A DNA stretch of 40,258 nucleotides from contig JAAYEK010000201.1 in NCBI GenBank assembly GCA_012728785.1, positions 1 to 40,258 on the forward strand. Direction: 5' to 3'. This document shows, one piece after another, positions 1 to 40,258 of the stretch. A program made the translations under genes and the position numbers. A model generated the notes under the pieces. That model searched no databases, was not told the origin of the DNA, and saw only the letters and a program-made list of their open reading frames with translations. Origin of the DNA: Bacillota bacterium. GTDB taxonomy: Bacteria; Bacillota; UBA4882; UBA8346. Position 1 is the stretch's first letter, and every line of letters begins with the position of its first letter.

Positions 1-1036
1 TTAAATATTCATACAGGCTGGTGCCTGGGAAGGGGAGCAGATGGTTAAAGGCGGCAGTATAAAACTGATGCTTTTCTGAAAAACGCAGCGCCTTTTCTAT
101 GGTTTCTTCTGTGTCATAGTCATACCCAAATATAAAGGTAGCATAAATACCGATTCCCGCAGCATGGATACGCTCTACCAGTTCATCCCTTTCCTTCACG
201 AACAGATTTACTGATTTTCTCATCTGTTTCAGATTTTCTTCTTCCAGGCTTTCAAAGCCGATCAGAATAATCTCACAACCACTTTCCTTCATGGTCTTCA
301 ACAGAACTTCATCCTTGGCCATACTGAGAGTTCCCTGACCGGCCCACTTTATCTTGAGAGGCTTTATTTTTTCAAAAAGCCCTAATGCGTTCTTTTTGTC
401 CGCCATCAGATTGTCATCCACCAGAAAATGATATTTAGATGCGGAATTTTGAATATCCTTTAGAATGTATTCATGGGGACGGGCAAAATATTTACACCTG
501 TAATAGCTTGCTATGGAACAAAAATCACAATGATTGCAACACCCCCTGCCTGTTTCAATTAAAGAAACCGGCAGATATTTTTTCCCTTTATAAATGGACT
601 TATCAGGCGATAAAGGGCTATAGGCCGGCTTACCCGCATAACACCTTTTCAGTTCGCTTTTTTGAAAATCCTCCAGCACGCTTTTCCAAACCGCTTCAGC
701 ATTGCCTGTGATGATTGCATTGGCATGTAACAAAGCCTCCTCAGGCATCAGGGTCGTATGATATCCTCCAAGAACCACCTTGGCTCCCCTTTCCCTGAAG
801 GCGCTGCTGATTTCATAGCTCCGCCGCGCTGTGTAGGTTTCTACGGTGATAACTACCAGGTCCGTCGGTTCATCATAATTAATAAGCTCAACTCTGTCAT
901 CATAAAAGGCCGTTTCTACAGCTTCAGGGGTCAGACTTTTTAATACAGCAATTGTTAAGGGCTCCATTTTCCATGTGCCGATATATTTCTGTCCTGGCTT
1001 CTTTCCTATGGCCGGTAATATAAATGTTAGTTTCAT
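1..1036 (-). CDS. B12-binding radical SAM protein (C-terminus cut by window edge)
   Basis: An open frame starts at the ATG ending at 1036 and runs off the window at base 2, giving 345 visible codons. The first ~125 residues resemble a cobalamin-binding Rossmann domain, with a GGYH motif near residue 90 and a VETYTARRSY block near 66. The radical SAM core follows with C166-x3-C170-x2-C173 for the [4Fe-4S]/SAM cluster, then DDN and GFES strands. The family does SAM- and cobalamin-dependent chemistry such as methylation or ring formation at unactivated carbons; this substrate is unknown. It is the last visible gene of a minus-strand cluster, 123 bp after the preceding radical SAM gene, and that spacer carries a repeated element. 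The visible part is close in layout to the genes at 4886-6241 and 6216-7547. Confidence 0.9.
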   Translation of the reverse strand, partial: MKLTFILPAIGKKPGQKYIGTWKMEPLTIAVLKSLTPEAVETAFYDDRVELINYDEPTDLVVITVETYTARRSYEISSAFRERGAKVVLGGYHTTLMPEEALLHANAIITGNAEAVWKSVLEDFQKSELKRCYAGKPAYSPLSPDKSIYKGKKYLPVSLIETGRGCCNHCDFCSIASYYRCKYFARPHEYILKDIQNSASKYHFLVDDNLMADKKNALGLFEKIKPLKIKWAGQGTLSMAKDEVLLKTMKESGCEIILIGFESLEEENLKQMRKSVNLFVKERDELVERIHAAGIGIYATFIFGYDYDTEETIEKALRFSEKHQFYTAAFNHLLPFPGTSLYEYL

Positions 1037-1095
1037 CCTGTACCCCTTTAGCTATTACAGATTAATAACCCATCGGTTATCAGAAATTTTTCGAT

Positions 1096-1142
1096 TGTAG
1101 CAATATTTCCTTACCTTTATTTATTTCAACGAGACGGGAGAT
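1096..1142. repeat. 47-bp intergenic repeat, copy 1
   Basis: This lies in the spacer between two radical SAM genes. Aligned without gaps to 2568-2614, it matches at 34 of 47 positions, with conserved blocks TGTAG, CTTACCT and CAACGAG on the plus strand. Both copies sit in the same place, 55-60 bases upstream of a radical SAM start. It may be a regulatory or RNA-processing element, or a leftover of gene duplication. The function is unknown. Confidence 0.6.
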
Positions 1143-1159
1143 TCTTAGCACCCGTTATA

Positions 1160-2509
1160 TCATTTGGCGGCTATTGCAGCAGGAACCGGAATGTCTGAGT
1201 TGTCGCACATCACATCCCTGGTGAAGTGCAGAAACTTTTCCGCATATTTTCTATATCCCAGGTTAAGGGGGATAGAAAGCCAGGGGCTGTGATTAAAGGG
1301 CGCCAGTCTTTTAGTAATATCCTTCGGACTGTAGGTATGCTTCCATGCCCAGATAATTCCCTCTTCTAAATCCTGGACACTCATCTTGGCAGGCTTAAAT
1401 ACGCAATGCTCAACATCGTACATCGCCCAGTTACGTTCGATGATTCGTCCCGCCTTGTTCAATTCTCTGTAAAGCCGGGTATTGGGAAAAGGGGTCAGAA
1501 TGCTGTATCTTGGCAGATCAATTTTAATTTTGGTAACCATCTCAACAGTTCTTTCAAAAACGGATTTATCCTCATCGTCCCCTCCAAAGGCAAAGCACCC
1601 CTGCACCAAGATACCATGATCATGGAGTTTTTTCATCAACTCACCATAATCCGCGACATGGTTTACTCCTTTGTTGATATATTTCTGGGAGGACTGCCAA
1701 ATAGATTCAAAGCCTATAAGCAGCCCTTTGCAGCCACTCTTTTCAAATACACTTATCAGTTCTTCATCTACCCCTATATGCGAGGTAACAAGCCCAAGCC
1801 AGAAAACTTTTAACCGGATAAGCGCTGTGAAAAGCTTTATTGCATATGCTCTGTCCGTAATTAGATTCACATCAGGGAAAACTACTAACTTAGCGTCAAG
1901 GGCTTCGATCTCCTTTACAACTTCATCAACGGGACGTTGATAAACAGTACTTCCAAAAGCCGCCGGATAAGCGCAGAATGTACAGGGGAAGCTGCAGCCC
2001 CTGACTGCCTCCACAGTATTGATTGTTATATAACCCTTTTTGTTAAGAAGCTCTCTCCTTGGAATTGGTTTTTTTGCTATTGTATAATTACACTCCTGAT
2101 GATAAAAGGGCTTTAGCTCCCCTTTAGCAAAATCCCTAAGCATCCGGGAAAAGGTAAACTCTGAAAAACCCGTCATAACAACATCTGCATGGCCGGCTGC
2201 CTCCTGAGGCAGCATAGTAGGATGTACTCCGCCCATAACCACCTTCATCCCTCTGCTGCGAAAATAGTCTGCATAAGCATAACATCTGGGAGCTGTGCCT
2301 GTAATGCAGGTTATTCCGATCAAATCCGCTTCCAGATCCGGAGGAATACTCCCTGCAGTCTCATCATAAATGACTACTTCCGCATTAAGTTCCTCCGGCA
2401 CAAGCGCCGCCAAAGTAGTTAAGGTGAGCGGGGCGTAGTGAAGGGATTTTCCGAAACTCCCGTTGTGTCTGTGCATTGCTCCGGCCGGAGCCAATAGTGC
2501 TATTTTCAT
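1160..2509 (-). CDS. B12-binding radical SAM protein, divergent member
   Basis: This is a 449-aa protein with an N-terminal cobalamin-binding domain (about residues 1-130, GGVHP near 93) and a radical SAM core with C172-x3-C176-x2-C179. I chose the ATG at 2509 because AGGAAA lies 9 bases upstream. An ATG 36 bases further up lacks a clear ribosome binding site. It lacks the T-x-[TS]-A-R-R-[AS]-Y block shared by the other three radical SAM proteins and has CITGTAPRCYAY there instead. Its C-terminus is also different, so it probably acts on a different substrate or step. It may catalyse a B12-dependent radical methylation or rearrangement, but the substrate cannot be read from the sequence. Confidence 0.88.
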   Translation of the reverse strand: MKIALLAPAGAMHRHNGSFGKSLHYAPLTLTTLAALVPEELNAEVVIYDETAGSIPPDLEADLIGITCITGTAPRCYAYADYFRSRGMKVVMGGVHPTMLPQEAAGHADVVMTGFSEFTFSRMLRDFAKGELKPFYHQECNYTIAKKPIPRRELLNKKGYITINTVEAVRGCSFPCTFCAYPAAFGSTVYQRPVDEVVKEIEALDAKLVVFPDVNLITDRAYAIKLFTALIRLKVFWLGLVTSHIGVDEELISVFEKSGCKGLLIGFESIWQSSQKYINKGVNHVADYGELMKKLHDHGILVQGCFAFGGDDEDKSVFERTVEMVTKIKIDLPRYSILTPFPNTRLYRELNKAGRIIERNWAMYDVEHCVFKPAKMSVQDLEEGIIWAWKHTYSPKDITKRLAPFNHSPWLSIPLNLGYRKYAEKFLHFTRDVMCDNSDIPVPAAIAAK

Positions 2510-2567
2510 TTGAACTTTCCTGCCTTTTATAGTGTCATTATGCATCGTTTCAAAAGTAAATTTTGTT

Positions 2568-2614
2568 TGTAGAAAAATTTTCTTACCTCTGCCCTTTCCA
2601 ACGAGGCGAAAGAT
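2568..2614. repeat. 47-bp intergenic repeat, copy 2
   Basis: This is the counterpart of 1096-1142, in the 117-bp spacer between the GH3-family gene and the radical SAM gene at 1160-2509. Similarity continues weakly into the flanking A/T-rich sequence on the side nearer the downstream start. No strong hairpin or U-run was seen, so it does not look like a plain terminator. Confidence 0.6.
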
Positions 2615-2626
2615 ATTTACACTTCT

Positions 2627-4165
2627 TCACATTTTATAGCCTTGGAAATACTTACCCCAGTCTTCCCTTGAAGAAAGACAGGCCGGTTTAATGTTTCCCA
2701 ACTTTTGTCCTGCATCTAGACACCCTTTGATATATTCCTTCTTTGGGTCTCCTGTCAACACAAATATCTGCAGTTCTTTTAACTGCCCCAACTTTCTGCA
2801 ATAATCATAATGATAACTTTCCCTTAGAGCGTTGTCCGCTTCTCTGCCCGATGGAAGCTTATCGCTCTTTATATATAAAATATAGCGGTTCTTCTCAGGA
2901 GCAAGCAGATAAAATTCCGATCCAGGGGCGAGCTTCCCCACAGCTTCCCTTACAAAAGTTTCATGGAGTTTCTCTCCAAACCTGTCACTGATCCTGTCGT
3001 TTTTCCCCATAAAAATAAGCAATGGCAAACTCTTCCTCCAGCCAACCACCTTAACAATATCATAGTTCCGGTAGCGATAAAAACCGCCTCCAGTGGTTAC
3101 AACCACCTCATATACCCTTCCCGTTTTAAGTTCATTAACCAAACAGATTTGATTTGTATCGATATCAATGAACTCATAAAAATGGGAGCGCACACTCAGA
3201 ATTCCTCCCCTTTCCCCAGCCAACGGAAAGGAAATGAAGCTTTCCGTAGATAACAACCCCTTAGGCTGAACTATACAATTTGGAAACAGTCTTTTCAAAC
3301 TGTCTCCGTAGAAAGCTGCATAGGCATCACACCAGCAACTTATAATCTTCAGCCTTGGCCATATTTGGTCGTAAGCCTTGTTATATACAGCCTGCCGAAT
3401 CTCCTTCCGCCTCCTGTGGCTTAATTCATTTAGCAGCCTTTCCTTGTTGTCTTCCATATAATCCAAAAGAAGCAGCAGATAAGTGGGGTTCCATACGGAG
3501 ATCAGTGTGAGCTCCTTTGTTTTTAAAAGCTCCACCACCGTTTTGGTATAGAACCTTTCCATATTCGTTTCTGTGCCTATATCCCTTGGACTTACGAAAA
3601 CCTTGTTCATCAAATATTTTTCTATCCTGCCGAAGTACTCGGAATCCTCCTCAAAACCGATAGGTATGCCGCTTTTAGTATACTGCTTGTTACCGATTGC
3701 CGGGGTGATGGACCAGTAGCTCCTCCCCCACTTGATCTCAGGATAGGTAGTATATAAATCATAGATCCAGGGCTTTATGCCCATCTGGAATTCTTCCTTT
3801 AGTGATTTTGTATAAGGAATAAGCTTAGCTGCTTTTGTTGAACCGCTTGTGGGTTCCAGGGTTATTATTTTTTCCATCGTCAGCAGACTTTCTTCCTTCT
3901 CTGATATTTGTTCAATATAGGGCCGGTAGGTTTCATAATCAGACAAAGGCGTCTTCTCCTGATAGGCTTTTATGCTGTCTATTGTCTTAAAACCGTATTT
4001 TTTTCCGTAGGCTGTCTCCTCATTTTTCATTAAGATTTCCTTCAGCCTTCTCTTCTGTACCACTTCTGGAGATGTTACCGCCGCAAATCTTTTGTATTCT
4101 CCCTGATAAAACCGACAGCATAATGTATTGATAAAGTAATACAATAATATTTTAGGATTTCTCAT
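2627..4165 (-). CDS. GH3-family acyl-adenylating enzyme
   Basis: This 512-aa protein matches the GH3 (auxin-responsive promoter) superfamily over its length. GH3 enzymes adenylate a carboxylic acid and transfer the acyl group, in plants to amino acids. Visible features are the ATP-binding loop EPTSGSTKAAKLIPYT (about 104-119), a STES segment in mid-protein and the YRYRNYDIVKV motif before a C-terminal acyl-transfer domain. The start lies 14 bases after the stop of the GNAT-like gene, which suggests one transcript. In this setting it could activate or conjugate a carboxylate intermediate made or changed by the radical SAM enzymes; that is inference. No transmembrane segment is evident apart from a mildly hydrophobic N-terminus. 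Confidence 0.85.
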   Translation of the reverse strand: MRNPKILLYYFINTLCCRFYQGEYKRFAAVTSPEVVQKRRLKEILMKNEETAYGKKYGFKTIDSIKAYQEKTPLSDYETYRPYIEQISEKEESLLTMEKIITLEPTSGSTKAAKLIPYTKSLKEEFQMGIKPWIYDLYTTYPEIKWGRSYWSITPAIGNKQYTKSGIPIGFEEDSEYFGRIEKYLMNKVFVSPRDIGTETNMERFYTKTVVELLKTKELTLISVWNPTYLLLLLDYMEDNKERLLNELSHRRRKEIRQAVYNKAYDQIWPRLKIISCWCDAYAAFYGDSLKRLFPNCIVQPKGLLSTESFISFPLAGERGGILSVRSHFYEFIDIDTNQICLVNELKTGRVYEVVVTTGGGFYRYRNYDIVKVVGWRKSLPLLIFMGKNDRISDRFGEKLHETFVREAVGKLAPGSEFYLLAPEKNRYILYIKSDKLPSGREADNALRESYHYDYCRKLGQLKELQIFVLTGDPKKEYIKGCLDAGQKLGNIKPACLSSREDWGKYFQGYKM

Positions 4166-4179
4166 TTAGTCCCCAGCCT

Positions 4180-4893
4180 TTAAGCTGAATTATTAAACAA
4201 AAACTTCTGCATTCGCACTGATAGATTGGATTTGCTAAGCTTTGTGACACAGATCAAATCGTTACCCTTTATGTAACCTGGATTTTTTGCTACGAAAAAT
4301 GCAATATTTCTATCCTTTAGCCTCTCTTTACTAACATCTGCCACATTCTCTTTCAGCTTGTCCTTAACTCCCTTGTAACAAAGGACCCCCGTCTTTTCAT
4401 CGTATTCCCCGGGACTGTAAAACCTGCCGAATGCGTCAATTAGTTCTCTGATTTCCTTAGGAGTTTCTTCCTTATAATTGGGATAAAAGGAATTATAAAA
4501 GGTTGGAAGTATCCGATAGGTTTTGTAGCCCTTACAGATCAGAAACCAATAAAAGTCTCCATATTGCTCCTCATATCTAAAAAAGGATCTTGCGAAGATC
4601 TTAAAAAGCTCCGCGCTCCCCCAATATTCCTTATGAATAATTGTATCTCCCGAAAAAACTCCGTGGACAAATCCATCACCCAGTGGTATATGAATAATTT
4701 GCTGTGTAGAAAAACCCCGTATTATGTTCGTTTCATCCTTTAATACAATGGAATAATCCTTCTTGTTTAGATCTTCCATGAAGTTTTTCCATGTCATATT
4801 GTCATAAAAGGTATCCATTAATTCATACATTGTTTTAATATCTTCAACGCTGAGAGATTTTATTGCCACTATGCTTCCCGTCAACTTAGCCAT
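4180..4893 (-). CDS. GNAT-like acyltransferase or hypothetical protein
   Basis: This is a 237-aa protein. Its first ~150 residues look like a GNAT acyltransferase fold: an opening strand and helix (VEDIKTMYELMDTFY), a strand with GFSTQQIIHIP, the segment FSGDTIIHKEYWGS and a later ICKGYKTYRILPTFY. No classical acetyl-CoA loop (R-x-x-G-x-G/A) is clear, so activity is uncertain. Its first 8 bases overlap the end of the upstream radical SAM gene, implying translational coupling, and the GH3-family gene follows after 14 bases. It may work with the GH3 enzyme as an acyl-acceptor or transfer partner. The fold call is moderate and the function is unknown. Confidence 0.6.
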   Translation of the reverse strand: MAKLTGSIVAIKSLSVEDIKTMYELMDTFYDNMTWKNFMEDLNKKDYSIVLKDETNIIRGFSTQQIIHIPLGDGFVHGVFSGDTIIHKEYWGSAELFKIFARSFFRYEEQYGDFYWFLICKGYKTYRILPTFYNSFYPNYKEETPKEIRELIDAFGRFYSPGEYDEKTGVLCYKGVKDKLKENVADVSKERLKDRNIAFFVAKNPGYIKGNDLICVTKLSKSNLSVRMQKFLFNNSA

Positions 4894-6241
4894 TTGCTTT
4901 TTTCCCTTCCGTAAATCCGAAACGCATTCCCTGTTTTTTAAATACTTCCTTTCTAAAAAGAGGATTGTATATCAAATATGTAAAGAAGCGGTATAGGGTA
5001 CGCATGTTGGTCTTTGGCTCCAATGCCCTTTTAAAAATCGACCAGGGGGAATTAAAAACTTTTCGACACCAAAATGATACCTCCGTCAGTTCCACCGCCG
5101 ACATGTTTTTAGGAATAAATGACGCGTGATTGAAGCGGTACTCCTCATGAAGCCACCATTTTCCTTCATATAACAGCCGTCCTTCTTTCTTTAGCTTTTT
5201 ATATAAAGGCGTGTTCGGGTAAGGCATCAAAATATTGTAAGCTGCAAAGCAAAACTTGTTCCGAATGGCAAATCGGCAGGTTTCTTTAATACTTTCCCTG
5301 GTATCGCCATCATACCCAAGGGTAAAGGCGGCCCAGGTTTGAAGTCCCCATCTTCTAAGCTCTTTAATTTCCTTTTTATAGTTGTCAAGAGCTCTTCTCT
5401 TGTTTGCCCCTTTTGCTGCAGCCACTAGATTTTCCTCATTTATGGATTCAAAGCCAATAACCAGCCCCAGGCAGCCGCTCTTTACCATGAGCTCCATCAG
5501 CTCCATATCCTCAAGCATATCGATGCTTCCCTGGCTGACCCACTTCACCTTCAAAGGAATGAGAGCTCGGAAAAGCTCCTTAGCTTTTTCAAAATCCGAA
5601 ACAATATTATCATCTACAAAAAACAAAAGCTTCCGCTTTTGGCTTTTAATCTCTTCAACAACCTCATTAACTTCCCTGCAAAAATGCTTTCCCCTGAAGT
5701 AAGCGCTGGAAGCGCAGAAATTGCAATAATATTTGCAGCCCCTTGAGAATTGCAGCAGGGTAATTGGTAAATAGCCCTTTCCTTCAAAGATATCTCTTCT
5801 TGTAATAACACCCTTTTGAGGTATTAGGGGCTGTTCCGCTCGATACTCCTTCTTTAGTTCATTCTTCACAAAGTCCTGCAACATCTCCCGCCATACATTT
5901 TCCGCATCTCCAATAATAATGGCGTCTGCATGTTTTTTTACCTCTTCCGGAGTCAGCATCACATGCATGCCGCCCATTACGGTAGTTACTCCCCTTTTTT
6001 GATATTCCCGGCCGATTTCATAGGCGCGTCTTGCTGTAAAAGTCTCAACTGTAATTGCAACTAGATCGGCAGGTTCATCGTAAGGTATTTCCTCCATACG
6101 GTCATCATACATTACTACTTCTATGTCTCTTGGAGTCAGGGCTGCCAAAATCCCAAGCTGCAATGGTTCCATACGACCCTCATCAACGTATAGGCTATGC
6201 TCTCTCCTGCCAATATTAGGTTTTATTAATACCAATTTCAT
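4886..6241 (-). CDS. B12-binding radical SAM protein
   Basis: This 451-aa protein has an N-terminal cobalamin-binding domain (about 1-125, with DDRMEEIPYDEPADL and GGMH near 90-93) followed by a radical SAM core with C169-x3-C173-x2-C176, FVDDN and GFESI. The C-terminal ~90 residues carry the FNPL/YPNTPLY, WWL and KQGMRFG features shared with the 6216-7547 product. The start overlaps the upstream radical SAM gene by 26 bases and the end overlaps the next gene by 8, so the three are probably translated together. AGGAG about 10 bases before the ATG supports the start. The substrate is unknown. Confidence 0.9.
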   Translation of the reverse strand: MKLVLIKPNIGRREHSLYVDEGRMEPLQLGILAALTPRDIEVVMYDDRMEEIPYDEPADLVAITVETFTARRAYEIGREYQKRGVTTVMGGMHVMLTPEEVKKHADAIIIGDAENVWREMLQDFVKNELKKEYRAEQPLIPQKGVITRRDIFEGKGYLPITLLQFSRGCKYYCNFCASSAYFRGKHFCREVNEVVEEIKSQKRKLLFFVDDNIVSDFEKAKELFRALIPLKVKWVSQGSIDMLEDMELMELMVKSGCLGLVIGFESINEENLVAAAKGANKRRALDNYKKEIKELRRWGLQTWAAFTLGYDGDTRESIKETCRFAIRNKFCFAAYNILMPYPNTPLYKKLKKEGRLLYEGKWWLHEEYRFNHASFIPKNMSAVELTEVSFWCRKVFNSPWSIFKRALEPKTNMRTLYRFFTYLIYNPLFRKEVFKKQGMRFGFTEGKKANG

Positions 6242-7547
6242 CGGCTGATTCTCCTAATAGTCTGCCTTGCTTTCTGCGTATTTCCCTATTGGAAATAATA
6301 TTAAGGGCCATGAATAGAAAAAAGTTATAAAGCTTAAAATGATAGCTGCCTGCAAATAAACGCTTCAAGATACTTCCCACTCCATAAAATCTATAACGCG
6401 CTAATTTGCAACCGTCCTTTAATTCTTCAGGTGAAAGCTTTTTAGGACGGTAGGCAGTATCACCGTAGCAGTAATCATCCCTCAACCACCATTTATCATA
6501 AATTAAGCGTCCCTCTTCCTCAAGTCTTTTATAAAGTGGAGTTCCCGGCATGGGTATTAATGGATTAAAATTTGCAACAGTAAAATTATGTTTCATTGCA
6601 AAGTTCAAAATTTCCTGGAAGCTCTCAGCGGTGTCCTCGTCATAACCCAATACAAAGGTGGCGTATATTAGTAATCCGTGTTTATATATATTTGCCACAG
6701 CCCTGTCATAATCTCCAATAGTAAGATTTGCGGATTTGTTCATTCTCTCGAGATTATTCTTGTTTAAGGATTCGAATCCCATTAAAACCATTATACATCC
6801 GCTTTCCTTCATCAGCTTCAGGAGCTTGTCCCGAAGCGCCGCATCCATACTGATCTGACATGCCCACTTTTTCTTAAGCGGCTTCAACGCTATGAAAAGC
6901 TTTATAGCCGCTTCTTCATCAACGAATAGATTGTCATCGATAAAGAAGATAATCTTCTCTTTGGTAGCCTTTATCTCTTCAATAACCTGTTTTAGATCCC
7001 CATGACGCACCTTTCCGAGATACATCGCTTTAATTGAACAAAAGTCGCAGCCAAACCTGCAACCCCGGGAATACTGAACCAAACCAAGCTTTTGGTATTT
7101 CTTCCCCCTAAAGGCGGAATGGTTGATATCAATCGGGACGAAATCAGACTTCCGTGATGAGATATATTTCGGCTGGACCGTACCGTTTAAGGCGTCCTCT
7201 ATCAGTCGAGGCCAGGTATCTTCCGCATCTCCCACCATGACTACATCCCCGTATGCCTTTGCTTCTTCCTTAAGCAGGCTGGCATGAAAGCCTCCCAAGA
7301 CAATAATATTGTCTTTTGTTTTAAACTTTTTCGCTAAAATATACGCCCTCCTGGCGGAAAAGGTATCGAAGGAAAGGGCTATCATATCTGATGTCAGGGC
7401 TTGAGGCAGCTTTTCAACCCGGTCATCAAGGAATTCCAGTTCTATGCCTTCCGGAGTCAATTGAGCTAAAATAGGGAAGATCAGAGGTTTAAGGGCATCA
7501 TAACACTTGCCTTCAAACATACTTACTTTGATAATTGTTATCTTCAT
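6216..7547 (-). CDS. B12-binding radical SAM protein, first gene of the cluster
   Basis: This 443-aa protein has a cobalamin-binding-like domain at about 1-125 (DDRVEKLP, GGFHASLL near 85-92), then a radical SAM core with C163-x3-C167-x2-C170, FFIDDNLF and GFESL. Its C-terminal region has WWLRDDYCYGD and RKQGRLLGE. AGGTGG lies about 8 bases before the ATG. It leads the operon-like run that continues to base 1. The 196-bp upstream spacer is too short and lacks the conserved boxes for a cobalamin riboswitch. It shares the [TS]-A-R-R-A-Y block with the products at 4886-6241 and 1-1036, which suggests duplication within the cluster followed by specialisation. The reaction is unknown. Confidence 0.9.
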   Translation of the reverse strand: MKITIIKVSMFEGKCYDALKPLIFPILAQLTPEGIELEFLDDRVEKLPQALTSDMIALSFDTFSARRAYILAKKFKTKDNIIVLGGFHASLLKEEAKAYGDVVMVGDAEDTWPRLIEDALNGTVQPKYISSRKSDFVPIDINHSAFRGKKYQKLGLVQYSRGCRFGCDFCSIKAMYLGKVRHGDLKQVIEEIKATKEKIIFFIDDNLFVDEEAAIKLFIALKPLKKKWACQISMDAALRDKLLKLMKESGCIMVLMGFESLNKNNLERMNKSANLTIGDYDRAVANIYKHGLLIYATFVLGYDEDTAESFQEILNFAMKHNFTVANFNPLIPMPGTPLYKRLEEEGRLIYDKWWLRDDYCYGDTAYRPKKLSPEELKDGCKLARYRFYGVGSILKRLFAGSYHFKLYNFFLFMALNIISNREIRRKQGRLLGESADEIGINKT

Positions 7548-7743
7548 CCTTTACCACCTGTATCGGCAATGGCAAAAAAACTTTTTCAGCTATTGTTATA
7601 TTTGGTGATCCCAAACCATTCCTGGAATATAATTATTTAGCATAAAAGTTTTCTTCTACACTTTCCTGTAAATGTCCTCCAGGGCTGAGGGAAATTTTTA
7701 CAGGCTAAAAAGGCGGCGATGGTTTCTTCACAGGCTACTAGTT

Positions 7744-9249
7744 TCAGATCGAGCATTGATCCGCACAGACCAAGCTTAACCGCAAAACAGACGCAGAGGG
7801 AAGTGTAACGGTAAACCCCTTTTCATTTATCTTCACATCATTAAAGACCGCAGGTTTAACCTTGTCCGTTTCTGCAAAAGAATTAAAGGCATTAACCTTG
7901 TCAGCGGTTAAAACCAAGCCCTCTACTTTATTCAGCTTCAGCTCACCACTATTGAAAAGGCATTCCAGGTTAGCAACCTCCGTGGCATGCAAATTACAAA
8001 AGGTAACATTAATGCGCCCTGCTTTATCCTTTGATACGGAGGCGCTGAGCGCCGGGACGTTCTCCCCATTTAGCTCATAATCCCCACACTCAAGTTGATA
8101 ATCCAACAAATCCGCATCCTGGTGCACCTGATACAGATCAAAAACATGATAGGTAGGAGTTAAAACCATCTCCTCACCATTAGTCAAAATCAAGGCCTGC
8201 AGAACATTAACAATCTGGGCAAGATTGGCCATCTGCACTCGATCACAATGGCGGTTGAAAATATTCAGACTTATCCCGGCGATCAGCGCATCCCGCAGGG
8301 TATTCTGTTGATATAGGAACCGGGGATTGGCGCCAGGCTCAACCTGGTGCCAAGCTCCCCATTCATCCACAATCAAAGCCACCCTTTTCTCCGGATCGTA
8401 TTTATCCATAATTGCACTATGTTTACTGAGTAAATCATCCATCGCCAAGGCGTTTTTGAGGCAACAGAAATATTCCTCAAGCCCAAACTCACTGGCCGAT
8501 CCTTTATCCTCCCATCTCGTCCCCGCAACTGTATAATAATGGAGACTTAGGCCGTCCATATAGCTTCCGGCCCTCTCCATTAATACCTCCGTCCAGTAAT
8601 AATCATGATCATGGGACCCGGAGGCAATTTTAAAGATCTGATTGTCCCCATAAGATTTGACATAGGTTTGATATCGCCGGTAGAGATCGGCATAATATTC
8701 CGGGCGCATATTCCCTCCACAGCCCCAGTTTTCATTACCGACCCCGAAATACTTTAATTTCCATGGTTTTTCCCGGCCATTTTCCTTCCTTAAGTTGGCC
8801 ATTGGGGATACGCCGTCAAAGGTCAAATATTCAATCCACTGTTCCATTTCATAAACACTGCCACTGCCCACATTACCACAGATATAGGGTTCAGTGTTTA
8901 GTTGGGCACAGAGGTCCATAAACTCATGGGTTCCGAAGTGATTATTTTCCGTTACCCCGCCCCAGCAGGAATTGACAATTTTCTTCCGCTGCGCCCGCGG
9001 TCCGATTCCATCTTGCCAATGATAATGTTCGGCAAAACAGCCGCCCGGCCACCGGAGAACCGGCGCTCTAATCTTGTGCAGGGCTTCCACCACATCAATT
9101 CTAATCCCGCGGATATTGGGGATCGGGGACTCCTCACCAACCCAAAAACCCTCATAAATACATCTCCCCAGATGTTCGGCAAAATGGCCATAAATATTCC
9201 GGTTAATCTTCCCTTTCTTGCGATCGGCATTAATTATTAACCTATTCAT
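7744..9249 (-). CDS. GH51 alpha-N-arabinofuranosidase
   Basis: This 501-aa enzyme is of usual GH51 length, with a TIM-barrel catalytic domain then a C-terminal beta domain. The family releases terminal alpha-L-arabinofuranose from arabinoxylan or arabinan oligosaccharides. The acid/base is E173 in GNEN and the nucleophile is E296 in [22 protein letters not shown] is the usual barrel segment. No signal peptide is visible, so it probably acts in the cytoplasm on imported oligosaccharides. It follows the other GH51 gene by 63 bp. The two GH51 proteins differ widely, suggesting different linkage preferences. Confidence 0.93.
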
Positions 9250-9312
9250 CTTTCTCCCCTATCTTTTTGGTATGATTCAAAATTAGTCCGAAAAATTACC
9301 GCAGATCGGTTT

Positions 9313-10824
<1,512 letters not shown>

Positions 10825-10872
10825 CTACACCCTCCAATTCTATATTTACGCAAACAAATAACGACCATTTTT

Positions 10873-10962
10873 ACTATCTAGAAAATGCTATCGATGCTTG
10901 TCGATCCACATCAACTTTTCATTATATAACGTGGGTCAACAGGATGTTGACGTGGACGACTA
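10873..10962. repeat. 90-bp dispersed repeat, copy A
   Basis: This segment matches the reverse complement of 35949-36038 at about 85 of 90 positions. It ends one base before the lacI-type stop codon. It can fold: TCCACATCAAC near 10905-10915 pairs with GTTGACGTGGA near 10946-10956 through one G-U, and GTCAAC/GTTGAC forms an inner alternative. This is compatible with a REP- or MITE-like palindromic element; it might also terminate the lacI transcript. No coding capacity was seen. Confidence 0.8.
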
Positions 10963-11961
10963 CTATGAAGATTCTCCGATTACCAGCTTGGGCAGGATCT
11001 GTTCATGTCTGATCTCTAACTCCTCACGGGCAATACGCTTAAATAAAAGATCCATGGCCTCATCAACCATTTTTTCTTTGAAAAGATCCATAGTAGTCAA
11101 TTTAGGCCGCGTATAACTAGCTACACTATTATCATACCCGACGACCGCGATATCCCTGGGTATCCTTAACCCCAAATCATTAAAGCTATCAAGCGCTCCG
11201 GCCGCCATGACATCATTATAAACAAAGATGGCGCTAAGATTCGGACATTTCCGGTAGAGTTTTTGCGCTAAAGCGTATCCCTCTTCCCGGCTGAAGCTTT
11301 TTCCCATTTCAATATATCTTTCATCTACTTCCAGGTTAGCATCGTTAAGCGCTTTTTTATAACCATTTAAGCGTTGCTCAGTGGTTTTACTCTCTTCAAT
11401 CCCAATAAAACCAATTTTTTGATGGCCTTTCTCCAATAAATGACGGGTGGCTAATTCCGCGCCTCCGACATCATGAAAAGTAATGGTATCAATACCATCA
11501 ACCACCCGAGCGCCTGCCAGCCCGATAATGGGGACCTCCTCATCTTGCATGGCTTTGATCAAACCATTTTCGATAATATCCCAGGTTAGGGTAGTTATCA
11601 CCCCAGCTACTCTGTTTTCGATCAAAATGTCCTTATAAAGCTCTACCCGGTCAATCATGCTATGGGTGTTACAAAGGTAAACCCCGTACTTTTTTTCAAA
11701 GGCTTTATCCTCAATCATCTGCGCCATTTGGGAAAAAAACGTATTATTCACAGTAGGTACGACATAAGCGATGGTCTGGGTCTCTTTTCTGGAAAGCGCA
11801 CGGGCGATACGATTCGGCCGGTAATTCATTTCTTTGATCGCCTTTTCCACCTTTTCCGTCAATTTTTTACTGACCTTTACCCCTGAATCCCGGTTAATTA
11901 CTGCAGAAACAGTAGCCACTGAAACGCCAGCATGTTTGGCTACATCTTTTATCGTTGGCAT
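10963..11961 (-). CDS. LacI-family transcriptional regulator
   Basis: This 332-aa protein has an N-terminal helix-turn-helix (TIKDVAKHAGVSVATVSAVIN, about residues 3-23, with the hinge helix near RIARALSRK) and a periplasmic-binding-protein-like sugar sensor domain from about 60 to 330. Family members repress sugar genes until an inducer binds. GGAGGAACGCG sits just before the ATG. It lies between xylosidase and arabinofuranosidase genes. Two CG-centred palindromes upstream of the importer (20144-20157, 20569-20582) are fitting operators. The inducer is probably xylose, arabinose or a short oligosaccharide, by context only. Confidence 0.93.
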   Translation of the reverse strand: MPTIKDVAKHAGVSVATVSAVINRDSGVKVSKKLTEKVEKAIKEMNYRPNRIARALSRKETQTIAYVVPTVNNTFFSQMAQMIEDKAFEKKYGVYLCNTHSMIDRVELYKDILIENRVAGVITTLTWDIIENGLIKAMQDEEVPIIGLAGARVVDGIDTITFHDVGGAELATRHLLEKGHQKIGFIGIEESKTTEQRLNGYKKALNDANLEVDERYIEMGKSFSREEGYALAQKLYRKCPNLSAIFVYNDVMAAGALDSFNDLGLRIPRDIAVVGYDNSVASYTRPKLTTMDLFKEKMVDEAMDLLFKRIAREELEIRHEQILPKLVIGESS

Positions 11962-11975
11962 CGCGTTCCTCCTGA

Positions 11976-12004
11976 GTCAAATTATCACAAGTAATATTAT
12001 TATT
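11976..12004 (-). promoter_or_regulatory. Possible promoter of the lacI-type gene
   Basis: On the minus strand upstream of the start, TTGGCT and TATTAC stand 17 bases apart in A/T-rich sequence, a weak fit to a sigma-A promoter (4/6 at each box). The position is approximate. Confidence 0.3.
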
Positions 12005-12147
12005 CTTTGTATAAGCCAATTTCTCTTAATTTCCCTTTTTGGGGTTCGCTAACGACCAGATATGTTTCGTATAAAGATTTAAAAGCATTTACCGGTGATT
12101 TAAAACCTATCTGCAAGGCAACGGATGAATCATTGGGATTAAAGGCC
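12000..12147 (-). other. Possible coding remnant after the xylosidase gene
   Basis: After the xylosidase stop, a shifted frame stays open to 12000 and reads like a natural protein tail (for example FNPNDSSVALQIGF and LVVSEPQKGKL). It has no credible start of its own; the nearest is a TTG inside the xylosidase gene. The xylosidase matches its family's full length, so this is not its missing end. It may be a remnant of a lost gene or chance. Confidence 0.2.
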
Positions 12148-14085
12148 TTAGTTGAATCTCCATACTTTAATCCGGTTTTCTCCTTGGCGCAAAGCAGCAA
12201 TCGGACCTACTCCGCTCTTTTCCCCTCTTTTCTCTCCTAAATAATCGATGTCGAGTATTATTTCGCTTCCATTTGGATTTTCAAAATCAGCATTGGCCAT
12301 CCTGACCCTCTGTAGGGTTTTAGTAGTTTGAATTTCCCCGAGTGTTTTTTCATAGTTTTCCGGGAGGCAACAGAAAAGGTATACTCCGTCTTCTTCTTCA
12401 GTAATCCTAATTTCCGGGTTAAACTGTTTGGCCACAATTTTATTGCTTTCTTTCTCGAACGGAACCGCCCCGTTTAAATATAAATTATTATTAATATAAA
12501 CAGGCTGGTTATTATTTAAAAATATATCTTCATCTCCTGGTTTTTGATGTACTTTTTCCAAATATTTCTCTAATGATGTGTTATAACCATTAAACTGAGC
12601 AGTCCCGACACCTTCGATCCCATCTTTCCCCACAAATATGTTGTTATAAAAGCGATCATCCCCGCCCAGAATAACAGAAAAGCCCGCTATTTTTGTACTA
12701 TGGGGAAGATGATATGGTGTTGACCGGTTATGGACTTTTTGCTGATCCATTTTCCCACAAATTAGATTATTTGCATAAGCTCCACCCTGTGAATAATTAT
12801 CCAGAGCGTACTCGGAAGTAAAAATGTTATGATCGACAATATAAGGTCCATGACTTACCTCGACGAACAGATCACGATTATTACGATAATATAGGTTCCG
12901 ACTAACTCTAGTCCCCTGTGCCTGCCAGTCTAACCAGGTTCCTAAAGAACAATTATGGATACGATTACCATGTATTTGGACATCGATCGCTGCATGCAGC
13001 TTAATACCGGCAATTTCATATCCAAAAAATTCCCTTTTTAATGCAATGTTATAGATATGATTATTATATATTTCACTGAAGACACAACCAAGGTGACCGA
13101 CGATCCCATTTTGCCCACAATCATAGATGATGTTATTGCGAATAAGATGGGAACCAACGGTCTCTTTGCTCCAACCAGCATGGGTAGCGCCAAAAACAGA
13201 TTCTATTTGGTAGTTATAGCCCGGTTTATCTCTACGTTTAGCCCGATAATTGTCGCCTGTGGAGATTTCTTTACCAATACTAATCCCGCTACACTTCGAG
13301 TCATGGATAATGTTATCTTCAATGATCCATCCTTTACTCCAATGGGGACCTAATAATCCCGGCTGGTCAGCAGTGGGAGGTGTCCAGGGCGTTGCTGCTT
13401 GAGCCATCTCAAAACCTTTTACTGTAATATAGTTAATACCTATTCGGTCCGGGTAAAAACAGCATTTCCTGACATTTACCTCTACGAGCTCCTCATTGGG
13501 ATTATGGTTATGAAAATTAGCGTAGATGATGGTGTTTTTATCATCAACCTTGGCATACCAGAGATACCTCGTTTGCTCCGGATTATGTACGAGAACTGAC
13601 TTGCCTGTCCAATTATCGATCATTTCTTCTCTTATACCGGGATTTCGCAACTCCTCATAATTTCCCGCCTCATAAAAGGAGATCCCGTTTAAATAAACAT
13701 CCCCCAGGTGTTTTGGGCTCCCTGTATCTGTCGTAACAAGCCAGTCACCAAAGATCTCTTCTTTATAGGGATTATATTCCCCGAATAATTCATTTAGCAG
13801 CGTCACTTTCCAAATGGATCCTTCAAGCTGTTCCCAGCCCCGGATCTGTTCAGACCCTTTAATGACTACCTTCTCCCCTTCTGCAGCCTGATAGGTAATT
13901 CTCCTGGTATTGCTTAATCCAGTGTTTTGGGGTTTCACCCATTCCCGGTATACCCCTTCATGGACAATTATCGTATCTCCGGCCTGAGCAAGAGAAGCCG
14001 CCTTATTAATCGTCAAAAATGGATCCTCTCTTGTTCCCTTCCCGAAATCTGATCCAGTTTTGGCCACATGATACTCATAAATCAT
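12148..14085 (-). CDS. xylC: GH120 beta-xylosidase
   Basis: This 645-aa right-handed parallel beta-helix protein is closely similar, from memory, to the GH120 beta-xylosidase XylC of Thermoanaerobacterium saccharolyticum. It starts with the same HVAKTGSD...GDTIIVHEGVYREWVKP pattern and has near-equal length. GH120 enzymes release xylose from xylo-oligosaccharides with retention. By position, the nucleophile is D386 (TWLDWQAQG) and the acid/base E409 (LFVEVSHGP), each four residues beyond the characterised D382 and E405. There is no signal peptide, so it is probably cytoplasmic. AAGGGAGGAGC precedes the ATG and abuts a perfect 9-bp inverted repeat. It lies 114 bp downstream of the importer ATPase genes, consistent with one catabolic unit. 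Confidence 0.92.
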   Translation of the reverse strand: MIYEYHVAKTGSDFGKGTREDPFLTINKAASLAQAGDTIIVHEGVYREWVKPQNTGLSNTRRITYQAAEGEKVVIKGSEQIRGWEQLEGSIWKVTLLNELFGEYNPYKEEIFGDWLVTTDTGSPKHLGDVYLNGISFYEAGNYEELRNPGIREEMIDNWTGKSVLVHNPEQTRYLWYAKVDDKNTIIYANFHNHNPNEELVEVNVRKCCFYPDRIGINYITVKGFEMAQAATPWTPPTADQPGLLGPHWSKGWIIEDNIIHDSKCSGISIGKEISTGDNYRAKRRDKPGYNYQIESVFGATHAGWSKETVGSHLIRNNIIYDCGQNGIVGHLGCVFSEIYNNHIYNIALKREFFGYEIAGIKLHAAIDVQIHGNRIHNCSLGTWLDWQAQGTRVSRNLYYRNNRDLFVEVSHGPYIVDHNIFTSEYALDNYSQGGAYANNLICGKMDQQKVHNRSTPYHLPHSTKIAGFSVILGGDDRFYNNIFVGKDGIEGVGTAQFNGYNTSLEKYLEKVHQKPGDEDIFLNNNQPVYINNNLYLNGAVPFEKESNKIVAKQFNPEIRITEEEDGVYLFCCLPENYEKTLGEIQTTKTLQRVRMANADFENPNGSEIILDIDYLGEKRGEKSGVGPIAALRQGENRIKVWRFN

Positions 14086-14097
14086 AATAGCTCCTCC

Positions 14098-14120
14098 CTT
14101 TGATCATGTTGTGATCAAAG
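14098..14120 (-). promoter_or_regulatory. Perfect 9-bp inverted repeat upstream of the xylosidase gene
   Basis: CTTTGATCA and TGATCAAAG flank a 5-base gap, ending 13 bases before the xylosidase start and touching its ribosome binding site. No U-run follows on the minus strand, so a terminator is unlikely. It may be an operator, or an RNA hairpin that limits access to the ribosome binding site. It differs from the CG-centred sites upstream of the importer. Confidence 0.5.
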
Positions 14121-14199
14121 CTTTTTGCGTTGTAACCATTAAACAAGAATTATGTTCTCGTTGCCTAGAACAACTATTGGATCCGGTCATAAATGCCTC

Positions 14200-15222
14200 T
14201 TATTTATACAAGTGACATTTAACATCTCTGTCCTCTACTTTATAATTTTCAGGTTCACATTCTTTACAGATCGCTTGCACTTTTGGACATCTCCCGGAAA
14301 ATTTACACCCTCTCTGCGAAAATTCTTTAGCTTCCAAATCACTTAAGGCGATGTCGCTTTCCCATTTGGAAGCCGGATTGGGTGCCGGAATTGAGGCTTT
14401 TAACAATTGAGTATAAGGATGCAACGGGTTATCCAGCACCTTTTCGACCGAACCCATCTCCACAATCTGTCCTCTTAACATTATGGCTATCCGGTCACTG
14501 ACATAATAAGCGGTCGCCAGATCATGGGTAATATAGATGATACCGACCTCTTGCTCTTCCTTTAATCTTTTAAATAAGTTGATAATAGACATTCGTAAAG
14601 ATGCATCGATCATCGATACGGGTTCATCGGTAATTAATAATGACGGATCAGTAATTAATGCTCTGGCGATCGATGTTCTCTGCAACTGGCCCCCTGACAT
14701 TTCGCTGGGATATTTACCTTTGATTTCGGCAAGGGAAAGACCTACTAATTCCAAGGATTTTTCCACCAGCTGATCTCGATCTGTCTCTGCCATCTTAAAG
14801 TTTTTTTCTGTTTCATAGAGATAAGTATCTATTTTTTTCAAAGGATTAAAAGTTTCAAAAGGGTTTTGAAAAACAGGTTGAACATCTCTCATGAATTCCT
14901 TTTTTCCCTTAAGATCGGTTATTTCTTCACCTTTATATCTTATCCTACCGGAAGTAGCCGTTTCAAAACCTAGGATTAATTTAGCCACCGTTGACTTACC
15001 ACTACCGCTTTCGCCTGCGAGCGTAAATATCTCCGGTCTATCAAGATCCAAGGAAAATGAAACCTTATTTACAGCAGCTATCGTGGATTTAGCAAATCCC
15101 TGACCTTTGCTAAAAACTTTAGTCAAATCTTCGACATTAAGTGATTTTGAAGATGCTTTTTCAACCTCAACTTTATTTAGTCTTGAATTTTTCGACGGTG
15201 ATTTCTTTAGATTTATTTTCAT
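14200..15222 (-). CDS. ABC transporter ATP-binding protein, OppF/DppF type
   Basis: This 340-aa ATPase of the oligopeptide-type importer family has Walker A GESGSGKST (about 69-77), signature MSGGQLQRTSIARAL and Walker B LLITDEPVSMID. A C-terminal cysteine-bearing oligopeptide/dipeptide domain (CKFSGRCP...CKECEPENYKVEDRDVKC) is present. Many such modules in saccharolytic anaerobes carry oligosaccharides. The start overlaps the end of the other ATPase gene by 4 bases (ATGA), with GAGGAGGG before it. An extra ~30-residue basic N-terminal stretch precedes the ABC domain. Confidence 0.93.
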   Translation of the reverse strand: MKINLKKSPSKNSRLNKVEVEKASSKSLNVEDLTKVFSKGQGFAKSTIAAVNKVSFSLDLDRPEIFTLAGESGSGKSTVAKLILGFETATSGRIRYKGEEITDLKGKKEFMRDVQPVFQNPFETFNPLKKIDTYLYETEKNFKMAETDRDQLVEKSLELVGLSLAEIKGKYPSEMSGGQLQRTSIARALITDPSLLITDEPVSMIDASLRMSIINLFKRLKEEQEVGIIYITHDLATAYYVSDRIAIMLRGQIVEMGSVEKVLDNPLHPYTQLLKASIPAPNPASKWESDIALSDLEAKEFSQRGCKFSGRCPKVQAICKECEPENYKVEDRDVKCHLYK

Positions 15223-16208
15223 TTAGAACCCTCCTCAAGAAAGCATGCTACCCGATGGCCTTTTCCCGCCTCTATTAATTCTGGGTTTTCTTTTCTGCAG
15301 CGTTCCATTGCTTCTGGACAACGAGGATGAAATCTGCATCCTGATGGCACATGTATTAAGGATGGTGGAGCTCCGGGGGCGCTTACCCGGTTTGATTTAT
15401 CTCCTAATTTGGGTAATGATTTTAATAACATTAACGTATAAGGATGTTTGGGCTGATTAAACATAATGTCAACATCTGCTTCTTCAACTATTTTTCCTGC
15501 ATACATAATTGCCAGTCGATCACATAAATTAGCATGGATCGCCAGATCATGAGTAACCATGATCAGAGTGTTTTGCTGCTCTTTTTTGATCTTTTTTATC
15601 AATTGCACTACTCCCCGTTGAACTACTACATCCAGAGCTGTGGTTGGTTCATCAGCAAAAATTATGTCCGGCTTTAGAATTGTGGCTAAAGCGATCGTAA
15701 TCCGCTGTCTCATTCCACCAGACAGTTGATGAGGAAAGGCATGCATTACACTCCAGTCCAGTCCCAAGGCATCTAAATGTTTTTTTACCATATCGTCAAA
15801 GAGAGTTCGATCTTCGATCTTAAGATGAGCATCAACAATATCGTGAAATGATTTTTTTATCCGCCGCACCGGATTTAAGACACTCATTGAACCCTGGGGA
15901 ACATGGGAGATCCGAACACCTCGCACCTTACGTCGTTGTTTATCTTCCTTTAAAGACAAAATATCCAATCTTATATCATCAAAATTATAAACTACTTCTC
16001 CTTCCATAATCTCTAATGGTGGCTTGATCAGTCCGCTGACCGCTTTCAAGAGGGTTGATTTACCACAACCGGATTCTCCGGCAATCCCAAATATTTCATT
16101 TTTATGTACCTGAAAGGAGACCCCATCAACCGCTCTGACCCGATAAATACGGCCGTATTTTTCTGTACTATAATAAGCTTTAAGTTCTTTTACATCAATA
16201 ATAGACAT
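15219..16208 (-). CDS. ABC transporter ATP-binding protein, OppD/DppD type
   Basis: This 329-aa ATPase has Walker A GESGCGKST (about 42-50), signature LSGGMRQRI and Walker B IIFADEPTTALD, ending with the oligopeptide-type C-terminal domain (CRFHPRCPEAMERC). It should pair with the OppF-type subunit to power the two permeases. The start lies 4 bases after the OppC-type stop, with GAGGAGTGA as ribosome binding site. Neighbouring xylan- and arabinan-cleaving enzymes suggest oligosaccharide import. Confidence 0.94.
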   Translation of the reverse strand: MSIIDVKELKAYYSTEKYGRIYRVRAVDGVSFQVHKNEIFGIAGESGCGKSTLLKAVSGLIKPPLEIMEGEVVYNFDDIRLDILSLKEDKQRRKVRGVRISHVPQGSMSVLNPVRRIKKSFHDIVDAHLKIEDRTLFDDMVKKHLDALGLDWSVMHAFPHQLSGGMRQRITIALATILKPDIIFADEPTTALDVVVQRGVVQLIKKIKKEQQNTLIMVTHDLAIHANLCDRLAIMYAGKIVEEADVDIMFNQPKHPYTLMLLKSLPKLGDKSNRVSAPGAPPSLIHVPSGCRFHPRCPEAMERCRKENPELIEAGKGHRVACFLEEGSK

Positions 16209-16212
16209 TATT

Positions 16213-17073
16213 TCACTCCTCTTTGATCATCTGTAATCTGGTTCTAGGATCAAGATATTCGCTGATACTGGTAGAAAGCATATATAAAGCAAGGATCAGT
16301 ACAATACAGCTGATTATCGGTGTCAAGATCCAATTCCACTTTTCTAAAAAGATTGCCTGGTATTGCAAAGCCCAGTAAATCATCGTTCCCATGGTTGGTG
16401 TATTAAGATTGGAGAGTCCTAACATGGATAAAGTTACTTCCATTCCAATTACCCAGATCACATTATTGATTGTTGCCGCCATAATCAACGGGATGATATA
16501 GGGCAAATGCTCTGAAGTAATAATTTTATATGTTTTCATTCCTGATAAAACTGCTGTTTTTGTGAATTCCCTTTCCTTGAGACTTAAAATTTGGGAACGA
16601 AAAAGTCGGGCATCCCAGGCCCAACCAAATAAGCCAATGATGATCCCGAGCACAGCTATACTTAAAGAAGTCCGGAGGATACTGGCGATCAGAATTAAAA
16701 CCGGAAATAAAGGAATGATGATAAAACTGTCGTTAATTGTCATCACAATCCGATCAAAGAGGCCTCCTTTATATCCGGCCAGTAAACCCAGGATAATTGC
16801 GATAATACGCGATATCAAAGCGGCAATTAATCCCAGTAATAAAGAATTTTTAATGGCAACCATGGCTTGCCAAAATAGATCCTGACCCATCGAATTTGTA
16901 CCCAGGGGATATTTCCAACTCCAAGTCATATCTCTGGGAACCGTATTCCAGGCTTTCATATTGTAAGGTGAAAACATGGATATTAGCGCGATCATGATAA
17001 ATAACGTTAAGATGGAGAAACCGAACATAAATCTTTTATCGTAGCTAAATAATCTTTTGAAAACTCGCAACAT
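16213..17073 (-). CDS. ABC transporter permease, OppC/DppC type
   Basis: This is a 286-aa membrane protein with an N-terminal anchor (about 17-37), a DDT-like loop (YPLGTNSMGQDLFWQ), then about five further membrane helices. An EAA-like loop (EFTKTAVLSGMKTYKIITSEHLPYIIP, shown in part) contacts the ATPases. I chose the ATG at 17073 because GGGAGGGAG sits at the right distance. A start 39 bases upstream would lie inside the OppB-type gene and lacks a ribosome binding site. It forms the channel with the OppB-type protein. Confidence 0.92.
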   Translation of the reverse strand: MLRVFKRLFSYDKRFMFGFSILTLFIMIALISMFSPYNMKAWNTVPRDMTWSWKYPLGTNSMGQDLFWQAMVAIKNSLLLGLIAALISRIIAIILGLLAGYKGGLFDRIVMTINDSFIIIPLFPVLILIASILRTSLSIAVLGIIIGLFGWAWDARLFRSQILSLKEREFTKTAVLSGMKTYKIITSEHLPYIIPLIMAATINNVIWVIGMEVTLSMLGLSNLNTPTMGTMIYWALQYQAIFLEKWNWILTPIISCIVLILALYMLSTSISEYLDPRTRLQMIKEE

Positions 17074-17086
17074 CTTTTCTCCCTCC

Positions 17087-18091
17087 CTATTGATACCTGA
17101 CTCGCGGGTCAAGTAATGGATAAATCAGATCAATGATTAACATTGCAGTAGATACTCCAACAATCGAAAAAATATTGATACCCAAAATCAAATTATAGTC
17201 CCCAGCCAAGATTGCAGAGTATAGTAAAGTGCCGATCCCGGGATATGAAAATACGATTTCGGTAATTAAAGCGCCCCCAAAGATAAAGCCAATATTAAGC
17301 GCTAATCCTGTTATTTGCGGAATAATCGCATTCCGCATAATATACCGGAAAATTATTTTTAATTTGGGCAATCCTGAGGCCTCAGCATAAACAACGTAAT
17401 CTTCCTCGACGACATTGGAAGCTACATTCCTCATCTGTAAAAACCAGCCCCCGATCTCTAACACTACCATTGACAGTATTGGCAAAAAAGCATGTCTGAA
17501 CAGATCAAGGATGAAATTTAAGTTAAAACCTATTTTAGCTCCCATACTATAACCTCCTGCCATCGGAAAAACAGGAAATATAAAGGCAAATATAATCAGC
17601 AAAACAAGGGCCATTATATAATAGGGAATAGGACGAATCCCCATCGCCAAAACTTCGATTAGTTTTGTCAATATTGAATTGGGGAAACTTACTTTTATTC
17701 CCCCAAGAATAGTCCCAATTAACCAGGACAGCATTAAGGATACTAGTAATAGTCCAAGGGTCCAAGGCAAAGATATTTTTATTAACTCAATAACGGGGGT
17801 AGGAAACTGGGTGAAAGAAGGGCCTAGATTTCCTGTGAATAACCTTTTCCAGTAAGTAATATACTGTTGAAAGAGACCACCTTTCAAACCATACAATTCC
17901 TGTAGCGTTTCTCTCATTTCCTCAACCGCCGCCGGATCTAAATACTGACCTTGGGCCGTCATTCGGTTCAGCTGGTGTTCGACCGGATCTGAAGGTAATA
18001 ACCGGGGAATAATGAATACTAATGTAATTCCGATAAACAAAACAGTTAAATATTGGATAAAGCGTGGGATGAAATATTTTTTAAACACCAT
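17087..18091 (-). CDS. ABC transporter permease, OppB/DppB type
   Basis: This is a 334-aa integral membrane protein with about six helices: the first at residues 10-30, others in the 118-320 range. It has the family's long outside loop with SDPVEHQLNR and the EAA loop EASGLPKLKIIFRYIMRNAI. GGAGGG lies before the ATG. It follows the binding-protein gene across a 67-bp gap that contains a perfect hairpin. It is half of the membrane channel. Confidence 0.94.
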   Translation of the reverse strand: MVFKKYFIPRFIQYLTVLFIGITLVFIIPRLLPSDPVEHQLNRMTAQGQYLDPAAVEEMRETLQELYGLKGGLFQQYITYWKRLFTGNLGPSFTQFPTPVIELIKISLPWTLGLLLVSLMLSWLIGTILGGIKVSFPNSILTKLIEVLAMGIRPIPYYIMALVLLIIFAFIFPVFPMAGGYSMGAKIGFNLNFILDLFRHAFLPILSMVVLEIGGWFLQMRNVASNVVEEDYVVYAEASGLPKLKIIFRYIMRNAIIPQITGLALNIGFIFGGALITEIVFSYPGIGTLLYSAILAGDYNLILGINIFSIVGVSTAMLIIDLIYPLLDPRVRYQ

Positions 18092-18122
18092 TAGCCCTCC
18101 ACAAAACGATATTTATCAATTT

Positions 18123-18154
18123 TTTAAAGCCTCCCTGTATAGGGAGGCTTTAAA
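18123..18154 (-). terminator. 14-bp perfect hairpin between binding-protein and permease genes
   Basis: TTTAAAGCCTCCCT pairs fully with AGGGAGGCTTTAAA around a 4-base loop (18137-18140). The following minus-strand sequence is AAATTG, not a U-tract, so it is a partial terminator or an mRNA-stabilising stem. Such stems after a binding-protein gene often give that protein higher expression than the permeases. Confidence 0.75.
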
Positions 18155-18158
18155 CTCC

Positions 18159-20033
18159 TTATTTCCTTCCAGTAGGCTTGAGGAACGGTAATACGAACTT
18201 AAAGTTCGGCCAATGGTACCAAGGAACGGCATAAGGATTTTCACCGCCGGGATAATTTGTCCAATAATAGGTGTCCAATCCCATAAAGCCCGGGAAGGAA
18301 GCCAATGAAACTCCCGGTTGTCCGTCAATTAATATTTTTGCCACTTCTAAGCCCAGATCAATAATGGCGGGATCATTGTAATCGGTATTTTCCATTTTTT
18401 CAATGAGCCGATCTAAATCTTTATGTACCCATCTTGATTGATGGCCAACCCGTTTTTCACCGATTGGTTTAAAATAAGATGATTTGAAAACACTAAATGC
18501 TCTATACAGATCGATACCGGCGCCAAAGGGTTCTGCTGCCGGTTGGCCTCCTACTACCTGGTAATCACCTGTCTCTGTTAATGATTCAACCTGTTCCGTC
18601 GGTCTGGCTTCACAATCTATCCCAAACTCTTGCCACTGATTGGCAATAGCAAAAGCCCATTTAAATGAAGGGTTAGTCGCAGTGGCAAGGGAAACAATTT
18701 CAATTTTCCAAGGAGTACCATCGGGTAATAACCATTTGCCATTACTGTTACGGGTAAAACCATTCTTTTTCAGTAATTTTTCGGCAATGTCAGGAGCATG
18801 TTTCCACCAGCCATAACCGAACATCTCTCTGATCTCCTTTTCTGATTTGGGTGCATACCCTTTTTTTCGGGCTGCCTCTGCCATTTCAAATGGTAAATTA
18901 GGGTTATAGGGTTTAAACTTCTCGCCATCTACTTCAATGGTATAATCCTTGAGCCAGGGTTGTAATCTTTCATAATAGGTTTTATAGTAAGGCAATAGAG
19001 CTGGAATATAGGCTGGCGAAAAAGCCGTGGCGCCATTATAGGCTGTCAACGCCAGTTTTTTAGCATCCAATGCTAGATTTAAAGCCCAACGCACTTCTCG
19101 ATTATCAAAAGGTTTGACCAGAGTATTGAAAGCTGCCCCTGTTACACAAGGATGTAACAATTCGGCCATGGGGAAATCTTTATAATACCCGCGGGCATAC
19201 TTATTTCTAGCCAGAACAACCCGGAGTGATTCAGGGGTTAAATCTGCCATATCCAACTGGTGGCTAACTTGAGCCATCGCTTTTTTGGAGGCATCTCCAT
19301 AATGTATAAACTTGACATATTTGGGCGCTGGCTTTCCATAGAGCATTCCAGTTACTGTTCTTTTCCAATCCTCTCTTCGTTCATAGAGGAACCAGTAACC
19401 ACCTAAATCATATTCTAAAAGTTTATAAGGACCTGTTCCGATCGGTGGATTAAACTGAAAACTCAGCGGATCTTTAACCTTTTCAAAAACATGTTTTGGT
19501 AAAATACGGCAAGCGCCCCACCGGTCTAAAAATTCAAAATGGAACCGGGAATTAGCATTCTTTAGCTTAAATACTACTGTATAATCATCTGTTTTATATA
19601 CTTGATTGATATTTTGATTAAACTGTGTATGGCTACTCATACCTGGAGTTTTCATGCAAAGTTTAACAGTATAGACTACATCGTCAGCATTAAATTTAAC
19701 ACCATCGCTCCAGTATACTCCTTCCCGCAAATTAACAGTAAGTTTCTTAAACCCATCAGAATAAATTGGATTTGTTTTTGCTAGTACATTAATTATTTCT
19801 CCAGTAGAATAATCCGCCATCCATAAAGGATCAATAACTAACTGCTGGAGACCTTTATCATTCCCTACCCAGGTAGCCCAGAAATTAAAATTTCCTGGAT
19901 TGCCTACTTTACCGGTGAGAATATCAGCAATTAGCATTTCATTCCGGGGCGGATTAATCGCCAATCCGGAACTTGATAATAGTAAGCAAACAACAGTTAA
20001 AACCAGGAATAAAACTGAACTTTTTATTCTCAT
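18159..20033 (-). CDS. Extracellular solute-binding protein, family 5 (probable oligosaccharide binding)
   Basis: This 624-aa protein begins with a signal peptide (MRIKSSVLFL... to about residue 25, cleavage near SGLA). There is no lipobox cysteine, which is unusual for a Gram-positive binding protein. The SBP_bac_5 fold is recognised by EGVYWSDGVKFNADDVVYT (about 118-136), PPIGTGPYKL and repeated Trp/Tyr-rich loops. The family binds peptides, but long members of about 600 residues in saccharolytic anaerobes bind oligosaccharides. Genes for GH51 and GH120 enzymes downstream argue for arabinoxylo-oligosaccharides. AAGGAGGG precedes the ATG. The whole transporter reads binding protein, OppB, OppC, OppD, OppF. 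Confidence 0.9.
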   Translation of the reverse strand: MRIKSSVLFLVLTVVCLLLSSSGLAINPPRNEMLIADILTGKVGNPGNFNFWATWVGNDKGLQQLVIDPLWMADYSTGEIINVLAKTNPIYSDGFKKLTVNLREGVYWSDGVKFNADDVVYTVKLCMKTPGMSSHTQFNQNINQVYKTDDYTVVFKLKNANSRFHFEFLDRWGACRILPKHVFEKVKDPLSFQFNPPIGTGPYKLLEYDLGGYWFLYERREDWKRTVTGMLYGKPAPKYVKFIHYGDASKKAMAQVSHQLDMADLTPESLRVVLARNKYARGYYKDFPMAELLHPCVTGAAFNTLVKPFDNREVRWALNLALDAKKLALTAYNGATAFSPAYIPALLPYYKTYYERLQPWLKDYTIEVDGEKFKPYNPNLPFEMAEAARKKGYAPKSEKEIREMFGYGWWKHAPDIAEKLLKKNGFTRNSNGKWLLPDGTPWKIEIVSLATATNPSFKWAFAIANQWQEFGIDCEARPTEQVESLTETGDYQVVGGQPAAEPFGAGIDLYRAFSVFKSSYFKPIGEKRVGHQSRWVHKDLDRLIEKMENTDYNDPAIIDLGLEVAKILIDGQPGVSLASFPGFMGLDTYYWTNYPGGENPYAVPWYHWPNFKFVLPFLKPTGRK

Positions 20034-20044
20034 TTTTACCCTCC

Positions 20045-20113
20045 TTAATAATTTTTATCTTTATTCAACTTCACTTCACTCCACTCCAAAAACGGTAATT
20101 TTTTTTGATTCAT
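20045..20113 (-). CDS. Possible 22-aa leader ORF upstream of the binding-protein gene
   Basis: A short ORF begins with ATG at 20113 preceded by AAGGAGTGG at good spacing. It ends in TAA that abuts the GGAGGG of the binding-protein gene, 11 bases before that start. The peptide begins MNQKKLPFLEW and is rich in Lys and Glu. It could couple translation or act as a control peptide; no known family was recognised. It lies between the nearer operator and the gene. Confidence 0.4.
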   Translation of the reverse strand: MNQKKLPFLEWSEVKLNKDKNY

Positions 20114-20143
20114 CTACCACTCCTTTCATACAAAAAGTAGTTT

Positions 20144-20157
20144 TCTAAACGGTTAGA
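20144..20157. promoter_or_regulatory. LacI-type operator, proximal
   Basis: TCTAAACGGTTAGA is a CG-centred palindrome with one non-symmetric pair, typical of LacI-family sites. It lies 111 bases upstream of the binding-protein start. A near copy is at 20569-20582; together they give AAATCTAACCGyTTAGAAA on the minus strand. The regulator at 10963-11961 is the likely binder. Confidence 0.7.
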
Positions 20158-20568
20158 TTTTTTACGAGAATAGCTCATTGGTTGTAATATTTTCCTGATA
20201 ACTTTGTCCAGTGTTTAAATGAACCTATTCATTATTATTTTTGTACCAGATAATATATGTATGCCAAATATTTATCTTTTCTTATCACTAGCGCAACATA
20301 AAAGTTCAAACAAAAAGGCAAATAGAAAACATCGGCTAATTTCTTTAACGTAGTATCTTTGTCCATAGGCTCTCCTTATTTTAAGATTCTGGTGGATAAA
20401 GACTGCCCAATCTCTATTTTAAGGAGTTTTTTCATGCTTTTCGATGCTTTTTCTCTTGTTTTTAACTGTTTTTAACCTTTCTCTTGAGTTGCCTTTTGTA
20501 AATTTTGCTTATGCTACGCTAGTGTTTTTTTATATATAACTTTTATAGAGTATTTCGGTATATACATT
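20158..20568. other. Intergenic region between the two operators
   Basis: This A/T-rich stretch has no gene that I can support. It separates two matching operators by about 425 bp, a distance compatible with repressor looping. No convincing hairpin terminator was found in it. Confidence 0.5.
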
Positions 20569-20582
20569 TCTAAGCGGTTAGA
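20569..20582. promoter_or_regulatory. LacI-type operator, distal
   Basis: TCTAAGCGGTTAGA matches the proximal site at 13 of 14 positions. It is flanked by TTGTTATAA and TATATA boxes on the minus strand, which could be part of a promoter although their spacing is not ideal. Confidence 0.65.
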
Positions 20583-20677
20583 TTTATAACAATATTTTAA
20601 AATAATTTTAATGCCTTCTAAATATTTGATACCACATCTAGAAGAATTTGTCAAGTTTTCTTAGTAAAAGAGTGTGT

Positions 20678-20872
20678 TTATTGACAGGCACAAATGCCGA
20701 TATCGACGTTGAGGTGTTCCCATTTAAAGTGGCGATATCCTTCTGACATTTTCAACGATCTGCCCTTTTCTTCCTCCGTAGGGGTATTGCGAATCATGAT
20801 AACCAGACTACAACCCAACTGGTCTTTCAAAACAATTTCACTGTTCTTGTGAAATATGGCAAAATATACATA
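20678..20872 (-). pseudogene. Possible protein-coding fragment, unidentified
   Basis: On the minus strand a frame is open to the stop at 20678-20680 and reads like real protein: DQLGCSLVIMIRN, then KMSEGYRHFKWEHLN and a Cys-rich end DIGICACQ. There is no start codon with a ribosome binding site. The open frame runs on upstream into the promoter area of the SGNH remnant. It is probably a decayed fragment of an unrecognised gene. Confidence is low. Confidence 0.25.
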
Positions 20873-20895
20873 TAATAATCCAAGGAGGTTAATTG

Positions 20896-21329
20896 ATGAA
20901 CAAAGTTCCTTTCCTAAGTTTAATCATTTTGATTGTTTTCAGCGCAATCTTCATTTGTTTGGCCGATGACCAAATCCAACCAAAAAATGCCCATCAACTA
21001 CTGAGGGACCGGCTGGAACAGGCAAATGCGAATCAATCTATCGTCTGCGCCGTAGGAGACTCAATCACCGCCGCATAGGGCGCGGCGGCGATACCACTTT
21101 GGCTATAATCGGACGTTTAGAGATGATTTTAGAGACCAAAGCCCAAATATATCTATTAGCGATTGGGATCAACGATGTCCGCTGCAACGATAAACGAGGC
21201 GCAACCAACTGGGCGGAATTTAGTCAGAATATGACGACTATTTGTAACGCCTTAAAAGAGTCCGGCGCTGAAGTTTTCGTCATCAGCATCTGGCCCGTAT
21301 TTTCCAATGACTATACTCTATCAAGATAA
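20896..21329 (+). pseudogene. Broken SGNH/GDSL hydrolase gene
   Basis: GGAGG precedes an ATG at 20896. The product starts with a signal peptide (FLSLIILIVFSAIFICLAD) and reaches block I, VCAVGDSITAA, then hits TAG at 21076-21078. A second, shifted frame (21099-21329) encodes the next conserved part with block III, LLAIGINDVRCND, and VFVISIWPV. The gap between the blocks is only about 30 residues, so an internal part is missing. The C-terminal D-x-x-H block is also absent. SGNH enzymes are esterases, for example acetyl xylan esterases, which would suit the nearby hemicellulose locus, but this copy cannot make a working enzyme. A GC-rich inverted repeat lies at the break. Confidence 0.75.
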
Positions 21330-21392
21330 GACTCTACCGCCTTTTTCTCGGGAGTAGCCCATGCCGCCACCTGGAATCCCCATCCCTTAAGA

Positions 21393-22892
21393 TTACGGAT
21401 AAATATTACCAGGGGCATTTCCGCTAAAGTTATTTCCTCCCTCGTCACTATGACCTGCCCCAGAAAGATAGATGGCATAACTACTGTTGTTACTGTATTC
21501 AGTTTGAGAGGATAATAATAAGCTTGTGTTGTTATGGACAAAAATACCGCCACCGTAACCTGAAGCATTGGAACTAATCGTACAGTTATTCACTTCCAGA
21601 CGGCCGGCTTCGACATGAATACCTCCACCGGATCCCGCGCCATTTGTTGCATGGTTTTCAGTAATAGTGTTATTATTAAGCTCTGCGGATGTATTGAGAA
21701 ATATCCCGCCGCCCCCGTTCCAAAAATATTTTCCGTTTGCCCGATTACCGGAGATAGTATTGTTATTAACGATTAGATAACAACCAGCTGCCCCATAGAT
21801 ACCACCACCGTTCAAATCGGCTGTATTGTTGATAATCTCATTGAATTCTATAGTGGCCCACCCATTATTAACAACAGCTATGCCGGCGCCCTGATTAGCA
21901 GAGTTACCGCTGATGATATTTTTACGGATAGTGGCTGAAACCGTATCGATATAAATTCCGCCGCCGTAATAGTTTGAATCGATTGAACCTTTACCCTGGG
22001 TAATGGTAAATCCTTCAATAGTTACTGTATTTGACCGGTCTCCTTTGATGATAATTGCCGGGCTGATATTATTACCGCTGATAACGGTGGCGGCCACCAC
22101 TGCCTCATCATCCGGGTCGGCGCTGCGCAAGGTGAGGCTTTTGTTTTCAATAACAATGCATTCATCATGCGTACCTTGGGAAAGGATAACCGTACCGCCA
22201 TCCGGCGCCGCCTCAATTGCCGCCTGAATGTTAGCGTAATCCTCCGGGACCCGCAGCCGAGGAGTGCTTATGGTGACATTGGCCGAACCCGAGATCGACT
22301 CTACTGCCGCCGTGACCTGGCCGCTTCCGGCGGTGCTTGCTGTAAAGGTGGCACTGGGGCCGGTGTTAGGAGAGACGGTCCCAATTCCTGCTGTTACGGT
22401 CCATACCAGAGTATCCGCCAAAGGAATTGTAGAACCGTATTGGTCTTTTCCAACTGCTGTAAACACTTGAGACTCACCCGTTGATAAGGAAGCGGTCGGA
22501 GGGTCAACGGAGATAGTAGTAAGCACTGGTGGGTCTGTGGTTACCGTCACGGTAACGCTACCGGAAACCGCCCCAACAGTTGCGGTAATGGTGCCATTCC
22601 CTGAAGTTTCGGCAGTGAAGGTTGTAGCCGATGCCTTTGTGGAAGAAAACGTTCCCAGGGGTTCGCTGAGATTCCAAGTAGGAGTAATACTCATGAACTC
22701 ACCGTTTTGGTCTTTTCCTATCACGGTAAATTCTTGGGTATCGCCAGGCTTTACGCTGACTGAAGCAGGGTTAATGGTAATGGTGGTTAATACCGATACT
22801 GTTTTGGAACTTTCACCTCCACCGCCGCATCCGGTTAAGCTGATGGCAATGACCAGTAAGACTATGGTCCAATATCGTCGCTGTCTTTGCAA
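21393..22892 (-). CDS. Lipoprotein with Ig-like repeats and right-handed beta-helix
   Basis: This 499-aa protein starts at TTG with GGGGGAA upstream. A signal peptide ends in the lipobox ISLTGC, followed by Gly linkers, so it should be anchored outside the cell. Two bacterial Ig-like repeats follow (about 33-118 and 122-207, both opening TTI-x-[IV]-[ND]-P and with TFTAxTxGxGxxTA blocks). From about 210 on is a right-handed beta-helix (YANIQAAIEAAPDGGTVIL, then repeated N-N-T-I-S-G-N rungs). Such helices bind or cleave polysaccharides, but no catalytic residues can be assigned. It ends 60 bp from the convergent SGNH remnant. A surface or carbohydrate-associated role is inference. Confidence 0.8.
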   Translation of the reverse strand: MQRQRRYWTIVLLVIAISLTGCGGGGESSKTVSVLTTITINPASVSVKPGDTQEFTVIGKDQNGEFMSITPTWNLSEPLGTFSSTKASATTFTAETSGNGTITATVGAVSGSVTVTVTTDPPVLTTISVDPPTASLSTGESQVFTAVGKDQYGSTIPLADTLVWTVTAGIGTVSPNTGPSATFTASTAGSGQVTAAVESISGSANVTISTPRLRVPEDYANIQAAIEAAPDGGTVILSQGTHDECIVIENKSLTLRSADPDDEAVVAATVISGNNISPAIIIKGDRSNTVTIEGFTITQGKGSIDSNYYGGGIYIDTVSATIRKNIISGNSANQGAGIAVVNNGWATIEFNEIINNTADLNGGGIYGAAGCYLIVNNNTISGNRANGKYFWNGGGGIFLNTSAELNNNTITENHATNGAGSGGGIHVEAGRLEVNNCTISSNASGYGGGIFVHNNTSLLLSSQTEYSNNSSYAIYLSGAGHSDEGGNNFSGNAPGNIYP

Positions 22893-23203
22893 AAAACGTT
22901 CCCCCTTTATGGCGCTATAATAGTGCTTTAAAAAGCCACTTTAAGTATAACAAGGAAAAGCATTTTTAGGTACTACTTTTATGTAAGTTGTTGTAGGTTT
23001 TTGAAGGAAATGGAGGTTGCTATTTCCTCTATCTATCGAAACAGCTCCAAAAGGCGCTATACACGCCTTACCATAAGAAAACCGTCCCTTTTTAGGGAAC
23101 GGTTTCAACCGCTGATCTGTTTTCCACTTTTAAAATAGTCGTAAAGCTAAAATCCACCTACTCTCCGGTATACTCGTATATTTTCTGATCAATAATAACT
23201 TTC
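22893..23203. other. Intergenic region with two hairpins
   Basis: There is no gene here. It holds the hairpin AAGGCG/CGCCTT at 23051-23069 and the uppP terminator at 23079-23105. The rest should include the promoter of the beta-helix lipoprotein gene, but I could not place one confidently. Confidence 0.5.
23079..23105 (-). terminator. Rho-independent terminator after uppP
   Basis: On the minus strand AAACCGTTCCCT pairs with AGGGACGGTTT around a short A-rich loop with one bulged base, and the stem runs into TTTTCTT. It lies about 100 bp after the uppP stop. Confidence 0.7.
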
Positions 23204-24028
23204 CTAGCCGGCTATTAAAAAGAAGCCGATCAAAAATAGGCCCAGCAGAATCCGATACCAACCGAAGGCTTTAAAGTCGTTATTTCTGATATAAATCAGT
23301 AAGAACCGAATCGCTAAAATGGAAACGAGGAAGGCCACAACCATTCCCGTTAATAAAACCGCAATTTCCATCCCGGTAAAACTGAAGCCGAATTTGACTA
23401 ACTTTAAGGCGCTGGCCCCGAACATAACCGGAATCGACAGAAAGAAAGAATATTCAGCCGCAATATTTCGTGAAGCGCCCAGGATAATTGCGCCAAGAAT
23501 GGTTGCGCCCGAACGAGAAGTACCGGGAATTAAAGACAACACCTGAAATAAGCCGATCTTAAAAGCAACTTCATAGGACAACCCTTGGAAATCAGTGATT
23601 TTTACGGCCCGGCCTTTGTTCCGGTTTTCAATGACAATAAAAAGGACCCCATAGACAATTAACATCAGCGCGACGGTCCAATAATTATAGAGGTGTTCGC
23701 TGAGCCAATCATCGAATAACAATCCAATCACCGCCGCCGGAATAACCCCTACAATTACTTTACACCAAACCTTCACCGTATCTAGCTTTTCCGGTTTAGT
23801 TTTTTCCGGTGAAAAAGGGTTCAGCTTCTGGAAATAAAGAAGCGCTACCGCCATAATCGCTCCCAATTGAATGACCACCAAAAACATATCCCAAAATGCA
23901 GGGGAGGCATTTAACCGGATGAACTCCTCAACCAAAATCATATGGCCGGTACTGCTAATCGGTAACCACTCGGTAATCCCTTCCACAATTCCCAAGAAAG
24001 CCGCTTTCATCAGTTCAATCAAGAACAT
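23204..24028 (-). CDS. uppP: Undecaprenyl-diphosphatase
   Basis: This 274-aa membrane protein of the UppP/BacA family removes a phosphate from undecaprenyl diphosphate at the cytoplasmic membrane, recycling the lipid carrier for cell-wall synthesis and giving bacitracin tolerance. The family motifs are clear: [15 protein letters not shown] (about 16-30) with the catalytic Glu, and PGTSRSGAT (about 168-176) with the active Ser and Arg. About eight membrane helices are predicted. It has a terminator downstream. It lies 95 bp after the antiporter gene, so the two may be transcribed together. Confidence 0.95.
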
Positions 24029-24123
24029 CCTAATTTCACTCCAAACTTTCAGTATTAGTTATTCTGCCGGAAAGAATCTCTAATAATTATTCTAAGTTAA
24101 GCGCTTAAGAACCGGCTGGGCTC

Positions 24124-25293
24124 TCATTCTATTTCTCCAGCTTTTTTCAACGCCAACTTCGTGATCACCGGTCCGCATAATTCGTAGATAATGGTTGCGC
24201 ATAAGATAATTGTTTGGATTTGGCCGCCATACTCAGGCACGATTTTCGTGGCCAAACCGGCCAAGCCAATAGCCACACCAGCTTGAGGGATTAAAGTATA
24301 CCCCAAGTATTTGGTGACAACCGGCTGCGCCTGGGATAACTTTGCTCCCACAGCTGTGCCCATATACTTTCCTACTACCCGGAATATAATATATAAAACA
24401 CCGATGAATCCAACCGATGGTAAGATACTTAGATTTAATTTCGCCCCTGACACCAAGAAAAACAACATAAAAATCGGAGGAGTAATTCGTTCTACCAGTT
24501 CAAATACTGTATCGCTCGCTTTGGAAATATTAGCATAGACTGCGCTCATAGTCATACAAACCAGCAGAGCGGATAATCCGGTAATATTGGAAACGCCAAT
24601 ACTTAATAGCACCATCGCCAAGGAAACCGATAATCGGTTCCCCCGTCCGGTAAACCAGTCGGTTAAATATTTTAAAACAACACCAAGAACCGCTCCGAAA
24701 ATTAAGGCTCCACCGATTTCGATCACCGGATTTATTATCGAACTAATCAGCGAAACCGAACCATGAGAATTAATCCCTTTGGCGATCGCCACCGATAATC
24801 CGAAGGCTATTAAGGCGACTGCATCGTCAATCGCTACTACCGGCAGTAATGTTTCAGTTACCGGGCCTTTGGCCTTGTATTGGCGGACTACCATCAAAGT
24901 TGCCGCCGGCGCTGTGGCAGCCGCAATCGCCCCCAGCACCAATGAAAAGGCTGGATCATGGCCGGTTACGATCAATATCAAGTCTACTAAGATTACCGCC
25001 CCGATTCCCTCGGCAAAGGCGATGACCACCGGAGATTTCCCAACTTTTTTTAGATAATCAAGCTTAAATTCGGCCCCGATTGAAAATGCGATTAAACCTA
25101 AGGCGATTTCAGGTATTATCAAAAATTGTTCAATAACTTCAAAAGACAACAGTTTCAAACAATAAGGCCCTGCGATCAATCCGATAATTAGATATCCCGT
25201 TACATTAGGAAGACGGATAATTTTAATGCACTTACTGGATAATAGTCCCAAAACCAGCGCTATTGCCAGACTAGTATAGATATTTGGCTCCAT
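24124..25293 (-). CDS. Cation:proton antiporter (CPA2-like)
   Basis: This 389-aa membrane protein has about 12 hydrophobic segments and the sodium/hydrogen exchanger fold: N-terminal RLPNVTGYLIIGLIAGPY, a conserved acidic AIDDAVALIAFG segment (about 150-161, with paired Asp as ion-site candidates) and IPQAGVAIGLA near the end. It stops after the membrane domain, with no TrkA-N/RCK module. The PII-like gene ends 2 bases before this start, so the two are surely co-translated. Regulation by the PII-like protein is a reasonable inference. Ion specificity (Na+ or K+) is not evident. Confidence 0.88.
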   Translation of the reverse strand: MEPNIYTSLAIALVLGLLSSKCIKIIRLPNVTGYLIIGLIAGPYCLKLLSFEVIEQFLIIPEIALGLIAFSIGAEFKLDYLKKVGKSPVVIAFAEGIGAVILVDLILIVTGHDPAFSLVLGAIAAATAPAATLMVVRQYKAKGPVTETLLPVVAIDDAVALIAFGLSVAIAKGINSHGSVSLISSIINPVIEIGGALIFGAVLGVVLKYLTDWFTGRGNRLSVSLAMVLLSIGVSNITGLSALLVCMTMSAVYANISKASDTVFELVERITPPIFMLFFLVSGAKLNLSILPSVGFIGVLYIIFRVVGKYMGTAVGAKLSQAQPVVTKYLGYTLIPQAGVAIGLAGLATKIVPEYGGQIQTIILCATIIYELCGPVITKLALKKAGEIE

Positions 25294-25295
25294 TT

Positions 25296-25634
25296 CTATT
25301 CACCAAGTCCTTCAACATAAGTAATGGGAATAGAAAACATAATTCCGGTATTGGGCGCATTAAAATCCCCGATAATCTTTTTAATAGTGGTTCGGGTGAG
25401 CATCACTTGTTCATCTTGGAGAACAAACATCATTACCTTACATATTTCATTTTCTTTGTCGGAAAGGATATGCCGTAACATTCCAACAATCGGAACGTCT
25501 TCCATACTTGCTAATGACTTTGCCATACCTGTTCCTTCTAAAACCGTACCGCCTTTGATGCCGGCCTCAGCCAATTCCTTCATAATCTCAGCTTGAAACT
25601 CAATCTTTTTTAAAATTAACACTAACAGTTGCAT
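25296..25634 (-). CDS. PII-like signalling protein
   Basis: This 112-aa protein has the size and beta-alpha-beta pattern of PII proteins. It opens MQLLVLILKKIEFQAEIMKEL with the following GIKGGTV, like the first strand, helix and turn of GlnB. The typical GlnB T-loop tyrosine and B-loop TGDGKIF are absent; NTGIMFSIPI takes the B-loop place. It is therefore a divergent PII-like family member, not a nitrogen regulator proper. PII-like proteins often bind nucleotides and regulate an adjacent transporter, and the antiporter gene starts 2 bases later. A purine or cyclic nucleotide ligand is possible but not shown here. Confidence 0.75.
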   Translation of the reverse strand: MQLLVLILKKIEFQAEIMKELAEAGIKGGTVLEGTGMAKSLASMEDVPIVGMLRHILSDKENEICKVMMFVLQDEQVMLTRTTIKKIIGDFNAPNTGIMFSIPITYVEGLGE

Positions 25635-26097
25635 CGCTTTCGCTTCCTTTTTTAGTTTTTAGATAGTCTCGTCCACATCAACATCCGATCGGCCCAAGCG
25701 TAATATGAAAATAGAGAGAACGAGCAATATCCGCCGTGGGTTTTAAACCGCGGTGGACAGAATCAGCTGAAATTTCTCTAGTTATTTTCTTGATAGCGCT
25801 TGACCAGGCTTAACTAATATTAATTCTATCATCAAAGGATGTCAAGTTTCCTTAGATATTAAGCGTAGGCTAACTGAAGTTTGGGATTGAAAAAATGGTC
25901 CCGGTGATCCGGGGCATTTCTTGAGGACTGTACAATTATCTAATTTTTTTATAATGAGCTACTCATATTTTCAAGGATTCCTCTTTTAAAAGTCGAATTA
26001 ATATTATAGAAGCAATTTATTTATACTAATTAGCCTTGAAGTTAGCTGGAAGTTAATTATCGCCATTTCACAAGGAAATAATCGGAGGTGTTTTTTA
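25635..26097. other. Divergent intergenic region
   Basis: There is no gene here. It should hold promoters for the PII-like/antiporter genes (minus) and the chemotaxis receptor (plus). A TATAAT box lies at 25950-25955 with TGTACA 15 bases upstream, a possible plus-strand promoter. A partial match (TAGTCTCGTCCACATCAAC, 25664-25682) resembles one end of the 90-bp repeat. An imperfect GC-rich palindrome lies near 25730-25757. Confidence 0.45.
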
Positions 26098-27783
26098 TTG
26101 TTTTCCAAATTTCTTCAATTATTTAAAGTTTTACTCTCGAAAATAAATGTGTTTTACCAAATTTTATTCATTATTATCATGATTATCTTTTTGATGATGA
26201 TTCAACGTAGTGTCAGCAGTAAAGCTATTAATACAATTCAACAAAATATGGAGAAAATATATAGCAGCACCTCAGCAACGGGAAAAGAAGATCTCTCTAA
26301 CATCGAAATAGAAGTTGAAAGAATTCGAAGTTATTATTTAGCTGCACTAGCTGACGAATCATCTACAGCTACACAATTAAAAGTAGATCTCAATGTATTA
26401 TTTAATAAAATCAAATTTATGAAAAACATTAATGAATCTACTAATCAACGCTTAGATAAAACAATCGCCAGCATTAAAGAAACTATGTCCGAACCGATCA
26501 GTTCCGAAAATTTCACTGTCCTTAATAAAGATATCGATAATTTAATGAGTATTGTAATTTTTTTACGGAATATGACCAGTAGTGATAATTATAATTTGTT
26601 TTTAGACAGTGATAAACTTGCGACTAAATTAAAGGATACCAACTCGCTAATAATGATCTTAGGCACTGTTATTGCAACATTAATCGGCCTGATCATTGCC
26701 GGCTTTATCTCAATTCCCTTAAAGAAAATGGTTAACAGAGTAAAATTACTGGAAACCGGTAATTTATCCACTCAAATCACCAACACCATAGGGTCCCGCG
26801 AAGTAACCGAAGCGGTCAAAGGCCTGGATAAGGCGATTTTGAGTTTACGAGGTTTGGTCAATGCTATTATCGAAAAAGCTCTAATATTAGAAAACGCCAG
26901 TACAGAGCTAAGTTTGGTTTCATCAGATACCGGCCGATCGGCGGTGGAGGTAGCCAAAGCTGCCGATGAGCTTGCCATTGCTTCTTCGGAACAGTCAAAA
27001 CAAGTTACTGAAACAGTTGATATCATTCAAAAGTTATCGGAAATGGTTATTCAGGTAACTCAAGACGCGCAAAGAATCGCCAATACTTCCAGCCAAGTGG
27101 CGAAGTCGGCGGAACTTGGACAAAGAGTCACCAGCGACGTCGCCCAAGAAATTAACGCTTTATATAACTCCACTCAAGAAGCGGCGGAAGTTATCAATAC
27201 CTTGATTAAAACTTCAGAAGAGATTAGCGGTATTACTTCAATAATTGAAGGTATCGCGGAACAAACTAGTTTATTGGCTTTAAACGCCTCAATTGAAGCC
27301 GCCAGGGCCGGGGAACATGGTAAAGGTTTTGCAATTGTCGCCAAGGAAACCGCTAAACTAGCTGAGCAATCAAAACAATCGACCCGTTCAATATCGGATT
27401 TAGTTTTTGAAATGCAATTACGCAGCGACCAGGCGGCTGAAGCAATGGAACACGGAATAATAAGGGCCGAAGCAGGTAAAAATCTAGCGTCAAAAGCTAC
27501 CATAACCTTCGAAGAAATTTTTAAAACAATATTGAATACCATCGACCAAATCAATTTAATCGTCAAATCCACCCAACAAATGGCTATCAATAATGAAAAA
27601 ACAACTGACGCAATTAGCACCATTGCAGCGATTAGCGAACAAAACCTAGCTAGCACCCAAGAAGTATCGGCGGTCGCCGAAGAACAAAACGCCTCAGTAG
27701 TACAAGTCACTGCTTTGGCCGAAAATATAAAACTAATCGCCGGCAGCCTAAAAGAAGCAGTTGAAGTGTTTAAGTTGGAATAA
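26098..27783 (+). CDS. Methyl-accepting chemotaxis protein
   Basis: This 561-aa receptor starts at TTG with GGAGGTG about 9 bases upstream. It has transmembrane helices at about 18-37 and 184-206, with a helical extracytoplasmic domain between them resembling a four-helix bundle. A HAMP domain follows (about 206-258). The signalling domain has the tip [24 protein letters not shown] (about 388-411) that contacts CheA and CheW. Gln/Glu pairs along the bundle are plausible methylation sites. The ligand is unknown. No other chemotaxis genes are in the window, so it is an orphan receptor here. Confidence 0.93.
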
Positions 27784-27807
27784 ACTGATCCTGCTTATTA
27801 CCAACCT

Positions 27808-27829
27808 TGGTAGATAGTATTCTCTACCA
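27808..27829 (+). repeat. 7-bp inverted repeat between receptor and ku genes
   Basis: TGGTAGA and TCTACCA flank an 8-base loop just after the chemotaxis receptor gene. No U-run follows, so any terminator function is weak. Confidence 0.35.
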
Positions 27830-27902
27830 GCACCTTCTAGGTGAACTTCCACAACGGGTATCGGTTGTTAAAACCGGGCATACTACTTCCGAGGTGATTT
27901 AT

Positions 27903-28724
27903 TTGCGTACTCTTTGGAAAGGCGCTATCAGCTTCGGATTAGTCAATGTCCCGATCAAGATGTATACCGCTACTGAAAAAAAAGAACTGAAATTCAATTA
28001 CCTCCATGAAAAATGCGGTACCCCCATCAAATACCAACGTCACTGTCCCACCTGTGATGTTGAAGTCTCCCAAACAGAAATCGTCCGGGGTTATGAATAC
28101 CAAAAAGGCCAGTATGTAGTCTTACGAGATGAAGATTTTGAAGGTATTCCCGATGAACGGAGCAAAACCATTGATATCATGGATTTTGTGGATTTAACCG
28201 AGATCGATCCAATCTATTTTGAAAAAAGCTACTATCTCGAGCCAAACCAGGGCGGAGAAAAAGCTTATGCCCTTCTTAAAAAAGCCATGCATGATACGGG
28301 TAAGATCGCCGTCGCCCGAGTGACGATCCGCTCTAAAGAGACCCTAGTTACGCTTAGGGTCTATCAAAACGTACTCGCCATGGCCACCATCTTTTACCCG
28401 GATGAGATTCGTACCACCGCAGGGCTGACCGGAGTCCAGGTCGAACCGAAACTCCATGACAACGAGGTCCAAATGGCCACCAGTTTGATTCAGAACCTTT
28501 CCAGCCGCTTTGACCCCTCCAAATATACCAACAACTATCGTCAGGCCTTAATGGAGATCATCCAAGCTAAGATCGCCGGGGGCGAAATCTCCCAAGCTCC
28601 CGAACGGGAGACCGGCAAGATCATCGATCTCATGGAAGCCCTCCGGGCCAGTATCGCCGCTACTGAAAAAGAACAACCCGTCCCAGCGCGGAAAAAACGC
28701 AACACTCGCGCTAAAACGGGTTAA
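27903..28724 (+). CDS. ku: Ku DNA end-binding protein
   Basis: This 273-aa bacterial Ku binds double-strand DNA ends as a homodimer and recruits ligase LigD for non-homologous end joining. I chose the TTG at 27903 because GAGGTG lies 6 bases before it and the protein then opens LRTLWKGAISFGLVNVP, the usual Ku N-terminus. A longer frame upstream has no family similarity. The core has CGTPIKYQRHCPTC, a possible zinc-binding pair, and the C-terminus ends in a basic tail (RKKRNTRAKTG) typical of Ku. No ligD is adjacent in this window. Confidence 0.95.
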   Translation: MRTLWKGAISFGLVNVPIKMYTATEKKELKFNYLHEKCGTPIKYQRHCPTCDVEVSQTEIVRGYEYQKGQYVVLRDEDFEGIPDERSKTIDIMDFVDLTEIDPIYFEKSYYLEPNQGGEKAYALLKKAMHDTGKIAVARVTIRSKETLVTLRVYQNVLAMATIFYPDEIRTTAGLTGVQVEPKLHDNEVQMATSLIQNLSSRFDPSKYTNNYRQALMEIIQAKIAGGEISQAPERETGKIIDLMEALRASIAATEKEQPVPARKKRNTRAKTG

Positions 28725-28737
28725 ACTTAGAACAGTT

Positions 28738-28800
28738 AAAATACTGAAAGTTGGGTATGGTGGTTCGTTTAAATAACTGAGGGTTGGTTTTGAATGTTCG
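28738..28800. repeat. Two imperfect 30-bp tandem units after ku
   Basis: Units at 28738-28767 and 28771-28800 match at 21 of 30 positions without gaps. Both contain the pattern CTGA..GTTGG and end in GTTCG. They lie just after the ku stop codon. The function is unknown. Confidence 0.45.
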
Positions 28801-28804
28801 TTCC

Positions 28805-29059
28805 TCAATTAAGTATCTGCTTCGTCTTCGGCCAAAGGGGGTCTTTTGGGACTATCCTTTTCCCATCGCCCAGCAACGCCAAAGAAGCTTTCTCATAAAA
28901 CTCTTGCTCCTCGCCGGTTTCCGAAAGCCAGTTCAAATACTGCCATTGCAATTCGAGACGAAGTTGTTCCGGACGGTTTGACCTACGCGGCAATTGGCCC
29001 TCCTCATAAATTACTTTATCACAACTAGATTCGTGGTCCAATAATATAAATCCTGCCAA
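28805..29059 (-). other. Possible small ORF or gene remnant
   Basis: This 84-codon minus-strand frame looks protein-like (EQLRLELQWQYLNWL, EFYEKASLALLGDG). The only start is a TTG without a ribosome binding site, and a stop lies three codons before it. It falls in the 364-bp gap between ku and the HD-GYP gene. No family was recognised; it may be a decayed fragment. Confidence 0.3.
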
Positions 29060-29088
29060 CGACTTTTAAATTAAAAAGACTATTTCCG

Positions 29089-30192
29089 CTAATTACCTTC
29101 GATTGACAAAAGCTTCCCCGCCTCTATCTCATCCAAAACTCCCACAATAAAAACGGTCAATTCTTTTCTCAGGTCTTTTTCCATGGGTTCAGTTAACCTT
29201 TGTCCGTCGCTGTTTTGAATGATTCTGATCTCCGGACGGCTCGGAAAATCTTTTGAAACCTTAGTAACTACCGCCTTTTCCCCAGTATTTAAACTTACAA
29301 TACTGCCGGTAGGAAATGGCGCGATATTTTGGATAAACACCTTGACTATTTCCGGATCAAACAAAGTCCCGCCTGTATCTCTTAGATACTCGAGGGCTTC
29401 ATGGGGCATTACTTTTTTCTCTCGATACACCCGGTCCGTAGTCATCGCGTCAAAAGCGTCGGCCAAAGCGACAACTCTGGCAAACTCTTGAATTTCAGCG
29501 CCTTTTATGCCCCTCGGATAACCCGAGCCGTCGTACCTTTCATGGTGTTGCCAGGCGACATGCGCCGAGACGCTACTAATCTCTTCCTGTTTTTGTAAAA
29601 TTTCATATCCAAGTCTGGCGTGCTTCTCTATTTCTTTCCTTTCTTCCGGAGTTAACTCTGTTTTTTTATATAATAAAGTCTCGGAAACCGTTGATTTCCC
29701 GACATCATGCAATAACGCCCCATAACCTAATTGTTTTAATTTGGGAAAGTTATAACCCAGATCGATTCCGGTCAATAAAGATAAAATACATACTTCAACC
29801 GAATGTCCGAAAGTAAAATCATTCATCGCCCTAATGTCGACCAAGTTAACAATGACCTTCCGATTTTGAATCAGTTCTTCCATTATATTATTTACAGCTT
29901 TACGGACCTTTTCGCTATTCATCATCTTACCGTTACGGATATTATTCATCGCTTCCTTGGTTATCCTGATCGTTTCAACTTTGGTCTGTTCATTGACTAA
30001 TTCATCGATTTCAATTTCTCCGATGATTTCATCCTCGATATACAAAGAATTAATGTTCCACTGTTCCAGCCGAAAAATATAATCCTCGGTAAGGGCCTTT
30101 CCCTTTCCAAGTAAAATATTGCCGTCGGATGTAAAAATGTTCCGCGCGATTACCATTCCATTTTTTGCGTTATCAATTGATACAAGTCTCAT
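29089..30192 (-). CDS. HD-GYP domain protein (probable c-di-GMP phosphodiesterase)
   Basis: This 367-aa cytoplasmic protein has an N-terminal domain of about 115 residues before the HD-GYP domain. The catalytic motifs are intact: H130 in FGHSVEVC, H162-D163 in LHDVGKS, H216-H217-E218 and G224-Y225-P226 in HHERYDGSGYPRG, and D244 in ALADAFDAMTTDR. HD-GYP proteins hydrolyse cyclic di-GMP. It is the last gene of a five-gene signalling operon, 21 bp after the receiver protein gene. It has a close paralogue at 36411-37502. A short C-terminal domain (about 290-350, SLNTGEKAVVTKV) follows the catalytic part. Confidence 0.92.
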   Translation of the reverse strand: MRLVSIDNAKNGMVIARNIFTSDGNILLGKGKALTEDYIFRLEQWNINSLYIEDEIIGEIEIDELVNEQTKVETIRITKEAMNNIRNGKMMNSEKVRKAVNNIMEELIQNRKVIVNLVDIRAMNDFTFGHSVEVCILSLLTGIDLGYNFPKLKQLGYGALLHDVGKSTVSETLLYKKTELTPEERKEIEKHARLGYEILQKQEEISSVSAHVAWQHHERYDGSGYPRGIKGAEIQEFARVVALADAFDAMTTDRVYREKKVMPHEALEYLRDTGGTLFDPEIVKVFIQNIAPFPTGSIVSLNTGEKAVVTKVSKDFPSRPEIRIIQNSDGQRLTEPMEKDLRKELTVFIVGVLDEIEAGKLLSIEGN

Positions 30193-30213
30193 GGTTCTCT
30201 CCTGCGTCGAAGG

Positions 30214-31380
30214 TTAATTTAGCTTAGCCGAATCTCTCCCGATGGCTTTCAAAACTTTAATCGGCTCCATAATACCGTTAAAATGCTTGTAATTTAGAAG
30301 CCTTTTTTTCAAGGTCTCGCCAATCTCCTGTCCGTGAGAGACAAGGACAACGCCTGTTTCAGACAGAATATCTTCCGCGATGATCATCCCTGTTAATAGT
30401 TCATCTATTCTTACTTCCCTAATTTGATAAGCAGCGCCGTCCTGATAATACTCTTCCTCCAACGCTTTTAAAATCTCAGGATCATATCGCCGGTTATGTT
30501 CCTTCATTAGATTTAACGCTTGGATTTCGGTATTACCGCCCATTAGTAACAAATCATAGTCTAAAATGGCTTTCAGGATTCTGCCTAAAACCGGAATTTC
30601 CGGTCCCTGGTTCTGGTCCCCGGGGATCCCGCCTCCGTCATAATGCTTTTCCTGATAAGCGATTCCTTCGGCGACCCGTTCCAGCCGGGGGATGTTTTTG
30701 ATTAAATCTCGCCCGGCGCCGGGATGCTCCAGATACATCTCTTCTTCCTTAGGGTCTAAAGCTTGACCGTGATACTTTTTTTCCAAGATTCCGGACGGGA
30801 CTGTTACGCATCCAATCTGGGAAAGCATTACGGCAATCTCCACTTCCCACAGGTTATCCAGGTTTAATCTTTGAGCGATTTTCGTCCCTAACCGACTAAC
30901 TCGGGACGAATGGCTAAAGGCGACCGGATTAACGATTGATAAAATATCGCTCATCACTTTAATGCTGCCGCGAAGGGTCTTTTCCAATAACTCTTTCTCA
31001 GCCGTGACTAACCGGTACTGTTCAACGCCGGCGTTTAGAGTTTTTGTTAAATCTTCGGGAGGACATGGCTTTAAAAGGAACCGAAATAGGCTTCCTTCAT
31101 TCACCGCATCAATGGCCGCCTGCAGATCGGCCTGTCCGGTCAACATTATCCGAACCGTGTCCGGAGCTGTTTTACGAGTTTTCGCCAAAAACTTGATCCC
31201 ATCCATAACAGGCATCCGGTAATCAGAGACTATCACCGCAAACGGCCCCTCTTTTTTAATAGCCAAAAGCCCATCCATACCGCTAGAGGCTGTTGATATT
31301 TCAAAATTTTTACGAAGGCTTCTTTGATATCCGGCTAAAATATTGCTGTCATCATCAACTAATAGGATTTTTCTATTCAT
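30214..31380 (-). CDS. Response regulator with degenerate HD-GYP domain
   Basis: This 388-aa protein has an N-terminal receiver (about 1-120) with phosphorylation site D53 (VSDYRMPVMDG), acidic D9/D10/D11 and the KP of LLKPCPP. An HD-GYP-like domain follows (about 150-310). Its catalytic residues are gone: the HD pair is replaced by SQ in MLSQIGCVTVP, and HHE-x-x-D-x-x-GYP is reduced to YQEKHYDGGGIPG. It is probably a binding or regulatory module and not an enzyme. A C-terminal tail (about 330-380) follows. It is a sister of the next gene upstream. Confidence 0.9.
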   Translation of the reverse strand: MNRKILLVDDDSNILAGYQRSLRKNFEISTASSGMDGLLAIKKEGPFAVIVSDYRMPVMDGIKFLAKTRKTAPDTVRIMLTGQADLQAAIDAVNEGSLFRFLLKPCPPEDLTKTLNAGVEQYRLVTAEKELLEKTLRGSIKVMSDILSIVNPVAFSHSSRVSRLGTKIAQRLNLDNLWEVEIAVMLSQIGCVTVPSGILEKKYHGQALDPKEEEMYLEHPGAGRDLIKNIPRLERVAEGIAYQEKHYDGGGIPGDQNQGPEIPVLGRILKAILDYDLLLMGGNTEIQALNLMKEHNRRYDPEILKALEEEYYQDGAAYQIREVRIDELLTGMIIAEDILSETGVVLVSHGQEIGETLKKRLLNYKHFNGIMEPIKVLKAIGRDSAKLN

Positions 31381-31464
31381 TCAATACCGGCCCTCCCAAC
31401 AACCTAATTATAACGCTTGCTTTTCATACCAGAAGTTGTTTGGCGTTTAATAAAAATCGCCGCA

Positions 31465-32622
31465 TTACTGCTCATCAATTAAAACCTTTATCGGAATCGC
31501 AATAAATTTTAAACTCAGCACATTCGACAATCTCTTTTTAGAAATCTCGGTTATCTCATGCCCCTTTGGAAACAACAGCACCCCGGTGCTGGACAAGATG
31601 TCTTCGGCCAATACCGAACCCACCGGAACATCCCGAATATCATAAATCTCTTTAATAATTTGTCTATGCCCCTTATGGATTAAACCATATTCGTCTTTCA
31701 AAGCGTTTAAAACTGAAGGGTCATATTTGTAAATTTGCTTTCTCATTTTATCAATTGCTTCTGTTTCCGACCCCTCGGATTGAAACAATAAATCAAAATC
31801 GTGGACTGCCCTTAAAATCCTGGCGATTATCGGAAGGTCCGTCCCTTTTTTATCATCGTCGGGAAAACCGCTGCCGTCAAAGTTTTTAGCTTGGTAAAAG
31901 ATCGCTTCCGCCGGTCCTTCCAACCTGGGAATACCCGCTAATAAAATCTTCCCGATTGCCGGATATTCATTTAACATACTTTTTTCAATATCCGAGAGGT
32001 CTTGGTCGCTATATCTTTTTTCCAGCACTTCCTTGGGAACAGTGATACACCCGATTTGAGAAAGTAGGGCGGCGATCTCTACTTCCCAGAGATTGTTTAA
32101 ACCCAAACGTGATGCAATTTTTCGCGATAAACTTGAAATACGTATCGAGTAGCTGAATGTCTCCGGACTTAAAAGCCCGAGAATGTGGCTTAACGTTTTC
32201 ACGCTGCCGCTAAGTGTTTTTTCTAAGAGTTCGCGCTCCGCGTTTATCAGCCGGTATTGTTCCAAAGCCCCGTTTAGTACATTGGTTAACATCTCCATCG
32301 TGCATGGCTTGGTTAAAAAACGAAACAAACTTCCGTAATTCACAGCGTCGATCGCCGCTTGCATGTCCGCCTGACCGGTAAGCATCACCCTCACCGTATC
32401 CGGAGCTATGTTCTTTACTTTTGCCAGCAATTCAATCCCGTTCAAACCCGGCATCCGATAATCGGATACTATCACCGCAAACGGACCATTCTCCTCTATT
32501 TCCTTAAGCCCCTCTTCGCCGCTGGAAGCCGTGTAAATTTCGTAATTATTACGTAAATTGCGCCGTAATGTGTCCAGAATGTTCTGGTCGTCATCAACAA
32601 AGATTACTTTTTGATTATCCAT
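31465..32622 (-). CDS. Response regulator with degenerate HD-GYP domain
   Basis: This 385-aa protein has the same architecture as the 30214-31380 product, with receiver phosphorylation site D54 (VSDYRMPGLNG), then a degenerate HD-GYP domain with SQIGCITVP in place of HD-x-GK and YQAKNFDGSGFP in place of HHE...GYP. The two proteins are clearly tandem duplicates. Both lost the same metal ligands, so the loss probably predates the duplication. The role may be output of the kinases encoded just upstream. Confidence 0.9.
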   Translation of the reverse strand: MDNQKVIFVDDDQNILDTLRRNLRNNYEIYTASSGEEGLKEIEENGPFAVIVSDYRMPGLNGIELLAKVKNIAPDTVRVMLTGQADMQAAIDAVNYGSLFRFLTKPCTMEMLTNVLNGALEQYRLINAERELLEKTLSGSVKTLSHILGLLSPETFSYSIRISSLSRKIASRLGLNNLWEVEIAALLSQIGCITVPKEVLEKRYSDQDLSDIEKSMLNEYPAIGKILLAGIPRLEGPAEAIFYQAKNFDGSGFPDDDKKGTDLPIIARILRAVHDFDLLFQSEGSETEAIDKMRKQIYKYDPSVLNALKDEYGLIHKGHRQIIKEIYDIRDVPVGSVLAEDILSSTGVLLFPKGHEITEISKKRLSNVLSLKFIAIPIKVLIDEQ

Positions 32623-32661
32623 TGCCTCACTCCATTAAAAAGATTATTGAAAACAAATCTT

Positions 32662-34407
32662 CTATTTTTTACATCTTGACGCTGCTGCAGCCGGAAGCTG
32701 AATGGTGAAAACAGTCCCTTTGCCTAATTCCGATTCCGCTTCGATACTACCGTTATGTTTGTTTGCAATAATATCATGGGCCAATGTTAATCCCTGTCCG
32801 GTGCCTTTACCCACTTCTTTGGTGGTGAAGAAAGGATCGAAAATTTTATTGATAATCTCCGGCGGCATTCCGACCCCGTTATCGCTAATCCTGATCTCAA
32901 CAAAACCGGATTTGCTCCCGGTCTTAATAACGATTTTTCCTTTTCCGCCGTCCGCTTTACTATCTTTGATAGCGTCCACCGCATTGACAATCAGATTTAA
33001 GATGACTTGATTGATCTCATCAATCACACAAGTAACTTGAGGAAGTTCCGGATCAAACTCGGTTTCAATATCGGCCACATATTTCCATTCATTCTTAGAT
33101 ATAGTAATAGTGCTTTCTAAGGCTTTATTAAGATCGGCCGGATGTTTCTCTCCTTGACTTGGATGGGAAAATTCTTTCATGGCCCGTACAATCTTGGTCA
33201 CCCGGGCCGCGCCTTCCTGAGATTGTTCGATCGCTTTCGGAATCTCCGCGCTTAAATACGGAAGATCAATCCTTTGAATGATGTTTTCAACCTTTGCCAA
33301 CATAGCTTGAACATTAGAATTATTTTTAACGGCGTCAAGTAACAAATCGTAGTGTTCAAAAAGTTTTTCCAATTCCCTAAAAGACTCCCGAATAAAATGA
33401 AGATTATCTCCGACATATTGAATCGGTGTATTTATCTCATGAGCGATCCCGGCGGCCAATTGACCGATGGATTCCAATTTCTGTGATAAGGCATTCTTTA
33501 ATTCATTTTTCTTACGATCGGTAATATCGGAGCCAAACAAAAAATAACTGGCATTTCCTTCGAATTGATCCCCGATCGGGTTAATTGAGAATCCCAATAA
33601 TCCATCTTTCCCATCAAGACGGGTATAATTAATCTCATCCAATCTGACGGATTCTCCTTTATTCCTGGTGTGGTTAATTTCACGGGTTACCTGGTCCCAA
33701 TTCCAACGAATACCGCATTCGATAAAAGGTTTTCCGATTACCGCGGCGGTTGGAATCCCAAAAGTATTCTCCGCCGCGTGGTTCCATTGAAAGATCAAAT
33801 CCTCTTTGGAGACCCCAATTACAATCGATTTAATCGAGGAAAGCAACTGTAAGTTTTGACCGTATGCATCCAACGCAATCGCTTCAGCTTGTTCCCGCTC
33901 GGCAATTTCTAATTTCAATAGTTCATTGGCTTTTAATAGGTCGGCGGTCCGTTCAGCCACCCTTATTTCCAGATCGGTTTTGGATTTAAGCAACTCTTCC
34001 TCCTGAAGCCGAAGTTGCCGTTCCATCTCTACCTGTCTCGCACATCTCTCAATTGCCGAAAAAAATTGTTGGCGGTCGATCGGTTTTAGCACATATTGAG
34101 TGACACCGAGTTCAATTGCTTTCAAAAAATAATCCGTGTCGCTATAGGCTGAAGTAACAATGATTTGGATGTTTCCATCCATCTCTCGGATGGCTTTAAA
34201 CATTTCCAGACCATCCATTAACGGCATCCTCAAATCCGAGATAATCAGGTCAATCTGGTGTTCTTTAAATAACTCCAAACCCTGCCGGCCGTTTTCAGCC
34301 TGATAAAGCTCGGTAATCCAACGTTGTAACATTTCAGACACGGCTTCTCTGGTATCAAAATCATCTTCAACGTATAACACTCTTAAGTTAAACTTTTTAC
34401 CTCCCAT
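32662..34407 (-). CDS. Receiver-PAS-histidine kinase hybrid
   Basis: This 581-aa cytoplasmic sensor kinase begins with a receiver (about 1-120, phosphorylation site D58 in LIISDLRMPLMDG). A coiled coil (about 125-185), a PAS domain (about 185-300) and a HisKA segment with H323 in AAGIAHEINTPIQY follow. The HATPase domain has NAVDAIKDS, ISDNGVGMPPEI and GTGQGLTLAHDII. A receiver at the N-terminus suggests it is controlled by another kinase, probably the membrane kinase encoded 2 bases upstream. The start has GAGGTG overlapping the upstream stop region, so the two are co-translated. Confidence 0.92.
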   Translation of the reverse strand: MGGKKFNLRVLYVEDDFDTREAVSEMLQRWITELYQAENGRQGLELFKEHQIDLIISDLRMPLMDGLEMFKAIREMDGNIQIIVTSAYSDTDYFLKAIELGVTQYVLKPIDRQQFFSAIERCARQVEMERQLRLQEEELLKSKTDLEIRVAERTADLLKANELLKLEIAEREQAEAIALDAYGQNLQLLSSIKSIVIGVSKEDLIFQWNHAAENTFGIPTAAVIGKPFIECGIRWNWDQVTREINHTRNKGESVRLDEINYTRLDGKDGLLGFSINPIGDQFEGNASYFLFGSDITDRKKNELKNALSQKLESIGQLAAGIAHEINTPIQYVGDNLHFIRESFRELEKLFEHYDLLLDAVKNNSNVQAMLAKVENIIQRIDLPYLSAEIPKAIEQSQEGAARVTKIVRAMKEFSHPSQGEKHPADLNKALESTITISKNEWKYVADIETEFDPELPQVTCVIDEINQVILNLIVNAVDAIKDSKADGGKGKIVIKTGSKSGFVEIRISDNGVGMPPEIINKIFDPFFTTKEVGKGTGQGLTLAHDIIANKHNGSIEAESELGKGTVFTIQLPAAAASRCKK

Positions 34408-34409
34408 TG

Positions 34410-35816
34410 CTACACCTCGATTGTAAATTGCGCTCCTCCGGCTAGATTAACCACGCTTAGCCTTCCGCCCATATTCTTTTCAATAATTGTCTTCGACATA
34501 TAGAGGCCGATACCGGTCCCTTGGTTAGGTTCCTTAGTTGTAAAATAAGGCTCGAATACTTTATCGATAATCTGGTCCGGTATACCTCCTCCATTATCAG
34601 TTATAGTCACCGATGAGAGCGACTGGTCGCCAGTCAATTCAATATCAACTCTTGGGTTTTTAATTTTTTTCGCTAATAGAACATCTTTAGCATTGTTTAA
34701 AATATTGATCAATACCTGAGAATACTCATTTGGAAAACCAAAAATATAAATATCGTTTTTTACAGTAAACATCAATTCAATATTATTATTTTTAAAGCTT
34801 GCCTCTACAAAGGTAATGGTTTTATCAATTACCTCTTCCAGCCTAAATTTCTGTTTTTCCTTGTCCGGCCTGTAAAAGTTACGAAAATCCTCAATAGTTT
34901 GGGACATATGCTTAATCAGTTCTTTAACTTTTTTAGCGCGGGATTCCATATATTCAGGAGTTATCTCATTATACTGATAGGCGTCTTGAATATTTTGAAG
35001 CATCAGACCGAGAGCGTTTAAAGGTTGGCGCCATTGGTGGGCGATATTGCCGATCATCTCTCCCATCGCCGCTTGACGGCTTTGTTTAATCAACATTAGA
35101 TCTTTTTCCCGGTTTTTAGATACCTCTTCCTTAACAAGCCTTTCTAAGGATCGGTTCATTTCCAATAATTGATCTTTCTTGGTCTTTAGTTCTTCCTCAA
35201 CTAATTTTTTTATCGTAATATCAACTAGACGCCCTGCTATGACCGGGACTTCTTTCCGGGTAATCATCTTTTTTGCGGCTATATCAACCCAGCGAAAGCT
35301 GAGGTTTTTCGTTTTAAGTCTGACCGATATCTCAATGTAATCTGTTTCATTACGAACAGATTTGATAAATGTTTCATTAATTTGAAAATCTTCCGGGTAA
35401 ATAAAATCGCCAACTTCTCTCCCAATGCTTTCTTCCATGGTAAAACCGGTAATGTCCGTCCAAGCCGGGTTTAGAAATAGAATTTTCCCGTTCCAATCCA
35501 TTAGAAACACTGCTTCGGTTACATTATTAATCATTAAGTTTAACTTTTCGTGACAATCAGCCAACTCTTTTCTAAGAGTGACATTCTCTGATTTTATTCC
35601 TTTGTATAAAAAAAGAATTAATAAGATAATAATAAAGCTAATTAAAAACAAACCCGGCAAGATCCAAAAGAACATCCTTATCGAAACATCCTTGGAATCA
35701 ATGGATAATAGAAATATTAATGCTCCCGATATTAATGAAAGAATAACTATTGCCAATAATGGAACGGTCGCAACAGTCTTTCCAAACATTTTCATAGCCT
35801 TATTCAGCGCCTTCAT
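34410..35816 (-). CDS. Membrane-bound PAS histidine kinase
   Basis: This 468-aa sensor kinase has two N-terminal membrane helices (about 17-38 and 48-71) separated by a short loop. A PAS domain follows (about 88-205, LMINNVTEAVFLMDWNGKILFLNP in part), then a coiled coil, a HisKA-like segment with H260 in IGNIAHQWRQPLN, and a HATPase domain (NILNNAKDVL, ITDNGGGIPDQI, GTGIGLYMSK). The small loop suggests sensing within the membrane or by the PAS. It is the first gene of the five-gene operon, and its signal probably reaches the hybrid kinase and the receiver proteins. Confidence 0.92.
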   Translation of the reverse strand: MKALNKAMKMFGKTVATVPLLAIVILSLISGALIFLLSIDSKDVSIRMFFWILPGLFLISFIIILLILFLYKGIKSENVTLRKELADCHEKLNLMINNVTEAVFLMDWNGKILFLNPAWTDITGFTMEESIGREVGDFIYPEDFQINETFIKSVRNETDYIEISVRLKTKNLSFRWVDIAAKKMITRKEVPVIAGRLVDITIKKLVEEELKTKKDQLLEMNRSLERLVKEEVSKNREKDLMLIKQSRQAAMGEMIGNIAHQWRQPLNALGLMLQNIQDAYQYNEITPEYMESRAKKVKELIKHMSQTIEDFRNFYRPDKEKQKFRLEEVIDKTITFVEASFKNNNIELMFTVKNDIYIFGFPNEYSQVLINILNNAKDVLLAKKIKNPRVDIELTGDQSLSSVTITDNGGGIPDQIIDKVFEPYFTTKEPNQGTGIGLYMSKTIIEKNMGGRLSVVNLAGGAQFTIEV

Positions 35817-35948
35817 ATCAAATTTCTGATATCTTTATTATTCATATCGGAATATTCCGATATATAATTTAATCCCTTTAAGCCGCAATGAACTTTAATA
35901 AGACTTTTTTAAAAACCCCCACCAACCTCCCAACTAGCAACTTTCCGA

Positions 35949-36038
35949 TAGTCGTCCACGTCAATCTCCTGTTGACCCACATTATATAATGAAAAGTTGA
36001 TGTGGATCGACAAGCATCGATAGCATTTTCTAAGTAGT
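35949..36038. repeat. 90-bp dispersed repeat, copy B (inverted relative to copy A)
   Basis: This is the reverse complement of 10873-10962 at about 85 of 90 positions. A strong hairpin is possible between 35951-35964 (GTCGTCCACGTCAA) and 35998-36012, with one bulge and one G-U. It does not encode protein. Two copies 25 kb apart, plus a partial one at 25664-25682, point to a repeat family in this genome. Confidence 0.8.
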
Positions 36039-36106
36039 CTCCCACCTCGGCTAGCGGGGCACATTAAAGATGAAAATAGAAGTTAAGCAAGCCTATTTTT
36101 ACTCCC

Positions 36107-36130
36107 GCAGAGGCGCGGAGGCGCTGAGGT
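36107..36130. repeat. Three tandem GC-rich octamers
   Basis: GCAGAGGC, GCGGAGGC and GCTGAGGT follow each other, fitting GCNGAGG(C/T). They stand out in an A/T-rich spacer next to the TPM-domain remnant. The function is unknown. Confidence 0.5.
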
Positions 36131-36135
36131 GTTGG

Positions 36136-36399
36136 TCAGTCAGGATAGCCAAGTTGATAACGACGGCGGTAGTATCGCTTACTACGAATACCGGAAAAGA
36201 ATGAGAAGAAAGCTATGATCAAGGCGACAATTAATGCCGGGACAAAAGAACTATTCTTTTGCCCTCGCGCCGACGCTCCTTGATAACCTTCGATCTGATA
36301 ATCGGGGGAAATCGATTTAATGATGGCATAAACTCCAGCCGTAATTCCTCCATAAAAATCACCATTTTGAAATCGGGGCGTAATTTCATTCCTAAATGA
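36136..36399 (-). pseudogene. C-terminal remnant of a TPM-domain protein
   Basis: A minus-strand frame of 87 codons, open from an in-frame TGA at 36400-36402 to a TGA at 36136, has no proper start. It opens ITPRFQNGDFYGGITAGV, the end of a TPM (YgcG/TPM_phosphatase) domain. A hydrophobic membrane helix (PALIVALIIAFFSFFSG) and a basic tail follow, as in full-length TPM membrane proteins. The N-terminal signal peptide and most of the TPM domain are missing. The break lies right beside the end of the HD-GYP gene, so a rearrangement there probably removed the front of this gene. Confidence 0.7.
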
Positions 36400-36410
36400 T
36401 CATCCCCGCT

Positions 36411-37502
36411 CTACCGTCCGGGACGGCCTCTTCCAATCCATACATTTATAACTTCTACTATAAATAAAGTTAGATCTTTTCTCAAATCTCTCTCTACTGG
36501 TTGTTCGATTTTACTCCCGGTTGAGTCAACTATAGAAGCCAATACCGGCCGGCCTGGAAATTCTTTGTTGATTTTAGTAACCACTGCCTTTTCGCCGTTA
36601 TTAAGCTGTACAACACTTCCCACTGGAAACGGGGCGATCTTTTCTAAAAAAACTTCGGCGATCTCCGGATCAAAAGTGATTCCCTCAGCGTCTCTAAGGT
36701 ATTCAATGGCTTCGTGGGGCATAATTTGTTCTCGGTAGGAACGCCTAGTGGTCAAAGCGTCATAAACATCAGCTAAAGCTGTGATTCTGGCATATTCATG
36801 GATTGTTTCACCTTTCAACCGGCGGGGATAGCCGGTACCATCAAATTTTTCATGATGTTGCCAAGCCACATGAGCTGAAGACATACTAAAATCATTACAA
36901 TCACGGATGGTATTGTAACCCATTTTAGTATGGTTTTTAATCTCTTCGTATTCCGATTGGGTAAGCGGACCCGGTTTATATAATACTTCATCAGGGATGA
37001 ATGCTTTCCCGATATCGTGTAAAATAGCGCCTATTCCTAATTCTTTTAGTTTTTTATAATCATAACCCATACCGATTCCGGTAACCATCGCCAAAATACT
37101 TACCCCTAGACAATGGGCAAAAGTATAATCATTCATCGCCCTGACTTCCACCAAATTTACAATTATGTTTGGGTTGCTAATCAATTCATCAGTAATACTG
37201 TCAACAATTTTGATCACTTTCTCCCCTTCGGGAGTCTTCGCGTTTTTAACATTTTGCATTGTCTCTTTGACAATTAGAGTTGCTTCATTCCTGGTCTGTT
37301 CGGTTACTAATTCATCTACTTCAATCTTATCAATCAATTCATCAATAATATATACGGAAGTAATACCGAAAACTTTCAGCTTTTCAATGAACCCCCGATG
37401 CAAACAGACGCCTTTTGCCAATAGAACATTACCGTCGCACCAATAAACATTCTTGGCGACCTTCATTCCATTTTTTAGACTATCTACCGCAAGCAGTCTG
37501 AT
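36411..37502 (-). CDS. HD-GYP domain protein, probable AUC start
   Basis: This is a paralogue of the 29089-30192 product with the same order: N-terminal domain, intact HD-GYP (LHDIGKAF, HHEKFDGTGYPRR, ALADVYDALTTRRSY) and a C-terminal SLNNGEK-like domain (VQLNNGEKAVVTKIN). Aligned to the paralogue (MRLVSIDNAKNGM), its IRLLAVDSLKNGM puts the start at ATC (37500-37502). AGGGGTGAG lies directly upstream at good spacing. A TTG start at 37520 is possible but has no ribosome binding site. The last ~9 residues (WIGRGRPGR) do not fit the paralogue and may come from a rearrangement. It lies 23 bp after dtd. It probably hydrolyses cyclic di-GMP. Confidence 0.85.
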   Translation of the reverse strand: MRLLAVDSLKNGMKVAKNVYWCDGNVLLAKGVCLHRGFIEKLKVFGITSVYIIDELIDKIEVDELVTEQTRNEATLIVKETMQNVKNAKTPEGEKVIKIVDSITDELISNPNIIVNLVEVRAMNDYTFAHCLGVSILAMVTGIGMGYDYKKLKELGIGAILHDIGKAFIPDEVLYKPGPLTQSEYEEIKNHTKMGYNTIRDCNDFSMSSAHVAWQHHEKFDGTGYPRRLKGETIHEYARITALADVYDALTTRRSYREQIMPHEAIEYLRDAEGITFDPEIAEVFLEKIAPFPVGSVVQLNNGEKAVVTKINKEFPGRPVLASIVDSTGSKIEQPVERDLRKDLTLFIVEVINVWIGRGRPGR

Positions 37503-37525
37503 TAAACTCACCCCTAACAATGATG

Positions 37526-37975
37526 TTAGAACAACCGTTTGCTGTCGACCATAATAGTGACTGGCCCGTCATTAATTATTTCTACAACCATCTGGCTTCG
37601 AAAACGACCTTTAGCTACCCTCAATTGATAATTTTCAACTTCGCGGCAAAATGTTTCGTATAATTTCTCTCCGATTTCCCATGGCGCAGCTTGAGAAAAA
37701 CTGGGACGTCTTCCTTTACGGCAATCTCCATATAAGGTGAACTGGGAAACAACTAACATTGGCAACTGAAGATCCTTTAAAGAACAGTTTAATTTACCAT
37801 CGTCATCGTTGAAGATCCTTAAGTTAATAATTTTTTCAGCTAGGTAACACGCATCTTCCTCACCATCACCAATGCCAACTCCCAATAACACTACTAATCC
37901 CGGACCAATTTCACCGATTGTTTCAGCCTCCACACTAACTTTACCCCTTAAGACTCGTTGAATAACAGCTCTCAT
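37526..37975 (-). CDS. dtd: D-aminoacyl-tRNA deacylase
   Basis: This 149-aa protein of normal Dtd length removes D-amino acids mischarged on tRNA. It opens [15 protein letters not shown] and carries the active-site motifs SQFTLYGD (about 78-85) and NDGPVTI near the C-terminus. Its place just downstream of rel is the common Firmicutes order, which supports both calls. The 135-bp gap to rel may contain a weak promoter. Confidence 0.96.
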
Positions 37976-38110
37976 AATTACGAGTTCACCCTCAATATAA
38001 TGTTAACCGTAAATACCCCAAAATAGAATCTGCCATTTATATTTAATGATGTAATTAATAATACTTATCCCCGATCTTTATCGACATAATAATTCCTTAA
38101 CTCAATCCAT

Positions 38111-40252
38111 TTATCGCACCAACCGGCTGACTCGATAAACCCTCTGTACACCATCTACCCGGCTTATTCGTTTAAAAATCGCTTGAATTTGATCCGAATT
38201 GGCGATTTCAAGAGTTAGGTTGATATATGCCTTCCCCTTCTTCGAACGGGCCTTGGCTGCATTTAAATATAATTTTAATTCCGAGATCGCATTCAAGACA
38301 TCCGTCAGTAGATTGACCCGATCATCTCCTTCAATTTCGATATCTACCGTATAAGTACCAGTTATAGTCCGGTCCCATTCAACCTCGATAATTCTTTCCT
38401 TGTCCTCTGTTAAAAGATTGGGACAATCGAGCCGGTGTACTGAAACTCCTTTACCTCTAGTTATGAAACCGATAATCGGGTCGCCTGGCACTGGATTACA
38501 ACATTTTGAAAAACGGACCAAGATATTATCGACTCCCCGGACCTTAATTCCCAGTCCTGGACGGCGAGATCTTCTTTTCTCTTCGGTTTCGGGAACCGCT
38601 GGTTTCGCCTGTTCTTTCACGATACCCAATTTATTAAGAACCTGGTTGGGTGTTACCTTCAGATCACCGATGGCCGCCAATAAGTCGTCCATGTTCATAA
38701 ATCCTAATTTCTTGGCTGCTTCGTTCAACTGCTCTAAACGGGCGCTTTCCTGAAAATCAAAGCCTTGCTTTCTTATCTCTCTCTCTAATAATTCACGGCC
38801 GATTTGAATGTTTTCTTCCCGGTTTTGTTCCCTGATCCATTGTCGAATCCTGTTTTTAGACTTGGATGTTTTAACGAATTGCAACCAATCCCGACTGGGA
38901 CCGGAGGCGCCTTTAGAACTTAGTATTTGGATAATGTCCCCGTTTTTTAACTGATAATCGAGAGGCACTAATCTGCTGTTTACCTTGGCTCCCACGCACT
39001 GGTGGCCTAAAGTGGTATGGATGCTGTAAGCAAAATCCACCGGAGTCGAACCAGCCGGCAAATTCTTAACATCGCCTTGGGGAGTAAATACGAAGACTTC
39101 ATCCATGAACAACCCGATTCGTAGAGTCTCCATGAACTCCTCGGAATCTTTCATCTCTCCTTGCCATTCAATGAGATGGCGCAACCAAGCAATTTTATCT
39201 CGTAATTCTTTATCGTCCGGTCCATTTCCCTTATAGAGCCAATGAGCGGCAATACCAAATTCTGCTGTCCGGTGCATTTCCCAAGTTCGAATCTGGATTT
39301 CCAACGGCTCCCCCTTAGGACCGATCAAGGTGGTGTGTAAGGATTGATACATATTTGATTTAGGCATAGCTACATAGTCTTTAAACCGTCCAGGAATTGG
39401 TTTCCATAGCGTATGCACTATTCCTAACACTTCATAACAATCCTGGACCGTGGAGACGATTACTCTTAAGCCCATTAAATCGTAAATCTCGGTAAAATCC
39501 TTACTTTGTTCCTGCATCTTTGCATAAATACTATAAAAATGCTTGGGACGGCCCTGGACTTCCGCCTTAATTTCCATCTCCGTCAAAGCCCGCTCCAGGG
39601 TTTTTTTGACCTCATAAATATAACCCTCGCGTTCTTGGCGCTTCTTAGCGACTTTATTAACCAAATCATAATAAGCGTCAGGGTCCAAATACCGTAAAGA
39701 TAGATCCTCCAATTCCCACTTTACTTTCCACATCCCCAACCGATGGGTCAAGGGAGCATAAATCTCAATGGTCTCCCGGGCGATGTTTCTTTGTTTCGCT
39801 ACCGGTAGGTGTTTTAAGGTCCTCATATTATGGAGCCGGTCGGCCAATTTAATAATGATCACTCTTAAGTCTTGGGTCATCGCCAAAAACATTTTACGTA
39901 AGTTTTCCATTTGTTGCTCTTGCTTATTTTGAAAGGCGAGCCGGCTTAATTTGGTTACTCCGTCAACTAACAAAGCTACTTCCGAACCAAATTTATTTTT
40001 TATTTCATCGATTTCAATTTTAGTATCTTCGACAACATCATGAAGTAAAGCCGCAATTATCGAAACCGTGTCCATTCCTAATTCATAAACGATCAGCGCT
40101 ACTTCCAAGGGATGCAAAATATAAGCTTCACCCGAATCCCGTTTTTGACCTTGATGGGCTAAAAACGCAAAGTCATAAGCTGACTTGATCTTTGCCAAGT
40201 CGGATTCGGACTTAACACCGCCTAGTTTTTGAAGCAGTTCCTCAATAGTCAT
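38111..40252 (-). CDS. rel: Bifunctional (p)ppGpp synthetase/hydrolase
   Basis: This 713-aa RelA/SpoT protein of full Firmicutes Rel length makes and degrades the stringent-response alarmone. The hydrolase HD domain has H71-D72 in LLHDVVEDT and HP at 47-48. The synthetase domain includes YDLMGLRVIV, GRFKDYVAMPKSNMYQSLHTT and EIQIRTWEMHRTAEFGIAAHW (in part). The TGS domain (VFVFTPQGDVKNLP, about 390-450) and C-terminal ACT domain (about 640-713) bind the ribosome and regulate activity. The start at 40252 gives the expected MTIEELL opening; only 6 bases upstream are in the window, so its ribosome binding site is not visible. Confidence 0.97.
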   Translation of the reverse strand: MTIEELLQKLGGVKSESDLAKIKSAYDFAFLAHQGQKRDSGEAYILHPLEVALIVYELGMDTVSIIAALLHDVVEDTKIEIDEIKNKFGSEVALLVDGVTKLSRLAFQNKQEQQMENLRKMFLAMTQDLRVIIIKLADRLHNMRTLKHLPVAKQRNIARETIEIYAPLTHRLGMWKVKWELEDLSLRYLDPDAYYDLVNKVAKKRQEREGYIYEVKKTLERALTEMEIKAEVQGRPKHFYSIYAKMQEQSKDFTEIYDLMGLRVIVSTVQDCYEVLGIVHTLWKPIPGRFKDYVAMPKSNMYQSLHTTLIGPKGEPLEIQIRTWEMHRTAEFGIAAHWLYKGNGPDDKELRDKIAWLRHLIEWQGEMKDSEEFMETLRIGLFMDEVFVFTPQGDVKNLPAGSTPVDFAYSIHTTLGHQCVGAKVNSRLVPLDYQLKNGDIIQILSSKGASGPSRDWLQFVKTSKSKNRIRQWIREQNREENIQIGRELLEREIRKQGFDFQESARLEQLNEAAKKLGFMNMDDLLAAIGDLKVTPNQVLNKLGIVKEQAKPAVPETEEKRRSRRPGLGIKVRGVDNILVRFSKCCNPVPGDPIIGFITRGKGVSVHRLDCPNLLTEDKERIIEVEWDRTITGTYTVDIEIEGDDRVNLLTDVLNAISELKLYLNAAKARSKKGKAYINLTLEIANSDQIQAIFKRISRVDGVQRVYRVSRLVR

Positions 40253-40258
40253 CCTTAA

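Follow-up and report, generated by a model that had tools for sequence, protein, structure and literature searches.

The window analysed here, a stretch of 40,258 nt from contig JAAYEK010000201.1 of a Bacillota bacterium (assembly GCA_012728785.1), carries at its left end six genes on the minus strand. In the direction of transcription these are rS4 (6216..7547; 443 aa), a radical SAM protein with an N-terminal B12-binding-like domain; rS3 (4886..6241; 451 aa), likewise a radical SAM protein with a B12-binding-like domain; X (4180..4893; 237 aa), predicted to be a single-domain GNAT-fold acyltransferase; a GH3-family acyl-acid amido synthetase (2627..4165; 512 aa); and two further radical SAM proteins with B12-binding-like domains, rS2 (1160..2545; 461 aa) and rS1 (2..1036), the last of which is cut by the contig end. 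rS4 and rS3 overlap by 26 bp, rS3 and X by 8 bp. All six open reading frames are found in the place and order given by an initial annotation of this DNA, which had also supposed that the cluster continues past base 1. This proved correct, as base 1 is a mere contig end and not the end of the cluster. Contig C256 of the same genome (locus L137 of genome G000), located via a search with the GNAT2 protein of locus L055, overlaps exactly with the first 127 bases of the window (1..127). It supplies the missing end of rS1, for a total of 443 aa, as well as a seventh operon gene encoding GNAT2, a second GNAT that is a double-GNAT protein of 371 aa (L137:5689-6804, minus strand, outside the window). 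The full operon thus reads rS4-rS3-X-GH3-rS2-rS1-GNAT2.

Each of the four radical SAM proteins contains the CX3CX2C motif that had been reported for them (CCNHCDFC, CSFPCTFC, CKYYCNFC and CRFGCDFC), as do all full-length homologues, and each exceeds the cut-off of PF04055 (52.4, 57.2, 53.5 and 65.3 bits for rS1 to rS4). Matches to the B12-binding family PF02310 were obtained for all four as well; those of rS2 (35.5 bits) and rS3 (33.5 bits) pass its cut-off, whereas those of rS4 (30.7 bits) and rS1 (26.1 bits) fall just short of it. The cobalamin-like domain described earlier is thus matched in all four enzymes, in two of them just below the cut-off, and their B12 dependence is something we infer from that domain. 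The host genome encodes CobS, by which, judging from the gene, it can make cobamides; an Rfam search of the window and of seven related loci revealed no cobalamin riboswitch. The NCBIfam models that score best on the four enzymes are BchE, HpnJ and PhpK, and the best-scoring PDB chain is AprD4. Matches to these and to the ladderane-associated model TIGR04072 lie between 32 and 95 bits, so that none of the cut-offs (360–600 bits) is reached.

The GH3 acyl-adenylase of the initial annotation is recovered with 153.8 bits against PF03321 (cut-off 23.6) and 59.4 bits against GH3_M, and a profile search with GH3 retrieves plant GH3 structures at 1e-32. All three nucleotide-binding motifs of the family are present (PTSGST at 106-111, TE at 307-308 and YRY at 363-365), with G108, S109, T307, E308, R364 and Y365 invariant in alignment A2. 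The equivalog model of bacterial OlsH (NF052613) gives only 52.7 bits against a cut-off of 620; by sequence, the enzyme counts as an acyl-acid amido synthetase other than OlsH. Across the GH3 N-termini, the signal for a membrane helix was no better than an internal control.

X, for its part, returned no match in Pfam and NCBIfam searches, yet the label ‘GNAT-like’ is borne out by a confidently predicted GNAT fold (AlphaFold pLDDT 95.3). The predicted structure aligns with GCN5 (Z 12.9 over 156 residues, rmsd 2.9), LasI (Z 12.2) and FeeM (Z 11.0), aminoglycoside acetyltransferases and GCN5 scoring as high as LasI and FeeM. The acetyl-CoA loop [QR]xxGx[GA] occurs in none of 74 relatives of X. 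For GNAT2, the model of the homologue at locus L056 (pLDDT 94.7) predicts two adjacent GNAT domains in the arrangement of N-myristoyltransferase (NMT). Its top matches are N-myristoyltransferases (Z 22.6 over 298 residues, rmsd 3.6), and its last residue superposes on the last residue of these enzymes. The C-terminus falls on one alignment column in all 49 full-length rows, and the terminal motif [ED]xxx[LIV] is present in 64 of 66. In human NMT1, the C-terminal carboxylate serves as the catalytic base (PMC7048800); the fixed position of the GNAT2 C-terminus, taken together with the model, suggests the same mode of catalysis.

When 84,980 species genomes were scanned, 373 relatives of X emerged, the pattern YWxL[IL]xKG having been required in the scan, which means that its invariance among the relatives is partly due to selection. 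An alignment of X as the query recovered relatives where the window GH3, searched alone against genome contigs, gave no match. Among 50 intact loci that were inspected, GH3 is present in 48, GNAT2 in 47 and rS2 in 44. The order rSe-rS4-rS3-X-GH3-rS2-rS1-GNAT2 is kept in 18 intact loci and, minus rSe, in seven more, and most operon junctions are short gaps or overlaps. Conservation in other genomes was one of the tests that the initial annotation had named, and the gene order is indeed kept in dozens of them, which excludes a chance grouping. In a tree spanning several phyla, rS2, rS3, rS4 and rSe each lie on one side of a branch (clade values of 100/100 for rS3 and, across phyla, 100/98 for rS4), whereas rS1 needs two changes; by this phylogeny, the radical SAM paralogues are separate orthologous groups across phyla.

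The carriers amount to at least several hundred species from many phyla, including many Clostridia of the animal gut, and the distribution of the cluster is sporadic. The culturable Peptoclostridium litorale DSM 5388 (locus L108) and Alkaliphilus serpentinus (L056) are among them. In other Bacillota, rS2 orthologues that are 71% identical adjoin GH3, and rS3 shares 58% identity with an open reading frame of a cluster present on a mobilizable Citrobacter plasmid. Next to the Acinetobacter copy lie efflux genes. A FecCDE-like ABC set precedes the cluster at locus L059, for which a siderophore link was considered, and an ABC ATPase family, albeit a generic one, lies near 11 loci. The neighbourhoods share no recurrent regulator or receptor gene, and within the cluster itself fatty-acid synthase and head-group genes are likewise not recurrent.

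Outside the clostridial set, clusters without rS1 and rS2 tend to contain a Rieske oxygenase; Rieske clusters are present, for example, in Hormoscilla (locus L131) and Rokubacteriota (L127). Matches of 30% or more were present in 12 of 21 loci lacking rS1/rS2 versus 1 of 22 possessing them (Fisher p = 2e-4, a value that ignores the kinship of the loci and rests on a hand-transcribed locus table and a threshold chosen after looking). This suggests a swap between an O2-independent module (rS1/rS2) and an O2-dependent one (Rieske), for which BchE and its aerobic counterpart AcsF provide a precedent (PMC13142503). Some loci, however, combine radical SAM genes with desaturases, AurF-like proteins and weak Rieske matches, and the modules are therefore not strictly alternatives.

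Sequence and comparison establish the operon, its conservation, the families of its products and their predicted folds. At roughly even odds (a probability of about 0.5), we read the seven genes as a pathway in which an uncharacterised N-acylated amine is formed and oxidatively remodelled by radical SAM enzymes of the BchE/HpnJ type; the likeliest forms of this amine are an amino lipid and a diffusible acyl-amide. GNAT2 would acylate an amine with a long chain taken from CoA or ACP, its own C-terminal carboxylate acting as the base in the manner of NMT. X would perform a second acyl transfer, perhaps with acyl-ACP as the donor, which is proposed because X lacks the CoA pyrophosphate loop. GH3 would activate a carboxylate with ATP and form an amide. 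The conjugation step envisaged in the initial annotation gains both support and precision in this way: amide formation is what GH3 enzymes do, and the pair of GNAT-fold proteins indicates N-acylation. Successive oxidative steps on one skeleton, be it dehydrogenation, insertion of oxygen from water or ring closure, would then fall to the paralogous radical SAM enzymes; for many clusters from other phyla, the equivalent of the rS1/rS2 steps may be performed with O2 by a Rieske oxygenase. Among the points against this explanation, the radical SAM and Rieske modules are not strict alternatives, resemblance in fold is no proof of function, the GH3 N-termini lack a clear membrane helix, and methylation is what most cobalamin radical SAM enzymes characterised so far catalyse.

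An alternative is already implied by the initial annotation, in which the four enzymes act as methylcobalamin-dependent C-methylases on inert carbons of a carboxylic acid before GH3 conjugates the product. The shared motif and B12-binding-like domain, the likely capacity of the host for cobamide synthesis, matches of the PhpK P-methylase model to rS1, rS3 and rS4, and matches of the tryptophan C2-methylase, CysS and TokK structures to the family profile all agree with it. Yet BchE, HpnJ and AprD4, none of them a methylase, are among the top scorers, matches to all of these models stay far below the cut-offs, and the tendency of Rieske oxygenases to replace rS1/rS2 is hard to square with methylation. 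Methylation at several unactivated carbons is not supported as it was first put: these scores and the Rieske pattern mean that oxidative remodelling fits at least as well, and methylation is possible but not favoured.

The remaining alternatives concern the product. As a special case of the N-acylated amine, the cluster could make a diffusible signal akin to acyl-homoserine lactones or N-acyl amino acids, with a LasI/FeeM-like X and radical SAM tailoring of the chain. The alignments of X with LasI and FeeM, the sporadic distribution, the plasmid carriage and the efflux genes beside the Acinetobacter copy would suit such a role, but the equal scores of GCN5 and aminoglycoside acetyltransferases and the lack of a recurrent regulator or receptor gene make it unlikely. 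Less probable still is a ladderane-like or membrane-spanning hydrocarbon lipid with a head group added via GH3: paralogue arrays suit repeated C–C bond formation and TIGR04072 matches every radical SAM protein at 9e-14 or better, but with 51–73 bits against a cut-off of 360, and recurrent fatty-acid synthase or head-group genes are missing from the cluster. RiPP clusters, too, can hold B12 radical SAM enzymes along with acyltransferases of the GNAT type. A ribosomal peptide that is lipidated and modified by radical SAM enzymes is nevertheless disfavoured and highly improbable, as GH3 would be an unusual RiPP enzyme and no conserved precursor open reading frame lies within 800 bp of the 115 operon ends searched, the sole recurring match being the rSe N-terminus.

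If the favoured reading of an oxidatively remodelled N-acylated amine is true, a common bacterial lipid or signal that has so far gone unseen would come to light, together with a bacterial protein related to N-myristoyltransferase in fold and probably in mechanism. The same pathway would also exist in two matched forms, an anaerobic one (radical SAM) and an aerobic one (Rieske), and comparing them would make it possible to work out how cobalamin radical SAM enzymes that do not methylate achieve their chemistry. More tentatively, the paralogous cobalamin radical SAM set may be the O2-independent equivalent of a Rieske oxidation sequence in a new, widespread class of acyl-amides (membrane lipids or signals) whose assembly takes a GH3 ligase and two acyltransferases, one NMT-like and the other a further GNAT. 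After BchE/AcsF, this might then be the second general example of one product that is reached by an anaerobic and an aerobic route in parallel.

In agreement with the initial annotation, a literature search, in which subscription papers were thinly covered, found no description of a GH3/radical-SAM cluster, and the biosynthetic gene cluster is apparently undescribed so far. The sole related bacterial GH3 pathway found was the OlsH/OlsI ornithine-lipid pathway of Singulisphaera acidiphila, in which the GH3 enzyme OlsH joins a fatty acid and ornithine with ATP to yield N-acyl ornithine; bacterial GH3 homologues elsewhere have been suggested to make other amino lipids (PMC12493201). Both systems employ a bacterial GH3 for amide formation, but the seven operon genes include no OlsI-like alpha/beta-hydrolase and instead encode two GNATs alongside four to five radical SAM enzymes, gene types that the OlsH/OlsI paper does not mention (PMC12493201). 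The afc cluster of the Burkholderia cepacia complex, responsible for AFC-BC11, likewise unites acyl-amide assembly with desaturase-type tailoring, yet its machinery combines a fatty acyl-AMP ligase with an A-domain protein, a carrier protein and enzymes resembling KAS III, and the afc paper mentions neither GH3 nor GNAT. The AFC-BC11 lipopeptide was rejected on gene content as the identity of the Burkholderia locus L042, which is a different cluster. BchE, HpnJ, AprD4 and PhpK share their domain order and the CX3CX2C motif with the cluster enzymes; the latter, however, fall far under the equivalog cut-offs (at most 92–95 bits versus 480–600) and occur as four to five paralogues in one operon beside GH3 and GNATs. 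Eukaryotic N-myristoyltransferase, finally, resembles GNAT2 in its double-GNAT fold, as predicted, and in the fixed C-terminus that superposes on its own. GNAT2 is only 10% identical to it, however, and because it is bacterial and part of a biosynthetic operon, its acceptor is probably a small amine rather than a protein glycine.

The six cluster genes in the window all lie on the minus strand at its left end: the radical SAM genes rS4 (6216-7547) and rS3 (4886-6241), X (4180-4893), GH3 (2627-4165) and two further radical SAM genes, rS2 (1160-2545) and rS1 (2-1036, cut in the window). The four rS proteins are paralogues (pairwise identity 31-43%). The initial annotation had credited each with a C-x3-C-x2-C motif and a cobalamin-like domain; the motif is present in all, and all match the B12-binding domain model, albeit above cut-off in only two. 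We infer that these enzymes use cobalamin; the genome carries CobS. GH3, a clear member of its family, is the only such gene found on searching the genome. X, previously called GNAT-like, has no Pfam or NCBIfam match, and its AlphaFold model (pLDDT 95.3) indeed adopts a GNAT fold, with structural matches to GCN5 (Z 12.9), LasI (Z 12.2) and FeeM (Z 11.0). The usual CoA loop was found in 0/74 X relatives, which may point to acyl-ACP as the donor. Elsewhere in the window, 27807-28724 encodes a protein that, judged by reading its sequence, resembles the Ku proteins of bacterial end joining.

The window is the entire contig C192 of a 3.7 Mb genome in 296 contigs. Gene order in related loci predicted a second GNAT (GNAT2) after rS1, and a search of the source genome with the second GNAT of one of those loci located it on contig C256, whose final 127 bases are identical to window 1-127. 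With C256 included, rS1 reaches its full 443 aa and is overlapped by GNAT2 (371 aa); beyond GNAT2 the contig encodes a 254-aa protein and then phosphate-transporter-like genes. Neither these nor the arabinofuranosidase-like genes on the opposite flank, within the window, turned up again among the related neighbourhoods listed.

A search of 84,980 species genomes with an X alignment returned 373 relatives, of which the best 80, ranked by likeness to the window, were retrieved as loci; many of these loci are metagenome assemblies, and their taxon labels may be in error. The usual clostridial order is rSe-rS4-rS3-X-GH3-rS2-rS1-GNAT2, and the extra radical SAM gene rSe is the only one missing from the window cluster, as from that of its near relative Alkaliphilus serpentinus. 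(In A. serpentinus the cluster is followed, about 1 kb downstream, by a c-di-GMP-I riboswitch at L056:17236-17321.) Among 50 intact loci, GH3 is kept in 48, GNAT2 in 47 and rS2 in 44, and most neighbouring cluster genes overlap or lie at most 20 bp apart. The earlier expectations that the cluster extends past base 1, where C256 supplies the rest of rS1 and GNAT2, and that its genes stay together in other genomes are thus both borne out. The GH3 gene was found neither in the one same-genus genome nor in any of the eight same-family genomes searched; within its own lineage, the cluster is therefore sporadic. X occurs in 6/247, 21/343 and 8/398 (two of them weak) sampled genomes of the Acidobacteriota-, Planctomycetota- and Pseudomonadota-type groups, respectively, named from seed-locus titles. 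Loci labelled Mucispirillum (L060), Propionibacterium (L112) and Euryarchaeota (L119) have clusters resembling those of other groups; the contigs may have been mislabelled or mis-binned, or the clusters transferred.

GNAT2 was modelled on the A. serpentinus homologue (pLDDT 94.7), and its top structural matches are N-myristoyltransferases (NMTs; Z 22.6, 298 residues). All 49 full-length rows of the GNAT2 alignment terminate at one column, and 64/66 sequences have a C-terminal [ED]xxx[LIV]. As the catalytic base of NMT is its C-terminal carboxylate (PMC7048800), the predicted NMT-like fold and fixed C-terminus make the same mechanism likely for GNAT2 by analogy.

A tree built from 69 radical SAM proteins confines rS2, rS3, rS4 and rSe each to one side of a branch, with moderate support for rS2 (77/55), while rS1 requires two changes; this holds across Bacillota, Planctomycetota, Melainabacteria and other groups. 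A tblastn search against plasmids found GH3 adjoining five radical SAM genes and an N-acetyltransferase in Citrobacter portucalensis. This cluster (L043:11220-23315, NZ_CP134684.1) is carried by a mobilizable IncF plasmid of 159 kb from a gull isolate and has added PAP2, SnoaL-like and desaturase genes. In the tree, its rS1, rS2 and rS3 fall together with sequences from Planctomycetota, a placement that suggests transfer between phyla. Acinetobacter baumannii records (L044:6620-15844) hold X, GH3 and GNAT2 without radical SAM genes, flanked by EmrAB-like and outer-membrane efflux genes; the L044 record is titled a plasmid but measures 4.1 Mb and is therefore probably a mislabelled chromosome. 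Two Azospirillum megaplasmids (L046, L047) encode a distant X homologue (~25% identity), near which no GH3 or GNAT2 match was found; X may have served there in an earlier or a separate role.

As for chemistry, the best NCBIfam models for the rS proteins are HpnJ, BchE and PhpK, with scores far below cut-off, and the top PDB chain is AprD4. In loci of other phyla, the X/GH3/GNAT2 core is joined by fatty-acid desaturases, AurF-like proteins, PAP2 phosphatases and Rieske proteins, the last coming closest to the 4beta-methylsterol monooxygenase model, with scores well short of its cut-off. Rieske proteins at ≥30% identity, a threshold set after the data were inspected, occur in 12/21 loci without rS1/rS2 versus 1/22 with them (n = 43 loci; Fisher p = 2e-4, uncorrected for kinship); desaturase, AurF, PAP2 and SnoaL genes showed no comparable bias in these 43 loci. 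The cobalamin radical SAM enzyme BchE, which has an O2-dependent counterpart in AcsF (PMC13142503), offers a precedent for such a pairing, and oxidative remodelling is therefore our first choice for the rS enzymes, with methylation ranked second.

Several Verrucomicrobia, Lentisphaerae, Planctomycetota and Acidobacteriota clusters (L121, L130, L132-L134) encode an extra radical SAM protein, that at L130:3820-4947 weakly matching W_rSAM_matur and related models. FG-GAP repeat proteins recur in Rieske-type clusters (L126:5315-8074, L131:16755-18356), in one case as a fusion with a UnbV_ASPIC domain and an NQR2/RnfD-like membrane portion, and ahead of X in such clusters lies a conserved small (~215-aa), apparently membrane protein without a Pfam match (L126:1258-1920, L131:9367-10008).

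The initial annotation knew of no described pathway with this gene set, and none emerged from the literature searched, in which no paper pairing GH3 with radical SAM genes was found. The Burkholderia afc cluster was considered as the identity of one compared locus (L042) and ruled out. Among characterised bacterial GH3 enzymes the nearest is OlsH, whose product is an N-acyl ornithine (PMC12493201); the window GH3 failed the OlsH family cut-off and, in contrast to the OlsH/OlsI pathway, its cluster has no OlsI-like gene. We regard the cluster as a probable acyl-amide biosynthetic cluster whose enzyme families are all known already, and in which the gene combination, the distribution and the probable product seem to be new.
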